Shown here: in pieces, positions 1-64,000 of the stretch
Layout of the letters: each line of letters opens with the position of its first letter
Numbering within the stretch: the stretch's first letter is position 1
Assembly: GCF_900105965.1 (NCBI RefSeq)
Contig: NZ_FNTV01000001.1
Coordinates: forward strand, 2,976,001-3,040,000
Direction of reading: 5' to 3'
DNA: 64,000 nt
Origin: Arthrobacter alpinus
GTDB taxonomy: Bacteria > Actinomycetota > Actinomycetes > Actinomycetales > Micrococcaceae
Position numbers and translations under genes: made by a program
The notes under the pieces: model-generated
The model's input: the letters and a program-made list of their open reading frames with translations, nothing else
Database searches by the model: none
Told to the model about the DNA's origin: nothing

Positions 1-2
1 CC

Positions 3-1412
3 ACCATCCAAACCACGGTGACCAACGCTTTCGCGGTGCTCTTCAACAGTCCCGGAGATACTGTCCGCGGCAACGTGAATCTCGGCGTTACCCTAAACAG
101 TCCGGGCAATGCCATCTACACCGTCCGTGTGGAATATTCCGTGGCGGGCGCCAACAAGTGGAACACACTGTGCCTAAACCTGTTGTCCCCCTATCAATGC
201 ACCTGGGCCACGAGCCTCTTCGCCAATGACTTCTATGACCTTCGCGCCGTTGCCGTCTCGGGTTCCACCTCCACGTATTCGGATACCGTTGCCGATGTGC
301 AGGTAGACAACCTGGCGCCCACAGTGACAATGAGCGATCCCGGCTCGCCGTTGCGCGGCGTCAGCACTTTCACCGCCGTGGCCGCGGACGCGGACTCGGG
401 AGTCAATAACGTTCAGATTCAGTATCTCCGCACGGGCACAAGTACCTGGGCCACGCTTTGCACTGTGACGGAAGCGCCATACTCATGCCGGTTCGACACC
501 ACTGCGCTTGCCACCGCCTCCTACAATTTCAGGGCCATCGCAACAGACGAGGCCGGTAACAGCACAACGTCGGCGCAGGTCACCAACAAGTTGGTGGACA
601 ACACCGTGTCCTCGGTGTCCATGGAGGATCCAGGCGCGTACCTCTCGGGTAACGCAACACTCACGGCGGCGGCGAACTCGACCGCGGGCGTGACCAATGT
701 GCGGATCCAGTCATCACCGGCCAGTACCAACACCTGGACCACGCGTTGCACCCTGGCCGCGACACCGTATGTGTGCGCTTGGGACACGCGGACCGTGGCC
801 GACGGGCTGTACGATTTCCGCGCAGTCCTAACCGACGGTGCTGGCAAGGAAACAATCTCCACCGTGGTAACAGGACGGCGCGTGGACAATAGCCCGCTCC
901 GTGCTGCTGATGTTCAGGCCGCTAACGGCACCGGAGCTCTCGGCAAGTTTGATGCCGGCGACACCCTGACCTTCACCTACAGCCAGCAGGTCAATTTGGC
1001 ATCCGTCAGTCCGGGATGGGCCGGCGCCGCCCTGCCCGTGACGGTGCGGCTGCGTGATGGCAACGTCTCGGGGCTGGGTACCGGCAACAACGGGGACACT
1101 GTGGATGTCCAGCGCCCAGGCAGCTCAGTAAACCTTGGCTCGGTCAATACGAAGGGGAACTTCGCGAAGAACAAGAAGACCGTCTCCTTCAACGCCACGA
1201 TGACGGCCACAACAGTGACCGTCGGCGGCCTGCCCAGAACCGTGGTGACAGTGACCCTGGCAGCACCCGCCAGTGGGGCTGGCAGCCTCCGCACGTCCAC
1301 TACGTCACCGGCCATGGTGTGGACGCCAACCTCGTCCGTCTCCAGCACATCCGCAGTGCCGTGCTCCCTCGCCCCCATCACCGAATCGGGCACCCTCGAC
1401 CGCGACTTCTAA
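3..1412 (+). CDS. Ig-like repeat surface/secreted protein, 3' part (5' end outside window)
   Basis: The reading frame is open from the left edge, so this is the C-terminal part of a larger protein. Three successive repeats of about 95 residues each carry W-x-x-(L/R)-C, a P-Y-x-C about ten residues later and a Y-(D/N)-(L/F)-R-A strand. Each repeat probably holds one disulfide inside an Ig-like/Big-type fold. A threonine/serine-rich segment follows and the protein ends with ESGTLDRDF. No sortase motif or C-terminal membrane helix is visible. Such repeats are usual in exported adhesins or in spacers of extracellular enzymes. The N-terminal part, which would decide the function, is not visible. 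The coding call is firm; the surface location is inferred from the fold and the paired cysteines. Confidence 0.75.
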   Translation, partial: TIQTTVTNAFAVLFNSPGDTVRGNVNLGVTLNSPGNAIYTVRVEYSVAGANKWNTLCLNLLSPYQCTWATSLFANDFYDLRAVAVSGSTSTYSDTVADVQVDNLAPTVTMSDPGSPLRGVSTFTAVAADADSGVNNVQIQYLRTGTSTWATLCTVTEAPYSCRFDTTALATASYNFRAIATDEAGNSTTSAQVTNKLVDNTVSSVSMEDPGAYLSGNATLTAAANSTAGVTNVRIQSSPASTNTWTTRCTLAATPYVCAWDTRTVADGLYDFRAVLTDGAGKETISTVVTGRRVDNSPLRAADVQAANGTGALGKFDAGDTLTFTYSQQVNLASVSPGWAGAALPVTVRLRDGNVSGLGTGNNGDTVDVQRPGSSVNLGSVNTKGNFAKNKKTVSFNATMTATTVTVGGLPRTVVTVTLAAPASGAGSLRTSTTSPAMVWTPTSSVSSTSAVPCSLAPITESGTLDRDF

Positions 1413-1581
1413 GCTTCGTGTCCGTGCACCGTCAAGGACGAATCCGGTGCCGCCCCAAAAGTGGCGCCAGAGTCCCAGTAGACGGCTCGCAGACAGACGA
1501 GGAATCTTCGGCGAGTCCGCGCCGTTGCACACCATGGACGCCCACAACGGCTCCTAAGCAGTAAGGAAAGGAACCAACACC

Positions 1582-2520
1582 ATGAGTTCAACTATGAAGG
1601 CCATGACGTACGCACAATACGGTGGCACCGAGGTCCTGGAACAAACGCAGCGGCCAATACCCAAGGTCGCCCCCGGCGCCGTGCTGATTCGGGTTAAGGC
1701 TGCCGGCGTCAATCCCGTTGATTGGAAGATCATGTCTGGTGGACTGGACGGGCTCATGGATGTGAACTTCCCGGTTGTTCCAGGATGGGATGTTGCGGGT
1801 GTGGTGGAGGCTGTGGGCTTTGACACCCCCGATTTCGCGGTGGGAGACGCGGTCTACTCCTACGGCCGCCGCGACACCATCCAGGGCGGCACCTTCGCCG
1901 AACTCGTGGCTCTCCCGGCCGCCATCGTGGCCCATAAACCCGCATCGCTGAGCTGGGAACAAGCAGCCGCACTCCCGCTTACGGGCATGACCGCCCAACG
2001 CACACTCGATGCCCTGGCCGTTATGACAGGTGAAACACTGCTGATCCACAACGGTTCCGGAAGCGTGGGCCGCTCAGCCATTCAAATTGCCGTCAACGGC
2101 GGTGTACAGGTCATCGCCACGGGATCCGCTAAGAATCACGCTCGCCTGCGCGAATTGGGTGCCGAGCCCGTGGCATACGGCCCGGGCCTGGTGGAACGCG
2201 TCCGCGCGATTGCACCCGAAGGCGTCGACGCCGTTGCCGACTTCGCCGGTGACGTTGTTCAGGACACCCTCGCGTTGCTCAAAACTGATGGCCGGCATGC
2301 CTCCATCGCCGATTGGACCGTGTTTTCTCACGGCGGGCAGTACATCTGGGTCCGCCCTGGAACCGGGGAACTTGAACGGCTGAGCGCCCTGGTCGAAGAC
2401 GGCACACTCAGCGTCGATGTTGCCCAAACATTCCCGTTGCAGGAAGTGGCACAGGCCTTCGAGGCAAGCATGTCTGGCCACGGCACTGGCAAGATCGTCC
2501 TGACCGAATTCACCAACTAG
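1582..2520 (+). CDS. NADP-dependent quinone oxidoreductase-like MDR protein (zinc-free)
   Basis: This 312-residue protein belongs to the medium-chain dehydrogenase/reductase superfamily, quinone reductase branch. The N-terminal GroES-like half contains AGVNPVDWKI and GWDVAGVVEAVG. The nucleotide-binding half contains a glycine-rich NGSGSVGRSAIQ near residue 155. The ligands of the structural and catalytic zinc sites are absent, as expected for quinone reductases. It would reduce quinones or activated alkenes with NADPH in the cytoplasm. The ATG is preceded by AAGGAAAGGA at a good distance. It stands alone between an unrelated surface-protein gene and a hypothetical gene. The substrate cannot be predicted. 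Confidence 0.88.
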   Translation: MSSTMKAMTYAQYGGTEVLEQTQRPIPKVAPGAVLIRVKAAGVNPVDWKIMSGGLDGLMDVNFPVVPGWDVAGVVEAVGFDTPDFAVGDAVYSYGRRDTIQGGTFAELVALPAAIVAHKPASLSWEQAAALPLTGMTAQRTLDALAVMTGETLLIHNGSGSVGRSAIQIAVNGGVQVIATGSAKNHARLRELGAEPVAYGPGLVERVRAIAPEGVDAVADFAGDVVQDTLALLKTDGRHASIADWTVFSHGGQYIWVRPGTGELERLSALVEDGTLSVDVAQTFPLQEVAQAFEASMSGHGTGKIVLTEFTN

Positions 2521-2559
2521 CAAGACCACTTCAGCGATTCCTCAGCCAAGCCGCGCCTG

Positions 2560-2616
2560 AAGTACGACGGCGAAACCCGCCTTTCTGTGCGGGGCGAGCC
2601 GCCCGCCGTCGTACTT
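2560..2616. terminator. 13-bp perfect inverted repeat after the MDR gene
   Basis: AAGTACGACGGCG at 2560-2572 pairs perfectly with CGCCGTCGTACTT at 2604-2616 across a GC-rich 31-nt loop. It lies just downstream of the stop at 2520. There is no long T-run, so it is a terminator or RNA-stabilising hairpin by position only. Confidence 0.55.
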
Positions 2617-2671
2617 TGGGCAAGTGCCGCTACGGTTAAGGGGTCCTACCCCGCTGACCGCAAGGAACCCT

Positions 2672-3865
2672 GTGGCCCAGAAGAACAAGAAGTCCCGTTT
2701 CGGCAACCCGGCCAAAGCCGCCGCCGACGCAGCCGCCCGCGGAAAGACAGCGGCGCCCACTGCGGATATGCGGTTGGAGCGGGCCATGGAATCGTTGTCG
2801 CCGGGATTTGTGGCGTGGCTGGAATCGCAGAGCCGGCCGGACAAGTCGATCGACATGAGTCTGATGATCCTGGACGATTTCTTTGACATGTACCGCATCA
2901 TTGAGCCGCAGACCGATCCCACAGCGCTTGTTCCTGCCGCGGTCCAGGAGGTCATGGAAGTCACCGCTCACGCCAATCCTCTCGGTGTGCTTTCCTTGCG
3001 TGGCGGTGTCAGGGATTATGTGAACTATTTGGCTCATGCCAAACTCTGGACGGGCACGGCAGAAGATCTTCCCGCAGTTCAGGCGGAGCTGACCCGGACC
3101 GACGGTGCCAATGAGGCCGGCGGTTATGAAGATGGCGTGGTGGACGTGGACAATTACGAATTCGCCGATGTCTACATCCCGGAACTCACGCAGCAGGAAA
3201 CCCTCGACACGGTGTTGAACACTCCGCTGTGGAAGAACGCGATGGCGCTGCTGGATTGGATCGCGGACGGCAAGGACGTCACCGAGCACAACACACTGGT
3301 GGACCATGAGGGCGGCGCGGCTGCTCTAAGCCACAGTGGTTTGGGCCTCATGAGCGCCGCCACCGCCTTCACCACGCCGGAGGAGTACCGCGCCGCCCGG
3401 CTTTCCCTCTACTGGGACATGCTGGATGTTGCCGGCCTGATCACCATCAAGGATTCGCTGGCCTACGTTACAAAGCCAGCCGTAGATTCTTCCGGCGATG
3501 AGGAGGACGTCATTGAGACGATGAGGGAACTCATTGGCCTCTTCATCTTCACGGTCACCCTGGCCGGCACAGAAGAGCTGGACGTCGAATACTGGCAGCT
3601 GGAAATGACCGATTGGTTGGTCCAGTGCTCCTCGGAATACCCTCCGGAAGCTGAGCCCCTAATCCAGGCTCTGGTGGATCCTGACACAGTGCATCCGGAC
3701 ATTCTTGCCGCTGCCCAAAACATTGCCCAATGGGCTGACGAAGGCTTGGTCACCGTGGGCGAATTCATTGAAGTGCCGCCGGCTTTCCGTGCGGACGTCT
3801 TCGACATGCTCAGCGACGACCTGCCGATCAATGCGGTTGGCCCGGGCGCCACGCAACTGCCGTAA
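2672..3865 (+). CDS. Conserved hypothetical protein, 397 aa
   Basis: I do not recognise a named domain. The chosen start is GTG at 2672, because AAGGA lies at 2662-2666 and an upstream in-frame start would lack a ribosome site. The protein opens with a basic, alanine-rich segment (AQKNKKSRFGNPAKAAADAAARG) like the linker tails of some actinobacterial cytoplasmic proteins. The rest is acidic and helical with no signal peptide or membrane segment. It is a single gene, with an inverted repeat upstream and a convergent flavoprotein gene downstream. Codon use is typical of the core genome here, so it is probably expressed and conserved. Confidence 0.75.
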   Translation: MAQKNKKSRFGNPAKAAADAAARGKTAAPTADMRLERAMESLSPGFVAWLESQSRPDKSIDMSLMILDDFFDMYRIIEPQTDPTALVPAAVQEVMEVTAHANPLGVLSLRGGVRDYVNYLAHAKLWTGTAEDLPAVQAELTRTDGANEAGGYEDGVVDVDNYEFADVYIPELTQQETLDTVLNTPLWKNAMALLDWIADGKDVTEHNTLVDHEGGAAALSHSGLGLMSAATAFTTPEEYRAARLSLYWDMLDVAGLITIKDSLAYVTKPAVDSSGDEEDVIETMRELIGLFIFTVTLAGTEELDVEYWQLEMTDWLVQCSSEYPPEAEPLIQALVDPDTVHPDILAAAQNIAQWADEGLVTVGEFIEVPPAFRADVFDMLSDDLPINAVGPGATQLP

Positions 3866-3926
3866 ATGTGATGCGGGGTTCTCGAAAACCCGAGGTCAAG
3901 TGATGCGGCGTTGAGTAAACCGGGAA

Positions 3927-5819
3927 CTACCGCAGCGGCTGCATGGTCCGGGCGAAGAAATCCGCCAGCTCCGTGGTCGCCTGAAGCGGCAGGACGTTGG
4001 CCACATACTGGTCAGGGCGGACCACCACCACGGCGCCGTCCCGGCTGATCCCCCGGGCTTGGAAAATGTCATGGTCGGGATCCGCAGCATAGACCAGCTC
4101 GTAGTCGATCAGCCCGAACGGTCCGGTGCGCGGCATGAACGTGACCGGCACACGGCGCAGATCCACACCCTCAAAATCCTGTTGGGCAATGAGCAACACA
4201 TCAAAGACGGCGTCAATGTCGCCGTCCGCCGGCGTGTACTTCAGCAACGGCGAATCATCCGATGTGGACAGCCAGCGGGCCCACTCCAACAGCGCCGACG
4301 GCTCCCCCACAGCGGGCGAATCGGCAAAGGCGTAGAGCCGCCAACGTCCGTCCGCCCGGTGATGGTGGCCTAGTTGCACGGGGTTCACATCGGCCACGCG
4401 AACCACGGGAGCCGACTTGAACCGCTTGCCCACAGGGAATCCGGTGGCCAGCTCCTGATGCGTAGCTTCGGCCACGATCATGGACGGCTGGTACTGGGTC
4501 ATGAATCCGGCCGGAAACTCGAAGGTCCGCACATAGAAGTCCTCAAGCTCGGTGGAATCCCCTCCGTCCTCGGGCCGCTTGGCCATCAACGAAGACCACT
4601 GAAGATCAAAGTCAATGAGGTTCTTGGCAATGACCTTCCGCTCCGCCGAATACGTGGCAAGCAGGCTGGCCGGGCTGCGTCCCTCCAAAACATGCGCGAT
4701 CTTCCACGCCAGATTGAAGCCGTCCTGCATGGAGACGTTCATGCCCTGCCCCGCCTTGGCACTGTGCGTGTGGCAAGCATCGCCTGTGATGAAGACCCGC
4801 GGCAGGCGGTCATCGAGCTGATCCAGTGGAACGTCGTCGAACCTGTCCGTCAAGCGGTGCCCCACCTCGTAGACACTGTTCCAGGCAACGCTGCGCACAT
4901 CCAGGGTGTACGGGTGCAGGATCCTGTTCGCCTTCGCAATGACCTGCTCGATCGTGGTGTCCCGGACGCTGCGGTCGCCGCCTGCCACCACCTCGCCAAG
5001 GTCAACATACATGCGGAACAAGGAGCCACCCTCGCGCGGAATCAGCAGGATGTTCCCGCCGTCCTCGGACTGGATGGCGCACTTGGAGCGGATGTCAGGA
5101 AAATCCGTGACGGCCAAAACGTCCATGACACCCCACGCGTGGTTTGCATGGACACTCGTGTGCCGGGCGCCGATCGATTCACGGACCGCGCTGTGCGCCC
5201 CATCCGCGCCCACCACATACTTGGCGTGGACAACCCGTTCGACGCCGGCCAACTCGCCCTGGGTGCCCACCAACGTCACAGCCACCGGATATTCGCCCTC
5301 GGCGGCAATCTCCAAGCTGCGGAACTCCCACCCGTAATCGGGCTTGATCCGTGCCGGTGAATACGCCATGACCTCGGCAAAGTAGTCCAAGACGCGGGCC
5401 TGGTTCACGATCAGGTGCGGAAATTCGCTGATGCCCGTGGTGTCATCGGGAGCCCGCGCAGCCCGCACAATCTTGCTGCGGTCCGCTGGGTCCGGTTTCC
5501 AAAAAACGGTGGCCGTGATCCGGTACGCCTCTGCAATGATGCGCTCGGCAAAGCCAAAGGCCTGGAAGGTCTCCACGCTGCGGGCCTGAATGCCGTCGGC
5601 CTGGCCAATCTCCAGACGTCCGCCGCGGCGTTCCACAATGCGGGTGTTGATGTTCGGGAATGCCGAAAGCTGAGCTGCGGCGATCATGCCAGCGGGCCCT
5701 GAACCCACGATCAGCACATCCATCAATTCTGGCAATTGCGCCGGCCTGTCAACTCCGGTTCCGGCCGCCGGTTTGATGCGCGGATCCCCTGAAACGTATC
5801 CGTGCTGATGGAACTGCAC
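3927..5819 (-). CDS. FAD-dependent aromatic hydroxylase (phenol 2-monooxygenase / 3-hydroxybenzoate 4-monooxygenase type)
   Basis: Flavoprotein monooxygenase of 630 residues, the size usual for the phenol-hydroxylase branch. The Rossmann motif GSGPAG is at residues 39-44. A second FAD motif, FITGDACHTHSAKAGQGMN, lies past the middle, followed by a C-terminal thioredoxin-like domain ending in LADFFARTM. The GTG start at 5819 follows GAGGAGG at good spacing; an in-frame frame extension upstream lacks a ribosome site. It would hydroxylate a phenolic substrate using NADPH and O2. No ring-cleavage gene lies beside it, so the natural substrate and pathway are open. It ends convergent to the 2672-3865 gene. 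Confidence 0.88.
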   Translation of the reverse strand: MQFHQHGYVSGDPRIKPAAGTGVDRPAQLPELMDVLIVGSGPAGMIAAAQLSAFPNINTRIVERRGGRLEIGQADGIQARSVETFQAFGFAERIIAEAYRITATVFWKPDPADRSKIVRAARAPDDTTGISEFPHLIVNQARVLDYFAEVMAYSPARIKPDYGWEFRSLEIAAEGEYPVAVTLVGTQGELAGVERVVHAKYVVGADGAHSAVRESIGARHTSVHANHAWGVMDVLAVTDFPDIRSKCAIQSEDGGNILLIPREGGSLFRMYVDLGEVVAGGDRSVRDTTIEQVIAKANRILHPYTLDVRSVAWNSVYEVGHRLTDRFDDVPLDQLDDRLPRVFITGDACHTHSAKAGQGMNVSMQDGFNLAWKIAHVLEGRSPASLLATYSAERKVIAKNLIDFDLQWSSLMAKRPEDGGDSTELEDFYVRTFEFPAGFMTQYQPSMIVAEATHQELATGFPVGKRFKSAPVVRVADVNPVQLGHHHRADGRWRLYAFADSPAVGEPSALLEWARWLSTSDDSPLLKYTPADGDIDAVFDVLLIAQQDFEGVDLRRVPVTFMPRTGPFGLIDYELVYAADPDHDIFQARGISRDGAVVVVRPDQYVANVLPLQATTELADFFARTMQPLR

Positions 5820-5916
5820 CCAGGTTCCTCCTCGTTGCGCAACCGGTTCTCTGTGATCATCATGTGCCACTTGGGCACCCCAATCAAGAGGCACGCCGCG
5901 CACCCAAGGCAAGGTT

Positions 5917-5950
5917 CCGGCGTCGGGCGTTATCCAAGGCCCGACGCCGG
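5917..5950 (-). terminator. 12-bp stem hairpin 3' of the GIY-YIG gene
   Basis: CCGGCGTCGGGC (5917-5928) and GCCCGACGCCGG (5939-5950) pair perfectly around a 10-nt loop, 17 bp after the stop of the minus-strand gene ending at 5967. It sits between two minus-strand genes, so it probably separates their transcripts. Confidence 0.65.
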
Positions 5951-5966
5951 GACTTTTAGTCCGCGC

Positions 5967-6485
5967 TTAGCCCTTGTCGCGCAGGGCGTTACGTTGTGCA
6001 GCGGCGGTGACCGCCGAGACGTGCAGCTGCTCGGGTGAGCGGCCGTCACGGTTCAATGGCGGGCAGAGTTCTTCGCGCATGGCATCCTCGAGGCCGGAGA
6101 CGGGTTCAAGCTCTGGCACCACGGCAAACGACATGCCAAGGTTCGCCACCATCCACGCGCTGAGCACCTCTTCGTCGACATCGGTCAACCGTGGATGCGC
6201 TGATTTTCCGTGCCACTGCGCCTGCAGCCCCAAGATGGCTGCCAGGGAACGGCGGAGGGTGGACTTGGAAGTTTGCACCGCGTGGTGCTTGGCGCGGCTG
6301 CGCAGGTTCGTCGCCTTGCCAACGTACAACAAGTCACCACGCTTCAGCGGCGTCAATTCTGCGGGCCAGTTCGCGTCCTTGGGCAGGGCGCCCGTCAAGA
6401 ATATTTTGTACATGCCGGGGGCAAAAGGCATCGCCTGCCACGATTTTTTGGCAGGGGCCGTGCCTGTCCATTTGAGATTTTCCAT
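5967..6485 (-). CDS. GIY-YIG nuclease-fold protein, 172 aa
   Basis: The first half carries the GIY-YIG pattern: PGMYK at residues 23-27, then LLYVGKATNLRSRAKHH about 30 residues later. The Y, the YVGK strand and the arginine typical of this nuclease superfamily are present. The C-terminal half (from about residue 90) contains WMVANLGMSF and LCPPLNRDGR, resembling the end of small stand-alone GIY-YIG proteins. The start ATG at 6485 (MENLKW) was chosen because translation upstream of it has non-coding composition. Stand-alone members act on DNA, but the role here is unknown. It may be co-transcribed with the gene ending at 6595, 109 bp upstream. Confidence 0.7.
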   Translation of the reverse strand: MENLKWTGTAPAKKSWQAMPFAPGMYKIFLTGALPKDANWPAELTPLKRGDLLYVGKATNLRSRAKHHAVQTSKSTLRRSLAAILGLQAQWHGKSAHPRLTDVDEEVLSAWMVANLGMSFAVVPELEPVSGLEDAMREELCPPLNRDGRSPEQLHVSAVTAAAQRNALRDKG

Positions 6486-6594
6486 GGCTTTGAGCCTACG
6501 GCAAAGCAGGGTTCCTACTTTCCCCAGGTTCCAGAAATTCCAAGGGTGGGACACCTTGCGGCGCCCCACCCTTGTGCCTGGCAGGAAGATCCAG

Positions 6595-7434
6595 CTAAGC
6601 GTCGGCGAGTTCGTCGTCCAGCTCAAATTCAACTGTGGCAATGACTTCCTGCGCCCGCGGATCGATCATGACGGCCTCGATGTCATCGTCGATCATGATG
6701 AATTCGCCCTTGTCAGTGGTGAAATGCCACGCCAAAACCTTCGCACCGTTGTGCTCATAGTTGGGATCACCCATGGTGATCTTGACGAACTCGTGGCCGG
6801 CAACTGAGCAAAGCTCGCGGATGACCTGCTCAAATTCGGGGGCATCCTCCAATTCTGCCTCGGCCCGGCGCGCCTCGAGATCGGTGACAGTTGCCACACG
6901 AGTGGCGATGTGTGCGGCCAACTCTTCGGCGTCCAAAATCAGCAGCCCCTCTTGCCCGCGCAGCCACTGGGCGTTGAGCCCGGTGACGTCCTCGGATTCG
7001 AACAGCTCCTCAAATTCGTTGTCCAATTCCTCCATGGCGATGACTCCCGCTGAGCGCTCGGACTCCTCGTCGGATTCGTCCTCAAGGTAGGCCTCGGCGT
7101 CCTTCTCGGAGAGGAGATCGTAGAGCCCGGCCGTACGGTTGAACAGTTCCAGATGCGCCTTTGCCCCCATCGCCTCAAAGCCTTCCCGAATGTAGGCATC
7201 GAGCTCCTCGCGATCGGGCGTCATGAAAACGTACTGGGCGAATCCGCCGTCAAGCGCTTGGGTGAGGTAAAAGTCCACGAAGTAGCTGCGCAACGCGTTG
7301 GGTGCAATTTCATCTGCGTTCAGGAGGGCCAGGTACATCTCATTCACCACGGAAACATTGTCTCCAACAACATCTTCGTTATCGGCAGCTGCGCCGTCGG
7401 TGGTCAATACGACTGGGAATTGGTTCGTGGTCAT
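6595..7434 (-). CDS. DMP19/DUF4375-like hypothetical protein, 279 aa
   Basis: The N-terminal 90 residues fit the DUF4375 (DMP19-like) pattern: a helical start VVNEMYLALLN, then RSYFVDFYLTQALDGGFAQY, where the conserved G-G-F-x-Q-(Y/F) is visible. The remainder is strongly acidic, with glutamate-rich helices, and ends in a beta segment containing GDPNYEHNGAKVLAWHF. There is no signal peptide or membrane helix. DMP19 is a DNA-mimic protein in Neisseria, and the acidic character here would suit such a role, but that is only an analogy. The gene is transcribed away from the RamB-like gene's terminator hairpin. Confidence 0.65.
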   Translation of the reverse strand: MTTNQFPVVLTTDGAAADNEDVVGDNVSVVNEMYLALLNADEIAPNALRSYFVDFYLTQALDGGFAQYVFMTPDREELDAYIREGFEAMGAKAHLELFNRTAGLYDLLSEKDAEAYLEDESDEESERSAGVIAMEELDNEFEELFESEDVTGLNAQWLRGQEGLLILDAEELAAHIATRVATVTDLEARRAEAELEDAPEFEQVIRELCSVAGHEFVKITMGDPNYEHNGAKVLAWHFTTDKGEFIMIDDDIEAVMIDPRAQEVIATVEFELDDELADA

Positions 7435-7572
7435 GAAAGTTCCTCACTCTTGGGAGCCTTGGTGCTCTTGACACCTTCACGCTATGTTGCCCCGCCGGAC
7501 CGCAGACCCATTGTGAGGTGAACTTGGGGCGAAGATCTAGGAAACGTTGCCCCGGCACCGATCCCACCTGCC

Positions 7573-7626
7573 GACCCGTCACGTAGTGCTGCTTTGAACA
7601 TTCAAAGCAGCACTATGTGACGGGTC
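7573..7626. terminator. 26-bp near-perfect hairpin downstream of the RamB-like gene
   Basis: Arms 7573-7598 and 7601-7626 pair over 26 bp with a single G-T mismatch and a 2-nt loop (core TGCTGCTTTGAA / TTCAAAGCAGCA). It lies 12 bp after the stop of the minus-strand regulator gene and about 140 bp upstream of the next minus-strand gene. The length far exceeds an ordinary intrinsic terminator. Confidence 0.7.
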
Positions 7627-7637
7627 ACCGGGATGCT

Positions 7638-9134
7638 CTACCGCCCTTCGTGGGCCGCCAGGAACTTGTACACCTCTGTCTCATCAACTCCGGGGAATGC
7701 GCCCTGCGGCATGGCGGCCAGCAGGTGCGAATTGGCGCGCGTGGACGGCCAGGCGTTGCCTGCCCACTCCGCAGACAGTTCGGCAGGTGGCCGGCGGCAA
7801 CAGTCGGGGTCCGGGCACTTGGACTGCGAACGCTCGGTTGTCTCACGCCCGCGGAACCACTTCACATGGGCATAGGGAACGCCGATGCTCAGTGAATACT
7901 CACCCGAGGAATGCCGCTCCGTCCTTGCCGTGCACCAGTAGGTTCCGACGGCGGTGTCCGTGTATTGGTTGAACGCCCTGAACTTGTCCGGCACATCAAA
8001 CACCGCGCGTGAGGTCCAAAACCGGCATACGGACTGCCCCTCGATCGCGCCGGTGTGATCGGCCGGGAAGTTCACGCCGTCGTTCTCATAGGCCTTGTGA
8101 ATGATCCCCGATTCATGCACCTTCTGGAAATGCGTGGTGATCCCCAAGTGTTCCGTGGCCAGATTGGTGAATCTATGCGCCGCAGTCTCATAGGAAACGG
8201 AGAACGCGTCGCGAATGTCCTCGATGGCCAGTTCCTTGGCAGCCTTGGCCTCCTTGAGAAAGTCCACTGTGGCCCGTTCCGGCATCAGCAGCGACGCCGC
8301 AAAGTAGTTGGTGTACACGCGCTGGCGTAGAAAGTCTGCGTAGTCCGTGGGTGTCTGGTGACCCAAAACGTAGTGGCCCAGCGCCTGCAACAGCACCGAA
8401 CGGGGGTCATGGTCGGAGCGTTGGCCCTGCGTGAGATAAATTCGGCGATTCTTCAAATCCGTCACCGAACGGGTTGAGTGCGGCAGATCCCCCACATAGT
8501 GAAGGTCGAATCCGAGGTGCTCGGCGACGTCGGCCGCCACGTGGTGGGACAGCGGTCCGCGGTCATGGCCCACCTTGGCCAACAGCTCCTGGGCCTGGCG
8601 TTCAATTTCCGGGTAATAGTTGTTGCGCTCACGCATTTCCATGCGCAGTTCAGTGTTGGCCCGGCGCGCCTCCTCCGGGGTTGCAGACTGCTCATCCAAC
8701 CGCCGCTCCAGCTCGTGCTGCAGACCCACCAACGACTCGAGCACTTCCGTGGAAAGCCGTGAGCTGACGCGGACGGTGGGCAATCCGAGCGACTGGTACA
8801 GCGGTCCGCGCTGCGCCCTCTCCAGCTCGATTTCCAGCGCCGCCCGCCGGCTGGGAGGCTCGGCCCCCAAGAGCTGTTCAAGCCCGACGCCGAGTGCCCC
8901 GGCAAGTGCCTGCAGCAGCCCCAGCTTGGGCTCCCTTTTCCCGTTTTCGATCAGCGAAAGTTGCGACGGCGCGGCGCCCACCTGGACGCCCAGATCATCC
9001 AAGGTCATGCCCAAGTTCTTGCGCAGGTGCCGCACCCTCCTGCCCAAGGAGATGATGTCCAGTTCCGGTTTTGCGCCGGCTCCCTTGCCACGCGGCGTCA
9101 ACGGCACTCCTGTGTTCCAGCCCACATTCGTCAT
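7638..9134 (-). CDS. ramB: RamB/ScfR-type regulator of acetate metabolism (HTH-XRE with IrrE-like and C-terminal ScfR domains)
   Basis: A protein of 498 residues. An XRE helix-turn-helix lies at residues 28-83 (LRKNLGMTLDDLGV, then PSQLSLIENGKREPK). A coiled segment follows, then an ImmA/IrrE-like domain around 165-300 whose metal motif is degenerate (QALGHYVLGH). The C-terminal ScfR-type domain ends with a cysteine cluster CPDPDCC. This architecture matches RamB of Corynebacterium and Mycobacterium, which controls aceA, aceB and acetate activation genes. Its gene is divergent from aceA with 148 bp between starts, as expected for a local regulator. The likely operator is the dyad at 9236-9256. 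The symbol is assigned by architecture and location. Confidence 0.85.
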   Translation of the reverse strand: MTNVGWNTGVPLTPRGKGAGAKPELDIISLGRRVRHLRKNLGMTLDDLGVQVGAAPSQLSLIENGKREPKLGLLQALAGALGVGLEQLLGAEPPSRRAALEIELERAQRGPLYQSLGLPTVRVSSRLSTEVLESLVGLQHELERRLDEQSATPEEARRANTELRMEMRERNNYYPEIERQAQELLAKVGHDRGPLSHHVAADVAEHLGFDLHYVGDLPHSTRSVTDLKNRRIYLTQGQRSDHDPRSVLLQALGHYVLGHQTPTDYADFLRQRVYTNYFAASLLMPERATVDFLKEAKAAKELAIEDIRDAFSVSYETAAHRFTNLATEHLGITTHFQKVHESGIIHKAYENDGVNFPADHTGAIEGQSVCRFWTSRAVFDVPDKFRAFNQYTDTAVGTYWCTARTERHSSGEYSLSIGVPYAHVKWFRGRETTERSQSKCPDPDCCRRPPAELSAEWAGNAWPSTRANSHLLAAMPQGAFPGVDETEVYKFLAAHEGR

Positions 9135-9235
9135 TTCTTGAGAATACGCGAAGAACTGCCATTCTTTCCAGCGATTACCCCTAGTAAGCCCTTGAAAAGC
9201 GCTGAATAGTAGAAATCACGAAGAAGAACGCAAGG

Positions 9236-9256
9236 TTTCAGCTTCAATCGCTGAAA
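9236..9256 (+). promoter_or_regulatory. Candidate operator dyad in the aceA leader
   Basis: TTTCAGC (9236-9242) and GCTGAAA (9250-9256) form a perfect 7-bp inverted repeat with a 7-bp spacer, about 27 bp upstream of the aceA start and just before its AGGAG ribosome site. An extra GCTGAA half-site is at 9201. The position suits repression of aceA by the divergent RamB-like protein. The sequence does not match the published corynebacterial RamB consensus, so the assignment is inference. Confidence 0.4.
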
Positions 9257-9282
9257 TCCCCATCGCACAAGGAGCAAGCAAC

Positions 9283-10605
9283 ATGAGCGCAGCATTTGAA
9301 CCCGCAATGACGCCGGAGCAGAGCAACGCCCAGGCAGCCGCAGCCCTCGAACTCGAGTGGGCTGCCAACCCCCGCTGGGCCGGGATCGAACGCACCTACT
9401 CCGCAGATGACGTGGTCAGGCTCCGTGGCCGCGTCACCGAAGAACAAACTTTGGCCCGCCGCGGCGCCGAAAAACTCTGGGACCAGCTGCGCAATGCCGG
9501 CCCGGAAGACTACACGAACGCCCTCGGCGCACTGACCGGAAACCAGGCAGTTCAGCAGGTCAAGGCCGGACTGAAAGCCATCTACCTTTCCGGTTGGCAG
9601 GTTGCCGCCGATGCCAACACCTCGGGCAACACCTACCCAGACCAGTCCCTGTACCCCGTCAACTCGGTCCCTACCGTTGTCCGGCGCATCAACAACGCCC
9701 TGCTCCGTGCTGACCAGATCGAGTTCTCCGAAGGAAAGCAGAGCGTTGAGGACTGGTTGGTGCCGATCGTGGCCGACGCCGAGGCCGGCTTTGGTGGCCC
9801 GCTGAACGCCTACGAACTCATGAAGTCCATGATCGCCGCCGGAGCGGCCGGTGTGCACTGGGAAGACCAGCTCGCCAGCGAGAAGAAGTGCGGACACTTG
9901 GGAGGGAAGGTCCTGATCCCCACGGCCCAGCATGTGCGCACGCTGAACGCAGCGCGCCTCGCTGCGGACGTCTCCGGCGTTCCCTCGGTCATCATTGCCC
10001 GCACAGACGCCGAGGCAGCCACCTTGATCACTTCCGACGTCGACGACCGCGACAAGCCGTTCATCACCGGCGAGCGCACTCCGGAAGGTTTCTACAACGT
10101 GCGCAACGGGATCGAACCGTGCATTGCCCGCGGCCTCGCCTACGCACCCCACGCCGATCTCCTCTGGATGGAAACTGGCACCCCGGACCTGGAGCACGCA
10201 AAGAAGTTTGCGGACGCCATCCACGCCCAGTACCCGGACCAGATGCTGGCCTACAACTGTTCACCGTCGTTCAACTGGAAAAAGCATTTGGACGACGCCA
10301 CGATCGCCAAGTTCCAACGCGAACTCGGCGCCATGGGCTTCAAGTTCCAGTTCATCACCCTGGCTGGTTTCCACGCCCTGAACTACTCGATGTTTGACCT
10401 CGCCCACGGTTATGCCCGGGATGGGATGAGCGCCTACGTCGAACTGCAGGAGCGCGAATTTGGCGCAGAAGATCGCGGCTACACCGCAACCAAGCACCAG
10501 CGCGAAGTGGGCACAGGCTACTTCGATCTGGTCGCGAGCGCACTGAACCCAAACAGCGGCACCCTCGCATTGGCTGGTTCCACCGAAGCCCAGCAGTTCC
10601 ACTAA
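9283..10605 (+). CDS. aceA: Isocitrate lyase
   Basis: The first enzyme of the glyoxylate shunt, cleaving isocitrate to glyoxylate and succinate in the cytoplasm. The 440 residues match the usual short bacterial form. The family signature KKCGHLGGK is at 201-209 with catalytic Cys203. Substrate-contacting segments NCSPSFNW and the DAEAGFGG loop (165-172) are intact. The ATG is preceded by AGGAG. It is followed by malate synthase in the same direction, so the full bypass is encoded together. This supports growth on acetate or fatty acids under the control of the divergent RamB-like regulator. A strong hairpin between aceA and aceB may give differential expression. Confidence 0.97.
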
Positions 10606-10620
10606 CGTCACTCTTTCCCA

Positions 10621-10689
10621 TCTGCGTGGCAGTTGTTGGACCGATTTGGCCGAAAATGGCGCATTTTCGTCCAGCAACTGCCACACAGA
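10621..10689 (+). terminator. 20-bp stem-loop between aceA and aceB
   Basis: Positions 10621-10640 and 10670-10689 pair over 20 bp with two wobble positions. The 29-nt loop holds a second small hairpin (CGAAAATG...CATTTTCG). It lies 15 bp after the aceA stop and 23 bp before the aceB start. With no T-run it may be a partial terminator or mRNA processing/stability element that lowers aceB relative to aceA. Confidence 0.6.
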
Positions 10690-10711
10690 TTAGCCAGACT
10701 TGGAGACTCCC

Positions 10712-12358
10712 ATGAACTCGACGAACAGCCTGAACGGAATCACGTTCAACGGCATCACCCTGACCGCTCCGCCCATCCACCGCCAGGAGGAAATCCTGAC
10801 CCCCGAGGCCCTGGATTTCATCGCAGCATTGAATCGAACCACGACGGCGCGGCGTGCGGACTTGCTGGCAGCCCGCCAAACCCGCCGCAGCCAGATCCTC
10901 AGCGGCAGCGACCCCCGCTATTTGCGTGAAACCTCCGCCATCCGGGAAGACCCGCGCTGGCGTGTTGCTCCCCCGGCTCCGGGCTTGGAAGACCGCCGCG
11001 TGGAAATCACCGGCCCGGTTGACCGCAAGATGACCATCAACGCCCTCAACTCCGGTGCGAAGGTCTGGCTGGCGGACATGGAGGACTCCTCCACCCCCAC
11101 TTGGGGCAATGTCATCCGCGGCCAGCTCAACCTGATCGATGCTTTGGAGCGCCGGATCGATTTCACCAGTCCCGAAGGCAAGGAGTACAAGCTGGCGCCC
11201 GCCGAGGAGCTGCCCACCATCGTGGTCCGTCCCCGCGGCTGGCACCTGCCGGAAAAGCACCTGCTGATCAACGGCAAGCCCATGGCAGGCGGCGTCGTGG
11301 ATTTCGGCCTCTACTTCTTCCACAACGCCCGCCGGCTCATCGCCCAAGGCAAGGGCCCGTACTTCTACCTGCCGAAGATTGAAAACCACCAGGAGGCACG
11401 CCTCTGGAATGACATCTTCATCCAGGCACAGGACCTGCTCGGCATCCCACAGGGCACCATCCGTGCGACGGTTCTCATCGAGACCATCACGGCAGCCTTC
11501 GAGATGGAGGAAATCCTTTACGAACTGCGCGACCATGCATCAGGCTTGAATGCTGGCCGCTGGGATTATCTGTTCTCCGTCATCAAGAACTTCCGCACCC
11601 GTGGCCCACGGTTTGTCCTCCCTGACCGCAACCAGATCACCATGACGGCACCGTTCATGCGCGCCTACACCGAGCAGCTTGTCCGCGCCTGCCACACCCG
11701 GGGTGCCATGGCCATTGGCGGCATGGCAGCATTTGTGCCCAACCGCCGCGATCCGGAGGCCAATGCAAATGCCATGGCCAAGGTGCGCGCAGACAAGACG
11801 CGGGAGGCCAACGACGGTTTTGACGGTTCGTGGGTGGCCCACCCGGACCTGGTTCCCGTGGCCATGGAAGTCTTCGATGCAGTCTTGGGCTGGAACCCGA
11901 ACCAGATCACCCGCACTCGCGAAGATGTGGAGCTCGATGACCGCGCCTTGCTAAACGTTGAAGCCACCCAGGGCAACATCACCGAACAAGGCATCCGCGA
12001 CAACATCTGGGTAGGAGTCCAGTACATCGAGTCCTGGCTGCGTGGCCACGGGGCCGTGGCCCTGAACAACCTCATGGAGGACGCCGCCACCGCGGAAATC
12101 TCCCGCTCCCAGATCTGGCAGTGGATCCACAGCCAGGCCATCACGGATCGGGGCGAACTCATCACCTACGACTGGGTCAAGGAGATGTTGGAGGAGGAAT
12201 TCGCCAAGCTCCCCCGCTTCGAAGACGACCGCTTCCAAGACGCCTTGGAAATCTTCACGGACGTTGCCATGGGCGAGGAATTCCCGGCCTTCCTGACCAC
12301 CTCCGCCTACGCCAACTACCTCCATGCAACACCGGAGCGTGAGCTGGCGACTGCATAA
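10712..12358 (+). CDS. aceB: Malate synthase A
   Basis: Condenses glyoxylate with acetyl-CoA to malate, the second step of the glyoxylate shunt. The 548 residues fit the A isoform. The signature [16 protein letters not shown] is complete. The active-site neighbourhood [12 protein letters not shown] and the conserved [12 protein letters not shown] segment are present. The start is ATG at 10712 with GGAG six bases upstream; a TTG 12 bases earlier is in frame but overlaps the ribosome site. It is downstream of aceA in the same direction. Two large inverted repeats follow the stop. Confidence 0.96.
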
Positions 12359-12361
12359 GTT

Positions 12362-12426
12362 TGCTTGCTTTCACCGGATGCGACGCCACTGCAAGCCCGA
12401 GATCCGGGTCCCGGTGAAAGCAAGCA
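12362..12426. repeat. 16-bp perfect inverted repeat after aceB
   Basis: TGCTTGCTTTCACCGG (12362-12377) pairs perfectly with CCGGTGAAAGCAAGCA (12411-12426) across a 33-nt loop, beginning four bases after the aceB stop codon. It is probably the first of two successive transcription-ending structures. Confidence 0.65.
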
Positions 12427-12480
12427 GGACAACCCCGTCCCTCCCCACGGCGTGCCAACTTTCCACCACCCTCGCCGAGG

Positions 12481-12538
12481 GCGTGCCAAACGGGTGGGGG
12501 CCCATGAAATTTCATGGGCCCCCACCCGTTTGGCACGC
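12481..12538. repeat. Perfect 58-bp palindrome between aceB and the DsbA-like gene
   Basis: The sequence is its own reverse complement over 58 bp: 29 bp from GCGTGCCAAACGGGTGGGGG through CATGAAA and then the exact complement, with no spacer. An additional imperfect GGCGTGCCAA occurs 38 bp upstream. As RNA it would make a very stable hairpin; as DNA it could extrude a cruciform. Confidence 0.75.
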
Positions 12539-12621
12539 CGCCAGCAATCCATGCAAGTAAGGTCAGTCACTGGAACCGGCCCCCGCGGAATAATCGCCGC
12601 ACCCTCCCAGTTTCCGCCAGT

Positions 12622-13326
12622 ATGAAGATTGAGATCTGGTCCGACGTGGCCTGCCCCTGGTGCTACATTGGCAAGCGCCGTTTTGAAACAGCCCTGAACG
12701 GCTTTGCACACAAGGATTCCGTGGAGGTGCAGTGGCGCAGCTACCAGCTGGACCCCACCATCCCCGAGCACTACGACGGCACCGAGCTGAGTTACCTGAG
12801 CGACCGCAAGGGCATGGACCCGGCGCAGGTCAAGGGCATGTTCGCCCACGTCACCGAGCAGGCTGCCGGTGAGGGCCTGAACTACAAGTTCGACGACGTT
12901 GTGGTGGCCAACAGCTTCAACGCCCACCAGCTGCTGCACCTGGCCAAGGCGAATGGAAAGGGCGACGCCGTCAAGGAAGCCCTGCTCTCGGCTCACTTTG
13001 AGCACGGCGTGGACATTGGCGCCCGCGAGGCACTGGTCAAGGTCGGCACCGAAGCCGGACTGTCCGCCGTCGACATCAACGAGGCACTGGACTCCGATAC
13101 GTATGCCGATGACGTCCGCCACGACTTCGCCGAGGCCCGGGCGCTCGGCGTGACCGGCGTTCCATTCTTCGTGATCGACCGCAAGTACGGCCTGTCCGGC
13201 GCCCAGCCGGCCGAGCTGTTCTCACAGGCCCTCGAGCAGGCCTGGCAGGAAGCCAACCCGCTGACCATGGTCGGGGCCGGCGGAACCGATGCCGAGGCGT
13301 GCGGCCCGGACGGCTGCGCTGTCTAA
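12622..13326 (+). CDS. DsbA-family FrnE-like thiol oxidoreductase
   Basis: A 234-residue thioredoxin-fold protein of the DsbA/FrnE group. CPWC is at residues 11-14 directly after the first beta strand (IEIWSDVA), then a long helical insertion, and the cis-proline loop GVTGVPFFVID near residue 180. There is no signal peptide, so it acts in the cytoplasm, unlike DsbA. FrnE relatives are disulfide isomerases linked to oxidative stress. The closely related 2-hydroxychromene-2-carboxylate isomerases lack the CxxC pair seen here. The C-terminal tail contains EACGPDGCAV, a possible extra metal or disulfide site. A canonical terminator follows. Confidence 0.88.
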   Translation: MKIEIWSDVACPWCYIGKRRFETALNGFAHKDSVEVQWRSYQLDPTIPEHYDGTELSYLSDRKGMDPAQVKGMFAHVTEQAAGEGLNYKFDDVVVANSFNAHQLLHLAKANGKGDAVKEALLSAHFEHGVDIGAREALVKVGTEAGLSAVDINEALDSDTYADDVRHDFAEARALGVTGVPFFVIDRKYGLSGAQPAELFSQALEQAWQEANPLTMVGAGGTDAEACGPDGCAV

Positions 13327-13340
13327 AGCAGCACCTTTGT

Positions 13341-13376
13341 GGGCTGGCCGGTTCCCACCGGCTGGCCCGCTTTTTT
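13341..13376 (+). terminator. Intrinsic terminator after the FrnE-like gene
   Basis: GGGCTGGCCGGT and ACCGGCTGGCCC form a GC-rich stem with a small internal mismatch and a short loop, followed at once by TTTTTT, 15 bp after the stop. This is the clearest rho-independent terminator of the window. Confidence 0.85.
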
Positions 13377-13453
13377 GTTGAAGCACCGATCCGGGGGCCG
13401 GACACAGCGCTGCCGGCGTTGACGTAGGCTGGGATTTCTGGCAGTTCCCGCTG

Positions 13454-14569
13454 ATGTCTCGATCGGAGCCCTCCTTGCATCAAACGCCCAGCATCCCCTG
13501 GTTCAGGCGCCTGCCGCTGTCCGCAGTCATCGCCAGCGCCGTTGCCGTGGCACTAGTGGCGGGGCTGGCCGGAGGCTGGATCACCTACCTGCTGACGCGT
13601 CCCGCGACCACAAGCGTTGCTGCCGGTGCAGGGGTGTGTGATTCCACAGCCGTTGCCAATCAGGTGCTGCCCGGGGTGGTCACCGTATCCGTCAGCAATG
13701 GTGACGCCAGCGGCGTGGGAAGTGGCGTCATTGTCCGCAAGGAAGGCTACATTATGACGAACAACCACGTCATTTCCGCAGCGGCAAACGGTGGCACCAT
13801 TGAGGTGTTGTTCAGCGATGGCAATAGCTCCGAGGCGGAACTTGTGGGCCGTGATCCCAAGTCGGATCTTGCTGTCCTGAAGGTAAAGTCCGGCAAGACG
13901 CTGCCCACCGTTGAACTGGGCAGGTCTGCCAACGTTTTGGTGGGCCAGCCGGTGGTGGCGCTCGGCGCGCCCCTGGGCCTCTCCAGCACCGTTACCTCCG
14001 GCATTGTCAGCGCACTGGGCCGGAACGTGCCCGTTCCCAGCGACGACGACTCAGCAGCCGTACTGGTTGGCGCCATCCAAACTGACGCCTCCATCAACCC
14101 CGGAAATTCCGGCGGCGCACTGGTTGACTGCGCCGGGCAACTGATTGGCATCAACAGCGCCATCGCCACCATCCCCAACGAAGCCAATGTTTCCACCGGA
14201 AGCGTGGGCATTGGATTCTCCATCCCCGTTGACCTGGCAGCCCGGATCACGGAGCAACTCATCGACACAGGCAAAGTGGCTTACCCATTCTTCGGCGTGA
14301 GCGCCGTTCCGCTCCCGCCCGAGGCCGCGGCGCAGTTTGGCGTATCGGACGGCCTGTACCTGCAGTCTGTACTGCCCGGCGGCCCCGCAGACAAGGCCGG
14401 TTTGCAGCGCAGCGACGTTGTGACGCTCCTGGACGACCGCCCGGCCACCAGCATTGCCGTGCTGTCGGAAGTCACGCTCGGCAAGAAGGCCGGGGACATC
14501 ATCAAGGTCACTTATGTACGCGACGGCAAGACGGCCACCACCAACCTCACCCTGGGAACAATTCCCTAA
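13454..14569 (+). CDS. Membrane-anchored HtrA/DegP-type S1C serine protease with PDZ domain
   Basis: A 371-residue protein with one N-terminal membrane anchor (about 22-48) and an extracytoplasmic trypsin-like domain. The catalytic triad is His105 (TNNHV), Asp138 (SDLAVLK) and Ser219 (PGNSGG). A PDZ domain occupies the last 90 residues. The family degrades or chaperones misfolded envelope proteins. Length and order match actinobacterial PepD/HtrA proteins, although the cytoplasmic leader is short. ATG at 13454 lacks a clear ribosome site. TTG at 13475 has GGAG six bases upstream and may be the true start, costing only seven residues. No two-component genes sit beside it. Confidence 0.92.
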   Translation: MSRSEPSLHQTPSIPWFRRLPLSAVIASAVAVALVAGLAGGWITYLLTRPATTSVAAGAGVCDSTAVANQVLPGVVTVSVSNGDASGVGSGVIVRKEGYIMTNNHVISAAANGGTIEVLFSDGNSSEAELVGRDPKSDLAVLKVKSGKTLPTVELGRSANVLVGQPVVALGAPLGLSSTVTSGIVSALGRNVPVPSDDDSAAVLVGAIQTDASINPGNSGGALVDCAGQLIGINSAIATIPNEANVSTGSVGIGFSIPVDLAARITEQLIDTGKVAYPFFGVSAVPLPPEAAAQFGVSDGLYLQSVLPGGPADKAGLQRSDVVTLLDDRPATSIAVLSEVTLGKKAGDIIKVTYVRDGKTATTNLTLGTIP

Positions 14570-14594
14570 AGCCAGGCCCGGTCGAGTCGCCTGC

Positions 14595-15479
14595 CTAGTG
14601 GTCATCCATTGGGTAGGCGACTATCGCGATCCTGGTGCCCGTGGGATCCCAGCTGGGCACATTCATGGTGCCCTGGCCGCCGAACACTTCGGCCAGGGTC
14701 ACCGTGGTGCCGTCCTTCTCCAGTATCCGGACCTGGACGTCAACATCCTCCGGGTGCCCCAGCGTGCCGGGCGGGAAACTGACGTAAGCAAGCCGGGTCC
14801 CGTCCGGTGACGGGTGTGGGAACCAGTTGACCCGCTCGTCGTGGGTGAGCTGTTCCGGGGTGCCGCCAGAGACCGACATCCGGAACAGTTGGGCGTGGCC
14901 AGGGACCGTGGAACCACGTTCGGAGTTGAAGTAGATCCACTGCCCGTCGGGCGAGAATTCGGCACCGTCGTCCGGGTGAGCGTCGTCGGTGAGCTGCACA
15001 TCCGCCCCGCCTGCCACCGGTAGCACATACACGTTGGTGCGGACCTGCCCGTCGTTGAGCGCCAGTCCAATGTAGGCCAGCCACGAACCGTCCGGGGAAA
15101 CGCCGTGCAGGTAGTGCTTGAAGTGGGGTCCGTTGTCATTCGTCACGCGGCGCGGCCCCGCACTCCCTGCCGCAAGACCCACGGCGTAGATATGCCCGTC
15201 CTCGCTGGAAACAAAGGCGGTCCGCCCGTCGGGGCCGATCACGTGGTCATTGTTGATCTCGGCGATGCCGCCCAAGAAAATCTCCTGGAGTTCCCCGGCG
15301 TCGACCCCCAGCTGGAACAACCCGCCGTCACCGTTGATCAGCAGCGACGAGCCGTCGGGGCTCCAGTTGGGCGCCTCGAAGAGCAGCGTGTCGCTGGAGT
15401 ACCGCAGCGTTGGCTCTGCCGTCTCCACATCGATCACATAGAGTTCGGCTCGTTGCCCGTTTCGAAGCTGTCGTGCCAT
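14595..15479 (-). CDS. TolB/WD40-like beta-propeller protein
   Basis: This 294-residue protein is built of repeated blades with the TolB-type signature: WSPDGSSLLI, VSPDGSWLAYI, FSPDGQWIYFNS, PSPDGTRLAYVS and WDPTGTRIAIV. These are PD40/WD40-like propeller motifs spaced about 45-50 residues apart. There is no signal peptide, so it is probably cytoplasmic. Start ATG at 15479 follows AAGGCGG. It lies downstream of the thuA-like gene in the same direction and could be the last gene of that transcript. The blade sequence with LFRMSVSGGTPEQLTHD is typical of proteins that bind sugars or oligomers, but no activity can be assigned. Confidence 0.82.
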   Translation of the reverse strand: MARQLRNGQRAELYVIDVETAEPTLRYSSDTLLFEAPNWSPDGSSLLINGDGGLFQLGVDAGELQEIFLGGIAEINNDHVIGPDGRTAFVSSEDGHIYAVGLAAGSAGPRRVTNDNGPHFKHYLHGVSPDGSWLAYIGLALNDGQVRTNVYVLPVAGGADVQLTDDAHPDDGAEFSPDGQWIYFNSERGSTVPGHAQLFRMSVSGGTPEQLTHDERVNWFPHPSPDGTRLAYVSFPPGTLGHPEDVDVQVRILEKDGTTVTLAEVFGGQGTMNVPSWDPTGTRIAIVAYPMDDH

Positions 15480-15490
15480 GGTGTCCGCCT

Positions 15491-15557
15491 TGGTTGGGCC
15501 CACACGCCCGAGGGACCCGACGCGAGCTAGCGAGCGTTGGGAGGGCGCGGGGACTAG
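15491..15557. repeat. Gene-end repeat, copy A
   Basis: This stretch (GGTTGGGCCCAC, CGAGGGACCC, then GGGAGGGCGCGGGGACTAG) resembles 19784-19857 in order and sequence. In both places the minus-strand stop codon (CTA) of the gene to the right lies inside the terminal GGGGACTAG. It is probably a dispersed terminator-like element. Confidence 0.5.
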
Positions 15558-16297
15558 TTAATGAATGATTCCCAGGCCGGATTGCTCACCACAGGGTGCG
15601 CCCGGTGCTGATTCGGCTGCGCCACCCAGCCAACCCCGTTGGCGAGGACGCGCTGAACCTGCGGATGGTGGTAAACAGGGTATTCCTGATCGCCCGGGCT
15701 GAAGTAGAAGATCCGTCCCTTGCCGCGTGAGAAGGTGACGCCGGAGCGGAACACCTCTCCCCCGGCAAAGGAGCTGATGAAGATCAGGTCATCGGGCTCG
15801 GGGATATCAAACAGTTCACCGTACATTTCCTGCTTCGGGATGACGATGGGGCTTTCAATGCCAGCCGCGATGGGGTGTGAGGGCTTGACCGTCCACACAA
15901 GTTCGCGTTCGCCCTCATTGCGCCATTTCAAAGAGCAGGTGGTGCCGAGCAGCTTGATGAAAATCTTGGAAAAGTGCGCCGAGTGCAGCGCCACGAGCCC
16001 CATCCCGCCAAGCACGTGGCGCTGCACGCGCTCCACCACCTCGTCGGCGACGTCGCCGTGGGCAATATGGCCCCACCAGAGGACGACGTCGGTCGCCGCC
16101 AAGGTTTCTTCGCTCTGGCCATGCTCGGGGTCGGCCAGGGTGGCCGTGGTGATGTTGGCGTCAGGGTAGTACTCGCGCAGCGCCTCGGCGATGGTGCCGT
16201 GCATGCCCGCAGGGTACATGTCCCCGATGGTGGCGGGTTCGTTGTTGAGCTCGTGGACGCCTTCGTTCCAGACCAGGATGTTGAGCTTTTCAGCCAT
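15554..16297 (-). CDS. ThuA-domain protein (trehalose-utilisation type)
   Basis: A 247-residue protein covering the whole ThuA domain, a class-I-glutaminase-like fold. Visible family segments are ILVWNEGVHE at the N terminus, DVVLWWGHIAHGDV near 75, GLVALHSAHFSKIF near 100 and GKGRIFYFSPGDQEYP near 200. In rhizobia ThuA works with ThuB, a Gfo/Idh dehydrogenase, in making 3-keto derivatives of trehalose and related disaccharides. Here it lies 2 bp downstream of such a dehydrogenase gene (16300-17403), so the pair is conserved. Transcription is probably from the promoter at 17532-17568, shared with the other sugar operons through a common operator. Confidence 0.88.
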   Translation of the reverse strand: MAEKLNILVWNEGVHELNNEPATIGDMYPAGMHGTIAEALREYYPDANITTATLADPEHGQSEETLAATDVVLWWGHIAHGDVADEVVERVQRHVLGGMGLVALHSAHFSKIFIKLLGTTCSLKWRNEGERELVWTVKPSHPIAAGIESPIVIPKQEMYGELFDIPEPDDLIFISSFAGGEVFRSGVTFSRGKGRIFYFSPGDQEYPVYHHPQVQRVLANGVGWVAQPNQHRAHPVVSNPAWESFIN

Positions 16298-16299
16298 GG

Positions 16300-17403
16300 T
16301 TAGAGCCTCACTTCACGCTGTTCAAGGGCGGATTTGTAGCACGCATCGATAATAAGTGCCCGGTTCAGGGCTACGGAACCGTCGTACTGGCCCCAGACCC
16401 CTGCGCCGCTGCGGACGGCCGCGACGAACTCGTCGATAACCGATTGGTGGTTGCCATCTTCAAGGGGCTCCGCCACATAGTCGGCGTTGACGTCTTCTTT
16501 GTCGGTGAAGACGCGCAAGCCGGAATCGGATATCTGGAGTGACTGCGCAGCGCGCAATTCAGCGCCGCCGTCGGTTCCGTAAACACGGAAGTCCATGAGA
16601 TCGGCGGGATCGCGGTAGCTGGCCCAGCCGGCCTCCACCACCAAGGTGACGCCGCCTTCCAGACGGATGAATGCCGAGGCGAAGTCTTCCACCTCAAACT
16701 TGTTGTTTGCCGAAGCTGCGATGTAGGTGGCGTCGCCGCCGCGACCCTGGGCACCCAGTTCTGAGTAGGCAGAAGCTGAGACGGAGATGACCTTGGGCTC
16801 ACCCAGCAGGTGCAGCGCATAGTCCAGGACATGCACCCCAATGTCAGCCAAGGGTCCGCCACCGGACAGCTCGGGGTTCGTAAACCAGCTGCCCAGCGTG
16901 GGGATTCCTCGGCGGCGAAGCCAGGAAGCCTTCGCGTAGTACGGGCGTCCCAGCTCGCCGTCGTCAATGATGCTCTTGAGTTTTTTGACGTCGCCACGTC
17001 GTCGATGATTGAAGACAACGTCCAAGACACGGCCGGCCTGGCGGGCAGCAGCAACCATGGCCGCGCCCTCTTCACCGTTGCGGGCCAGCGGCTTTTCGCT
17101 GAGGACATGCAGTCCGCGTTCCAGCGCGGCGATGGTGATGGGCGCATGCAGGAAGGTCGGAACGGCCACGCTGACTGCGTCCAAACCTTCCAGTTCCAGA
17201 AGATCTTCCCAGCGGGAAAACCCATGGGGGATGTTGTACTCGGTCTGGAGCTGGGCCAGGAGTTCGGATTCCATGCCCGCCACAGCAACAACTTCCACAC
17301 CGGCCACATTGCTAAAGGCCTTTATGTGTTGCTGCCCGGCCCAACCAACACCCACTACACCAACCTTGAGAGGTACGGTTTTGCTCAAATTTGAATCACT
17401 CAT
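16300..17403 (-). CDS. Gfo/Idh/MocA-family sugar dehydrogenase (ThuB-like)
   Basis: A 367-residue NAD(P)-dependent oxidoreductase. The dinucleotide motif GVVGVGWAGQQH is at residues 14-25, the family motif EKPLARN near 100 and the C-terminal beta sheet domain contains GGPLADIGVHVLDYAL. It would oxidise a hydroxyl of a sugar or glycoside. The start ATG at 17403 follows GAAGAGG; upstream in-frame codons are less coding-like. It precedes thuA by 2 bp, forming a ThuB-ThuA pair. The upstream promoter carries the same dyad as the ABC transporter and the isomerase operon, so it belongs to the same regulon. Substrate unknown; C3 oxidation of a glycoside is inferred from the pairing. Confidence 0.9.
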   Translation of the reverse strand: MSDSNLSKTVPLKVGVVGVGWAGQQHIKAFSNVAGVEVVAVAGMESELLAQLQTEYNIPHGFSRWEDLLELEGLDAVSVAVPTFLHAPITIAALERGLHVLSEKPLARNGEEGAAMVAAARQAGRVLDVVFNHRRRGDVKKLKSIIDDGELGRPYYAKASWLRRRGIPTLGSWFTNPELSGGGPLADIGVHVLDYALHLLGEPKVISVSASAYSELGAQGRGGDATYIAASANNKFEVEDFASAFIRLEGGVTLVVEAGWASYRDPADLMDFRVYGTDGGAELRAAQSLQISDSGLRVFTDKEDVNADYVAEPLEDGNHQSVIDEFVAAVRSGAGVWGQYDGSVALNRALIIDACYKSALEQREVRL

Positions 17404-17531
17404 CGAATGCCTCTTCTTGTTTCGTACCGGGAACGGAGCGCCAATCCGGGTTAACGAAACTTGGGGCACCGGATGTTCAAGGTTGTGTTGGTGGCCTGCC
17501 TAGGGACAAGCCACCTTACGAACAAGCATTA

Positions 17532-17568
17532 AATCTAGATGAGCTTATGACGACCGTCAATCAAAAGT
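17532..17568 (-). promoter_or_regulatory. Promoter with regulon operator, thuB-thuA operon
   Basis: Reading on the minus strand: -35 TTGACG (17555-17560), 17-bp spacer, -10 TAGATT (17532-17537). The -35 lies inside a dyad with arms ACTTTTGA and TCATAAGC separated by 10 bp (17543-17568). The same arrangement recurs at 21242-21278 and 23853-23890. A protein bound here would block the -35. Confidence 0.75.
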
Positions 17569-17753
17569 GGCTCATGTTCAAAGATTACTTAAAATCAGAG
17601 GAAATTCGATGACGGCTTTACTTCGAGAAGATATGTCAGGGTACTTATGGCACTCATCTGGTAAAAGTCACCACTCCCTTTGCTGTGCTCTCGCCGCACC
17701 CTGGGTGCGGTGCCGGTGCAGTCCAAACTGCTTTGTCTCCGGCACCGCGGGCC

Positions 17754-18593
17754 TTACTTAACGGCTCCGGCCGTCAGACCAGCCACAAAGTTCTTCTGGA
17801 GAAGCAGGAAGCCGATCACGATGGGGATGCTGACAACCACCGAGGCGGCCATGATCTGGTTCCAGTAGACATTGGTCTGTGTTGAGTAGAGCTGAAGGCC
17901 CACCGCCAGGGTCCGGTTCGCGTCGGTAGTCATGACTGAGGCGAACAGGACTTCACCCCAACTGGTCATGAAACTGTAGATGGCGACGGCGACGAGTCCG
18001 GGCCGGGCCGCGGGCAGGATCACCTTGATCAGTGCGCGCATGGGACCGCAGCCATCCACCTTGGCGGCTTCATCCAGTTCGCGCGGGATGCCATCGAAGT
18101 AGCCTGCGAGCATCCAGATGGAGAACGGCAGCGAGAAGGTCAGGTACGTGATGATCAAACCGACCCGGGTACCTACCAGCTGAACACCGAAGTTGGTGTT
18201 GATGTTCACGAATATCAAGAACAACGGCAGCAGGAACAGCACGCCGGGCAACATTTGAGTGGACAAGACCGTGCCGGAGAAAAGCGCGCGGCCGCGGAAG
18301 GTGTAACGGGAGATGGCATAGGAGGCGAAGATCGCGATGATCAGGGAGAGCAGAGTTGCAACGGTGGAGACAATGACGGAGTTCAGGAAGTAGTCTGCCA
18401 GCGGAACTGTCTTCCACATGTCAATGTATGGCTGAATCGTCAGTGTTTCAGGCCACCAGGAGAACGAACCTTGTACGTCCTTCAGTGGCTTCAGTCCTGA
18501 GATCACCATGACGTAGATGGGGATGATGGTGAAGATGCTCAGCAGGGTAATGGTGACGATTCTAAAGACCTTGGCGCCGGTTGTTTCATGCAT
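17754..18593 (-). CDS. Carbohydrate ABC transporter permease (MalG-type)
   Basis: A 279-residue inner-membrane permease with six predicted helices. The cytoplasmic EAA loop reads PRELDEAAKVDG then ILPAARPG, the site that docks the ATPase. It is of the CUT1 family and is the second permease of the importer encoded by 17754-21153. Its start overlaps the end of the MalF-type gene by 8 bp, indicating translational coupling. No ATPase gene follows; actinobacteria commonly use one shared MsiK-type ATPase for several CUT1 importers. The substrate is probably an oligosaccharide or glycoside degraded by the dehydrogenases of this cluster. Confidence 0.93.
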   Translation of the reverse strand: MHETTGAKVFRIVTITLLSIFTIIPIYVMVISGLKPLKDVQGSFSWWPETLTIQPYIDMWKTVPLADYFLNSVIVSTVATLLSLIIAIFASYAISRYTFRGRALFSGTVLSTQMLPGVLFLLPLFLIFVNINTNFGVQLVGTRVGLIITYLTFSLPFSIWMLAGYFDGIPRELDEAAKVDGCGPMRALIKVILPAARPGLVAVAIYSFMTSWGEVLFASVMTTDANRTLAVGLQLYSTQTNVYWNQIMAASVVVSIPIVIGFLLLQKNFVAGLTAGAVK

Positions 18594-19559
18594 TGTCTTT
18601 CCTCCGGTTCATCAAGAGCAGGTAGATTCCGCTGGCGACCAGCAGGAAGAGCAGTAGCAGGACCGACATTGCGGCACCCGAACCGAAGTTCCAGGTCAGG
18701 AATGAAGCGTTGTAGATATGGAAGGAGATCAAGTCACCTGCCGGTGGCTGCGAGCCGCCGAACAAGACGAAGGGGGTGTTGAAGTCGTTGAAGGTCCACA
18801 GGAACATGACGAGGACAAGAACCATGTTGACCGGGCGCAGCATGGGCAAGGTGATGTGCCACCACTGGCGGAACGGCTTTGCACCGTCAACGGCCGATGC
18901 CTCGTACACATCGTTGGGGATGGACTGCAGACCAGCCATCAACATCAAGAACGCGAAGGGCCACAGGCGCCAAATGCCTACAACAACGACGGCGAGGAAC
19001 GCGTTGTCGCCGATCAACCAGAACGGCTTGTCCCGGGCAGGCCCAGGTTGTCGAACAGCAGGTGGTTAAGCGCTCCGCTGTCCTTTTGCAACATGAACTT
19101 CCAGGCGATGACACCCGCGTACATGGGCAAGGCGTAGGGAATCAGGAACAAGGTGCGGAAGATGGCGCGTCCGCGGAAGGTCTTCTGCAAGGCGACGCCG
19201 GCGGCCATTCCGAGGCTCCAGGAGATGCCGACCACCAAGATGGTGAATGCGGCGGTGATGCCGAATGATTTCAGTAATCCGAGCCCAACGGCGGAATCGA
19301 AGTCGAGGGCAACCTGGTAGTTCTTCAACCCAACGAAGGGGGCGTTTCCCCAGTTGGAGATGAACATCTTGGTGAGTTTGAGGAAGCTCATCCAGATTCC
19401 CGTGACCATGGGAACTACGTGGATGAAGAGCTCAAATATGACGGCTGGTGCCAGCAGCGCATAGGGCAACCACCAGCCGGCGCGACGGGGCTTGCGGGCT
19501 TTCCTTCCGGTGGCCCCGGCTGCGTGGCCGGATTTCTTTACGGCGGTGGATGCAGACAC
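18586..19559 (-). pseudogene. Carbohydrate ABC transporter permease (MalF-type), interrupted by a -1 frameshift
   Basis: Two adjacent minus-strand frames together encode one complete MalF-type permease of about 320 residues. The first part runs from near 19559 to a premature stop at 19014 after LFDNLGLPGT. The second part continues in another frame with KPFWLIGDNAF and contains the EAA loop PNDVYEASAVDGA. Restoring one G in the run at 19031-19037 gives LGLPGDKPFWLIGDN with no other change, so a single base is missing. The start is uncertain: GTG at 19559 or 19568, both after AGAAAGG. If real, the importer cannot work; if a base-calling error, this is an intact gene. Neighbours are a lipoprotein and MalG-type permease. 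Confidence 0.85.
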
Positions 19560-19730
19560 TGCGAACACGCACCTTTCTGAGAATGTTTGAAAAATGAAGG
19601 GGGCGGAGGACTCACGCCAGGTGAAGAACTGAATAGACCAACGGCTGAAGAAGACAAGCTGAGTTGGTGTGTGAGGCTGAGAGAAACCGGCTGGGCCCGT
19701 GCTTGGGACGAACTGTCTGGGACCACGCCG

Positions 19731-19857
19731 GCGAGGGCCCCAAGTTACGGGTCGCTCAGCAAGCCAATCCTGGGTGGAACCGGTTGGGCCCACGGCTCCG
19801 AGGGCCCCAAGCTACGGGTCGCTCAGCGACCCGTAGCTTGGGAGGAGCCGGGGACTA
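19731..19857. repeat. Gene-end repeats, copies B and C, with 18-bp hairpin
   Basis: GAGGGCCCCAAG(T/C)TACGG followed by GTCGCTCAGC occurs twice, near 19733-19760 and 19798-19826. The second copy contains a perfect inverted repeat: CCCAAGCTACGGGTCGCT (19806-19823), one base, then its complement (19825-19842). It lies 13 bp after the stop of the binding-protein gene at 19855. The hairpin probably limits transcription from the abundant binding-protein gene into the permease genes. Confidence 0.6.
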
Positions 19858-21153
19858 GCTTGCTGCTTCGACCGCCTGCTGTGCGGTGGTCAGTGCTGCC
19901 TTGATGTCGTCCTTGGAGACGGTTCCGCCGGAGGCGATTGTGGCGAACATCTGGTTCATGGCCTTGCCTACGGTGCTCTCGAACTGGTCTTCAGCCGGTA
20001 CCAGGGGCAGGGGCTTGGACTTGTTTTCGTAGATGTCGGCGAAGGTCTTGGCCAGTTCTGCATCTTCGGTGAAGCTGGGGGTGACCCCGGCGAGAACTGG
20101 GAGGGCTGCGAACGGTTTGTCGAGTTCGGCCTGCGTGGTCTCGCTAGTCATGAATTTCACGAATTCCAGTGCGCCGTCCTTGTTCTTCGTGTTCTTGAAG
20201 ATGGACATGTTGATACCGGCAACCATGGTGGCTACGTCCTTGGCGCCTGACGGTGCGGGGAAGGCAACTACGCCAAATTCGTCGCTCTTCATGCCTTGGG
20301 AGTTGATGGAGCTGTTGGCGTTGCTCTGGCTCAGCACCATGCCAACCTTGCCGTTGGCAAAGTCGTTGACGGCCTGGGTTGCGTTGTCGTACTGGGCGTT
20401 GGCGGGGTCAACAACCTTGTCGGTTTGCATGAGGTCTAGGTAACGAGAGATGCCATCTACAACACCGTCTTCGGTGAACGTGGGCTTGCCTTCAGCATCG
20501 AAGAATTCTGCGTCGTTCTGGGCTGCGTTGATGAAAGCAAAGTGGGAGTTCTCGGTGTAGCTGCCGGCGGCCAAGGCGAAGCCGTGCTTGTCACCGGTTG
20601 TCAGCTTCTTGGCTGCTGCAACCATTTCTTCCCAGGTGGTGGGCGGGGTGAGACCGGCGTCCTTGAACATTGCCTTGTTGTAGTAAAGGCCGTAAGCCAA
20701 GCCGTACAGGGGTACGGAGGTGGGGTCTTCGCCGGGGACTCCACCGGTGTCCATGGCGGTTTTGACGAATTTGTCCTTGCCACCAATGGCGTCGAGGGCA
20801 GTTGAGTCGAAGGGCATGAACGCGCCGGTTGACTGCAGTGAGGCTGCCCAGGTATTGCCGATATTGAGGACGTCGGGTGCCTGACCCGAGGTGACAGCGG
20901 TCTGGATGCGGGTCTGGAGATCGTTCCAGCCGATGACTTCAAGGTTGACCTTGATGCCGGTCTCTTCCTCAAACTTCTTCAGCTGCGGTGTGAGAACTTC
21001 CTTGTCGTTGTCCAGGCTGGTGCCTTGGTTGCTGGCCCAGTAGGTCAGCGTCTTGCCGTCTGACTCGCTGGATGCGCTGTCGGCAGGTCCGCTACAACCG
21101 GTGAGGGCAAGTGCCGCGATGGCCGCTACCGCGGCAAAAGATCGAATTTTCAC
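19855..21153 (-). CDS. Extracellular sugar-binding lipoprotein of a CUT1 ABC importer
   Basis: A 432-residue solute-binding protein. The N-terminal signal peptide ends in a lipobox (ALALTGC), so it is a lipoprotein on the outer face of the membrane. The mature protein has family-1 binding-protein features such as ITVW-like strand TLTYWASNQG, the segment APDVLNIGNTWAASLQ and the hinge FAAGSYTENSH region. The GTG start at 21153 follows AAGGAAG; an upstream frame extension would cover the promoter. It is the first gene of the importer operon, followed by a hairpin and two permease genes. Its promoter at 21242-21278 has the common operator, so the substrate is likely the inducer source. Confidence 0.92.
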   Translation of the reverse strand: MKIRSFAAVAAIAALALTGCSGPADSASSESDGKTLTYWASNQGTSLDNDKEVLTPQLKKFEEETGIKVNLEVIGWNDLQTRIQTAVTSGQAPDVLNIGNTWAASLQSTGAFMPFDSTALDAIGGKDKFVKTAMDTGGVPGEDPTSVPLYGLAYGLYYNKAMFKDAGLTPPTTWEEMVAAAKKLTTGDKHGFALAAGSYTENSHFAFINAAQNDAEFFDAEGKPTFTEDGVVDGISRYLDLMQTDKVVDPANAQYDNATQAVNDFANGKVGMVLSQSNANSSINSQGMKSDEFGVVAFPAPSGAKDVATMVAGINMSIFKNTKNKDGALEFVKFMTSETTQAELDKPFAALPVLAGVTPSFTEDAELAKTFADIYENKSKPLPLVPAEDQFESTVGKAMNQMFATIASGGTVSKDDIKAALTTAQQAVEAAS

Positions 21154-21241
21154 TTCAATGACTTCCTTGTCTGAGGGGATTAGCCCGGAAAAATCTTCAA
21201 ATCTCAGGTGTGGCGCAGGCCATACCGAGGACGTGAATCCC

Positions 21242-21279
21242 AACCTAGACGAACTTATGACGAGCGTCAATCAAAAGTC
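21242..21279 (-). promoter_or_regulatory. Promoter with regulon operator, ABC importer operon
   Basis: On the minus strand -35 TTGACG (21265-21270), 17-bp spacer and -10 TAGGTT (21242-21247). The dyad arms ACTTTTGA and TCATAAGT, 10 bp apart, span 21253-21278 and enclose the -35. Identity with the copy at 17543-17568 is 24 of 26 positions. Confidence 0.78.
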
Positions 21280-21478
21280 GGGAAATTAATAAATTCTTAT
21301 GGCTTCATGACCGCCTAATCGCGCACCGTAGCCCAGCAAAATGGCAGGCCCAGTGAATTGAATCGAGTAAGAATCCTTGGTTTCTAGGCTTTTTTGACGC
21401 TCCACCTACAACGAGATGCGTAGCACTGAACCGGTTAACTTAAGTAGCGAAATCGTTACATCCACCGATTCGTGCGAC

Positions 21479-22534
21479 CTAGCTGCGCGCAGCAGCCAAG
21501 CTGGTCCGGCGTCGCAAGATACCCGCTGGCATGGGCACATTCGCCCGCTCGTGACCCTGAACAATATCCAGCAACAGCAGGGCTGATTGGCGGCCCAATT
21601 CACCAATATCGCGGTTGAGCGCTGCAACAGGCGGGGAGCTGAATTGGCACATAATTGAGTCGTCCCAACTGACCACGGAAACCTGCTCGGGCACGGAAAT
21701 TCCCAGTTTTTTCAGTCCGGCCAACCCACCCACGGCCATAAGATCGTTTCCGTAGAAAAGTGCAGTGGGAAAGTCTTTCGAGGCAGGATCCAGACCCGCC
21801 ATCAGCGCAATGGTGGCCATCTCCCCGTCGGCCGCGGTGTAATCCGACGCCGTGACAACGGCGGAGATCCCCAACGCTTGCGCATGATCCACGACGGCGG
21901 CGCTCCTGGCACGCTCGTGCCCCAGCGTCGGCAGGCCCGAAATGTAACCGATTCGGCGGTGTCCCAGCTCATGCAGCGCCTGGACCACTGTGGCCGCATC
22001 GGCCGATTGGTCCACAACGGTTGCTGCACTTCGGGTTGCGAGTGCCCGGGTGCCGCCCACAACAACGAAGGGCAGGCCAAGATCGTTCAGCAACTGACCG
22101 CGGGGATCGTTGCTGCTCTCATCGAAAAGCAGGACCCCATCCACGCGGCCCTCCCCCACCCACCTGCGGTACACGGCCAGGTCCCGACGTTCGGTTGCAC
22201 AGTCACCGGCAGTGTCCGGCGCAACTATCCGCAGCATGAGGTTTTGTTCGCGCTCACCCAGGACCGCCTCGATGCCCGCCAAAACACTCAGGTAGAAAGG
22301 CTCGGAACCCACGTGGGCAGGGTCGCGCAATAGGACAATGCCAATGGTTTCACTGCGCGATTGTGACAACGCCCGGGCACTTGAACTGGGGTACCAGCCC
22401 AGCGCCGCGGCCAACGCCAAGACCTTTTCACGCGTCTCCTCGCTAACTCCGGGCCGGCCGTTGAGCGCATAAGAAACCGATGCCTTGGAGATGCCCAACT
22501 GCTGTGCCAGGGAAGTGATTGTCACGTTGGGCAT
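21479..22534 (-). CDS. LacI-family transcriptional regulator
   Basis: A 351-residue repressor. The N-terminal LacI helix-turn-helix reads ITSLAQQLGISKASVSYALN, then the hinge helix SSSARALSQSRS. A periplasmic-binding-protein-like effector domain follows (IGIVLLRDP, RIGYISGLP, FYGNDLMAVGGL). It lies 8 bp downstream of the ROK regulator gene in the same direction, so the two are co-transcribed. LacI proteins of this kind usually bind sugar effectors and repress adjacent sugar operons. The 26-bp operator of this locus is a candidate target, although its AT-rich arms are not the classical LacI form. Which of the two regulators binds it cannot be decided here. Confidence 0.92.
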   Translation of the reverse strand: MPNVTITSLAQQLGISKASVSYALNGRPGVSEETREKVLALAAALGWYPSSSARALSQSRSETIGIVLLRDPAHVGSEPFYLSVLAGIEAVLGEREQNLMLRIVAPDTAGDCATERRDLAVYRRWVGEGRVDGVLLFDESSNDPRGQLLNDLGLPFVVVGGTRALATRSAATVVDQSADAATVVQALHELGHRRIGYISGLPTLGHERARSAAVVDHAQALGISAVVTASDYTAADGEMATIALMAGLDPASKDFPTALFYGNDLMAVGGLAGLKKLGISVPEQVSVVSWDDSIMCQFSSPPVAALNRDIGELGRQSALLLLDIVQGHERANVPMPAGILRRRTSLAAARS

Positions 22535-22542
22535 GGGAATTC

Positions 22543-23790
22543 CTAAGGCTGTTGCTGGACTAGAAGTTCCACACTTGCTGGTGAAAGGATGTGGTCGATG
22601 ACCATGTGCCCGGCACCTAGGACGCCCGCGTGCCCGCCTGCCATCGACTGCACAATGCGCAATCTGGCCGTTGCAAGCGGAAGCGAACGTTGGTACACAA
22701 TCTCGCGCACCCCGGCCATGAGGTATTCACCAGCAGAGGAAAGGCCTCCGCCAATCACAATGACGGAGGGATTCAAGAGGTTCACGCTCGCGGCAAGCAC
22801 ATCCCCCACATCGCGTCCGGCCTGTCGCATGGCGGCAATGGCGGCCAGATTTCCGCGCCTTGCCAGCTCGAGGACGTCCTCGGCTGTTGCTGCCGGAACT
22901 CCTGCCGCGGCCAGCGACGACGCCACGGCCGGGCCCGATGCCATGGCTTCCAGGCAACCGATATTCCCACAGCGGCACATCACATCACCGCCACGAGGAA
23001 CGCGCACGTGCCCAATATCCCCGGCCGTTCCGTCGGCTCCTCGCTGAAGCAGCCCGCCGCTGATGATGCCGGCACCAATACCGGTGGCCACCTTTATGAA
23101 GAGTAAATTCTCGACGTCGGGCCAGTAGGAGGCGCGTTCTCCCAGTGCCATGATGTTGACGTCGTTGTCCACCAGAACGTCTACATCAAAGCGATTCTGA
23201 ACGTACGCTGGCACATCAAAGCCATCCCACCCGGGCATGATGGGCGGGCTGGCCGGCTTGCCTGTGGAGTGCTCCACCGGCCCCGGCAGACCGATGCCGA
23301 TCCCCACGAGCTCGCGTTCATGGCGCCCGGCCGTAGCGAAAATCTGGCCGCACAGTTCAAGCATTTGATCCAACACTGGCGTTGGCCCGGCAGCAATGTC
23401 GATGTCTTCGCGGACCTCGCTCAGCACAGCGCCACGAAGGTCCAGCAACGCCACGAGCATGTGCGTGGCCCCTACGTCCACGGCCAAGATGACGCGTGCG
23501 GAAGGCTGAAAAGCAAAGCGCGACGGCGGCCGCCCACCTGAGGAGACTGCCTCACCGGCAGGACCGATGAGTCCGGCTGCACTCAGGGCATCAATGCGGG
23601 CAGCAACGGTGGAGCGGGCCAATCCGGTGATGGTGGCTAGTTCCGCCCGGGTCCTGGCGCGCCCATCGCGCAAAAGTTGAAATACGTCGCCGGCGCGGGA
23701 CTGCCCGTACGGCTGACCGGCAGAATCAGGGCTGTCGGCAGTGCTTGGCGACTCCCTGCGCGACTGGGGCAATCCTGGTGACTTTGGCAT
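22543..23790 (-). CDS. ROK-family transcriptional regulator (NagC/XylR type)
   Basis: A protein of about 415 residues. A winged helix-turn-helix begins near residue 30 (GDVFQLLRDGRARTRAELA then GLARSTVAARIDAL). The ROK sugar-kinase-like domain begins with ILAVDVGATHMLVALLDL, includes GIGLPGPVEH and GADGTAGDIGH, and has the zinc motif CRCGNIGCLEA. The start is uncertain: ATG at 23790 or 23808. A longer start at 23844 would lie upstream of the predicted transcription start. The gene is divergent from the isomerase operon; the shared operator covers both promoters, so autoregulation is likely. It may sense the free sugar or a phosphorylated product. Confidence 0.9.
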   Translation of the reverse strand: MPKSPGLPQSRRESPSTADSPDSAGQPYGQSRAGDVFQLLRDGRARTRAELATITGLARSTVAARIDALSAAGLIGPAGEAVSSGGRPPSRFAFQPSARVILAVDVGATHMLVALLDLRGAVLSEVREDIDIAAGPTPVLDQMLELCGQIFATAGRHERELVGIGIGLPGPVEHSTGKPASPPIMPGWDGFDVPAYVQNRFDVDVLVDNDVNIMALGERASYWPDVENLLFIKVATGIGAGIISGGLLQRGADGTAGDIGHVRVPRGGDVMCRCGNIGCLEAMASGPAVASSLAAAGVPAATAEDVLELARRGNLAAIAAMRQAGRDVGDVLAASVNLLNPSVIVIGGGLSSAGEYLMAGVREIVYQRSLPLATARLRIVQSMAGGHAGVLGAGHMVIDHILSPASVELLVQQQP

Positions 23791-23846
23791 CCCCAATAAA
23801 TAACACATGGGCTTCCAACTGTCACAATTCTTTAGATCGGTCATTA

Positions 23847-23890
23847 AATACAAACTTTTGCTTGACCATCGTCAAAAGTTCCCATAAGTT
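23847..23890. promoter_or_regulatory. Divergent promoters sharing one regulon operator
   Basis: Plus strand: -35 TTGACC (23862-23867), 17 bp, -10 TAAGTT (23885-23890) for the isomerase operon. Minus strand: -35 TTGACG (23870-23875), 17 bp, -10 TGTATT (23847-23852) for the ROK-LacI pair. Both -35 boxes lie in one dyad with arms ACTTTTGC and TCAAAAGT, N10 (23854-23879). Confidence 0.75.
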
Positions 23891-23928
23891 GATCTGGAAC
23901 ACACATTCATGCCTTTCAGGAGTTCCCA

Positions 23929-24663
23929 ATGACGTATTCTCTGCAGCTGTACACCGTTCGCAAGCCCCTCGAAGAAGATCTGCCCGGCACCATTGCCCGC
24001 GTGGCAGAGCTTGGCTTCACCAAGGTTGAGCCCTACAACTTCGTTGCCACGGCCGACGCCTTGGCCGCAGCCTTTGCCGAAAACGGCATCACAGCCCCTT
24101 CAGGCCACGCCCCGCTGCTCAAGGATGACCAGGACGAGATCTTCGCCGCCGCCAACAAGTTGGGCATCACCACAGTGATTGATCCCTTCATCCCGGCCGA
24201 TCAGTGGCAAACCGCAGAAGACATCCAGAAGATTGCAGACGGCCTCAACGCCGCAGCGAAGAAGGGCGCCGAATACGGCGTCCGCGTGGGTTACCACAAC
24301 CATGCCTGGGAGCTGGAGTCCAAGATCAACGGCACCAGCGCCCTGGAATACTTTGAGACCCTGCTGGATCCGGAACTTGTTCTCGAAGTGGACACGTACT
24401 GGGTTTCCGTTGGCGGCGCCAACGCCGTTGACGTCCTGACCAGCCTCGGCGAGCGCGTCAAGTACATCCACATCAAGGACGGCCCCCTGACCACCGACAA
24501 TCTGGCGCAACTTCCCGCCGGCCAGGGCAAGGTCCCGGTCTGGGACGTCATTGAAGCCGCCAAGTCCTTGGAAGTTGGCGTCGTTGAATTCGATGACTAC
24601 GCGGGCGATATCTTTGAAGGCATCGCTGAAAGCCTCGCCTTCCTCAATGCAGGAAAGGCCTGA
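23929..24663 (+). CDS. Sugar isomerase/epimerase-fold (AP-endonuclease-2 family) protein, 244 aa
   Basis: A TIM-barrel protein of the xylose-isomerase-like superfamily. Metal-binding and active-site segments are visible: FTKVEPYNF near residue 30, VGYHNHAWELE near 120, VLEVDTYWVSVGG near 155 and IHIKDGPL near 180. Members isomerise or epimerise sugars; some homologues in C3-oxidation pathways eliminate or hydrate 3-keto-glycosides. The ATG follows AGGAG. It is the first gene of a plus-strand operon with two Gfo/Idh dehydrogenases and a second isomerase-fold protein. The operon promoter bears the regulon operator. The exact reaction is not predictable from sequence alone. Confidence 0.88.
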   Translation: MTYSLQLYTVRKPLEEDLPGTIARVAELGFTKVEPYNFVATADALAAAFAENGITAPSGHAPLLKDDQDEIFAAANKLGITTVIDPFIPADQWQTAEDIQKIADGLNAAAKKGAEYGVRVGYHNHAWELESKINGTSALEYFETLLDPELVLEVDTYWVSVGGANAVDVLTSLGERVKYIHIKDGPLTTDNLAQLPAGQGKVPVWDVIEAAKSLEVGVVEFDDYAGDIFEGIAESLAFLNAGKA

Positions 24664-24669
24664 TCCCCC

Positions 24670-25776
24670 ATGGCAAAGACAGGACCCGTAGGCGTTGCCT
24701 TCATCGGCGCCGGAAACATCAGCAAGCAGTACCTGGACAACCTGACCAAGTTCCCCGACGTCAAGGTACTTGTCATTGCGGACCTCTTTGAGGAAGCCGC
24801 AGCCGCCCGCGCAGCCGAGTACGGCGTCGAAATTTCCGGCGGTGTGGACGTAGCCCTGAACCACCCCGACGTTGAAATCATCGTGAACCTGACCATCCCG
24901 GCGGCCCACGTTGAGGTTGCCACGGCAGCGATCAAGGCAGGCAAGCACGTCTGGACGGAAAAGCCGTTCTCCCTGGACCGCGAAAGTGGCTTGGGACTCT
25001 TGAAGGAAGCACAGGCTGCAGGCCTCCGCTTGGGTTGCGCCCCTGACACCTTCCTTGGTGCAGGCCTGCAGACGGCTCGCCGCCTGATCGACGCCGGCGA
25101 AATCGGTACGCCGCTCACGGCACTGACCATGTTCCAGTCCCCCGGCCCGGAGTCATGGCACCCGAACCCGGCATTCCTCTTCCAGGAAGGCGCCGGCCCG
25201 CTGTTCGACATGGCTCCTTACTACCTGACAGCGCTGGTTCAGGCCTTTGGCCCAATCGCCAAGGTGGCCGCCGTGGGAAATACCGCATTCCCCACGCGCA
25301 CCATCGGCTCCGGCCCGAAGGAAGGCGAGGTGTTCGACGTCGAGGTTCCCACCCATGTCAGCGCCATTGCCCAGTTTGAATCCGGCGCATCCTCACACAG
25401 CGTCTACAGCTTCGAGTCACCCAAGGCCCGTATGGGATTTGTGGAGATCACGGGCACCGAGGGCACCATCTCCTTGCCCGACCCGAACAACTTCGACGGC
25501 GACATCAAGCTGTGCAAGCGCGGCGAAGATGACTGGACGTCCATCCCGGCAACCGGTCCCGCCGATGGCCGCGGCCTGGGCGTACTGGACATGGCCCGCT
25601 CCATCCGTGCCGGTGTTCCGCACCGTGCCACGGGCGAGCTGGCCTATCACGTCCTGGACGCCATGGTGTCCATCTCCGAGTCCGTGGACAGCGGCGAATT
25701 CGTTCAGGTCACCAGCACGGCTCCGACCTCCGAGCCCGTTCCGGTGGACTGGAACCCCGCCGCAGCAACCCTTTAG
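24670..25776 (+). CDS. Gfo/Idh/MocA-family oxidoreductase
   Basis: A 368-residue NAD(P)-dependent sugar oxidoreductase. The nucleotide-binding strand is GVAFIGAGNISKQY at residues 8-21 and EKPFSLD near 100. The C-terminal alpha/beta domain includes GAGPLFDMAPYYLTALV, corresponding to the family's substrate-site segment, and an internal ITGTEGTISLPDPN strand. It starts 6 bp after the preceding isomerase-fold gene, so the two are translationally close. Within a 3-keto-glycoside scheme it could be the oxidising or the reducing partner. It differs clearly from the other two dehydrogenases of the cluster, which argues for separate reactions rather than duplication. Confidence 0.9.
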   Translation: MAKTGPVGVAFIGAGNISKQYLDNLTKFPDVKVLVIADLFEEAAAARAAEYGVEISGGVDVALNHPDVEIIVNLTIPAAHVEVATAAIKAGKHVWTEKPFSLDRESGLGLLKEAQAAGLRLGCAPDTFLGAGLQTARRLIDAGEIGTPLTALTMFQSPGPESWHPNPAFLFQEGAGPLFDMAPYYLTALVQAFGPIAKVAAVGNTAFPTRTIGSGPKEGEVFDVEVPTHVSAIAQFESGASSHSVYSFESPKARMGFVEITGTEGTISLPDPNNFDGDIKLCKRGEDDWTSIPATGPADGRGLGVLDMARSIRAGVPHRATGELAYHVLDAMVSISESVDSGEFVQVTSTAPTSEPVPVDWNPAAATL

Positions 25777-25789
25777 GAATCCTACGACT

Positions 25790-26998
25790 ATGACCTCCCC
25801 TCAAACATCCGGCACCCGCCCCCTCGGCGTGGCCGCCATTGGCTACGCCTTCATGGGACAAGCCCACTCCAACGCATGGCGCACCGTTGCCAACCACTTC
25901 GACGTCCCTGACTTTGAACAAAAGGTTCTCGTAGGACGGGATGCCGTGGCCGTTGCTGCCGCCGCAAAGAAGTATGGCTGGAGTGAATCCGCCACTGATT
26001 GGCGGGAGGTCATAACGCGGGACGACATCGACATCGTCGATATTTGCGCCCCGGGATGGCTCCACGCAGAAATTGCGACGGCGGCACTCGCCGCAGGCAA
26101 GCACGTGCTGGTTGAGAAGCCGCTAGCCAACTCCTTGGCCGAGTCCGAGTCCATGGTTGCCGCGGCCCAGGCAGCGCGCAATGTTGGCGTACGCTCCATG
26201 GTCGGCTTCAACTACCGGAGGGTGCCGGCCCTGGCGCTGGCCCGCAAACTCATCGACGAAGGCGAGTTGGGCACTGTCCGTCAGGTCCGCGCGTCGTACC
26301 TGCAGGACTGGCTGGCCGACAGCGAAGCCCCCATGACGTGGCGGCTTCGCAAGGAAACCGCGGGATCGGGCGCCCTGGGCGACATTGCCTCTCACGCCAT
26401 CGATCAGATCCAGCACCTGCTCGGCGACACCGTCACGGCCGTTTCCGGCAAGTTGCACACCTTCACCACCGAGCGTCCTGGTCCGGACGGGATCGAGCCT
26501 GTCACGGTCGACGACGCCGTGTGGGCAACGCTGTCCATGGCGGGCGGAGCCATGGCAAGCGTTGACGTTTCACGCGTGGCACTGGGACAGAAGAATGCCC
26601 TGCGCGTAGAGGTTTATGGCACGGCCGGGTCACTAACCTTCAACCTGGAAAACCCCAACGAGCTGTACTTCCTCAACGGCACCGAGCCCATTGAGGTTCA
26701 GGGATTCCGACGCATCCTTGTCACGGAACCCGAACACCCCTATATTTCAGGGTGGTGGCCGCAGGGACATGTGATTGGCTGGGAGCACAGCTTTACCCAC
26801 CAGATTCGCGACTTCCTCCACAGCATCGCCGACGGAACCGATCCGTCACCGTCATTCGAGGAAGGACTCGGTGTCCAGCAAGTACTGGCCGGCATCGAGG
26901 CCTCATCGGCGGCAGGCGGATTGACCGTCCCGGTAGTGGCTGTCGAAACCACCCCGGCGGTTGAGCCTGTCGAAACCCAACTCCTCCACAACTCTTAA
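25790..26998 (+). CDS. Gfo/Idh/MocA-family oxidoreductase, LgdA-like N-terminal motif
   Basis: A 402-residue member of the same superfamily, starting at ATG 25790 with AGGA about 11 bases before it. The N-terminal motif is [14 protein letters not shown], where the second glycine of the usual GxGxxG is alanine but the FMGxAHSxAW core is kept. EKPLANS is near 110 and [17 protein letters not shown] near 200. Dehydrogenases that oxidise levoglucosan and similar glycosides at C3 share the FMGxAHS core, as I recall the family; this is not a proof of substrate. It is the third gene of the operon, 14 bp after the previous one. It is the best candidate for the primary glycoside dehydrogenase. Confidence 0.88.
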
Positions 26999-27008
26999 GG
27001 ACCGACCC

Positions 27009-28010
27009 ATGGCACGCCCCTACACATTGTTCACCGGCCAATGGGCCGATCTCCCCTTCGAAGAGGTAGCGCGACTGGCCTCCGACTGGGGCTACGACGG
27101 CTTGGAAATTGCCTGCTCGGGCGATCACCTTGACCCGTGGCGCTGGGACGAGCCCGGCTACGTTGAAGGCAAGCTTGCGGTGCTGGATCGCTACAACCTG
27201 AAGGTCTGGGCCATCTCCAACCACCTCAAGGGCCAGGCCGTGTGCGATGATCCCATCGACTTCCGCCACCAAGCGATTGTCAGCGCCAAGGTGTGGGGAA
27301 ACGGCGACCCCGAGGGCGTGCGCCAACGCGCTGCCGAGGAAATGAAACTGACCGCACGGTTGGCTCAGGCGCTGGGCGTCAAGACAGTGGTTGGCTTCAC
27401 CGGATCCTCGATCTGGCAGTACGTGGCCATGTTCCCGCCCGTTCCGGAATCCGTAATTGAGGCGGGTTACCAAGACTTCGCCGATCGCTGGAACCCCATC
27501 CTGGACGTCTTCGACGAATGTGGTGTGCGCTTCGCCCACGAGGTTCACCCCTCCGAAATCGCCTACGACTACTGGACCACCGTGCGTTCCCTTGAAGCCA
27601 TTGGCCACCGTGAGGCGTTCGGCCTGAACTGGGATCCGTCGCACTTCATGTGGCAGGGCATTGACCCCGTCTCCTTCATCTGGGACTTCAAGGACCGGAT
27701 CTACCATGTTGACTGCAAGGACACGAAGCTGCGCCCAACAGGCCGCAACACTGTCATGGGCTCGCACCTCCCGTGGGGAGATCCGCGCCGCGGCTGGGAC
27801 TTTGTCTCCGCCGGCCGTGGAGACGTGCCCTGGGAATCATCGTTCCGAGCCTTGACGGCCATTGGCTATGACGGCCCCATCTCCGTGGAGTGGGAAGATG
27901 CCGGCATGGACCGCCTCCAAGGTGCGCCCGAGGCCCTGGCCGCCCTGAAGAAGTTCGACTTTGCACCGTCCGCACTGTCCTTCGACGCCGCGTTCAGCAA
28001 CCAGGCCTGA
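27009..28010 (+). CDS. Sugar isomerase/epimerase-fold (AP-endonuclease-2 family) protein, 333 aa
   Basis: The second TIM-barrel protein of the operon. Characteristic segments: [14 protein letters not shown] near 30, [14 protein letters not shown] near 180, [13 protein letters not shown] near 210, [11 protein letters not shown] near 235 and [12 protein letters not shown] near 300, supplying the acidic and histidine metal ligands expected. The ATG at 27009 follows AAGGA; a start further upstream would overlap the preceding gene. The protein is about 90 residues longer than its paralogue at 23929, so it is not a simple duplicate. Co-occurrence with two Gfo/Idh proteins fits consecutive lyase and hydratase steps on 3-keto sugars. 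The operon ends here, before the 86-bp repeat. Confidence 0.88.
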
Positions 28011-28014
28011 CGCC

Positions 28015-28100
28015 GCCGCGCCGAGCCAGACGGATCGCCGCAGGTGGAGATGTTGTGCAACGTCTCCACCGCAGCGTTTCGTCTGACTCGGCGTCCGGCG
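28015..28100. repeat. 86-bp double-hairpin repeat, copy 1
   Basis: Contains an outer inverted repeat (CCGAGCCAGACG with CGTCTGACTCGG) and an inner one (GTGGAGATGTTG with CAACGTCTCCAC). It matches 29156-29241 at 78 of 86 positions in the same orientation. It begins 5 bp after the stop of the isomerase-fold gene. Confidence 0.85.
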
Positions 28101-28246
28101 TAGATCGCCCGTTGTGTGACGGTGATCCTAACGAAAAATGCTGCTCGCCGGTAATCTTGGTAGCGGGGGAATGCCCGATGATTGCCGTCCAATGGCATCA
28201 CACTTGCGGCACCGTCTATTAAAACGTTAGGCATTTCGCTATCTTT

Positions 28247-29152
28247 TTGCGCCTTTTCCACGCCCGCCGTCGATCCATCACCACAATTGCCGCCCTCATC
28301 GCCACACTGTCAGTGGCAATGGGAGTGTTCTTGGTGGCCGGAGCCGCGGCAACCACCCCAAAACTCGCAACAGCTTCGGCACCCGCTGCCGCGCCCGTTG
28401 CCCCAATCCAGGCGAGCATGGACACCACCACCCAGCCATCTCCCACTGCACAGACAGCAACCCCGGAAGCAGCAGTGAAGGAAACCACCCCCGCCGATCC
28501 TGCCCCCCAACTGGCCGCGCAGGGAAGTGTGGACTCCGAACTGGCGGGCTCGGTCAAGGCGATCGATTCCGCCAACATCATCACCGACCCCGCCTGGTTC
28601 ACCAAGGCCTACGCGGACGGATTCCGGCTGTACGTGATGCACTCAACCATGTGGGACAGCTGCACGCAGTGGGAACACACCCTTCCGCAGCTGGAAATGG
28701 CGCTCGACGCCGGGCTGAAGATCGCCGTGTACACCCGTGACCCGAATTGCTGGGAGGCGGGCATCGCCGCCGCCGGGCCTTACGTCAACCGGCTGCAATT
28801 CTTCGCCCTGGATGTGGAAGACGGCGGAGTGCCCGTCACCCGTGCCATGGTCGACGGAGTGGCAGCCACCGGTGTTCGCCCGGTCATCTACACGGGTTCA
28901 GGCATGTGGGGCGGGCTTCAGGGCGCCACAACGGACAGCTTCTCCGACGTACCCTTGTGGGACACAGACACCTCCGCGTTCCCGTTTGAGAGCTGGCAGC
29001 CGGATCATTTGGCTCCTGCCCCGCTCCCCTACGGCGGCTGGAACACCCCGGGCACCATGCGCATCGCCAGTCAGCAGCAATTCGAGTTCAACTACAACGG
29101 GGTCGCCATTGACCTGAACTCCTTTGATGCCAGCTTCCTGACGGTACCGTAG
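28247..29152 (+). CDS. Secreted glycoside-hydrolase-25-like (lysozyme-fold) protein
   Basis: A 301-residue protein. The first 35 residues are a signal peptide or anchor (basic start, hydrophobic TTIAALIATLSVAMGVFLVA), followed by an alanine/threonine/proline-rich linker to about residue 95. The catalytic-like domain contains LQFFALDVEDGG, GVRPVIYTGSGMWGG, VPLWDTDTSAF, YGGWNT and a final AIDLNSFDASFL. These match the strand order of GH25 lysozymes, including the carboxylates of DVED. It may cleave peptidoglycan or another glycan outside the cell. The TTG start at 28247 has no good ribosome site, so the start is uncertain. The gene is framed by the two 86-bp repeats. Confidence 0.75.
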   Translation: MRLFHARRRSITTIAALIATLSVAMGVFLVAGAAATTPKLATASAPAAAPVAPIQASMDTTTQPSPTAQTATPEAAVKETTPADPAPQLAAQGSVDSELAGSVKAIDSANIITDPAWFTKAYADGFRLYVMHSTMWDSCTQWEHTLPQLEMALDAGLKIAVYTRDPNCWEAGIAAAGPYVNRLQFFALDVEDGGVPVTRAMVDGVAATGVRPVIYTGSGMWGGLQGATTDSFSDVPLWDTDTSAFPFESWQPDHLAPAPLPYGGWNTPGTMRIASQQQFEFNYNGVAIDLNSFDASFLTVP

Positions 29153-29155
29153 GCT

Positions 29156-29241
29156 GCCGCACCGAGTCAGACGGAGAGCCGCAGGTGGAGATGTTGCGCA
29201 ACGTCTCCACGGCAGCGTTCCGTCTGATTCGGCGTCCGGCG
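29156..29241. repeat. 86-bp double-hairpin repeat, copy 2
   Basis: The second copy, in direct orientation, 4 bp after the stop of the GH25-like gene. Several of the eight differences from copy 1 keep or wobble-pair within the stems, for example in CCGAGTCAGACG with CGTCTGATTCGG. That suggests the structure is what is conserved. Confidence 0.85.
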
Positions 29242-29257
29242 CTAGAGTAGATGAACT

Positions 29258-29638
29258 ATGAGCATTCCCAAGAACGCACCCGCCTCAGTGCGCATTGACG
29301 CCTGGTTGTGGTCCATCCGGGCCTACAAGACACGTTCAATGGCCACGACTGCGTGCCGAGCGGGCCATGTGAAGCTCAACGATGCCAACGCCAAGGCCTC
29401 CCAAACAGTGGTTCCCGGGGACACCATCCGCGTCCGCCAGCCCGGCTACGACCGTATTTTGGAGGTCCGTGCCCTCATCAACAAGCGGGTCGGCGCCGAG
29501 GCGGCCAGCCATTGCTTCACCGACCACACTCCCCCGCGCCCGGTGTTGCCCGCGCTTGGCTTGCCTCAGCGCGACCGGGGGACCGGCCGGCCCACCAAGA
29601 AGGACCGCCGCGACATGGATAAGCTCCGCGGCGAATGA
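29258..29638 (+). CDS. S4-domain RNA-binding protein (Hsp15-like)
   Basis: A 126-residue protein. The S4 domain covers residues 8-65: VRIDAWLWSIRAYKTRS, GHVKLNDANAK and VVPGDTIRVRQPG, the alpha-L-shaped RNA-binding surface of this family. A short basic tail follows (RPTKKDRRDMDKLRG). Hsp15-type proteins bind the 50S ribosomal subunit carrying stalled nascent chains. The ATG at 29258 lies 17 bp after the second 86-bp repeat. It is a single-gene unit; the following gene is convergent. Confidence 0.9.
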   Translation: MSIPKNAPASVRIDAWLWSIRAYKTRSMATTACRAGHVKLNDANAKASQTVVPGDTIRVRQPGYDRILEVRALINKRVGAEAASHCFTDHTPPRPVLPALGLPQRDRGTGRPTKKDRRDMDKLRGE

Positions 29639-29748
29639 CCCCTTTCATGGCTACCGCTCACCAAAACGGGGCGAAGCCGCCAAGCGCCCCACAAGATACG
29701 CCGTTCTCGCGGGTTGGCCCCGTTCTCGCGAAGTAAGCACCGTTAAAG

Positions 29749-29791
29749 CCACGTGCCGCCGTCGTTCATGGTGAACGACGGCGGCACGTGG
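29749..29791. terminator. 20-bp perfect hairpin between the S4 gene and RNase J
   Basis: Arms 29749-29768 and 29772-29791 (CCACGTGCCGCCGTCGTTCA and its complement) are perfect with a TGG loop. It lies between convergent genes, 22 bp after the RNase J stop, so it can act as a bidirectional terminator. Confidence 0.75.
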
Positions 29792-29812
29792 GCCGAGCGA
29801 AAAGCTGGTGAC

Positions 29813-31486
29813 TTATGCCTCGACGATGATGACCGTGTAGACCGGCTTGCGGCGCAGTGCGCGGTCCGACCAACGCAGCAGTGCCTCGGCGATGGCCTTC
29901 TCGGCGCCGTGGCCCGTCTTCTCGCCGCGGAGAGAAGCAATGGTCTTCTCAACGATGACGGTGGCCTTGTCGGTGTCCTTCTCGGCGAGGTTGAAGCCCA
30001 CGGCGAAGTACTCCGGGTCTTCTTCGATCTTGCCGCTGTCGGGATCAACGATCAGCAGAACGGTGACCGCACCGTCTTCGGCCAAACGAATACGATCCTG
30101 CAGGGACTCCTCGGTGGCCGCACCCGGAATCATGTTCTCAACGTAGACGTAAGCAGCCGGAACGCTACCGGATACCTTGACAACGCCGTCCTTGAGGTCG
30201 ATCGTGGTGCCGTCTTCAAGGATGAACGCATTCTTCGGGTCAACACCGGTGCGGACAGCCAGCTCGGCGTTGGCCTTCAGGTGACGGTATTCACCGTGCA
30301 CGGGCATGACGTTCTTCGGGCGAACCAAGTTGTAGCAGTACACCAATTCGCCGGCACTGGCGTGACCGGAGACGTGCACCTTGGCATTGCCCTTGTGGAC
30401 AACGTTGGCACCCTGCTTGGTGAGGTCGTTGATGAGGCGGTAGATCGAGGACTCGTTGCCGGGAACCAGCGAGCTGGCCAACAGGACGGTGTCGCCCTCG
30501 GTCAGGTTGATCTGGTGATCGCCACTGGCCATACGCGCCAAGGCAGCCATGGGCTCACCCTGTGAACCGGTGCAAATCAGAACGGCCTTGTTGGGGGCCA
30601 TGCGCTCAAGTTCCTTGGCGTCAACGAGCATGCCGCGCGGAATCTTCAGGTAGCCAAGTTCGCGCGCCGTGGTCATGTTGCGGACCATGGAGCGGCCAAC
30701 GAAGGCGATCTTGCGGTTGTACTTGTGGGCAGAGTCGATGATCTGCTGGATGCGGTGCACGTGGCTCGCGAAGCTGGAGACAACAACACGGCGCGGGGCT
30801 GTGCGCATGACCTGGTCGATGGCCGGGATCAGGTCAGCCTCGGCTGCCAGGAAGCCCGGAACCTCGGCGTTGGTGGAGTCAGGCAGGAACAAGTCCACGC
30901 CTTCCTCACCCAGACGGGCAAAGCCGGCCAGGTCGGTGATGCGCTTGTCCAGCGGGAACTGGTCCATCTTGAAGTCGCCGGTTTCCAGCACGAGGCCGGC
31001 GGGCGTACGGATGGCGACAGCCAGGCCGTCCGGGATGGAGTGGTTAACGGCAAGGAATTCGACGTCGAACGGGCCGAACTTGCGGCGGTCGCCTTCCTTG
31101 ACCTGGACCAGCTTGCCCTTAATGCGGTGTTCATCAAGTTTGGTCTTCAGGAACGCAAGGGTCAGCTTTGCGGAGATCACGGGAATGTCGCCGCGGTGCT
31201 TGAGCAGGTACGGGACACCGCCAATGTGGTCCTCGTGGCCGTGAGTCAGCACCAGGCCAACAACGTCCTGCCAGCGGTTCTTCAGGTAAGAGAAATCGGG
31301 GATGATGACGTCAACGCCGGGGTGGTGCTCCTCTGGGAACAGCACGCCGCAGTCAACAATCAGCAGCTTTCCTGCGAACTCGAAGACGGTCATGTTTCGG
31401 CCAATTTCGCCCAAACCACCGAGGGCCACGATGCGCATGGCACCGTCGGCGAGGGCGGGAGGGGTTTGGCGAGCTGTTCTTCTCAT
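29813..31486 (-). CDS. rnj: Ribonuclease J
   Basis: A 557-residue metallo-beta-lactamase/beta-CASP nuclease. The metal-binding motif LTHGHEDHIGG is near residue 80; the beta-CASP segments include SFASHVHRIQQII and STNAEVPGF, and the C-terminal domain follows. RNase J carries both endonuclease and 5'-to-3' exonuclease activity in mRNA decay and rRNA maturation in the cytoplasm. Length fits the actinobacterial form. The usual upstream dapA is absent: the next gene upstream is a flavin oxidoreductase. A hairpin follows the stop codon. Function is secure; its own control is not visible. Confidence 0.96.
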   Translation of the reverse strand: MRRTARQTPPALADGAMRIVALGGLGEIGRNMTVFEFAGKLLIVDCGVLFPEEHHPGVDVIIPDFSYLKNRWQDVVGLVLTHGHEDHIGGVPYLLKHRGDIPVISAKLTLAFLKTKLDEHRIKGKLVQVKEGDRRKFGPFDVEFLAVNHSIPDGLAVAIRTPAGLVLETGDFKMDQFPLDKRITDLAGFARLGEEGVDLFLPDSTNAEVPGFLAAEADLIPAIDQVMRTAPRRVVVSSFASHVHRIQQIIDSAHKYNRKIAFVGRSMVRNMTTARELGYLKIPRGMLVDAKELERMAPNKAVLICTGSQGEPMAALARMASGDHQINLTEGDTVLLASSLVPGNESSIYRLINDLTKQGANVVHKGNAKVHVSGHASAGELVYCYNLVRPKNVMPVHGEYRHLKANAELAVRTGVDPKNAFILEDGTTIDLKDGVVKVSGSVPAAYVYVENMIPGAATEESLQDRIRLAEDGAVTVLLIVDPDSGKIEEDPEYFAVGFNLAEKDTDKATVIVEKTIASLRGEKTGHGAEKAIAEALLRWSDRALRRKPVYTVIIVEA

Positions 31487-31667
31487 GGATTCCAGACTTT
31501 ATGGTGTTGTGGGCGTCAGGCTGGCGATGTTGCGCCGCCGTTTGTTGCGATTCTTTCGGCCAGTAGCTGACCGGTATCGCTAAAAAATTAGGGGGTTGCT
31601 ATGCCGATTTTACCACCGTGGCCGCCGTTGCATTCCCCAGCCCTCCGGAAGGCGCGAATGAGGCGCA

Positions 31668-31717
31668 AAGCCGGGTGCCGGCGTCGCACGTTTAAGTACG
31701 ACGCCGGCACCCGGCTT
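31668..31717 (-). terminator. 19-bp perfect hairpin downstream of the LLM oxidoreductase gene
   Basis: AAGCCGGGTGCCGGCGTCG (31668-31686) and its complement (31699-31717) with a 12-nt loop, 17 bp after the minus-strand stop at 31734. The loop-side bases AAGTACGACG resemble the arm at 2560-2570, so these terminators share sequence. Confidence 0.75.
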
Positions 31718-31733
31718 GGCCCGAATCGGGACC

Positions 31734-32783
31734 TTATGCGGTGGCTGGCTCCCATCCGATGGCGGGGGCGATGTGCTCGGCAATGTTGGCCAGCATCTTC
31801 GTGTTGTAGGCAACTCCGAGCTGGTTGGGCACCGTGAGCATGAGCGTGTCCGCGGCCTGGACGGCGGCGTCGGCGGCGAGGTCGCGAGCAATATCTGCGG
31901 GGTCTCCCATGTAGCTCTTGCCGAAGCGCGAGAGCAGGCCGTCAATCATGCCCACCTGGTCCTTGCTATCGGCTTGGGCGCGCAAACCAAAGTACATGCG
32001 GTCCGTGTCGTCGACCACGGGGATGACACTGCGACTGACCGAAACCCGCGGAGTGAACGCGTGACCGGCCTTGGCCCACTCATCGCGGAACAACTGAATT
32101 TGTTCGGCCTGGAGCTGGTCGAACGGCACGCCGGTGTCCTCGGTCAGCAGGGTTGAACTCATCAAGTTCATCCCCTGCTGCGCAGCCCAAACTGCGGTTG
32201 CGCGGGACCCCGCACCCCACCAAATACGTTCGGACAGGCCGGGAGCTTGGGGTTCGATGCGCAGCAGACGCTCCCCGCCCATGTACGCGTGCTCGCCGGG
32301 TTCAGCCACGCCGGCGCCGGAAATCGCGTGCCGGAAGGCGGCTGTGTGCCGGCGGGCCATGTCAGCCGCCGTTTCACCGTCGAGCGGGTGGTAGCCAAAA
32401 TCGGCCGCACCGTTGGCGGCAGGTTCGGGTGAACCACGGCTTACGCCGATCTGCAGCCGGCCATCGGCGATCAGGTCCGTGGCTGCAGCCTGCTCAGCCA
32501 TATAGAGGGGGTTTTCGTAGCGCATGTCGATCACGCCAGTGCCGATCTCGATTCGGCTGGTGCGCGCCGCGATGGCGGCCATGAGCGGAAAGGGCGCAGC
32601 CTGCTGCCTGGCGAAGTGGTGGACGCGGAAGAAGGCGCCGTCAATGCCAAGTTCCTCAGCCGCAACGGACAAATCGATGGCTTGGTGCAGGGCATCGGCC
32701 GCCGTATTGGTCTGCGAGCCGCGACCCGTTCCGTAGTGGCCGAAGGACAGGAACCCTATGCGCTTCTTGAAGTTTGTTTCCAT
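31734..32783 (-). CDS. LLM-class (luciferase-like) flavin-dependent oxidoreductase
   Basis: A protein of about 349 residues with a TIM-barrel luciferase-like monooxygenase fold. Visible segments: GFLSFGHY at the N terminus, ELGIDGAFFRVHHFARQ near 45, IEIGTGVIDMRYENP near 80, DLIADGRLQIGVSRGSPEP near 110 and DTLMLTVPNQ near 325. It probably uses FMNH2 or F420 and acts on an unknown substrate. Start: ATG at 32783, or GTG nine bases earlier; neither has a strong ribosome site. It is an isolated gene upstream of the RNase J gene in the same direction, with a terminator between. Confidence 0.88.
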   Translation of the reverse strand: METNFKKRIGFLSFGHYGTGRGSQTNTAADALHQAIDLSVAAEELGIDGAFFRVHHFARQQAAPFPLMAAIAARTSRIEIGTGVIDMRYENPLYMAEQAAATDLIADGRLQIGVSRGSPEPAANGAADFGYHPLDGETAADMARRHTAAFRHAISGAGVAEPGEHAYMGGERLLRIEPQAPGLSERIWWGAGSRATAVWAAQQGMNLMSSTLLTEDTGVPFDQLQAEQIQLFRDEWAKAGHAFTPRVSVSRSVIPVVDDTDRMYFGLRAQADSKDQVGMIDGLLSRFGKSYMGDPADIARDLAADAAVQAADTLMLTVPNQLGVAYNTKMLANIAEHIAPAIGWEPATA

Positions 32784-32857
32784 GATTGGCACAACGGAAC
32801 CCGCCAGCCAACTATTCCATGCATACGCATATAGCTAGCGGGCGGTTCCGGATTAGC

Positions 32858-33001
32858 TCATCGCTTCTTCGTGATGTGGGCGACGGGATCGGCGGATTCA
32901 TCGGCCGCGCCTCGCGCCTTCTTCAGTGCGCGTTTGGCCTTGATGGCGTGACCCTTGTCCACCTTTTTGTGTTCGTGGTGGTGTGGTTGTTTGTCGGGCA
33001 T
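32858..33001 (-). CDS. Small basic hypothetical protein, 47 aa
   Basis: Reading from ATG at 33001 with a perfect AAGGAG six bases upstream gives a lysine/histidine-rich protein: MPDKQPHHHEHKKVDKG, then KAKRALKKARGAADES. It is highly charged, with no membrane segment. The histidine cluster near the N terminus could bind metal. The strong ribosome site makes it a probable real gene despite its size. Function unknown. It lies between an ABC exporter operon and the LLM gene, on the same strand as both. Confidence 0.75.
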   Translation of the reverse strand: MPDKQPHHHEHKKVDKGHAIKAKRALKKARGAADESADPVAHITKKR

Positions 33002-33115
33002 GGTTAACTCCTTGTGATTCCAAGTCGTTACGCACCGGGCCGGCCGGTCCAACGCGTCCCCCGCTTTGAACGGTACGCGCTTTTCCGGCCGACCAACAGG
33101 ATGACTTCCTAGCCC

Positions 33116-34861
33116 CTATGCGTCTTGGCGCCACGAATTCCACAGTGCGGCGTAGGAGCCGTTCTGTGCCAGCAATTCATCGTGCGAGCCAAGCTCCGAG
33201 ATCCGCCCCTTTTCCACCACGGCGACACGGTCGGCGTCGTGAGCTGTGTGCAGCCGGTGCGCAATGGCCACCACGGTCCGCCCCTCAAGAACAGCGCTGA
33301 GCGAAAATTCCAGATCGCGGGCAGCCTGCGGATCGATCAAAGATGTTGCCTCGTCCAGCACCAGCGTGTGCGGATCGGCCAGCACCAGCCGGGCGAGCGC
33401 CAACTCCTGCGCCTGAGCAGGTGTCAGAGTGTGCGAACCTGAGCCCACTTCCGTAGCCAAGCCCTTGGGGAGGGCGCGCACCCACGCCAGGGATCCGACG
33501 TCGGCCAGGGCCTTTTCGATCTCGGCGTCACTGGCATCGGCCTTGCCGAGGCGGACGTTGTCGGCCAGGGTGCCCACAAATACGTGATGTTCCTGGGTCA
33601 CCAGGGCAACTTCGCCGCGCAGCTCGTCCAATGGGCGGTCCACCAGCGGCACCCCGCCAACAGTGACCGAGCCGGCGGTAGGTCCGTGAATGCCTGCCAG
33701 CAACCGGCCCAAGGTGGACTTGCCTGCGCCGGAGGGACCCACCATGGCGAGCCGCTCCCCTGGCCTGAGCGTGAGATCGATCCCGTGGAGCACATCATGC
33801 CCGGGGCGGTAGGCGTAGCGAGCCTTGTCCACCACCAATAGATCACCACTGGGGACGGCGTCTGTGGCGGTGCGGTCAGCCTTGACGTCTCGAATTCCCA
33901 CAATGCGGGCCAGCGATGAGGCACCCACCTGAATCTCATCGATCCACATGATGAGTGTGTCCACGGGATCAATGAGTTGCATGGCGTAGAGGGCAACGGT
34001 TGCCACCATGCCGGTGGTCACCAGATCCTGCGAGGAAAGCCAGCCACCCCACAGGAGCACGCCTGCCACCGGGAGCCAGAAGGAAAATTCGGCCACGGGG
34101 AACAGCACTGTGCGCAGGCCCAGCGTGTATTTTTCCTTCTCAAAACAGTTGCGCAGTGCAGCATCAATCCGGTTCCGCCTGATGGGCCCCAAGCTGAGCG
34201 CATCCACGGTGCGGGCACCTTCAATGGTCTCGGTGATGGAGCCGTTGAGGCCCGCGTAGCTTTCCCGCTCCGCCAAATAGCCGGGGGTGGCACGCTTGAG
34301 ATACCACCGCGTCACGGGCACCAAAAGTGGCACCCCGATCAGCAGCGCCACGGCCACGAGCGGGCTGGTCAGCACGGCGGCTGCCACCGTCAACGCAATG
34401 GTCGCCACGGAAACCAGCACCTGCGGCACACCAAAACGCACGGTGTGTGAGACCGCGTCAACGTCATTTGTGGTGCGGGAAACCAGATCACCGGTTCCGG
34501 CTTTTTCCACTGTTGAGAGTGGCAGCGAGGTGACCTGCTCCATGAATTCCTCGCGCAGCTGGGCAAAGACCTTCTCCCCGAGCACCATGCCCTTGCGTCG
34601 TGCCCACCGGGCCAGCAGGGTCTGGACAATCACGAACCCGGCAAGGCTCAGCGCCACAGTTGCCACGAAGCTGGCCGTGGTGCCGTGACTGATGGCGTCC
34701 ACCAGCCTGCCCAGCAAAAATGGCCCGGCCAGCCCGGCAATTGCGGAGACTACGTAGAGTCCCACCACGCCGGCGAGTGGCTTCTTGTGCATGCGCATGA
34801 GCCGCAGCCCCTCGGCCTTGACCTGGGCGGAATTGGCCACAGGCAGCTTGGTTTCAGCCAT
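33116..34861 (-). CDS. ABC exporter half, TMD-NBD, with intact Walker motifs and degenerate signature
   Basis: A 581-residue half-transporter: six transmembrane helices in the first 310 residues, then an ATPase domain. Walker A GPSGAGKST and Walker B TLVLDEATSLID are canonical. The ABC signature, expected as LSGGQ, reads LTPAQAQ. The start codon overlaps the stop of the upstream partner gene (ATG/TAA overlap at 34861), so the two are translated together and form a heterodimer. Such pairs export peptides, lipids or drugs. The substrate is unknown; no peptide precursor gene is visible nearby. Confidence 0.93.
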   Translation of the reverse strand: MAETKLPVANSAQVKAEGLRLMRMHKKPLAGVVGLYVVSAIAGLAGPFLLGRLVDAISHGTTASFVATVALSLAGFVIVQTLLARWARRKGMVLGEKVFAQLREEFMEQVTSLPLSTVEKAGTGDLVSRTTNDVDAVSHTVRFGVPQVLVSVATIALTVAAAVLTSPLVAVALLIGVPLLVPVTRWYLKRATPGYLAERESYAGLNGSITETIEGARTVDALSLGPIRRNRIDAALRNCFEKEKYTLGLRTVLFPVAEFSFWLPVAGVLLWGGWLSSQDLVTTGMVATVALYAMQLIDPVDTLIMWIDEIQVGASSLARIVGIRDVKADRTATDAVPSGDLLVVDKARYAYRPGHDVLHGIDLTLRPGERLAMVGPSGAGKSTLGRLLAGIHGPTAGSVTVGGVPLVDRPLDELRGEVALVTQEHHVFVGTLADNVRLGKADASDAEIEKALADVGSLAWVRALPKGLATEVGSGSHTLTPAQAQELALARLVLADPHTLVLDEATSLIDPQAARDLEFSLSAVLEGRTVVAIAHRLHTAHDADRVAVVEKGRISELGSHDELLAQNGSYAALWNSWRQDA

Positions 34862-36693
34862 TACTTCTCCCCTCCGTGCGTGGTGATGTTGTCCAAAAGT
34901 TCGACGCCGTTGCTTGCGCCGGTGCCATCGCCGGCCTGAGCGCCGCTGGTCTCGCTCGCGTGGCCGTCCATGCCTTCGCCACGGATCACCACCTTGCGGT
35001 AGTCAGGGACGGTGTCCAGCAGGTGGCGGTGCGTGCCCTGAGCCTGCAGCTTCCCGTCCTGAAGGAAAGCCACGGTGTCCATGGCGCCCAGCAATAGCGG
35101 ACTGGCCGTGACCACCACCGTGGTGTGGCCCGGCGTGTTCCGGGCCCGGCGCAAGGCGGTGGCGATCCGTGATTCGGTGTGCGCATCAACGGCACTGGTC
35201 GGTTCGATCAGAACCAAGACCTCCGCGTCCGTCAATACGGCCCGCGCAAGGGTTAGACGCTGCCGCTGACCGCCGGAGAAGCCGCGACCCTTCTCGGTGA
35301 CCTCATCATTCAGTCCGTCTTCCAGACCATCAAAAACATCATCCGCGCTCGCCACGTCAATGGCGGCCATGATTTGGGCATCGCTGTGATCCCCTGCGGG
35401 ATCCAGTTCCTCACGGAGCGTTCCCGTAAAGAGCTGCGGTTCCGCATCCGAGACCACAATGCGTGAGCGCACCTCGCGCAGCGGCATCAAGTGCAGGGCC
35501 TCATCACCCCAACGCACCTCGGCCTCGCGCAACACGGCGTCCTCAAATCGTCCAAGCCTGCGGGCAAGATCGGCCGACTGGGCAGGATCGTCCGAGACGA
35601 TGGCGCTCAGCCCGCCCGGGGTGATCACCACACCCGAGACCGAGTCCAGCAAAGCGCTCGGCGAGGCGGGAGACGGCACTGTTGTCTCGGCGTCGTGCAC
35701 GGCAGAGGGGGTCGCCAAAACATCGATGATGCGCTTGGCACCAACCTGGGCGCGGATGAAGCGGGACACGGCATCGGACGCGGTACGGATGGGCGAGACC
35801 AGGAAGACCGCATAGCCGTAGAGCGCAACGAGCTGACCGGCTTCGATCTGCCCGGACAGGGCCTGCATGGCACCAATCCAGGTGAAGGCAACGCTAAACA
35901 CGCCCACCACAAACACCTGCGTGGCATCCAGATCGGCCAGCGAGTAGGCAACCTTGTTGCCGGCTAGCTGAGTTGCCCGTGACCGTTCCCGGTAGCGCTC
36001 AACGAAGATGTGCTCGCCGCCGATGCCGCGCAGCACGCGGAGTCCAGCTACGGTGTCGGCACCGAGCGCCGTCATCTGGCCGGAAGCCTCGCGCTGTTCT
36101 TTTTGGCGCCGTTGCAGCGGGCGGATCACAAACAACATGCCGGCACCGCAGAGCGGCACGCCAAAGAGCACCACAAGTCCTAGTTGCCACGACGTTTGGA
36201 ATACCAAGAAGGCGACCAGGAGGTAGCCAATCACTGAACCGGCAAGGCGCGCAGCCACATCAAAAATCTCGCCAATGCGCATGGCGTCGGAGGCGGTTGT
36301 GGAAACCACCTCACCCGTGGAGAACTTTTGCGGGAGCGCATCGCCGCTGCGAGTCACCTTGTGGCCCACCACTTGGGCGGATCGGTAGGCGGCCTGAAGC
36401 CAATTGCTCACGGCGGCGCGGTGGCGCAGCGTCGCGGAGACCGATTGGACAATGGTCAACCCAATAAGCAGCCCAACCCACATGGACAGCCGGGCAAAAT
36501 CGCCGGGCAGAATGCCCAGATCGATCGCCTTGCCAAGAATATAAGGAGTCAACGCCTGGCATACGGTCCAGATGGTGCCATAGGTGACGCCAAGCAGGAG
36601 CGTTCCGCGCTGCGCACCGGCGAGCCACAGGAGGTATCGGCCGGGCGAACGGAGATCGGGCTTTCCAGCGGGTTTATAGGGAAAAGAGCGCAC
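34861..36693 (-). CDS. ABC exporter half, TMD-NBD, with degenerate Walker motifs and intact signature
   Basis: A 610-residue partner of the 33116-34861 protein. Six transmembrane helices occupy the first 320 residues. In the ATPase domain the Walker A position reads SDDPAQSADLA with no GxxGxGK(S/T) loop. Walker B reads VLVLIEPTSAVD, the aspartate replaced by isoleucine with the following glutamate kept. The signature FSGGQRQRLTLARA is canonical. Paired with the neighbour, this leaves one composite site fully functional and one inactive. It is the first gene of a two-gene operon. No ribosome site stands out before ATG 36693. Confidence 0.92.
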   Translation of the reverse strand: MRSFPYKPAGKPDLRSPGRYLLWLAGAQRGTLLLGVTYGTIWTVCQALTPYILGKAIDLGILPGDFARLSMWVGLLIGLTIVQSVSATLRHRAAVSNWLQAAYRSAQVVGHKVTRSGDALPQKFSTGEVVSTTASDAMRIGEIFDVAARLAGSVIGYLLVAFLVFQTSWQLGLVVLFGVPLCGAGMLFVIRPLQRRQKEQREASGQMTALGADTVAGLRVLRGIGGEHIFVERYRERSRATQLAGNKVAYSLADLDATQVFVVGVFSVAFTWIGAMQALSGQIEAGQLVALYGYAVFLVSPIRTASDAVSRFIRAQVGAKRIIDVLATPSAVHDAETTVPSPASPSALLDSVSGVVITPGGLSAIVSDDPAQSADLARRLGRFEDAVLREAEVRWGDEALHLMPLREVRSRIVVSDAEPQLFTGTLREELDPAGDHSDAQIMAAIDVASADDVFDGLEDGLNDEVTEKGRGFSGGQRQRLTLARAVLTDAEVLVLIEPTSAVDAHTESRIATALRRARNTPGHTTVVVTASPLLLGAMDTVAFLQDGKLQAQGTHRHLLDTVPDYRKVVIRGEGMDGHASETSGAQAGDGTGASNGVELLDNITTHGGEK

Positions 36694-37048
36694 TACGGCC
36701 TTCTAACAGGAATCGTGGATTGGCAGACGTACAGAGCGCGATCCAGCAATCCACCTTTAAGGCGGAGCGATCGGCGCGGGGGCGGGGGCTGCGTTATCTA
36801 TCTCACAATTAATTACCCTAACGCACGCCGAGCCAAGCATTCAACACAAAATCACACAGATTTGCCCCGGTTTCGGATTCCACCTCCGCCGGTCCCCCTC
36901 TTGCTGTTTTTCGCCACGAGTGGCAGCAATTCATTTCTTTCCGCCGAACCTCATTTCTTTCGCCGCTGTAACCGGACCCGTTCCGAAAAGACAAGTTGTC
37001 GACTGTGCACTCGATCCGGACCGGCCTCCTCGATGATTGGCAGGGGAA
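36694..37048. other. Intergenic 355 bp between the ABC exporter and acdS
   Basis: No ORF on either strand has coding composition here. The stretch 36796-36860 (ATTAATTACCC region) is notably AT-rich for this window and could hold the exporter promoter. I see no clear -35/-10 pair. Confidence 0.4.
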
Positions 37049-38056
37049 TTAGCGGAACAGACCGCTGTAAGCGTTGAGCGCCAGCTGGCCGCCGAGGTGT
37101 GCATAAAGAACGTTGCTCGTGGCGGGAATGTCTTTGGTGCGGACCAGGTCGATGAGGCCGGCCATGGATTTGCCCTCGTAGACGGGGTCGATGATCATGC
37201 CTTCGAGCGAGCCGGACAAGCGGATGGCCTCCATCGTGGACTCCACGGGGATGCCGTAGAGGTCGCCGGCCCAGCCTTCCCTGACGTCGATTTCCTCGTC
37301 GCGGAGCTCGCGGCCCAGCCCGATGAGCTCCGCGGTGTGGCGGGCGATGCGGGCCACCTGTGCGCGGGTCTTCTCGATCGTTGCGGAGGCGTCGATGCCG
37401 ATCACGCGGCGGGCGCGGTCCTGGCCGGCGAATCCAGCGATCATGCCGGCGTGGGTTGAGCCGGTGACCGTGCAGACAATGATCGTGTCGAAGAAGACGC
37501 CCATTTCCTCCTCCTGCTTTTCAACTTCATAGGCCCAGTTGGCGAAGCCAAGTCCGCCGAGATGGTGCTCGGAGGCTCCTGCCGGGATGGGGTACGGTTT
37601 GCCTCCGGCGTCCTCAACCTCCTTAATGGCTTGTTCCCAGCTGCTGCGGATGCCGATGTCGAAGCCAGCTGAGTCGAGCCGGACGTCGGCACCCATAATG
37701 CGGGAGAGCTGAATATTGCCCACGCGGTCGCTCAGCGGGTCCGGCCAGTCGACCCAGTTTTCTTGCACCAGACGGGCCTTCATGCCCAGCTTCGCGGCTA
37801 CGGCGGCAACCTGGCGGGTGTGGTTGGACTGATATCCGCCAATGGAAACCAAAGTGTCGGCACCTTGGGCGATGGCGTCCGGGACAATGTATTCAAGCTT
37901 GCGGGTCTTGTTGCCGCCGAAGGCCAGGCCACTGTTGACGTCTTCCCGCTTGGCCCAGATCTTTGCACCGCCCAAGTGTGCGCTGAGCCGGGGCAGATCA
38001 TGGATGGGACTGGGCCCAAAGGTCAGCGGGTAACGTTCAAAATCTGAGAGGGCCAT
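37049..38056 (-). CDS. acdS: 1-aminocyclopropane-1-carboxylate (ACC) deaminase
   Basis: A 335-residue PLP enzyme that splits ACC, the precursor of plant ethylene, to ammonia and 2-oxobutanoate. The PLP lysine is Lys50 in GGNKTRK, and the catalytic serine lies in GYQSNHTRQ (residues 74-82). [11 protein letters not shown] keeps the glutamate that separates true ACC deaminases from D-cysteine desulfhydrases, as I recall the family rule. ATG at 38056 follows AAGGA. The divergent GntR gene and the palindrome at 38091-38106 indicate local control. Presence suggests a plant- or soil-associated life style. Confidence 0.92.
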
Positions 38057-38090
38057 GGTGTCCTTATCGACTTGGATCAGCAAAACTCGA

Positions 38091-38106
38091 ATGCAATATA
38101 TTGCAT
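38091..38106. promoter_or_regulatory. 16-bp perfect palindrome, candidate GntR operator
   Basis: ATGCAATATATTGCAT is a perfect palindrome 35 bp upstream of the acdS start, on the acdS side of the divergent region. Its size and AT centre fit a GntR-FCD dimer site. A TTGCAT half-site recurs at 38178-38183, over the regulator's own start codon. Confidence 0.65.
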
Positions 38107-38181
38107 ACCAATGAAGTGATGCTGTCAAGGGTTTAGCGATGACGGTACGTACCTTGACCGCGGCGATATATCCTATGTTGC

Positions 38182-38835
38182 ATGCCCACTCCCCTGCCCC
38201 ATGGAATCCACAAACGCTCCCTGCTGCGCAATGACGTCTACCAATCCATAAGGGATGCGATCATTGATGGCACTTTTGCGCCTGGTGAACGGCTGCGCGA
38301 TCCCGAACTGGAAGCTTGGTTAGGCGTCAGCAGAACCCCCATTCGTGAGGCGCTCCTGCGGCTGGAGCGGGCCGGACTCATTGTGTCCCAACCTGGCCGG
38401 GCAACGATCGTGGCCCCCGAGGACCCCGCCGCAACGTCCAACGCGAGGCAGGTGGTGGCCGCAATGCACGAGCTGGCCGCCCGCCTGGCCGTACCGCTGC
38501 TGGTCCCGGATCAGCTCTCCGCCATGGTTGTTGCGAACGCGGACTTCTCCGCTGCTCTGGAGGCGGACGACGTCGATGCAGCCTTAGCTGCTGACGACCA
38601 GTTTCACGCCGTGGTCGTTGACGCATCGGGAAACGCCATGATTCCAGTGGTGTTGGAACAGGCCATGCCGGTGTTGCGGCGCAGCGAGTTCCAACACTTC
38701 AGCACCGATGCCGCTAGGCACTCAGTCACGGTGCACGCACAGATCATCAAGCTCGCCAGTATTGGGGATGCCGATGGAGCCGCGCTAGCAACTCGAGACA
38801 ACTGGCTTTCATTGGGCGCAGAACCAAGTATTTGA
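38182..38835 (+). CDS. GntR-family (FCD) transcriptional regulator, divergent from acdS
   Basis: A 217-residue protein with an N-terminal winged helix: [21 protein letters not shown] and [21 protein letters not shown] are the classical GntR pattern. A helical FCD effector domain follows ([15 protein letters not shown], with the histidine and asparagine used for metal or ligand binding). The ATG has no ribosome site and follows a TATATC -10-like box at 38166, so the message may be leaderless. The position, 125 bp from acdS and in the opposite direction, indicates that it controls acdS, perhaps in response to ACC or a related amino acid. Confidence 0.9.
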
Positions 38836-39212
38836 ACTCAGCGAAACCGGCGGCTAGGGCCGGGTCACTTGTAGCGGACGAATGGAGCCGGGTCGGCAAA
38901 ACTGGAGCGCCAAAATGGCCCCGGAATTGTGTCCCGGATAAGGCCCCTTCACCGGGCATTTTTGCGGACCGGTCTTATGGGACACCCGAACACGCCGAAA
39001 CATAAAAGCACAGGTCAGCGAGGGGTTTGTCCGGTCAGGGACCGGCTTGCTGGACAGATTTGCGGCGTCTATACGGGACACCCCTTTTGGGGACGTACGA
39101 CAGCTTCGGAGGTAAGCAAACGTCGTACCGTTCTATCTGCGCTTATCTGTCGCTTGGTGAGTGATGAGCCAGTCATTGCACATTCGTAGCTACCTTCAAG
39201 GAGTCGGAGCGC
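38836..39212. other. Intergenic 377 bp with repeated TGTCC/GGACA motifs (resolution-site-like)
   Basis: No gene. Inverted copies of GTGTCCC...ATAAG and CTTAT-GGGACAC lie at 38929-38985. TGTCC and GGACA bracket a 29-bp stretch at 39028-39056, and GGGACA recurs at 39075-39080. Repeated inverted TGTCC-type motifs are found in res sites of Tn3-family resolvases. No recombinase gene is present in the window, so this is at most a remnant. Confidence 0.3.
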
Positions 39213-39470
39213 TTGTGTGAAAGACTCGTAATCATGCGAGAAATTATTTGGGGATGGCTTAGCTCTGCGCTTGGGTTAGCTGTATTGGTTTTACTGTTCG
39301 TCTACGGCATGCAGAGTGGAACCTGGCTGGATGAAGTCGGTTCTTTGCGTGTATCGCCACCGACTTTCATGGTTCCTTTTGCTATTGGCGGCCTTGGCGT
39401 AGTCCTGTTCCTTGGTGGACTGATCATAGGTTTAGTTGCGACCGGTGAACGCGCACAGCAACGCCGTTAG
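39213..39470 (+). CDS. Small two-helix membrane protein, 85 aa
   Basis: Two hydrophobic helices are visible: IIWGWLSSALGLAVLVLLFV and, after a short polar loop with a conserved-looking SLRVSPPTF, VPFAIGGLGVVLFLGGLIIG, with a short basic tail. The TTG start at 39213 has AAGGAG eight bases upstream. ATG at 39234 gives a 78-residue protein but lacks a ribosome site. Function unknown. No partner gene is evident; it opens the accessory region. Confidence 0.65.
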   Translation: MCERLVIMREIIWGWLSSALGLAVLVLLFVYGMQSGTWLDEVGSLRVSPPTFMVPFAIGGLGVVLFLGGLIIGLVATGERAQQRR

Positions 39471-39614
39471 CGCGTTATTCCTCATGGCCCCGCTCCGCTC
39501 TTTCACCGCTGTGGTGAGTGCAGCTACCACCGCCTTAGACTTGCCGAATACGCCCATCGGAACCAATACAGAAGCCAATCCTCAAGAACACAAGGGCAAT
39601 CATTCGGGGAAGAC

Positions 39615-40474
39615 GTGAAATCTATCGAAACGCCTCTGCATGCTGTCCACTGGATCGACAGTTCAGTCGATGGCCCTCATGGGTCTATCCCCGTCCGGAA
39701 CTACTCACCGCCACGCAGTACGTCAACCGCCAGCACCACACCGATCGTTTGGATCCACGGGGAGGATTCTCCAAAGGAAACCTCGATCAAGCGGAATCTC
39801 ACGACGTCGCCCTAGCCTTGGCAGCAGCTGGATTTCGCGTCATCACCGTTGCATATCAACTCGCAACCGTCTCGAAATTTCATTGGTCTGCACGCGGATT
39901 GCGGCGGTCCCCGGCCATTCACTACCCGATACCAGTCAACGAGGTCGTTGCTGTAGTTCAGGAAGTGCAACGCGAAGCTCAAAACGGGGTGATTCTGGGC
40001 GGCGCAAGCGCCGGTGCGTGTTTGTCGGCCGCTGCAGTACTTCGCCTGGCAGGCGATGGGACTGATGCTCTTGCGGGCGCCTTTTTTGCTTACGGACTTT
40101 TTCATGCCCGGCTTCCGATCCGGTCGCGCGAATTGCGCCGCCGGCTCCGTGGCTTGCGTCGTTTCTTTCACACGCCGACGGCTCTCAACTTGATGAATCT
40201 TCACTACGCAGGCAAGCGATCGGCCCTATACGAATCCGATGCTTTTCCTGGTGGACACCCTTTGCATGGGTTCCCGCAGACACTCATGATTGATGCCGAT
40301 CATGACTCAATGCGCGCATCTGGCAGTCAATTCGCCCAGGAACTTTCTGCGGCCGGGATCGCAGTAGACCGCCAAGTGCTGCCCGGAGCTTTCCACGCCT
40401 TCCTCAACCGTCCGGAAGACCCGAGCTTTGTCACGGGCCTAGACCTTATTATCGAATGGGCCCGCGGGGTATGA
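39615..40474 (+). pseudogene. Alpha/beta-hydrolase (acetyl-esterase/HSL type), interrupted by a -1 frameshift
   Basis: The first frame (from 39615) has a beta-strand segment IPVRNYSPP and ends in PIVWIHG. The second frame, open through 39749-40474, continues with GGFSKGNLDQAESHDVA, the oxyanion HGGGF region. Adding one G to the run at 39759-39762 joins them as VWIHGGGFSKGN. The catalytic serine is in GGASAGA, with the aspartate in MIDADHDSMR and the histidine in GAFHAFL. Together about 285 residues, normal for the family. As given, the gene is broken just before the oxyanion hole. A sequencing indel is a serious alternative. Confidence 0.8.
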
Positions 40475-40961
40475 ACGTGTGACCTTCGCCCACGGCCAAT
40501 GAACCGGAGCTGGACATGCCCGGTGAACTTTCCCCCTGCGGACAGCTTTGTTGATCTCGTAGCTGTTGTTACATTGGGCCATCCACCCGGCCGGTGCCGG
40601 ACCGGCCCACGGGCGCAATCGATGCCTAGAGCGTGTAGGACTTTGTTGTTAATTCCGGCTCGGGCCAGGCGTGGTTGAGTCGAGGTCTAGCTTGGGTTGG
40701 CCATGGCTTGACGGCATGCCGGTGCGATTGCTCACCCGGGGATGATTCCGAGGGAAGGCCAACGGCAGGCTTGGTGTTTCTGCTGAAGGGAACGCTGTGG
40801 ATTGTGTTTGGTAACCGCAGACGAGCAGGAACTGCCAGCTCGCGGATGGATCGCATCAGGCTAAGTACGCCCACTCGAGTGGTCTTCGGCACGGTGGCCG
40901 ATAGTGTTATTCCGGTTGAGGATCACTCGACCCAAGAATTGAGACCTGATTGGGGAATTAC
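40475..40961. other. Intergenic 487 bp
   Basis: I see no ORF with coding character, no RNA gene and no clear repeat. The last 60 bp may contain the promoter of the lipoprotein gene starting at 40962; no convincing -35/-10 pair stands out. Confidence 0.4.
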
Positions 40962-41684
40962 GTGAAGAAGTTTGCGATGCATGGCGCCGCGGTATCGGCG
41001 CTTGTAGTTATGGCACTAACTGGCTGTGGTGGGTCCGGGGACGCAACCGTGCTGGCTGGGTCGACGGCTTCCGAGACGCCGACTCCGAAAGCGGCGAAGC
41101 AGTACAGCAATGACGAGCTCATGGCGATGGTCAAGCAAATCAAGCCCGGGAATGGCACGGAGCTGACGACCGCTTCCGCTGAAGAACTCGCCGAGGCCAA
41201 CCCGGTGAAGGCGCTCATGAGCATGTTCACCGTCGAACCGGCCGAATGCAAAGAGCTTGAGACTTTGGGATCTTCGGAGCCGGTGGCAGGCTCGACCTCG
41301 GCCGCCGGCGCGGAGGTGAACAACGAATCTGGGGTGATGACCATGGTGACGCTCACTTCAGGGGTTGATGTTGGGGCGCTGCAGCAGAGTCTCGACGCCA
41401 ACGTCGCCCATGCGGCCCAGTGTGCGAACATGACGCTGTCTATGGCTGGTCAGTCCATGACCGTGACCACGGAGAAGTTCGCGGGCATCAGCACGGTTCC
41501 GGGAACTATCGCATACAGGACAGCCATGACATCCCCAAGTGGTGCTGCACAAAGCACCTACATGGCTTACGCCATCAAGGATGGTGTCCTCATTTCCGTC
41601 ACAGCATCCGGCAAAGGTGCCGAAGCCAGCGGTGTCACATCAGCCGGGGCACTGATGGACCAAGCCGCAGCACTGGTCAAGTAA
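40962..41684 (+). CDS. Putative lipoprotein, 240 aa
   Basis: GTG at 40962 with GGGGA about six bases upstream starts a protein with a lipoprotein signal peptide: basic MKKFAMHG, a hydrophobic run, and lipobox ALTGC. The mature part begins with a Gly/Ser/Thr linker. The folded region contains two segments TMVTLTSGVDVGALQQSL and TPSGAAQSTYMAYAIKDG-like strands, similar in style to mycobacterial/arthrobacterial sensor lipoproteins, but I do not recognise a family. It is exported and membrane-anchored. A good terminator follows. Single gene. Confidence 0.75.
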   Translation: MKKFAMHGAAVSALVVMALTGCGGSGDATVLAGSTASETPTPKAAKQYSNDELMAMVKQIKPGNGTELTTASAEELAEANPVKALMSMFTVEPAECKELETLGSSEPVAGSTSAAGAEVNNESGVMTMVTLTSGVDVGALQQSLDANVAHAAQCANMTLSMAGQSMTVTTEKFAGISTVPGTIAYRTAMTSPSGAAQSTYMAYAIKDGVLISVTASGKGAEASGVTSAGALMDQAAALVK

Positions 41685-41715
41685 CAGCGGCCCACGCGAC
41701 GGCTATCTCAGGGAC

Positions 41716-41748
41716 AGGGCCGTGATCCTCCTGGGGGATCACGGCCCT
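41716..41748 (+). terminator. 13-bp hairpin after the lipoprotein gene
   Basis: AGGGCCGTGATCC (41716-41728) pairs perfectly with GGATCACGGCCCT (41736-41748), loop of 7 nt, then TACTC, 31 bp after the stop codon. Confidence 0.75.
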
Positions 41749-41907
41749 TACTCGATCTGTCGCCAGGGTCAGGAGGAGGGTTCTGGCATTGCGGGTACTG
41801 TCCCTTCGGATTTGTACCCCACCCCGCGGAGCCCTGTCCCGCCGCCGAACACAAGGAGGGTGCCCGCTAAAGGATGGTGAACTTATCGAATTCGCCGACG
41901 GACACCC

Positions 41908-42279
41908 GTGGACTTGGTATTGCGAGTCCGACCCACGGTCTCAACAGTTGCGGCATTGTTGGGTAAAGATTCGGCAGAACTCATCGATGAGTCGTTCGCC
42001 GTGTTGTCAGTGGTCGCCCAACCATTGGCCGGACGCCCCGGCCTCGGCGCAGAACGCCTTGATGCGCTGATGACTGCAGCCCAAGCAAAAATCTACTGTC
42101 TTCAAACAACAGTCCCCAATGGTCCTGCCCCGCGGCTCTACAGGCGCAAGGTTTTCCGGATCCTTGGATCCGGACCGGACGTACCAGATGGACTGCCCCG
42201 TTCAGCAACTGAACGTCCCACAGAAGGTCCGGCATACCGGAGGCAGGTGTTCGCGATAATCGAGGCCGGCAACCACTGA
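41908..42279 (+). CDS. Hypothetical protein with two copies of a YRR-x-VF motif, 123 aa
   Basis: GTG at 41908, after an in-frame stop, opens a frame with typical codon use. The protein has a helical first half (VAALLGKDSAELIDESFAVL) and a second half in which LYRRKVFRIL and AYRRQVFAII form a repeated element 40 residues apart. No known domain is recognised. The ribosome site is weak, so the start is uncertain. An alternative frame on the same strand covering 41789-42070 has worse composition. It precedes the phosphotransferase gene by 41 bp and might be in the same transcript. Confidence 0.5.
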   Translation: MDLVLRVRPTVSTVAALLGKDSAELIDESFAVLSVVAQPLAGRPGLGAERLDALMTAAQAKIYCLQTTVPNGPAPRLYRRKVFRILGSGPDVPDGLPRSATERPTEGPAYRRQVFAIIEAGNH

Positions 42280-42320
42280 TTGAAAGACCGTCCGTCTGTC
42301 AACCCGATACGATCTTGTTC

Positions 42321-43127
42321 ATGGATTGGGTTGCGGGAACAGTGCCGGCGTACATGGATCGGTGGGCCATAGGGCAACGCGGGGACATGGTCATCACTCC
42401 CTCCAGCTGGCTAGTTCCAGGTCGCTGGCATGATCGAAACGTCATGCTCAAGGTCGCCCGCGTTGCCGAAGAGGCCCGCGGTGGCCGCGTCCTAGCTTGG
42501 TGGGCCGGTTGTGCCGCAGTGGACGTGCATGAAGTCACCGACCAGGCCGTCCTGATGGACCTGGCCTCCGGCCGACGGACCTTGACAGCGATGTGCCAGG
42601 CAGGCCGCGATGATGAGACTACTAGTATCCTCTGCGAGACCATCACCTCCCTGCACGGCGTCCCTGACAAATCGTCTGCTCCCAGTGATCTCGTGCCCTT
42701 GGCGCTTTGGTTTCAAGACCTGATCGAGCCACATGCTGCAAAGCCTCATGCAGGCAACCTTGAGCGAGCCGCAACCATCGCGCAGGGGCTGCTGGAGGCT
42801 TCGGCCGCAGAAGCCCATGTGGTTCTCCACGGGGACGTCCATCACGGCAATGTTCTCGACTTCAACGGGCGTTGGCGTGCGATTGACCCCAAAGGATTGT
42901 TTGGCCATCGGGCGTTCGACTACGCCAATATTTTCTGCAATCCGTCCACGGACGTGGCGTTGTCAAATTTCCACAGACGACTTGCGATCGTCAGCGAGCA
43001 CTCAGGGCTCGACGTCGATACGGTGAGATCATGGGTCATCGCTTGGTGCGCCCTTTCGGTCGTGTGGAGCGACAAGAGCGGCGGCCAACCATGGACGGCC
43101 CACGCCATCTTGAGCACGTTCGGCTAG
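42321..43127 (+). CDS. Aminoglycoside/hydroxyurea resistance kinase-like phosphotransferase (APH(6)-type)
   Basis: A 268-residue protein with the kinase-fold core of antibiotic phosphotransferases. The Brenner motif is HGDVHHGNVLDF near residue 170, with the Mg-binding WRAIDPKG following at the usual distance and FDYANIFCNP next. The N-terminal nucleotide lobe is short and divergent, like streptomycin 6-phosphotransferases. It may inactivate an aminoglycoside, but many genomic homologues give no resistance. Start ATG at 42321; a TTG six bases upstream is less likely. No terminator before the acetyltransferase gene 139 bp downstream. Confidence 0.85.
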   Translation: MDWVAGTVPAYMDRWAIGQRGDMVITPSSWLVPGRWHDRNVMLKVARVAEEARGGRVLAWWAGCAAVDVHEVTDQAVLMDLASGRRTLTAMCQAGRDDETTSILCETITSLHGVPDKSSAPSDLVPLALWFQDLIEPHAAKPHAGNLERAATIAQGLLEASAAEAHVVLHGDVHHGNVLDFNGRWRAIDPKGLFGHRAFDYANIFCNPSTDVALSNFHRRLAIVSEHSGLDVDTVRSWVIAWCALSVVWSDKSGGQPWTAHAILSTFG

Positions 43128-43266
43128 CACCATGGGCTGCGGTTCAGCTGGCGAAACCTGTCCGCAGGAAGTTCCGTTTGCGGGATGGTCCGAATGCCAA
43201 AGAGCCCACCCGATATCTTCCAGGCTCCCCGACGGGCATATCCTTCAATAGGGCTAAACTAACGTG

Positions 43267-43920
43267 ATGTCTTCCGTTGACGCTCCTGACCCCATGCAAA
43301 TCCATCCGATCGCAGGACAGGACCGCGTGGTTTTTCTCAAACCTCTTATTCAGAGCCCCTTGATTGAAGTTGGCGAGTACAGCTACTACGACGATCCTCG
43401 GCATGCCACTGAATTTGAAACCAGAAACGTCACCCATCACTACGGGCCAGACAAACTGATAATCGGTAGATTCTGCGCCATCGCCTCCGGAGTAACGTTC
43501 ATTATGAACGGTGCCAACCACCGAATGAACGGAGTCTCCACCTACCCGTTTCCCATCATGGGAGGCGCCTGGGGCGAACACCGTGATCTCGTGACTGACC
43601 TACCCTCTCGCGGGGACACGATAGTCGGCAACGATGTCTGGATCGGCGGAAATGCGACGATCATGCCAGGTGTACGCATCGGCCATGGGGCGGTAATCTC
43701 CACAGAAGCCGTCGTTGCCAAGGACGTGCCAGACTACGGGATAGTTGGAGGAAACCCGGCCACGCTCATAAGGCACAGGTACTCAGAGCAGGACATCCGA
43801 ACGCTCATCGAGCTTGCCTGGTGGAACTGGCCTGTACCGATAATTACCAAAAATGTTCGTGCCATTTCGGACGGATCTGTCTCCGCACTAAGCACGATAG
43901 CTTCATCGCTCGACCGCTGA
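43267..43920 (+). CDS. CatB/Vat-type xenobiotic acetyltransferase (left-handed beta-helix)
   Basis: A 217-residue protein with hexapeptide repeats visible as [34 protein letters not shown] turns and a final [16 protein letters not shown] (all separated here by intervening residues). The catalytic histidine of the family probably lies in GANHRMNGV. The SYYDDP and [10 protein letters not shown] segments are typical of Vat proteins, which acetylate streptogramin A, and of related acyltransferases of unknown substrate. The start is ATG at 43267, directly after an overlapping GTG. It follows the phosphotransferase, so two resistance-type genes stand together. Confidence 0.88.
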
Positions 43921-44382
43921 TCAGCGTCAGCGTCAGCACGGCAACTCGAAACAAGATGCCCCACTGAGCGCTAGCCATGCAGGACTGACTACGTTCGGAG
44001 CAAGCTTGTCCCAGCCCGGCCTGAACCCTTACCGTGAATATCCGTCCCGATCAGCGACAGATCCCGAACCGCTAACGCCGGATACTGTTCCATTGTTCGT
44101 GGAGGGACGGAACGCAGCAAGGCCGTCATCTTGGGCAAAGGGCGTCGCTGAGGCGAAGTAGACCGGCACGGGGAGCAGCGGGCCGGGACGGACCAAGAGC
44201 GGCCCCGGCCGCTAGGTAGCGCGCAAGATTCACGCCCTCCTGATACCGAGGGTTCACACCATTGGCGCCGATCCGGCGAGGCCGGAGCATCGCCTGTCGC
44301 TTACTGGTTTCTGGAACCACCCGCGGTCAGGCACGCCCTGGCCAACTGACATACTGTTGAGTGACTTAACCGGGGAGACTCT
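43921..44382. other. Intergenic 462 bp
   Basis: No convincing gene. Short open frames on the minus strand lack codon bias and ribosome sites. The sequence is GC-rich with several AGCGTCAGCG-type short repeats. No RNA or mobile element is recognised. Confidence 0.4.
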
Positions 44383-44814
44383 TTGAAGATTGCGCTGTAC
44401 ATCATCTGGGCGCTATTTGTCGTCGGCGCCATAGCGGCTCTGACACAGACCATAAGGAAAGCCAAGTACCAAGAGCGGCTCATCGCCAGCTGGCCGAAGG
44501 TCCAGGCCACCGTGACCGGCAGCCGCCAGGGCTGGACAAACGGCGGGGCCAACACCAACCGCAACGTCCGTTTCTGGCCCCAGTACCAGTTCATCGACCC
44601 GCAGGGCGCCCTCTACTTCGGTGAATCCGAAGTCTCCTACGCGAACAGGCCTGAGCCTGGAGAGATCTTGGAGGTGGCCTTCAACCCGGCCAACCCGAAT
44701 CAGTCGTTCCAGGTCGACGCGCCCTCCAAGTTGATGATCGGCTGTCTGATCCCGGTCTTCGTCTTCATAGGCATCATCATGTTCTGGGCCATCGGCTGGT
44801 TCACGCAGGCATGA
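44383..44814 (+). CDS. DUF3592-type membrane protein, 143 aa
   Basis: N- and C-terminal hydrophobic helices (LYIIWALFVVGAIAALTQT and LMIGCLIPVFVFIGIIMFWAIGW) flank a globular beta-rich domain with WPKVQATVTGS and YFGESEVSYANRPEPGE, matching the DUF3592 arrangement. It probably sits in the membrane with its domain outside or inside; topology is not certain. The TTG start has GGGGAG six bases upstream. Function of DUF3592 is unknown. Single gene. Confidence 0.75.
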   Translation: MKIALYIIWALFVVGAIAALTQTIRKAKYQERLIASWPKVQATVTGSRQGWTNGGANTNRNVRFWPQYQFIDPQGALYFGESEVSYANRPEPGEILEVAFNPANPNQSFQVDAPSKLMIGCLIPVFVFIGIIMFWAIGWFTQA

Positions 44815-45032
44815 CCCGCGGGCAGCCGGCGCGGCGACCCAGGCGCCGACCACCGCTGGCAACGCCCTGCCGAAACCGTGCTTGACTTGCACCGGCCGAA
44901 CAACTGCATGGCCCCTGCGCGCTCGTCCTTGCCTTATTTTCAGTCAGACAGCTGTTGGCATGTCGTCTACAGGGTCCCCGCCACGAAAAGTTCAGGCGCA
45001 GAACAGACCGAGAAATTTTGTCCCAGCCACAG

Positions 45033-46283
45033 TTACGCTATCGGGCATGGAGTGGGTGCAGGACTTGCGGCTTGGTCGAGGACCGTCGCGCCGCGCTTGT
45101 CGAGCGCATCCGGGATGAGGGTAAGGAGTGCTGCCAAGACGAAAAGCGCGCCAATCCAGAGCGGTGCGAGCAGGCCAAGGCCGGAGTCCACCACCACGCT
45201 GCCCAGCGATGTGCCCAGGAGGATGCCTCCGGTGACCACGGTGGGGAGCATCGACATGATGGCCGGGTGCTGTCCAGCTGCCGCGATGGTGCGTGCGGCA
45301 TGAGCGGAGTTCAATGACACGCCACTGACTCCAATGGCGATCATCGCCAGGATAACGACAGGCAACGAGGTCGGTGCCGCCCAGAAAGCGAGCAGGCCGG
45401 CGGCGAGGACGATGAGGCCGATGGCGAGCACTCGGGCGGGGCCCCGGGAGGTCAGCCGTCCCACAGCCCAGTTGCCCAGCACTGATGCGGCGCCGTAGAG
45501 GGCAAGCAACCAGGGAACGAGAGTTGGTTCGACACCAGTGACCCGTTCGAGGATGGTGGGAAAGAAGGCGAACCCGAGGAGCGTCCCCCCGATCGAGAGT
45601 CCGGCAGTCGCCAGGGTCAGCCACAATCGACGGTTAGCCAGCGGCCGGAGCATCTGCCGAACAGGGAGCGTTGGCGTGCCTACGATGGATGGAACGAAGA
45701 TGATTATCGCGGCGGCGGCTGCCAGTACCGCAATGGTGTCAATGTGGAATGCCCACTGCCAAGTGACGGCCTGGCCGGCGAACGTCGCCAACGGCAGACC
45801 GAGTGCCGTTCCGATCGTTACCCCTGCGAAGATCGTGGCGGTTGCCCGCGGTTGGGCGGCACCAGGAACCAGCCGCGTTGCTGTGCCCAAGGCAATCGCG
45901 AAGTAGGCTGACATCAACGCTCCCGAAACCACGCGCATGGAGAGCATCACCGTCCACGGGGAGATGACACCGATCGCCTGCGCCGCCGCGAATGCCACGA
46001 GCAGCCCGGCGAGGACCACGCGAGGGCCGAAGCGCGACAAGGGCATCCCAAGCAGCCAAGGACCGACGACTTGGCCAGCGGCGAACCCTGAAATCAGCAG
46101 CGCCGCAGCTCCTATCGAAACACCAACGCCGTCGGCAATGCTGGGCAGTAACCCGGCGGCCATGAACTCGCTGGTGACCATCGCGAAAATGCCACCCGCT
46201 ATGAGCCAGATTATTGCCGGTACACGTTCTCTAGGAGTCACGGTTCGAACGGACTCGAGCCGAGGGATTGTCGTTTCAGGCAT
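45033..46283 (-). CDS. MFS transporter (DHA1-type exporter)
   Basis: A 416-residue protein with twelve predicted membrane helices. The motif A equivalent GMPLSRFGPRVVLAG follows helix 2. The start ATG at 46283 follows GAGGAAA. The central region LTLATAGLSIGGTLLGFAFF is typical for DHA1 drug or sugar-efflux transporters of the AraJ/YdhP kind. Substrate unknown. It is divergent from the ATPase gene at 46571 with 287 bp between; no regulator gene lies alongside. Confidence 0.88.
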   Translation of the reverse strand: MPETTIPRLESVRTVTPRERVPAIIWLIAGGIFAMVTSEFMAAGLLPSIADGVGVSIGAAALLISGFAAGQVVGPWLLGMPLSRFGPRVVLAGLLVAFAAAQAIGVISPWTVMLSMRVVSGALMSAYFAIALGTATRLVPGAAQPRATATIFAGVTIGTALGLPLATFAGQAVTWQWAFHIDTIAVLAAAAAIIIFVPSIVGTPTLPVRQMLRPLANRRLWLTLATAGLSIGGTLLGFAFFPTILERVTGVEPTLVPWLLALYGAASVLGNWAVGRLTSRGPARVLAIGLIVLAAGLLAFWAAPTSLPVVILAMIAIGVSGVSLNSAHAARTIAAAGQHPAIMSMLPTVVTGGILLGTSLGSVVVDSGLGLLAPLWIGALFVLAALLTLIPDALDKRGATVLDQAASPAPTPCPIA

Positions 46284-46570
46284 AGGTTTCCTCGAAGTAG
46301 ATGGCAGCGGCTGATCGCCATCAGCCCTCGGGAGCCGCAACTCCCGACGGCGCCCACGTATTCCCTTGCACCTCACCTGGCACAACCGGATGCAGACAAA
46401 CCAGACCCGAAACGAAAGTATTTGCTGATCGGGACGTGCTTCCTCGATCCGCGAAGGCGTCGTCGCGAGACAACACCATGATCCGTTCAAGGATCCCGTT
46501 TCGGGACTCCCTGCTCAATAATTTGTCTGTTGTTTCAGGGTGGACGCCCCCTGCCTGCAACAATGAGCGT

Positions 46571-47290
46571 ATGCCGTTCGAGAATTACCCGGTCCGAGGG
46601 ATAGCAGAACACTCCCTGAATGCTCTCGATCGTGGCCATTGGCCTGCAACGCTGCCAGCCGTAGCCCAGGTGCTGGACCGGGGCCTCACTCTGTCGCCCG
46701 CTACCGTCTTCGTTGGTGAGAATGGGGCGGGTAAATCCACCTTGGTGGAGGCGATTGCCCTGGCCTATGGCTTGTCCCCTGAAGGCGGTTCGACAGGCGC
46801 ACGCCACACCACGAGGTCCACCGAATCTGTGCTTGCCGATCACCTGCAATTAGTCAAGAACGCCGGCACAACGAGGCGTGGCTACTTTCTGCGGGCAGAA
46901 ACCATGCATGGCTTCTTTACCTATCTTGAGGAGAACCCTGGCAGAAACGGTGACATCCAGTTCCATGAAATGTCACACGGCGAGTCATTTTTGCAGTTGG
47001 CTGTCGATCGCTTCCGGGGACCCGGGCTGTGGGTACTCGATGAGCCGGAATCCGCCTTGTCCTTTTCGGGGTGTCTTGCCCTCTTGGGCGTCCTCAAGGA
47101 ACTCCTGGCCGGCGGTAAGTCCCAGGTGATCCTGTCCACACACTCGCCAGTTCTCGCAGCCCTGCCCGGGGCCCAAATTCTGGAGGTTGGTCCATGGGGC
47201 CTGCGGCCTCGGGATTGGGAAGACCTAGATCTAGTTGGGAACTGGAAGTCATTCTTGGATTCGCCCGAGCGATTCCTCCGCCATATCTAA
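46571..47290 (+). CDS. Stand-alone AAA/ABC-like ATPase, 239 aa
   Basis: Walker A GENGAGKSTL is at about 55, then an ABC-like signature MSHGES, Walker B LWVLDEPES and the switch histidine ILSTHSP. This is the OLD/Rad50-like ATPase pattern shared with phage-resistance and DNA-repair ATPases and also with YbgC-type predicted ATPases in AAA_23/AAA_21 groups. It has no membrane segment and no nuclease domain is fused. The N-terminal PFENYPVRGIAEHSL and the final SPERFLRHI are typical of a small family of genomic ATPases. No partner gene (nuclease, methylase) lies next to it. Its role is unknown. Confidence 0.85.
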   Translation: MPFENYPVRGIAEHSLNALDRGHWPATLPAVAQVLDRGLTLSPATVFVGENGAGKSTLVEAIALAYGLSPEGGSTGARHTTRSTESVLADHLQLVKNAGTTRRGYFLRAETMHGFFTYLEENPGRNGDIQFHEMSHGESFLQLAVDRFRGPGLWVLDEPESALSFSGCLALLGVLKELLAGGKSQVILSTHSPVLAALPGAQILEVGPWGLRPRDWEDLDLVGNWKSFLDSPERFLRHI

Positions 47291-47423
47291 GGGCACCTAC
47301 TCGTTGCACGTTCAGCGCTATCGAGCCAAGCCACCGACGTCCGCCACCGCCCGCTCAGCGTTCGGCTACCGGGCCGCAGAAGCGACTTTCGATTCTTTTG
47401 CGGGAACCTGACAGAGTTAGCGC

Positions 47424-47585
47424 ATGGATATCACTTGGTTGCTCGTAGTTTTACTACTCATCGTCCTCTTCGCGAGCATCAGCATCGTCGGTGCGTTGCA
47501 TCGGATTCGTGATGCGAGCGAAAAAGCTCTCGCAGTACTTGAGGACCAGTCCACTCGACAAGCCAAAGAGAACTCGTCCCAGTAG
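47424..47585 (+). CDS. Small single-helix membrane protein, 53 aa
   Basis: ATG at 47424 opens MDITWLLVVLLLIVLF, a single membrane-spanning helix, followed by a short helical tail with basic and acidic residues (ALHRIRDASEKALAVLEDQS). The ribosome site is weak. Codon bias is good. It is similar in design to other small membrane proteins of this window. Function unknown. Confidence 0.5.
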   Translation: MDITWLLVVLLLIVLFASISIVGALHRIRDASEKALAVLEDQSTRQAKENSSQ

Positions 47586-47705
47586 CCGTTCCGCTTGCCA
47601 GACAGATCAGAACGCCCGGCATAAGGTTCGGGTGGTCAAAATGTTCCAGAACCTTTGTGGCCTGTTGCCAACGAGCATCCGGCCCCAACGGGCAGGATGG
47701 AGGGC

Positions 47706-48359
47706 ATGACATCTTCCCCAGAGATACGTTGGCAGCGCGGCGACAACATCACATGGACCTACATAGACCCAACCTTTCCAGACCTTCTTGACCTGCGACC
47801 AGTAACTGTCGTCGCCGACGATGACCGCCACTTGGCGGTCTGGTTGGCACCAGGCACCCGCATGCTCTATCAGGTGATTGCTGACGGGAGCGACATCCGC
47901 TCACTTGAAGGGGGCAAAAGGTTCATCGCACCACGTGCGCAAGCGGTCAGAAAATGGTCAGGCTCCGGCATTCTTGCCGTGTTCCAGCCTGAAACCATGT
48001 ATTCCGTATGGTTTTTCGAAACCCAATCGGGACTGCGAGACTCCTACTACGTTAATATCGAGGAGCCCTTCACACGCACTGAACAGGGCATCGTTAGCTC
48101 TGATCTAGTGCTCGATGTGGTTGTAAAAGCGGATCACAGCTTCAAGTACAAAGACGAGGACGAACTTGAATTCGCCCACCAAGCCGGTGTGCTCTCGTCG
48201 TCCAGGGTCATGGAGATTCAACGGGCGGCAGCAGACGCCATTGTGACCGTGAACAGCTGGGGCTTTCCCTTTAACGCGGGATTCGAGGCCTTCCAGCCAG
48301 ACCGAACCTGGCCGGTCCCTGCACTGCCAAATACGGCAACGTGGGACTTCCAGAGCTGA
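47706..48359 (+). CDS. DUF402-domain protein
   Basis: A 217-residue protein. The DUF402 domain is recognised by the strand pattern GTRMLYQV, YVNIEEPFTRTEQGI, LVLDVVVKADHSFKYKDEDELEFA and the conserved acidic residues of KDEDE, with the helix RVMEIQRAAADAI at the end. Relatives include FomD-type and nucleoside-diphosphatase-like proteins; the acidic cluster binds metal. ATG 47706 was preferred, overlapping GGAGGG upstream; ATG 47697 is possible. Substrate not predicted. Single gene. Confidence 0.8.
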   Translation: MTSSPEIRWQRGDNITWTYIDPTFPDLLDLRPVTVVADDDRHLAVWLAPGTRMLYQVIADGSDIRSLEGGKRFIAPRAQAVRKWSGSGILAVFQPETMYSVWFFETQSGLRDSYYVNIEEPFTRTEQGIVSSDLVLDVVVKADHSFKYKDEDELEFAHQAGVLSSSRVMEIQRAAADAIVTVNSWGFPFNAGFEAFQPDRTWPVPALPNTATWDFQS

Positions 48360-48589
48360 GCCAGTCACAACCGACTGCCTCGTTCAAAGTGGCCGTATCA
48401 AGGTTCGACCGTGGACTGAGAGAGCTTCCAATCGAAGCTGCGATTTAGCCGCAAAACAAAACTATGCCACAAAGGGTGGCGGTTGTCTGTGAACGGAACC
48501 CGTCTACAGTGCACTAGCCGTGGGGATCGCGATTCGGGATTTGACTCTGCCCCTGAGGGCAAGGTTTATCGTGAAGTCAGGAGGCAAGA

Positions 48590-49528
48590 ATGCGTATAGG
48601 TGAGTTAGCTGAACGGGCCGAGGTATCGATCAAGGCCGTGCGCTATTACGAACAACTGGGTTTGGTGAAGCCGGGACGTTTATCCAATGGTTACCGCGAT
48701 TATTCTGATCATGATTTACGCGTGATCAGTGAAATACGTGCTTTGTCCGGGTTCGGGATCAATCCTGCTAAGGCGGCCCCATTTGTCGAATGCCTCGAGG
48801 CGGGTCACCAACACAGTGACGAATGCCCGGCTTCGCTGGCCGCCTTCAGGGACAGCATCACAGAGTTGGATCGGACCATCGCATCCCTTACCTCCCGGCG
48901 TGAACACCTGGCTGAAAGACTGCAACAGGGCGCGTCCCGCACGTTTAGAACGGAGATCACCACCGTGATTGATTACTCCAAGGTCCTCCCCGACAATCTT
49001 CCCGTCCCCGTCGATGACGGAGCCGCTGACCATCTAGTGGGGCTTGCCCTGCCGAATCTAACCTTTTCGGCCACCGACGGACGGAAAGTGAACCTTGCCG
49101 AGCTCGGGCCTGGCCGAACCGTGGTTTACCTTTATCCACTGACCGGTGTTCCAGGGACAGACCTTCCTGAGGGTTGGGACGCTATTCCAGGCGCCCGCGG
49201 ATGCTCCACGGAGGCCTGCGATTTCCGGGACCACTACACGATGCTGAGGGACGCGGGTGTCGAGAATGTATTCGGCATGTCCAGCCAAGAGGCGGGATAC
49301 CAAGGCGAGGTCGTCGACCGGTTGGGCCTGCCGTTCCCGATGCTATCCGATCCAAACTTTGCCCTAGCCAAAGCGCTGACGCTGCCAACTTTTCCTGCTC
49401 CCGGTCATGACCGGCTCTACACCCGCCTGACGCTAATCGTGAAGGACTGCGTCATCGAACACGTCTTTTATCCGATCTTTCCCCCCAATGCTCACGCCCA
49501 GCAAGTTCTGGACTGGCTGCAACAATGA
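48590..49528 (+). CDS. MerR-family regulator fused to a peroxiredoxin-like domain
   Basis: A 312-residue protein. Residues 1-70 form a MerR winged helix (MRIGELAERAEVSIKAVRYY then GYRDYSDHDLRVI). A dimerisation coiled coil containing CPASLAAF follows. From about 150 the protein is a complete AhpC/TSA-type peroxiredoxin: PGARGCSTEACDFRD with cysteines placed where the peroxidatic one is expected, then MSSQEAGYQGEVVDRLGLPF and PMLSDPNF. The ATG has a good GGAGG. The next gene, an EamA transporter, overlaps by 4 bp, so the pair is coupled. This fusion suggests direct sensing of peroxide or electrophiles. Confidence 0.85.
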   Translation: MRIGELAERAEVSIKAVRYYEQLGLVKPGRLSNGYRDYSDHDLRVISEIRALSGFGINPAKAAPFVECLEAGHQHSDECPASLAAFRDSITELDRTIASLTSRREHLAERLQQGASRTFRTEITTVIDYSKVLPDNLPVPVDDGAADHLVGLALPNLTFSATDGRKVNLAELGPGRTVVYLYPLTGVPGTDLPEGWDAIPGARGCSTEACDFRDHYTMLRDAGVENVFGMSSQEAGYQGEVVDRLGLPFPMLSDPNFALAKALTLPTFPAPGHDRLYTRLTLIVKDCVIEHVFYPIFPPNAHAQQVLDWLQQ

Positions 49529-50430
49529 GCGGTTCGGGGAGTCGGCTCAAAGCTGTCCCACCATGGACGCTCGCCGTGGCTGCCATGTTGTCCGTGCAAT
49601 TAAGTTCCGCACTTTCGGTATCTCTCTTTCCCGCCGTAGGAACATCTGGGGCGGCGTGGCTACGGTTGACGGCGGGAGCCCTGTTCTTCGCCCTGCTCTG
49701 TCGCCCTAACATCCGCAAGGTCCGCCGCGCCGATCTACCCTTGATCCTCGGGCTGGGAGTGACCACGGGAATGATGACGATACTGTTTTTGGCGGCACTC
49801 TCCCGCATCCCTCTGGGCACTGCTGTCGCGATTGAATTCCTTGGACCACTTACTGTCGCGGCTATCCGCAGCCACCGCCGGCGGGCCATGGTCTGGCCAG
49901 CTTTGGCATTGGCGGGGGTTGTGCTGCTCACGGAGCCATGGCTGGGAAGCATCGATCTCCTCGGCATCGGTTTTGCGGCCCTCGCGGCAGGGTGCTGGGG
50001 CATCTATATCCTGCTCACACAAAGACTCGGAGACCGTTTCTCGGGCATCCAGGGGCTCGCCCTGACCGCGCCTATCGCAGCAGTTGTTGCCGCCATCTTT
50101 GGGATACCCCAAGCGATCGGCAACCTAAGCTGGACTGTCATTTTGGCCTCCATCGGGCTGGCGATCCTCATGCCTGTCATTCCCTTTACCTTCGAACTAC
50201 TCGCCCTACGCAAGATGACACACACCGCATTCGGAACCCTCATGGCACTCGAGCCCGCCTTTGGCGTCCTTCTCGGCCTGATCCTTCTTCACCAGAGGCC
50301 AACAATCGTCCAGGCCTTCGGCGTCGCGCTCGTCGTCGTCGCTGGCACTGCAGCCCAACGAAATGGCCGCCGACGCCCATCAACAAGAACTAAGGAACGC
50401 AGTGCACCTCAGCCAGAACTGATCCCATAA
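49525..50430 (+). CDS. EamA/RhtA-family exporter
   Basis: A 301-residue protein with ten predicted helices in two EamA halves. RIPLGTAVAIEFLGPLTVA and LMALEPAFGVLLGL are the conserved pore segments of the threonine/homoserine exporter RhtA group. The start overlaps the stop of the MerR-peroxiredoxin gene (ATGA), giving strong translational coupling. It probably exports an amino acid or a redox-active metabolite under control of the upstream regulator. A basic tail (RRRPSTRTKERS) follows the last helix. Confidence 0.9.
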   Translation: MSGSGSRLKAVPPWTLAVAAMLSVQLSSALSVSLFPAVGTSGAAWLRLTAGALFFALLCRPNIRKVRRADLPLILGLGVTTGMMTILFLAALSRIPLGTAVAIEFLGPLTVAAIRSHRRRAMVWPALALAGVVLLTEPWLGSIDLLGIGFAALAAGCWGIYILLTQRLGDRFSGIQGLALTAPIAAVVAAIFGIPQAIGNLSWTVILASIGLAILMPVIPFTFELLALRKMTHTAFGTLMALEPAFGVLLGLILLHQRPTIVQAFGVALVVVAGTAAQRNGRRRPSTRTKERSAPQPELIP

Positions 50431-50643
50431 CGGGAGCACCAACCTCACAACGATCTTGACAAGGTCATGATTCTGGTGAACCAACTAAGTGCCCGGCAAA
50501 GGTTCCCTGGGTAGACGGTGAGCACGACGAGTGCCGGCTGATGGGGATTTGGTTTTGGCGTTTACAACCACCTGGACGGCTGCCGCCGGACATTAGACTG
50601 ATTCGTGTTGGCCAAAGAGGCTGGCACAGTATTGGGGGATGTT

Positions 50644-51330
50644 GTGGGCAGATATTTCAGGACAATTACGACGGCGGCGCTCGGACTTGCGCTGATGGGC
50701 GGACTGGGCGGATGCACTCCAAACCCGCAACAGCCACACTTGCCCACGGCCAGCCAATCCCTCGAATCAGTCCTTGACGCCAGCTGTCCCCTACTGCCAC
50801 CGGATGCGGTCCAAGCCGTAAGGATCCCGCAGGGAACCCCTGAAGAATCAATCGCCAATGTCTTGAATTCCTACAGCTCTTGGGTCAATGCGGGAACGGA
50901 TATACTCAGGGGCTGGGCCGGGACGGCGGGCACTGTACCGGATGCATGTTTGGACGGTTTGGCGGAACAAGGCCGTATTGCCTACTCACAAACTATCTTC
51001 ACAACCCAAACCGACGTTGCTTGGCAGGACTACTATGCCGGGCAGCAGGAGCTCACGGCCCAGGCCCTTCGCAATGCCATAGGGACCAGTGTCGACCGCA
51101 TAGGAAATCCAGGGAGCTTTGAACTGCTCAAGGAAATCTCTTCCAGTGCCACAGTGAATGGCACGTTCCTGAAATTTGATGCTATTTACCGTCCGGCCCC
51201 CGGTACACCAGCAGATCCAGCAGACTGGGCAGGGCTGGCCAAGCCAACCCGCTGGTACGTGGAGCTGGTGCCCTTCGACGGTTTCTTCATTATTAACTAC
51301 ATCGAGCAGAAGCCAGCAGCAGGATACTGA
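50644..51330 (+). CDS. Putative lipoprotein, 228 aa
   Basis: GTG at 50644 follows GGGGGA. The N terminus is a lipoprotein signal: RYFRTITTAALGLALMGG, lipobox GLGGC, then a Pro/Gln linker. The mature protein has four cysteines and a mixed helical body with WVNAGTDILRGWAG and a C-terminal beta segment KPTRWYVELVPFDGFFIINY. I do not recognise a family. Upstream frame extension from 50605 is possible but would give an unusually long leader. Single gene, convergent with the next. Confidence 0.7.
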   Translation: MGRYFRTITTAALGLALMGGLGGCTPNPQQPHLPTASQSLESVLDASCPLLPPDAVQAVRIPQGTPEESIANVLNSYSSWVNAGTDILRGWAGTAGTVPDACLDGLAEQGRIAYSQTIFTTQTDVAWQDYYAGQQELTAQALRNAIGTSVDRIGNPGSFELLKEISSSATVNGTFLKFDAIYRPAPGTPADPADWAGLAKPTRWYVELVPFDGFFIINYIEQKPAAGY

Positions 51331-51414
51331 CCCAGCTCGATTGCGGCATTGTCCGCTGTGTCCAGCACCGAAAATATCGATAAACGGATATGCCTGATCC
51401 GACATCGCTCCTCC

Positions 51415-51774
51415 CTAGTAGGCGTAGCGCAGGTATACGCGCAACTCACCGCCTGCGTAGCTGGAACCAGTGCAAATTCGGGTCAATGTGAGCAGGTTCC
51501 TGGCGCTACAGCGCTCCTGGGACAGATCCATCTCATTGATGAGCTCGTTAGCCACCATGGTCGAACCGGCTTCGATGGCCATTTCGCGCCAGCAGCCTCC
51601 CGAACCGCACTGCATCGAAATGCCCTTCACGACGGCCGGCCCGGGGACGCCCGGGAACGCTGAGTCGGGTGGTGTTTTCCCTTCGTTAACGAAGGTCAGT
51701 CCAACACTGACCACCCACACAAACGCCAACAAGGACATGGCAATGAAGAATAGTTTTCTACGGCGCTTTCCCAT
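51415..51774 (-). CDS. Small membrane-anchored exported protein, 119 aa
   Basis: A single N-terminal helix (KLFFIAMSLLAFVWVVSVGLTF) follows the basic MGKRRRK and directs the rest outside. The exported part has four cysteines, including MQCGSGGC, C in ERCSARN and RICTGSS, so two disulfides are possible. The SMQCGSGGCWREM segment is the most unusual. No family recognised. ATG at 51774. Confidence 0.65.
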   Translation of the reverse strand: MGKRRRKLFFIAMSLLAFVWVVSVGLTFVNEGKTPPDSAFPGVPGPAVVKGISMQCGSGGCWREMAIEAGSTMVANELINEMDLSQERCSARNLLTLTRICTGSSYAGGELRVYLRYAY

Positions 51775-51925
51775 TGCACAAACCTATCCGGAATCGTGCT
51801 CTGACACTTCCGTTAGACGGCGAGGTTGCTTATCCTCGGACCATGAGCTGTTCAAGCGAAGCCGTGGTCTGGCTGACTGTCAGCCCGGTGAAAACGCACT
51901 GTGCGCATCAAGGGAGAGCAACGAG

Positions 51926-52495
51926 ATGAGACCACTTCGATACTCGATCAACGTCACACTCGACGGCTGCTGCCATCACGAGGCCGGGCTCCCCCCGGAC
52001 GAGGAGTCGATGCGCTACTGGACCTCTGAAATGGAGCGAGCCGATGCCCTGCTGTTCGGCAGAGTGACCTACGAGATGATGGAGTCGGCGTGGCGGAAGC
52101 CGGCCACGGGCACGTGGCCTGGCTGGGTGGATGGGTGGCAGATCCCGTTCGCCGAGGCCATCGACCGGGCGAAGAAGTACGTCGTGTCGAGCACGCTAAG
52201 CGGGGTCGACTGGAATGCCGAGCTGGTGCGAGGCGACTTGGGGCAAGCGGTTCATCGACTCAAGCAGGAGCCAGGCGAGGGTCTGTGGGTTGGTGGTGTG
52301 ACGCTCCCCCTGGCGTTGGCGGATCTGGGACTGATCGACGAGTACGAGTTCCTCGTGCAGCCGGTCCTTGCCGGACATGGGCCGACGTTGCTCGCCGGTC
52401 TCCGCGAGCGCATCCAGCTCGAGCTCGTGGATCGCCATGAGTTCCGGTCGGGGGCGATCGCCCTGCGTTACCGACCTACCCGAGTAGCGGCTTGA
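51926..52495 (+). CDS. Dihydrofolate-reductase-like (RibD C-terminal) family protein
   Basis: A 189-residue protein of the dihydrofolate-reductase superfamily, RibD-C group. It begins LRYSINVTLDGCCHHEAG, has DALLFGRVTYEMMESAW near 45, KYVVSSTL near 85 and GLWVGGVTLPLALADLGLIDEY, where the GG is the NADPH-binding turn. It ends in FLVQPVLAGHGPTL. Genomic members rarely have dihydrofolate reductase activity and their substrate is unknown. ATG 51926 follows GGGAGAG. A frame extension upstream to 51470 would overlap the convergent gene and is rejected. Confidence 0.88.
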   Translation: MRPLRYSINVTLDGCCHHEAGLPPDEESMRYWTSEMERADALLFGRVTYEMMESAWRKPATGTWPGWVDGWQIPFAEAIDRAKKYVVSSTLSGVDWNAELVRGDLGQAVHRLKQEPGEGLWVGGVTLPLALADLGLIDEYEFLVQPVLAGHGPTLLAGLRERIQLELVDRHEFRSGAIALRYRPTRVAA

Positions 52496-52628
52496 CTTGA
52501 TTTGTCCTGGCACGTTGGCCGCTGCCTCGCGACGAGGCAGCGGTTCTCGCGCCTGAGATGAATTCTCCGTTATCTGCCGCCAAAAGAAACGCTTGGGACA
52601 AAGCGCCGACGACTTCACCGACGCCCAG

Positions 52629-52655
52629 GCCACAGCCACAGCCACAGCCACACAC
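52629..52655. repeat. Hexanucleotide tandem repeat (GCCACA x4)
   Basis: Four perfect GCCACA units followed by a degenerate CACAC, in the gap between the dihydrofolate-reductase-like gene and the small membrane gene at 52791. Both reading directions are open through it for short distances. It may be a hypermutable element. No gene is supported there. Confidence 0.55.
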
Positions 52656-52790
52656 ACGACGCCCAAACGCCTCAAGGAGCACCCCACATGACGTTCGATC
52701 TACGGGCGCGGACGCTCCCAAATAAGGACTTGGGCTAAAGAGCAGCATCCGGACGATTTGCGCACCGTTTCCCGTCGAAAAAATCAGATC

Positions 52791-53102
52791 TCAGGGCAAA
52801 TGGTTGTTGGCACTAATGACGACGCGAGAAGGCAAACCTTCCTCGTCCACTGCAACTTGGAGACCGCGCAAAGGGTCCCCGGGTACAGGCGCCGGAGCCT
52901 GCATTTGACCTTGTCGTTCAAGCTCAATGCGAGCTTCATAGCTCGACGGTGCGAACAGGCTCTCCATCAAACCGATTCCGGCTGCCCCACCGGTCCCCGT
53001 GCGACCGCCAGGTTTGGCAAGATGCCGTTGGAACGCGACCAAAGAACTTACGACGACACCGGCGACGCCAACTATGAGTACGGTGTTCCAAAACCAATCC
53101 AT
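52791..53102 (-). CDS. Small membrane protein, 103 aa
   Basis: An N-terminal helix (NTVLIVGVAGVVVSSLVAF) anchors the protein; the remainder is a proline- and glycine-containing polar segment with LMESLFAPSSYEARIELERQ. Composition and codon use support coding. ATG at 53102, weak ribosome site (AGGCTC). No family recognised. Confidence 0.55.
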   Translation of the reverse strand: MDWFWNTVLIVGVAGVVVSSLVAFQRHLAKPGGRTGTGGAAGIGLMESLFAPSSYEARIELERQGQMQAPAPVPGDPLRGLQVAVDEEGLPSRVVISANNHLP

Positions 53103-53374
53103 CGGTTGAGCCTAACTCAGGGTGACGCTCAAAATTTCTGACTCAGTTCGCCTCCCGTTTGCACCGGACGCCGAAGACCATGCCCCTGCGAGCATCCCAC
53201 TCAACACTGTCCGGTTCATGTTCGTGGTGGTGTGTCGCAGCGGCCTGCGCACACTCCATCACACTTTCCTGACGGCGGAAGCCCTGCACCGCCGGGGCTT
53301 CGCAGCCGGACCCCCGCATCTTTCGCACACTGGCACCAGGGAGGCTGTAACTGCCTCCCTGGTAGGGAATGGCC

Positions 53375-55057
53375 CTACTTTTGTGCCGGAAGAACCAGTT
53401 CCCCGGTCTTGTCCGTGGACAGGGCCAGCGAGGAGACGTACTGCGGTTCACCGTCGGGCCCGTCCTGGGCTGAGCGGATCATGTCCGGGCGTTCGAACTC
53501 TAGCCCAGTGACATGGCAGAGCAGTTTGTGGTCGCTGGGGTTGCCGTCGGCGTCGAACATGGGCAGGTCAATGCCGTCATCGGTGCGCCGCAGGTAGTAC
53601 TTTCCGCGGGTCAGCACGGCCAGCAGGGGTGGCAGCAGCAATGCCAGGCCGACGGCGAAGATGGGTGAGTACGGCTGGATGGCCGAGCCAAACGCCCCGA
53701 AGAAAACAGCGATGGAAACGCCGGCCGAACCCAGCATGGAAACGAAACCCACAGGGTTGATGGCATAGAGCATCCCGCGGCGGAACTCCGGAACCCTGGG
53801 CGAGATCTTCAGCAGGTACTTGTTGATAACGATGTCGGAGGCAACGGTGACTATCCAAGCCATGGCACAGTTCGCGTAGAAGCCCAGAATGGTATTGAGG
53901 AACTCGAACATGTTTGCTTCCATGAGTGCCAGGGCGATCAACAGGTTGACCATCACAAATACCATGCGGCCCGGGTAGGTCTTGGTGACCCTTGTGAAGC
54001 TGTTGGTCCACGCCAACGAGCCCGAATAGGCGTTGGTCACGTTGATCTTGAGCTGCGAGATGACCACAAGAACCACGGCAAGGGTCATGGCCAGCCAGGC
54101 CGGCATCATCTCCTGATACACGCCCAGGAACTGGTGCACCGGTTCGTTGGCATGCACGGACGCCGCCGGATCCAACTTGGCGATCAGGTAGATGGCGATG
54201 AACATGCCCACGATCTGCTTGATGGCACCAAAAATGACCCAACCGGGGCCGGCAAGTATCACTGCACGCCACCAAGCGCCCTTGTTCGCGGCAGTTTTGG
54301 GCGGCATGAAGCGCAGGTAGTCGATCTGCTCGGCAATCTGGGCCATGAGCGACAGGCACACGCCTGCGGCGAGCATCACCGATGCGACATTGGTGCCTTC
54401 AGCACCGGACTTGCCCGTAAAGGCAAAGAAGTCATCAATGCTGCCCGGGTGGGACAGCAGCAAATAGCCCACCGGCACCACCATCAGCAAAAGCCACAGC
54501 GGAGTGGTCCAGACCTGAAGCTTGGCCAGGGTTTTCATCCCGTAAATCACAAATGGAATGATGACGATCGTGGATATTGCATATCCAATCCATTGCGGAA
54601 TGCCGAGCCCCAATTGCAGCCCCTGGGCCATGATTGACCCTTCGAGCGCAAAGAATATGAAGGTGAACGTTGCAAAGATGACGTTCGTGACCACGGATCC
54701 GTAATAACCAAACCCGGATCCTCGCGTGATCAAATCAAGGTCAATATTGTACCGTGCGGCATAATATGCCAGAGGGAAACCGGTGGCGAAAATGATTACC
54801 GCGGCCACAATAATGCCGAGAATCGCATTTGTGGTGCCATAGGCAATGCCAATGTTTGCCCCGATGGAGAAGTCCGCCAGATATGCGATCCCGCCCAAGG
54901 CGCTGGTTGCCACCACCCCGGCAGTCCATTTCCGGTACGAACGCGGCGCGAACCGGAGAGTGTAGTCCTCCAGGCTTTCCTTGGTCGCGCTGATCGCAGC
55001 GTCATTGGCAGGCGCCTGCGGTTCAAGAATTTGAGTGCTCTTTGAATCAATACTCAT
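53375..55057 (-). CDS. NCS1-family nucleobase/cation symporter (cytosine or purine permease type)
   Basis: A 560-residue membrane protein with about twelve helices. Visible NCS1 features: the N-terminal PRSYRKWTAGV, helix 1 GIAYLADFSIGANIGIAYG, LITRGSGFGYYGS in the region of the substrate site, and QLKINVTNAYSGSLAWTNSF near helix 8. These resemble the CodB/PucI branch more than Fur-type permeases. It probably imports a nucleobase, allantoin or hydantoin-type compound with a cation. No catabolic gene lies beside it. The ATG at 55057 has no strong ribosome site. Confidence 0.9.
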   Translation of the reverse strand: MSIDSKSTQILEPQAPANDAAISATKESLEDYTLRFAPRSYRKWTAGVVATSALGGIAYLADFSIGANIGIAYGTTNAILGIIVAAVIIFATGFPLAYYAARYNIDLDLITRGSGFGYYGSVVTNVIFATFTFIFFALEGSIMAQGLQLGLGIPQWIGYAISTIVIIPFVIYGMKTLAKLQVWTTPLWLLLMVVPVGYLLLSHPGSIDDFFAFTGKSGAEGTNVASVMLAAGVCLSLMAQIAEQIDYLRFMPPKTAANKGAWWRAVILAGPGWVIFGAIKQIVGMFIAIYLIAKLDPAASVHANEPVHQFLGVYQEMMPAWLAMTLAVVLVVISQLKINVTNAYSGSLAWTNSFTRVTKTYPGRMVFVMVNLLIALALMEANMFEFLNTILGFYANCAMAWIVTVASDIVINKYLLKISPRVPEFRRGMLYAINPVGFVSMLGSAGVSIAVFFGAFGSAIQPYSPIFAVGLALLLPPLLAVLTRGKYYLRRTDDGIDLPMFDADGNPSDHKLLCHVTGLEFERPDMIRSAQDGPDGEPQYVSSLALSTDKTGELVLPAQK

Positions 55058-55631
55058 CCGGGCATCACTTTCGTAGCGGGAAGGTCAGGTGAAACGCTAT
55101 CCACACCATGCGACAGCCGGGTCACCGATTTGTTTCCAGAGCGTTAATTGCCGATTCCCGCAATGCCCACCATGAATTGTGAATCAAACAAAATAGATGA
55201 CCTCCCGTTTCTGTGAACTGGGCACTGATTTGAGCATCCACAGGGCTGAGGATCTTGACTGGGTCGCCGCTCCTGACGTGAACGTTCCCCGCGCAGTGCA
55301 GATGACTTCTAAAAATGACAGACAGTTTGGAGCGTAGCTACTCCTGGCGGATCAGATCACGTTCAGTTGGACTGACCTCACCGAGAACTTTGTCATCCCA
55401 CGGCAGTCTCAATTGTTTGGGTACTTACTACCCGCTACCTTTTGGACATATTCTTGCGAATCCTTGATGAATGCCAAGATATGTAGTTGTGCCCGCATCA
55501 CCAGGGTATATGGGGGCCTTACGACGCCAACATAGTGTTGGGCGTACTCAGCCCCTCATGTTCAATGGCACAGCAATGGGTCTACAGACCAGTGATGTTT
55601 GTCTGGATTTTGGTTTTTGGAAGGAAAATGG
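55058..55631. other. Intergenic 574 bp upstream of the NCS1 transporter
   Basis: The longest gene-free stretch of the right half. Neither strand shows a frame with coding composition. The nucleobase transporter promoter must lie in the right part near 55080-55200, but no clear -35/-10 pair or riboswitch-like helix set is apparent. Confidence 0.4.
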
Positions 55632-55844
55632 ATGAGCGTGCCAGTAAGAAGATCACTTTTCGGTGCCTTGTTTGGCCTGGTCGTTGGGGTTGCCGCTGAG
55701 GGAATCCGTTACGGCCTTGGGGATCGTCGATCTCTCGGAGAAATGCTCTTCATGGTCATAGGCCTCATGGTGATCGGCCTAATCGCAACTCTGTTTCGCA
55801 TCTCAAAAAAGCGAGTCCAAGGGAACGTCTCGAACAAAGACTGA
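55632..55844 (+). CDS. Small membrane protein, 70 aa
   Basis: Two hydrophobic segments (LFGALFGLVVGVAAEGI and MLFMVIGLMVIGLIATLF) joined by a short loop, with a basic tail RISKKRVQG. ATG at 55632 follows AAGGA six bases upstream, a good ribosome site. No family recognised. Confidence 0.65.
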   Translation: MSVPVRRSLFGALFGLVVGVAAEGIRYGLGDRRSLGEMLFMVIGLMVIGLIATLFRISKKRVQGNVSNKD

Positions 55845-55930
55845 CCACAAACACAATGCGAAAGAGGGGTCTGCCCCGCCCATTTGTCGACTCCCCAGGG
55901 CGGGTTGATGACATATGCAACACTGAGGCT

Positions 55931-56275
55931 ATGGACCTAAAGTATCTCGCTCGTGGCGCGGCAGCGTTCTTAGTCGTTGGCGCCATGACTGGCTGCAACT
56001 CCGGCGCTGAGTCCGGAAGTGTAAGCGTCGAAGTTCGCACCATGACACCCGGCGCCCAAGGCGGGCCTTACGAGGTGAAGGTCCGAGGCTCCGATGGAGA
56101 GCTGGTCAATTCGCGAGAAGTGTCGGTCGGATCCACCTACGTCATCGAAGACGTCCCCTACGGTTGGGTGTCAGTCGAGGCAACTTCAGGGTGCACGGTT
56201 GAAAATGAGCTGACTTCAGAGTCGCCCACGATGCGGATGATCATAGAAGCGGGCAACTGCACCCTCGCCGACTAG
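55931..56275 (+). CDS. Putative small lipoprotein, 114 aa
   Basis: A lipoprotein signal: MDLKYLARGAAAFLVVGAMTG with cysteine 22 in lipobox AMTGC. The mature 90 residues are beta-rich (VSVEVRTMTPG, YEVKVRGSDG, SVEATSGCTVEN) and hold one pair of cysteines. The fold resembles an Ig-like or PEGA-like small domain. Function unknown. Confidence 0.65.
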   Translation: MDLKYLARGAAAFLVVGAMTGCNSGAESGSVSVEVRTMTPGAQGGPYEVKVRGSDGELVNSREVSVGSTYVIEDVPYGWVSVEATSGCTVENELTSESPTMRMIIEAGNCTLAD

Positions 56276-56476
56276 TCCACCCGGACCCGCCCCTAGGTCG
56301 CCGCGGTGGTTGTCCTTCGGTGAATGCCAATGGAATCACCTTGACCTCAACATGTTGCGTTCGAGCGCGCTGTCACGCCAGTGTTTCACCTTCGGGAGTG
56401 AGCGAGGTCCGGCAGAACACGAGCCTGTTCGTCAAGGACCGCCTTTGCCGTTGGGGCTGCCCCGGTTGGCCCGGAA

Positions 56477-56848
56477 TCAGTTGCGTGTGGCGCGATCGTG
56501 AACAGTGACGGAGTACCCGTCGAGATCCTGAAAGACGAATGTCATTCCGAACGGGCCCTCGAAGGGTTCCCGCAGGATGGTCGCACCCGCCCCCGCTACG
56601 GCACTGTGCAAGGCGACGGCCTCAGGATCATGCAGCCACAGCGCAACGCCGAGTCCCAATGGGCCAGATTCGAGATCCAAGCCGGGTTCGGGGTCGCGAA
56701 CCGCGAAGGTCGGCTGGGTATCGAAGACGACGGCGTGTGGAGGCGAGAAGGGTGCGCGGGTCAGACCGACGGTGTTCTCGTAGAAGGCTGCCGCCTTCTC
56801 TAGATCGCGGACCTGCAGGGCAATGAAGTCGGGACCGGTGACGGCCAT
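56477..56848 (-). CDS. VOC-family (glyoxalase/bleomycin resistance type) protein
   Basis: A 123-residue protein with the paired beta-alpha-beta-beta-beta modules of the vicinal-oxygen-chelate fold: FIALQVRDLEKAAAFYENTVGL, then TILREPFEGPFGMTFVFQDLDG. ATG at 56848 follows AAGGAG. It is divergent from the MarR gene; the two operator copies lie between them. It may detoxify an electrophile or drug, the inducer of the MarR protein. Substrate unknown. Confidence 0.88.
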   Translation of the reverse strand: MAVTGPDFIALQVRDLEKAAAFYENTVGLTRAPFSPPHAVVFDTQPTFAVRDPEPGLDLESGPLGLGVALWLHDPEAVALHSAVAGAGATILREPFEGPFGMTFVFQDLDGYSVTVHDRATRN

Positions 56849-56863
56849 AATAATTCTCCTTGT

Positions 56864-56908
56864 ATGTCAGTTTCCTTACATCCAGACTCTATGTCAGAAT
56901 TCTTACAT
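56864..56908. promoter_or_regulatory. Two copies of an 18-bp MarR operator
   Basis: ATGTCAGTTTCCTTACAT (56864-56881) and ATGTCAGAATTCTTACAT (56891-56908), 15 of 18 identical, both with inverted ATGT...ACAT ends and 27 bp centre to centre. Copy 2 overlaps the MarR start codon, copy 1 the VOC side. Confidence 0.8.
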
Positions 56909-57332
56909 GAGCAACCGGGAACAACAGGTCGGATACGTAGTCAAGCAGGCACAATCAGTGCTTCGTCTTCGCATGGAGGAGGCGCTGCACCGGCACTCCC
57001 TCACTGTTTCCCAGTACTCATGCCTTCACCATCTGCTCCGCGATCCTGGTATCTCCGCTGCTGGGCTGGCCCGCGCCACGTTCATGACGCGCCAGTCCAT
57101 GAACTCGATGCTGCAGCAATTACTCGAACGTGGACTGGTCGAACGCCCTACCCGCCCCGAGAGCGGTCGCGCTTTACCGACAGCACTCACGGCAGCTGGT
57201 GCTGATCTCCTCTCCGCCGCACAGGCTGATGTGGACGGAGTTGAAGAGCGGATGCTGTCAGGACTTAGCCCCTCCGAGCTCACCTCACTCACTTACGGAC
57301 TCAACGCTTGCGTCAAAGCGCTGGAGGACTGA
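56907..57332 (+). CDS. MarR-family transcriptional regulator
   Basis: A 141-residue winged-helix regulator. Recognition region: SVLRLRMEEALHRHSLTVS, then GISAAGLARATFMTRQSMNSM and the wing GLVERPTRPESGRALPTALT. ATG 56907 lacks a ribosome site and overlaps operator copy 2, so it is probably a leaderless, autorepressed message. It is divergent from the VOC gene and should control both. Confidence 0.9.
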   Translation: MSNREQQVGYVVKQAQSVLRLRMEEALHRHSLTVSQYSCLHHLLRDPGISAAGLARATFMTRQSMNSMLQQLLERGLVERPTRPESGRALPTALTAAGADLLSAAQADVDGVEERMLSGLSPSELTSLTYGLNACVKALED

Positions 57333-57540
57333 GCTTGCAAGAAGGACCACCCGCTAGACGTTTCGCAAAGGATGTACCTCGAACATGCACTTTCCGGAGC
57401 TAAAATCTTGTCAATCCAAAGTCTTGGCACCGCCCATGTTGGAGCCAATCACCCCCTTTCCCACTACCGAGGACATGGCCATACGCTCTTGGACGCCGTT
57501 CTACTGGCCACACTGTACGGTGGACGGAAAGAGCTTTTCT

Positions 57541-57565
57541 TGGCACCACCAACTTGGTGGTGCCA
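57541..57565. terminator. 11-bp inverted repeat
   Basis: TGGCACCACCA (57541-57551) and TGGTGGTGCCA (57555-57565) with a 3-nt loop, 18 bp before the small membrane gene at 57583. It may end the transcript of an upstream gene or act as a leader hairpin. Confidence 0.55.
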
Positions 57566-57582
57566 GATAGTTGGGGGTTTAG

Positions 57583-57753
57583 GTGACTGGAATGTTTGGA
57601 GTGTATGGCGGCCTATTGGTTGGGCTCTACCTTTTGGTGGTGGCCGTTGTCGCGGTACTCCTCGTCTGGGTTTTGATTCTGTCCATTATTTTCCTGAGGC
57701 TGCGTATTGCGGAGGTTCGGGGAACGATGGACTCCAGAAACCGAAGTAAGTAG
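57583..57753 (+). CDS. Small single-helix membrane protein, 56 aa
   Basis: GTG at 57583 with GGGGG six bases upstream. The protein is almost one long hydrophobic stretch (LLVGLYLLVVAVVAVLLVWV, then LILSIIFLRL) followed by a short charged tail IAEVRGTMDSRNRSK. It is another of the small membrane proteins of this region. Function unknown. Confidence 0.5.
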   Translation: MTGMFGVYGGLLVGLYLLVVAVVAVLLVWVLILSIIFLRLRIAEVRGTMDSRNRSK

Positions 57754-58165
57754 AACTCGACCATTGCGTTTCGAAGCCTGAGCCCTCAGCGGTTTCAAGA
57801 AGGCTTTGTGTTCGATCGACTGTCCCGCAAACCGTTCCATTATGAACACCCCCGACGGTGGCGCGATCGTCTCACGATGCCGACATACCCGTCTGCCGTT
57901 GGCTCGTTGGGCAGTTGAACAGGAATCACCAGGAGAAGTCGTCACCGGTTGGCTTGTGAAAACGTGAAATATCCAACGCGAAGATGTGGCCGAGCGCCGT
58001 ACCGGCCTGCATTTGTCGGGTTTGATCTTATTGGTGCGTGGCCAGGCGCCATCCGGCAGTGAGCCGCTCAAAAAATCTACGACTGAGACCAAGATTCTAT
58101 GGCCAATCGCCGCCCTAGTCCTCACCAGGGCATTTTAGTGCCGCATGACTAAAGCAGGAGGAACA
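57754..58165. other. Intergenic 412 bp
   Basis: No supported gene. A 170-codon open frame on the minus strand (57613-58125) overlaps the small membrane gene and has no ribosome site or coding bias. Nothing else is recognised. Confidence 0.4.
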
Positions 58166-58357
58166 ATGTCAAAGAGTCAAATATCAAAGTACTCTGGCTG
58201 CTTCGCAGTCTTCGTTCTAGCCGTATGCATTGAGCCAGTCGTCAGAAACCCAACTGGTAGTCACTGGCTCTTCCTCGCAGGCTCCGTAGTGTTCTTCACG
58301 CTGTGCTTCTATTTTGGTTTGTTGCTCATAGCAAAATACAAATCGCTCCACCGTTAA
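58166..58357 (+). CDS. Small two-helix membrane protein, 63 aa
   Basis: ATG 58166 has an exact AGGAGG four to five bases upstream. Two helices: YSGCFAVFVLAVCIEPVV and WLFLAGSVVFFTLCFYFGLLL, short loop, basic end KYKSLHR. Lower GC than neighbours in the third position suggests recent acquisition. A terminator follows. Function unknown. Confidence 0.7.
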   Translation: MSKSQISKYSGCFAVFVLAVCIEPVVRNPTGSHWLFLAGSVVFFTLCFYFGLLLIAKYKSLHR

Positions 58358-58375
58358 CAACACCGCATCAGATTC

Positions 58376-58412
58376 AAGATGGTCACCGCAATTTTGTGGC
58401 GACCATCTTTGT
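58376..58412 (+). terminator. Intrinsic terminator after the 63-aa membrane protein
   Basis: AAGATGGTC and GACCATCTT form a 9-bp stem with an extra inner CCGCA/TGTGG pairing, followed by TTTGTTG, 18 bp after the stop. Confidence 0.7.
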
Positions 58413-58613
58413 TGATGTCGATCGTCCCAGAATCCTCCGAACGGATTTCTAAACAGTGGTCCCACCGATTTGGGCCGATGCAACCTATGTTCTAGCTACG
58501 GTTTTCACCGGGATTCATCGCAAAAAAGTGAGACACCAAGAGGACCAACCTGCCCTATGCCCCGGAATCATAATAATTTTGACCGTTGACATGAGATCCT
58601 CGAATTTCCGACT

Positions 58614-59078
58614 TTAGCGGTGTTTTGTCCGACGTTCTTGCCGCTGGAGGTCACGTAATGTTGTTGCAGGGCCTGCCTGCTCCCTGTGCCAAGCCTTGAT
58701 GGCAAGAAGGGAGACAGTCACCAAAGCGCCGGTCGACAGCAGCCAGATCGGAAAGCCGCCAATGTCGCCCGCTGCGCCATCCGGACTGCCCAACGACATC
58801 AGCAGTCCGCTTGTCACCGCCGCACACACCGCCGAAACCACCGTCGCGATGTACAGCCAAAGAAAAGCCCGGTTCTGCCGGAACAGGCTCTTGGGCGCCA
58901 CCACCAGGAACGCCAGTGGGGTTGCCAATGCAAACGTGATCGAAGCAATGTAGGCGGGACCGTACAGGGCATCCGTGCGAGGAAAAACGAGGCCACTGAC
59001 AGCCGATAACACCGCCAATACGCCGGGCATGGCCTGGAGCCGGGGTGACCGCAACTGTTCTGCCCATTGCTTTCCCAT
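58614..59078 (-). CDS. Four-helix membrane protein, 154 aa
   Basis: Four predicted helices: AMPGVLAVLSAVSGLVF, YGPAYIASITFALATPLAFL, FLWLYIATVVSAVCAAV and FPIWLLSTGALVTVSLLA, with a basic C-terminal tail LQRQERRTKHR. ATG 59078 follows GGGGG. No conserved family is recognised. It may be a permease-like or regulator-associated membrane protein. Confidence 0.7.
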   Translation of the reverse strand: MGKQWAEQLRSPRLQAMPGVLAVLSAVSGLVFPRTDALYGPAYIASITFALATPLAFLVVAPKSLFRQNRAFLWLYIATVVSAVCAAVTSGLLMSLGSPDGAAGDIGGFPIWLLSTGALVTVSLLAIKAWHREQAGPATTLRDLQRQERRTKHR

Positions 59079-59272
59079 TCGAACCCCCAAGTATCGGCAT
59101 GACCTGCAGCAGACGTCTTCCAAATTTCGGATGCATGAACAGCGTAACCCGACAAGAATCCTGAATTCAGGGTTCGCCTGACCCTGGAGCCGCGGCGCCC
59201 TGCGCCGTCGTCCTCTCGACCAACCACGCGATCAGCATCTCCTTACCCTTTGTCGGCCGATACGCTGGGATC

Positions 59273-59707
59273 GTGCGCAGTACTTGGGACGTTGACGAGA
59301 CCGGCGTGATGTGTTTGCCGTCGGGCCGACTCCTGCGCGGCCGTGGCCTTCACAAACCGCTCGCCAGTGGCGCTACCCCCGACTTCGCGCTCTACCTTTT
59401 GGGGCAGAGACCGGCACCGGTCGAATGGGAAGCACGTTGGGTGCCATGGCCCGACTTTCGGCTGCCAAGGGACCACGGCGATGCACGGGACGCGCTGCGT
59501 GAAGCATGGCTTCGCTCTGAGAAAGAGCGAGTCGAGATCGCTTGCGATGGCGGTCGCGGGCGCACGGGCACCGCACTGGCGTGTATTGCCGTCCTCGACG
59601 GCGTACCTGCTGACAAGGCAGTGAAGTTCGTTCGCGAGCATTACAACCCGCGCGCGGTCGAGACGCCATGGCAGCGCCGGTACATCGCGCACTTCACCGC
59701 GGACTGA
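59273..59707 (+). CDS. Protein-tyrosine-phosphatase-like protein, 144 aa
   Basis: The active-site loop C-x5-R-(S/T) is visible as CDGGRGRTG at about residues 90-98, preceded by a beta strand EIA and followed by the helix TALACIAVL. An upstream FRLPRDHGD segment could supply the general acid aspartate. It resembles short bacterial dual-specificity phosphatases. The GTG start at 59273 has GGGA upstream. Substrate unknown. Single gene. Confidence 0.8.
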   Translation: MRSTWDVDETGVMCLPSGRLLRGRGLHKPLASGATPDFALYLLGQRPAPVEWEARWVPWPDFRLPRDHGDARDALREAWLRSEKERVEIACDGGRGRTGTALACIAVLDGVPADKAVKFVREHYNPRAVETPWQRRYIAHFTAD

Positions 59708-59911
59708 CCCACCCACCTGGCGACCGGCAAGGGCACGCTGTCCTGCAAGGGGTTTCTTGCAAGACATGCAATCACTGATGTTCCTCGCCCAGGTCCCACG
59801 GCATAGCGTCCCGCGTGTAATCCTTGTGACGGAGGTTCAGCACCTCACCCACTTGCCCCGGAGCGGCGCCACCAATGCGTAGCCGGAACCGCGGAGCGCT
59901 AAACTCACGTT

Positions 59912-60274
59912 ATGGGTGAAAAAGCGAAGAGCGTCGAAGAGTATCTCAGCGCGCTCGACCCCGAGTACCGAGCAGAACTCGAACGGATCCGCGCACTCGT
60001 AACGAAACTCGTGCCGGACACCGAAGAGACCATAAGTTATGGGATGCCGACGCTCAAATATAAGAACCGGGCACTGGTGTACTTCACCGCATCCAAGAAG
60101 CATATGAGCTTCTACCCCTCTTCATGGGCGATCGAGGAGTTAAGGGACCAGCTCAAGAACTACAAGACCACCCAACACGCGATCCAATTTACGCTGGACA
60201 AGACCCTGCCCATCCGCCTGATCGAAGATCTGGTTCGCGTCCATGTGCGAGAAATTGACGCCAACAAGCAGTAA
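59912..60274 (+). CDS. DUF1801-domain protein
   Basis: A 120-residue protein matching the DUF1801 (YdhG/YjhX-like) pattern: SVEEYLSALDPEYRAELERI, LVPDTEETISYGMPTLKYKN and ALVYFTASKKHMSFYP. Members are small cytoplasmic proteins; one branch has been linked to iron handling, but the role is unproven. ATG with weak ribosome site. Single gene. Confidence 0.85.
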   Translation: MGEKAKSVEEYLSALDPEYRAELERIRALVTKLVPDTEETISYGMPTLKYKNRALVYFTASKKHMSFYPSSWAIEELRDQLKNYKTTQHAIQFTLDKTLPIRLIEDLVRVHVREIDANKQ

Positions 60275-60319
60275 GCCGCCAGATGGATCATTGGTCAGAA
60301 AACCATCTAGGAGCTCCGT

Positions 60320-60691
60320 GTGAAAGCTTTCATCGCATCTATACTGGCCGCAATATTCGGGATTTTCACTATTCATGTTCCCGGGTTCTACATAGCCGCC
60401 ATAGTTATTTCCATTGCCCTCTCGCTGTTAGCTGCGGTGCTTTGCTTCGTTTCGGCAAAGAGCAATCGTTCTCAAGCAGCCAGCGCCTCTCCTGTCTATG
60501 CAGTGGCAGGCATTCTTGCTCTTCTGACCGCTGTAGCGGGGTCTTTCCGCCTGTCAGATCTGACCAATATGGTGCCCGTCTCCGCCGGTTTTGATCTACT
60601 GGGGTGGCTGGCCGCCGCGGCACTGACCATCGGGCTATCCGGCGCAGCTTTACTCGCCTCAGGCTCTAAGCAGCGCGGCGCAAACAATTAG
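60320..60691 (+). CDS. Four-helix membrane protein, 123 aa
   Basis: Hydrophobic segments AFIASILAAIFGIFTIHV, FYIAAIVISIALSLLAAVL, VYAVAGILALLTAVAGSF and LLGWLAAAALTIGLSGAAL are well separated. GTG 60320 has AGGAG five bases upstream. No family recognised. Confidence 0.7.
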   Translation: MKAFIASILAAIFGIFTIHVPGFYIAAIVISIALSLLAAVLCFVSAKSNRSQAASASPVYAVAGILALLTAVAGSFRLSDLTNMVPVSAGFDLLGWLAAAALTIGLSGAALLASGSKQRGANN

Positions 60692-60902
60692 GATTCCAAT
60701 AACAATGTCTTGCTTGTTCCCGGCGGCCCTTTGCGATGTTTCTTCTCACCCTCGACATGGCCAATGTGGATCTGATCATTGTTTAGCCCCGCTTGGGTAA
60801 GACTCATTCCGTAAGGCACCTTCGACTCAAGCGATGCGCCAGAGCATTCCATTTATTGAAACGGCAGACCGGAAAAGGCACAAATGGCGGCGACGAAGGG
60901 CG

Positions 60903-61079
60903 TCAGGGCTGACGTATTTTTCCTTTTGAAGCCAACCCGTTGATCAAAACTACACCAACGCAGGCAAGTAAAGTAGTAAGAAGAAGCCCAGTGAATGGTT
61001 CTAGATACCTGCCAAAGTTATACGCGGCGAAGGCACAGACTAAAACGGTCAAGCTAATCACGAGCTGTTTTACTCTCAT
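60903..61079 (-). CDS. Small membrane protein, 58 aa
   Basis: Reading from ATG 61079 gives two short helices, LVISLTVLVCAFAAYNF and LLLTTLLACVGVVLI, with a basic end LASKGKIRQP. The ribosome site is weak. One of several small membrane ORFs in this region; longer upstream extensions lack coding bias. Confidence 0.5.
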   Translation of the reverse strand: MRVKQLVISLTVLVCAFAAYNFGRYLEPFTGLLLTTLLACVGVVLINGLASKGKIRQP

Positions 61080-61343
61080 GCTGCTGATCGTCTCACGAGC
61101 GTTCGACGTTTGACAGTAACTCACGGGGAGATGACTGAGGTAGATCCGCCTCTCAGGGTTCCAATTGGGGACGTCGCCGGACTGCGCCAACGCGGCTTCC
61201 GAAATGACGCGGCCCTACAAGCAGGCCGGCGGCGGCGGTGAGTACGTTTGCCCCAGGAAATAGAGGCCTAGTTTGATGAGTGCCGGCGAGTGTAGTGTGT
61301 TGATCAGTGCCCCACTCGTGCTGGTCTCTAGGAGTTGGCAATT

Positions 61344-61595
61344 GTGAAAGAACTTCGGAACATACCCCTCTGGGCGATGATACTTTCCCTTTGCGTCGCG
61401 GCAGCAGCAGCCACCTTTGTAGTCATCGGGCTATTCCACGCCCTAACTGGTGCCGGGGTGACGCAAGTCTTTCTTGATGCTGTGATTGCCGGCGCACTGA
61501 CGCTCGGCGCGTGGTCAGTCGCGGTCAAAGGAAACCCTGCGCTTTCGAAGCATCGGGACAACCCACCGAACCGTCGGAGCCCACTCGAGTGGTAA
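61344..61595 (+). CDS. Small membrane protein, 83 aa
   Basis: GTG at 61344 has AGGAG nine bases upstream. Helices MILSLCVAAAAATFVVIGLF and VFLDAVIAGALTLGAWSVAV are separated by a short loop, with a polar tail NPALSKHRDNPPNRRSPLEW. No family recognised. Confidence 0.6.
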   Translation: MKELRNIPLWAMILSLCVAAAAATFVVIGLFHALTGAGVTQVFLDAVIAGALTLGAWSVAVKGNPALSKHRDNPPNRRSPLEW

Positions 61596-61679
61596 CTTCG
61601 GCCAACTTTGTTGCTTGGTGCCACCAGTTTCCTAGCTTTGGGTTCGCGAATCTGGCCTAGGTCCAATGCGTTTGTGGTC

Positions 61680-61934
61680 CTAAACGCAGCGAGCAACGGG
61701 CCATCCACTGAGGTGACTGTTGCGGGCTGGCCCCGCCAGCACGGAGAAGATGCCTGCGCTAATCAGAGACGCCCGAACAGGCAACAATTGCGGCGGGCAC
61801 GCCGCCGGAAGGCTGGCCGCACAGGCCCAACCTGGCAGAAGTGGCTGCGCCACCCAAAGTATGAGCAGGCCCAGAAAGACGACACAAGCTGCGACTACTG
61901 GTGAGCGCGTGGCGCCGCGCGTCTTGATGGGCAT
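61680..61934 (-). CDS. Possible small membrane protein, 84 aa
   Basis: Open frame with a single strong helix VVAACVVFLGLLILWVAQPLL and a basic N terminus MPIKTRGATRSP. There is no good ribosome site before ATG 61934. Composition is compatible with coding but a chance frame cannot be excluded. Confidence 0.4.
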   Translation of the reverse strand: MPIKTRGATRSPVVAACVVFLGLLILWVAQPLLPGWACAASLPAACPPQLLPVRASLISAGIFSVLAGPARNSHLSGWPVARCV

Positions 61935-62167
61935 GTCACCAGACTATCCAGCCGACACGTCCGTCGCGCGACGCCGGAGCCGAGGAGTCACGTTCTGGAG
62001 CGCAATCGTTGTATGCCTCGCGCGCTTCCGCAAGACGGTTGCCTAGAGACCTGTTCCAGTGAACAGTTCTCGAACAAACAGCGCAGGGCCTCTGAGTGAG
62101 AGGATCCAGAAGTATTATCGCCTTTAGATATCGGTTCCCGATATCAGGGACTTTGAGCGAGGTCTAA

Positions 62168-62479
62168 ATGCGCGAACTAACTCGTGCAGCCGTCCGGCTA
62201 CTCATCCTGCATCATGCCGCGGAGGAAGATATTCACGGCGCCTGGATGTCAGAGGAACTCTCCAACCATGGATACTCAATTTCCCCGGGGACGTTGTATC
62301 CAACCCTGCACAGAATGGAAGAGCAGGGACTGCTCAGCTCCCGCCGGAGGTCGTTAACGGGCGACCGCGCCGAATCTACCGAACCACATCACAAGGCATC
62401 CAAGCACTGGCCGAAGGCCGCATGGCCGTTGCTAAACTAGCGGCCGAAGTACTCCCCACTCGGCAAAGGGATAGTGAAA
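62168..62479 (+). pseudogene. PadR-family regulator, interrupted by a -1 frameshift
   Basis: The first 60 codons are a clear PadR winged helix: ILHHAAEEDIHGAWMSEEL, then SISPGTLYPTLHRMEEQGLL. After SSRR at 62346-62348 the frame loses homology and stops at 62440. Adding one G (CGCCGGGAGG) would continue as EVVNGRPRRIYRTTSQGIQA, the expected PadR wing and helix, and on to LAAEVLP just before the transporter start. In that restored frame there is no stop before the transporter gene, so a second small indel may exist. It precedes the APC permease, the likely target. Confidence 0.75.
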
Positions 62480-63733
62480 ATGAGCCATCAGCCAACCTTG
62501 GCGCGCCGCCTGGGCACCACCGACGCTGTGGTCATCGGACTGGGATCGATGATCGGCGCGGGTGTCTTTGCCGCTTTTACTCCGGCCGCAGCGGCGGCAG
62601 GATCGGGTCTTTTGGTGGGCCTGGTAGTGGCTGCTTTTGTCGCTTTCTGCAATGCCACTTCCTCGGCACAGCTGGCCGCGGTCTATCCGGCCTCGGGCGG
62701 AACCTACGTATACGGGCGTGAGCGCCTCGGCCCATGGTCGGGATACCTGGCCGGTTGGGGGTTCATTGTCGGCAAGACCGCCAGTGCCGCAGCGATGGCG
62801 GTGACGTTCGCCGCCTATGCAGCCCCGAGTGGTTGGGAACGACCGGTCGCCATCGCGGCAGTCATTGGCCTTGCGGCTGTTAACTACCGGGGAGTCACAC
62901 GGACCGCACGACTGACACGAATCCTGGTTGTTGTTGTGCTGATTTCCCTGGCTGTTGCCGTGGCAGCTGCATGGGGTGGCAGAGGCCCTGCACCACTGAA
63001 CATTCTTGGTGAAGGCCTCCTGGCCCACGGGTGGTACGGGATCATGCAATCCGCGGGTCTGCTGTTCTTCGCGTTCGCGGGGTATGCACGGATCGCTACG
63101 ATGGGCGAAGAAGTTCACAACCCCCGTCGAGCCATTCCTCGTGCCATCGGGATCTCCTTGCTCATCACGATAATCATTTACGCGGTCATCGCAGTGACGT
63201 TGCTGGCAACCATCGGACCCGATGGAATCACGGACTCTGCAACACCCCTGGCCAGCGCCGTAGGTTCAGGCACTTGGGCGTGGGCCGCACCTGTTGTACG
63301 CGTTGGTGCTGCCGTCGCCGCACTGGGTGCGTTGTTGGCCTTGGTTGCCGGGTTGGGCCGCACCAGTCTGGCCATGGCCAGGGAACAGGACCTGCCGAAT
63401 TGGTTTGCAGCCGTCCATCCCCGATATCAGGTTCCGCATCGTGCCGAAGTGGCCCTGGCCGCCGTGATTTGCGCAGTGATAGCCGTGGCAGATCTACGCG
63501 GCGCCATCGGGTTCTCCTCCTTTGGCGTCCTCGTCTACTACCTGGTGGCAAACATTGCTGCATTCACCCAACCCGCCGCTGATCGCCGATACCCCAAGGC
63601 GCTGCAAGTTATCGGTGCCGTGGCATGTGTTTCCTTGGTAGCGACGCTGCCACAGTCTTCGATCCTGACCGGAGTGGCCGTGTTCGTGGTCGGTATTGGG
63701 CTGCGAATGCTCCGACTACGCCAACACCGGTAA
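62480..63733 (+). CDS. APC-superfamily amino acid/polyamine permease
   Basis: A 417-residue protein with twelve predicted helices. The first helix contains VVIGLGSMIGAGVFAAF, the APC substrate-binding GxxIGxG unwound region. Helix 6 contains GLLFFAFAGYARIATMGEE, followed by the conserved NPRRAIPRAI. ATG 62480 follows AAAGGG at nine bases; a GTG six bases upstream is less likely. The PadR gene immediately upstream may regulate it. Likely imports or exchanges an amino acid or amine; specificity unknown. Confidence 0.9.
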   Translation: MSHQPTLARRLGTTDAVVIGLGSMIGAGVFAAFTPAAAAAGSGLLVGLVVAAFVAFCNATSSAQLAAVYPASGGTYVYGRERLGPWSGYLAGWGFIVGKTASAAAMAVTFAAYAAPSGWERPVAIAAVIGLAAVNYRGVTRTARLTRILVVVVLISLAVAVAAAWGGRGPAPLNILGEGLLAHGWYGIMQSAGLLFFAFAGYARIATMGEEVHNPRRAIPRAIGISLLITIIIYAVIAVTLLATIGPDGITDSATPLASAVGSGTWAWAAPVVRVGAAVAALGALLALVAGLGRTSLAMAREQDLPNWFAAVHPRYQVPHRAEVALAAVICAVIAVADLRGAIGFSSFGVLVYYLVANIAAFTQPAADRRYPKALQVIGAVACVSLVATLPQSSILTGVAVFVVGIGLRMLRLRQHR

Positions 63734-63826
63734 CTTCCAGAACGGCTAGCGCCAAATACTCACCCCGCTCCAGCCCCCTCCTGTTGAAGGTTCCCCAACC
63801 AGACGCCCTGGTGTAAGAATGAGGCC

Positions 63827-64000
63827 ATGAACATAGAGAACTGGTGGCCCCTTCTGGACTCATCGACCCAGCAATGGTTAATCAACAACAACGGAGACGT
63901 TGTGCCGGCATCCATCCTTGATCAGATCACGGCTCTAGCAGGCCACCCCACGGCAGATACTTCTTGGGTTGGATCCAATGTTCCGGAGGAATTTTACCTC
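63827..64000 (+). CDS. Hypothetical protein, 5' part (continues past window)
   Basis: ATG 63827 with GAGG just upstream opens a frame to the window end: MNIENWWPLLDSSTQQWLI, then a short polar region with SILDQITALAG. The family cannot be recognised from 58 residues. Confidence 0.6.
   Translation, partial: MNIENWWPLLDSSTQQWLINNNGDVVPASILDQITALAGHPTADTSWVGSNVPEEFYL

Follow-up and report, generated by a model that had tools for sequence, protein, structure and literature searches.

The genes at positions 14595..28010 of the window, the 64,000-nucleotide stretch analyzed here from the soil actinobacterium Arthrobacter alpinus, very probably serve 3-keto-glycoside catabolism (probability roughly 0.85), and sequence comparison makes it probable that they form a ROK-controlled regulon for taking up a glucoside and freeing its glucose through an initial oxidation at C3 in place of plain hydrolysis. 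The best reading of the substrate is a glucoside other than levoglucosan. The interval encodes three Gfo/Idh dehydrogenases of low mutual similarity, two PF01261 barrels that likewise differ from each other, a ThuA protein, a PD40 propeller, a CUT1 importer, and ROK- and LacI-family regulators:

14595..15503, minus strand: PD40/TolB-like propeller protein (Pfam PD40, 75 bits; best PDB match 2ojh, 192 bits)
15554..16297, minus strand: ThuA (PF06283, 115 bits), possible 3-keto-glycoside processing enzyme
16300..17403, minus strand: GfoC, Gfo/Idh dehydrogenase paired with ThuA
17544..17568, minus strand: operator upstream of GfoC-ThuA-PD40 (25-bp pattern match)
17754..18593, minus strand: CUT1 permease, MalG-like (profile matches)
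18586..19560, minus strand: CUT1 permease, MalF-like, frame broken near 19032 (tblastn in two frames)
19855..21147, minus strand: sugar-binding protein of the importer (SBP_bac_1, 188 bits; start uncertain)
21254..21278, minus strand: operator upstream of the sugar-binding protein (25-bp pattern match)
21479..22534, minus strand: LacI-family regulator (Pfam profile)
22543..23790, minus strand: ROK-family regulator, likely operator binder (ROK, 197 bits; start at 23790 or 23853)
23854..23878, plus strand: operator between ROK and BarA (25-bp pattern match; recurs in relatives)
23929..24663, plus strand: BarA, PF01261 barrel, predicted 3-keto-beta-glucoside lyase (structural model and catalytic residues)
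24670..25776, plus strand: GfoA, Gfo/Idh dehydrogenase, BarA partner (Pfam, structural model, loci of relatives)
25790..26998, plus strand: GfoB, Gfo/Idh dehydrogenase, LgdA kin (profile score below cut-off; tree)
27009..28010, plus strand: BarB, PF01261 barrel, predicted 2-hydroxy-3-keto-glucal hydratase (match to 8ro4; genome contexts)

Open reading frames and family assignments confirm the inventory in the first-pass annotation: the three dehydrogenases within 13 kb share 21-27% pairwise identity, the two barrels both belong to PF01261 and are unlike each other, ThuA starts 2 bp past the end of GfoC (16300/16297), the LacI and ROK genes are adjacent with 8 bp between them, and no ATPase gene for the CUT1 importer is found among the open reading frames of the interval. 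The families stood as listed; the PD40/TolB-like propeller had been overlooked, and the MalF-like permease has a broken frame, its two tblastn pieces lying in two frames, with identities of 88% and 92% to the unbroken ERGS1:01 counterpart. The best PDB match of the sugar-binding protein is a weak one, to Lin1841 (103 bits). With 24 Gfo/Idh-type matches in the whole genome, three such genes per 13 kb exceed the background density, an argument tempered by the tendency of Gfo/Idh-type genes to group in operons.

The 25-bp operator ACTTTTGNTTGACNNTCGTCANAAG occurs exactly three times in the 4,622,641-base genome, once before each transcription unit, which unites the three units in one regulon. No further copy was found elsewhere in the genome at up to three mismatches, a control pattern gave 0 matches genome-wide, and shuffles of the window gave 0. 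Because the pattern was derived from the three sites themselves, the operator is tested by whether the pattern is missing from the rest of the genome and reappears in relatives, and on both counts the earlier proposal of one operator over the gene set was confirmed. In relatives the operator usually lies beside the ROK gene (29 of the 36 loci that carry it), and ROK is predicted to be the likely binder; several relatives have retained the operator but lack the LacI gene.

The best structural matches of the BarA model are 8tcd and 8tct, followed by AtOGE (3-keto-beta-glucopyranoside-1,2-lyase fold), and the AtOGE fold and metal/catalytic residues are kept in BarA, the AtOGE fragment compared ending at residue 202, with Glu233 beyond. 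Its match to LgdB1 proteins is weak (26-30% identity over 136-152 amino acids). On the strength of the model, we predict with good confidence that BarA is a 3-keto-beta-glucoside lyase. BarB is homologous to the 2-hydroxy-3-keto-glucal hydratase 8ro4 (AtHYD; E 9.8e-40, 140 bits), 5 of the 12 true levoglucosan loci contain an orthologue with 76-80% identity, and a C-glycoside deglycosidase operon also houses one; from these comparisons BarB is, with similar confidence, a predicted 2-hydroxy-3-keto-glucal hydratase. The first-pass annotation would have been contradicted by barrels grouping with known isomerases; BarA matches the 3-keto-beta-glucopyranoside lyase, and BarB the hydratase, better than either matches the known isomerases and epimerases.

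BarB-marked machinery is present in 71 of 120 Micrococcaceae genomes. For 79 BarB loci (the best 80 of 593 relatives, one dropped), gene absences are soft, since 59 of the 79 loci are longer than 19 kb and genes were called by a custom codon score; the locus sets also overlap (L057 is the L122 region, and L065/L100 and L095/L128 overlap). PD40 relatives lie near BarB in 6 of the 79. ThuA is present in 14 loci, compared with an estimated expectation of about 0.5 per 1.45 Mb (given 141 matches across 98 genomes, each roughly 4 Mb in size), which rises to 2-3 in the few families where ThuA genes are crowded (as many as 13 in one genome).

For a few systems, sugar removal through oxidation, elimination, hydration and reduction is already established. 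Drawing every step from homology and context, we propose that the C3 hydroxyl would be oxidized with NAD+ by GfoA, or by GfoC in the second unit, that BarA would abstract the C2 proton with beta-elimination of the aglycone to give 2-hydroxy-3-keto-glucal, that BarB would hydrate this intermediate to 3-keto-glucose, and that GfoB would convert 3-keto-glucose to glucose, regenerating NAD+. GfoC-ThuA would constitute a second oxidize-and-cleave arm into the common BarB-GfoB trunk. We lean toward GfoA as the oxidizing and GfoB as the reducing enzyme; on the substrate question, the structural model of GfoA gave no discrimination.

In an inositol- or sugar-acid-type pathway the same families would act on keto-inositols or keto-sugars, with the barrels as IolE-like dehydratases or epimerases and the glycosidic bond left intact. 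The IolG profile, however, scores the three dehydrogenases at 70-116 bits against a cut-off of 355, and the IolE profile reaches 43 bits on the window proteins against a cut-off of 290, scores that rule out the inositol pathway. BarA is nearer to 3-keto-glucopyranoside lyases and BarB to the 2-hydroxy-3-keto-glucal hydratase, with BarB found in levoglucosan and C-glycoside operon contexts, and the broader alternative appears improbable. Nor did the dehydrogenases group with inositol enzymes, a possibility raised by the first-pass annotation: GfoB and levoglucosan dehydrogenase form one clade (support 100/99) separate from IolG, the IolG side of the tree being a single long-branched row. That clade, and the occurrence of BarB orthologues inside true levoglucosan operons, favor a pathway for levoglucosan or another anhydrosugar with GfoB as the LgdA equivalent, but GfoB is 41% identical to LgdA and scores 322.5 bits with the NCBIfam LevoglcsnDh (LgdA) profile, short of its cut-off of 650, and both systems coexist in two genomes with a true LgdA (G018 and G039). 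We consider this pathway, too, unlikely. No LgdA above 650 bits was found in the organism's own genome (best match, 351 bits), and a true levoglucosan operon is ruled out; of the earlier claim that the operon at 23929-28010 has the levoglucosan gene complement, the common hydratase barrel stands and LgdA does not. A PF06439 3-keto-disaccharide hydrolase was likewise rejected as the cleaving enzyme, none being found in the genome (control matches in four genomes).

The GfoC-ThuA unit had been described as a ThuA/ThuB-like pair. This holds for ThuA, which is 55.9% identical over 93% to the protein encoded at 332498-333175 of S. meliloti 1021 pSymB; GfoC is ruled out as a ThuB orthologue, with 31.8% identity over 198 amino acids and 29.1% over 199 to the two rhizobial ThuA neighbors. 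GfoC adjoins ThuA in 27 of the 30 loci examined. The close ThuA relative, and the 24 of 30 loci where ThuA has neither BarB nor a close GfoB at most 1.5 kb away, would suit an independent thu-type disaccharide module having the regulator in common and leaving BarB and GfoB unused. Yet the unit carries the same genome-unique operator, close GfoB and BarB each lie within that distance in 3 of the 30 loci, and a different ThuA is placed between BarB and GfoA2 in genome G009, and we hold an independent module to be possible but doubtful.

No catalytic assignment for ThuA was found in the literature searched, most subscription journals lying outside its scope. Among 97 loci with GfoA relatives (57 best-ranked, 30 by family and 27 by class, plus 40 hand-picked from lower parts of the lists), the neighbor is ThuA in 59, a lyase barrel in 31, both in 1 and neither in 6, a pairing with one or the other and rarely both which suggests that ThuA may perform a cleavage equivalent to that of the lyase barrel. 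A midpoint-rooted tree of 95 GfoA-family rows gives essentially one split between the partners (SH-aLRT 80), which tempers the impression of a partner switch by many events: the BarA side (36 rows) comprises 33 with BarA, 2 with neither and 1 with both, and the ThuA side (59 rows) 57 with ThuA and 2 with neither. The GfoA2-partner ThuA and the window ThuA are alike only in short stretches, so we infer rather than observe that the argument applies to the latter. It is a tentative extension of the preferred C3 reading that ThuA would be a 3-keto-glycoside-cleaving enzyme and that two arms, GfoA-BarA for 3-keto-beta-glucosides and GfoC-ThuA for trehalose-type alpha-glucosides, would feed into a single hydratase and a single reductase, both arms being switched by one ROK operator, perhaps through their common late intermediate.

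Taken together, the C3-oxidation (3-keto-glycoside) regulon proposed in the first-pass annotation is supported by the verified shared operator and by the failure of the contrary affiliations to appear; from these genes we infer its pathway and substrate. For related machinery a regulator and an operator are now predicted, allowing regulons to be recognized in sequence, and the role of ThuA becomes testable, one dehydrogenase family adjoining either a lyase barrel or ThuA.

The rhizobial thuEFGKAB system, reportedly described by Ampomah in 2013, resembles the locus in its ThuA, CUT1 importer and Gfo/Idh partner; unlike there, the partner GfoC is not a close match to ThuB and the ATPase gene is absent. 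The top structural matches of BarA are the 3-keto-beta-glucopyranoside-1,2-lyases AL1 and BT1 (PDB 8tcd, 8tcr, 8tct), whereas the dehydrogenases here fall outside the BT_2158/BT_2159 families. In the Agrobacterium operon GlycDH-AtOGE-AtHYD-Gfo, the first oxidation is made by the flavoenzyme GlycDH (PMC10628242), a gene of a type absent among the open reading frames of the locus. No CGDB/PF19906 beta subunit of a C-glycoside deglycosidase was found in the organism's own genome, nor in control genomes; the best PDB match of GfoC is the glycoside oxidoreductase DgpA (7xr9, 160 bits) of the puerarin system DgpA-DgpB-DgpC (PMC8563793). The levoglucosan pathway LgdA-LgdB1-LgdB2/LgdB3-LgdC (PMC7676230; PMC10066097) differs in that GfoB falls below the LgdA cut-off and BarA is only weakly similar to LgdB1, and here the ThuA-GfoC unit and the ROK operator are additional; in common with it, the locus combines a pair of Gfo/Idh enzymes with a pair of PF01261 barrels in one operon, and BarB matches, by description alone, the proposed hydratase LgdB3.

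The window occupies C1:2976001-3040000 of a two-contig host genome of 4,622,641 bases; relatives of its locus are found in Micrococcaceae, and a megaplasmid of Arthrobacter sp. ERGS1:01 carries a near copy. The genes and operator sites are:

14595 upward, minus strand: PD40 propeller, ThuA, GfoC dehydrogenase (16300-17403), two CUT1 permeases, binding protein, LacI and ROK regulators
23929-24663, plus strand: BarA barrel, predicted 3-keto-beta-glucoside lyase
24670-25776, plus strand: GfoA dehydrogenase
25790-26998, plus strand: GfoB dehydrogenase
27009-28010, plus strand: BarB barrel, predicted 2-hydroxy-3-keto-glucal hydratase
operator copies: upstream of GfoC-ThuA-PD40; upstream of the binding protein and permeases; between ROK and BarA

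The three Gfo/Idh dehydrogenases share only 21-27% pairwise identity. A frameshift near 19032 places the MalF-like permease (18586-19560) in two frames, the ERGS1:01 counterpart being intact; provided that this is not a sequencing error, the importer is non-functional in the window strain. At 19680-19860, in the gap separating the first permease from the binding protein, a near-identical palindrome around GGGTCGCTCAGC recurs several times and may represent a family of intergenic palindromic repeats.

Comparison of upstream regions yielded a partly palindromic 25-bp site, ACTTTTGNTTGACNNTCGTCANAAG, with exactly three copies in the genome when up to three mismatches are allowed. Since the pattern was built from the three window sites, the real test lies in loci outside the window genome: the operator is present in 36 of 119 related loci and adjoins ROK in 29 of the 36 by our own annotation, while none was found in 60 loci shuffled in three-base blocks. 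Because some carriers lack a visible LacI gene (L111, L112, L117 and L120 among them, as annotated by our codon score), ROK is the likely operator-binding protein. In L144, L151 and L170 the operator sits between ROK and a CUT2-type importer, upstream of GfoB-BarB; its place beside CUT2 importers suggests that different substrates may share one inducer, possibly a late pathway intermediate.

In the route we propose, the CUT1 importer, with an ATPase encoded elsewhere, would take up the substrate; GfoA or GfoC would oxidize C3, BarA (through metal-dependent beta-elimination) or ThuA would cleave, BarB would hydrate and GfoB would reduce, the net result being hydrolysis with the NAD balance unchanged. 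The PD40 propeller is given no part in this route. The structural model of GfoA gave tied matches (LGDH 38.5, anhydrofructose reductase 38.1, GFOR 37.4), by which it would be a generic sugar Gfo, and the position of the LgdA histidine is tyrosine in GfoA. GfoC matches DgpA best (160 bits).

The direction of GfoB is more finely balanced. In the tree it forms one clade with levoglucosan dehydrogenase LgdA (support 100/99), separate from the LgdC clade, and this kinship, together with the many CUT2 loci without GfoA, favors an oxidative role; its score of 322.5 bits falls short of the 650-bit LgdA cut-off, which no protein of the window genome exceeded. On the other side, LgdC-clade proteins occupy the GfoB slot at five loci (L142, L171, L183, L184, L187), favoring reduction, and we lean slightly toward predicting GfoB as the reductase. 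Among 79 BarB loci (the best 80 of 593 relatives, one dropped), GfoB is the immediate neighbor in 47, and 64 have some Gfo/Lgd relative no more than 3.5 kb away; ROK occurs in 49, CUT2 in 49, CUT1 in 17, and BarA with GfoA in 19.

Several BarB loci have peculiarities of their own. In five of them (L140, L165, L167, L169 and L182), BarB has close by a type I phosphodiesterase, PF01663 in L167, along with two further gene families. The BarB match contains an in-frame TAG in L049, L052 and L053, from three related genomes (G031, G079, G116). L126, titled Vibrio cholerae strain 35D, holds a Micrococcaceae-like BarB locus (83% identical) and is probably mislabelled or contaminated. On plasmid pSA2 of Novosphingobium resinovorum (L102 1047-9008), a C-glycoside deglycosidase-type operon ends in a BarB orthologue and adjoins aromatic-ring and gallate dioxygenase genes.

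The more surprising part of the finding is ThuA, which also occurs in these loci beyond the window:

L193 8068-12933 (G000, the window genome, C1 about 1374.1-1378.9 kb): second cluster, permeases-GfoB2-ThuA2-GfoA2
L194 8505-13638 (G000 C1 about 3048.5-3053.6 kb): third ThuA, 59% to window ThuA
L148 4006-8997, L188 3238-9699, L182 6514-9972: ThuA-GSDH-PKD-CBM6 proteins beside BarB

The second cluster has two CUT1-like permeases, GfoB2 (51% to GfoB), GfoA2 (43% to GfoA), a differing ThuA2 and no BarB; in its G009 counterpart a BarB (69%) sits between GfoB and ThuA. Neighbors of GfoA-family genes at 97 loci were ThuA alone in 59, BarA alone in 31, both in 1 and neither in 6. ThuA was the partner at 30/30 of the best places in the family and at 26/27 in the class (neither in 1); the lower places, 20 hand-picked in each, gave BarA 18 and neither 2 in the family, and BarA 13, ThuA 3, both 1 and neither 3 in the class. 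BarA adjoins GfoA in 30/30 GfoA genes from loci selected for holding BarB. Since the GfoA-family tree shows essentially a single ThuA/BarA split, with swaps not repeated, the pattern is strong as conserved linkage and weak as replicated evolution. Most simply, the pattern would mean that ThuA and BarA perform equivalent cleavage on different 3-keto-glycosides. Our guess, by analogy, is that BarA would serve beta and ThuA alpha 3-keto-glycosides, given AtOGE's beta preference and the enzyme names of AL1 and BT1 as against the alpha-linked thu substrates. Caution is advisable in this reading: ThuA2 only remotely resembles the window ThuA, and DgpA, the nearest solved relative of GfoC, works on a beta C-glycoside.

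Close ThuA relatives occupy 47 places in 39 of 197 family genomes. All of the 30 places covered by our counts have a Gfo/Idh gene within 1.5 kb (27 of GfoC type, 3 of another), 3/30 a close GfoB and 3/30 BarB. Each of the window genome's three ThuA genes adjoins a Gfo/Idh gene with CUT1-like permeases close by, the third being flanked by such permeases and another Gfo/Idh gene. ThuA-domain genes occur near BarB in 14/79 loci (best 80 of 593, one dropped), against 0.5-3 expected by our own estimate. The very large ThuA-GSDH-PKD-CBM6 proteins, from Cellulosimicrobium, Nocardioides and Glycomyces, are apparently secreted. Judged from gene adjacency, which does not equal activity, ThuA may be a cleaving enzyme.

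The product of Sinorhizobium meliloti 1021 pSymB 332498-333175 shares 55.9% identity with the window ThuA over 93%; other S. meliloti records annotate this gene as 'trehalose utilization protein ThuA'. The dehydrogenase encoded next after it is no close relative of GfoC (31.8% over 198 aa). By the title of Ampomah 2013, a reference cited in PMC10433430, the thu operon is reported to assimilate trehalose, maltitol and sucrose isomers via 3-keto derivatives. The proposed chemistry is known; the arrangement, with its predicted regulator and operator, is new, and is widespread in Actinomycetes.
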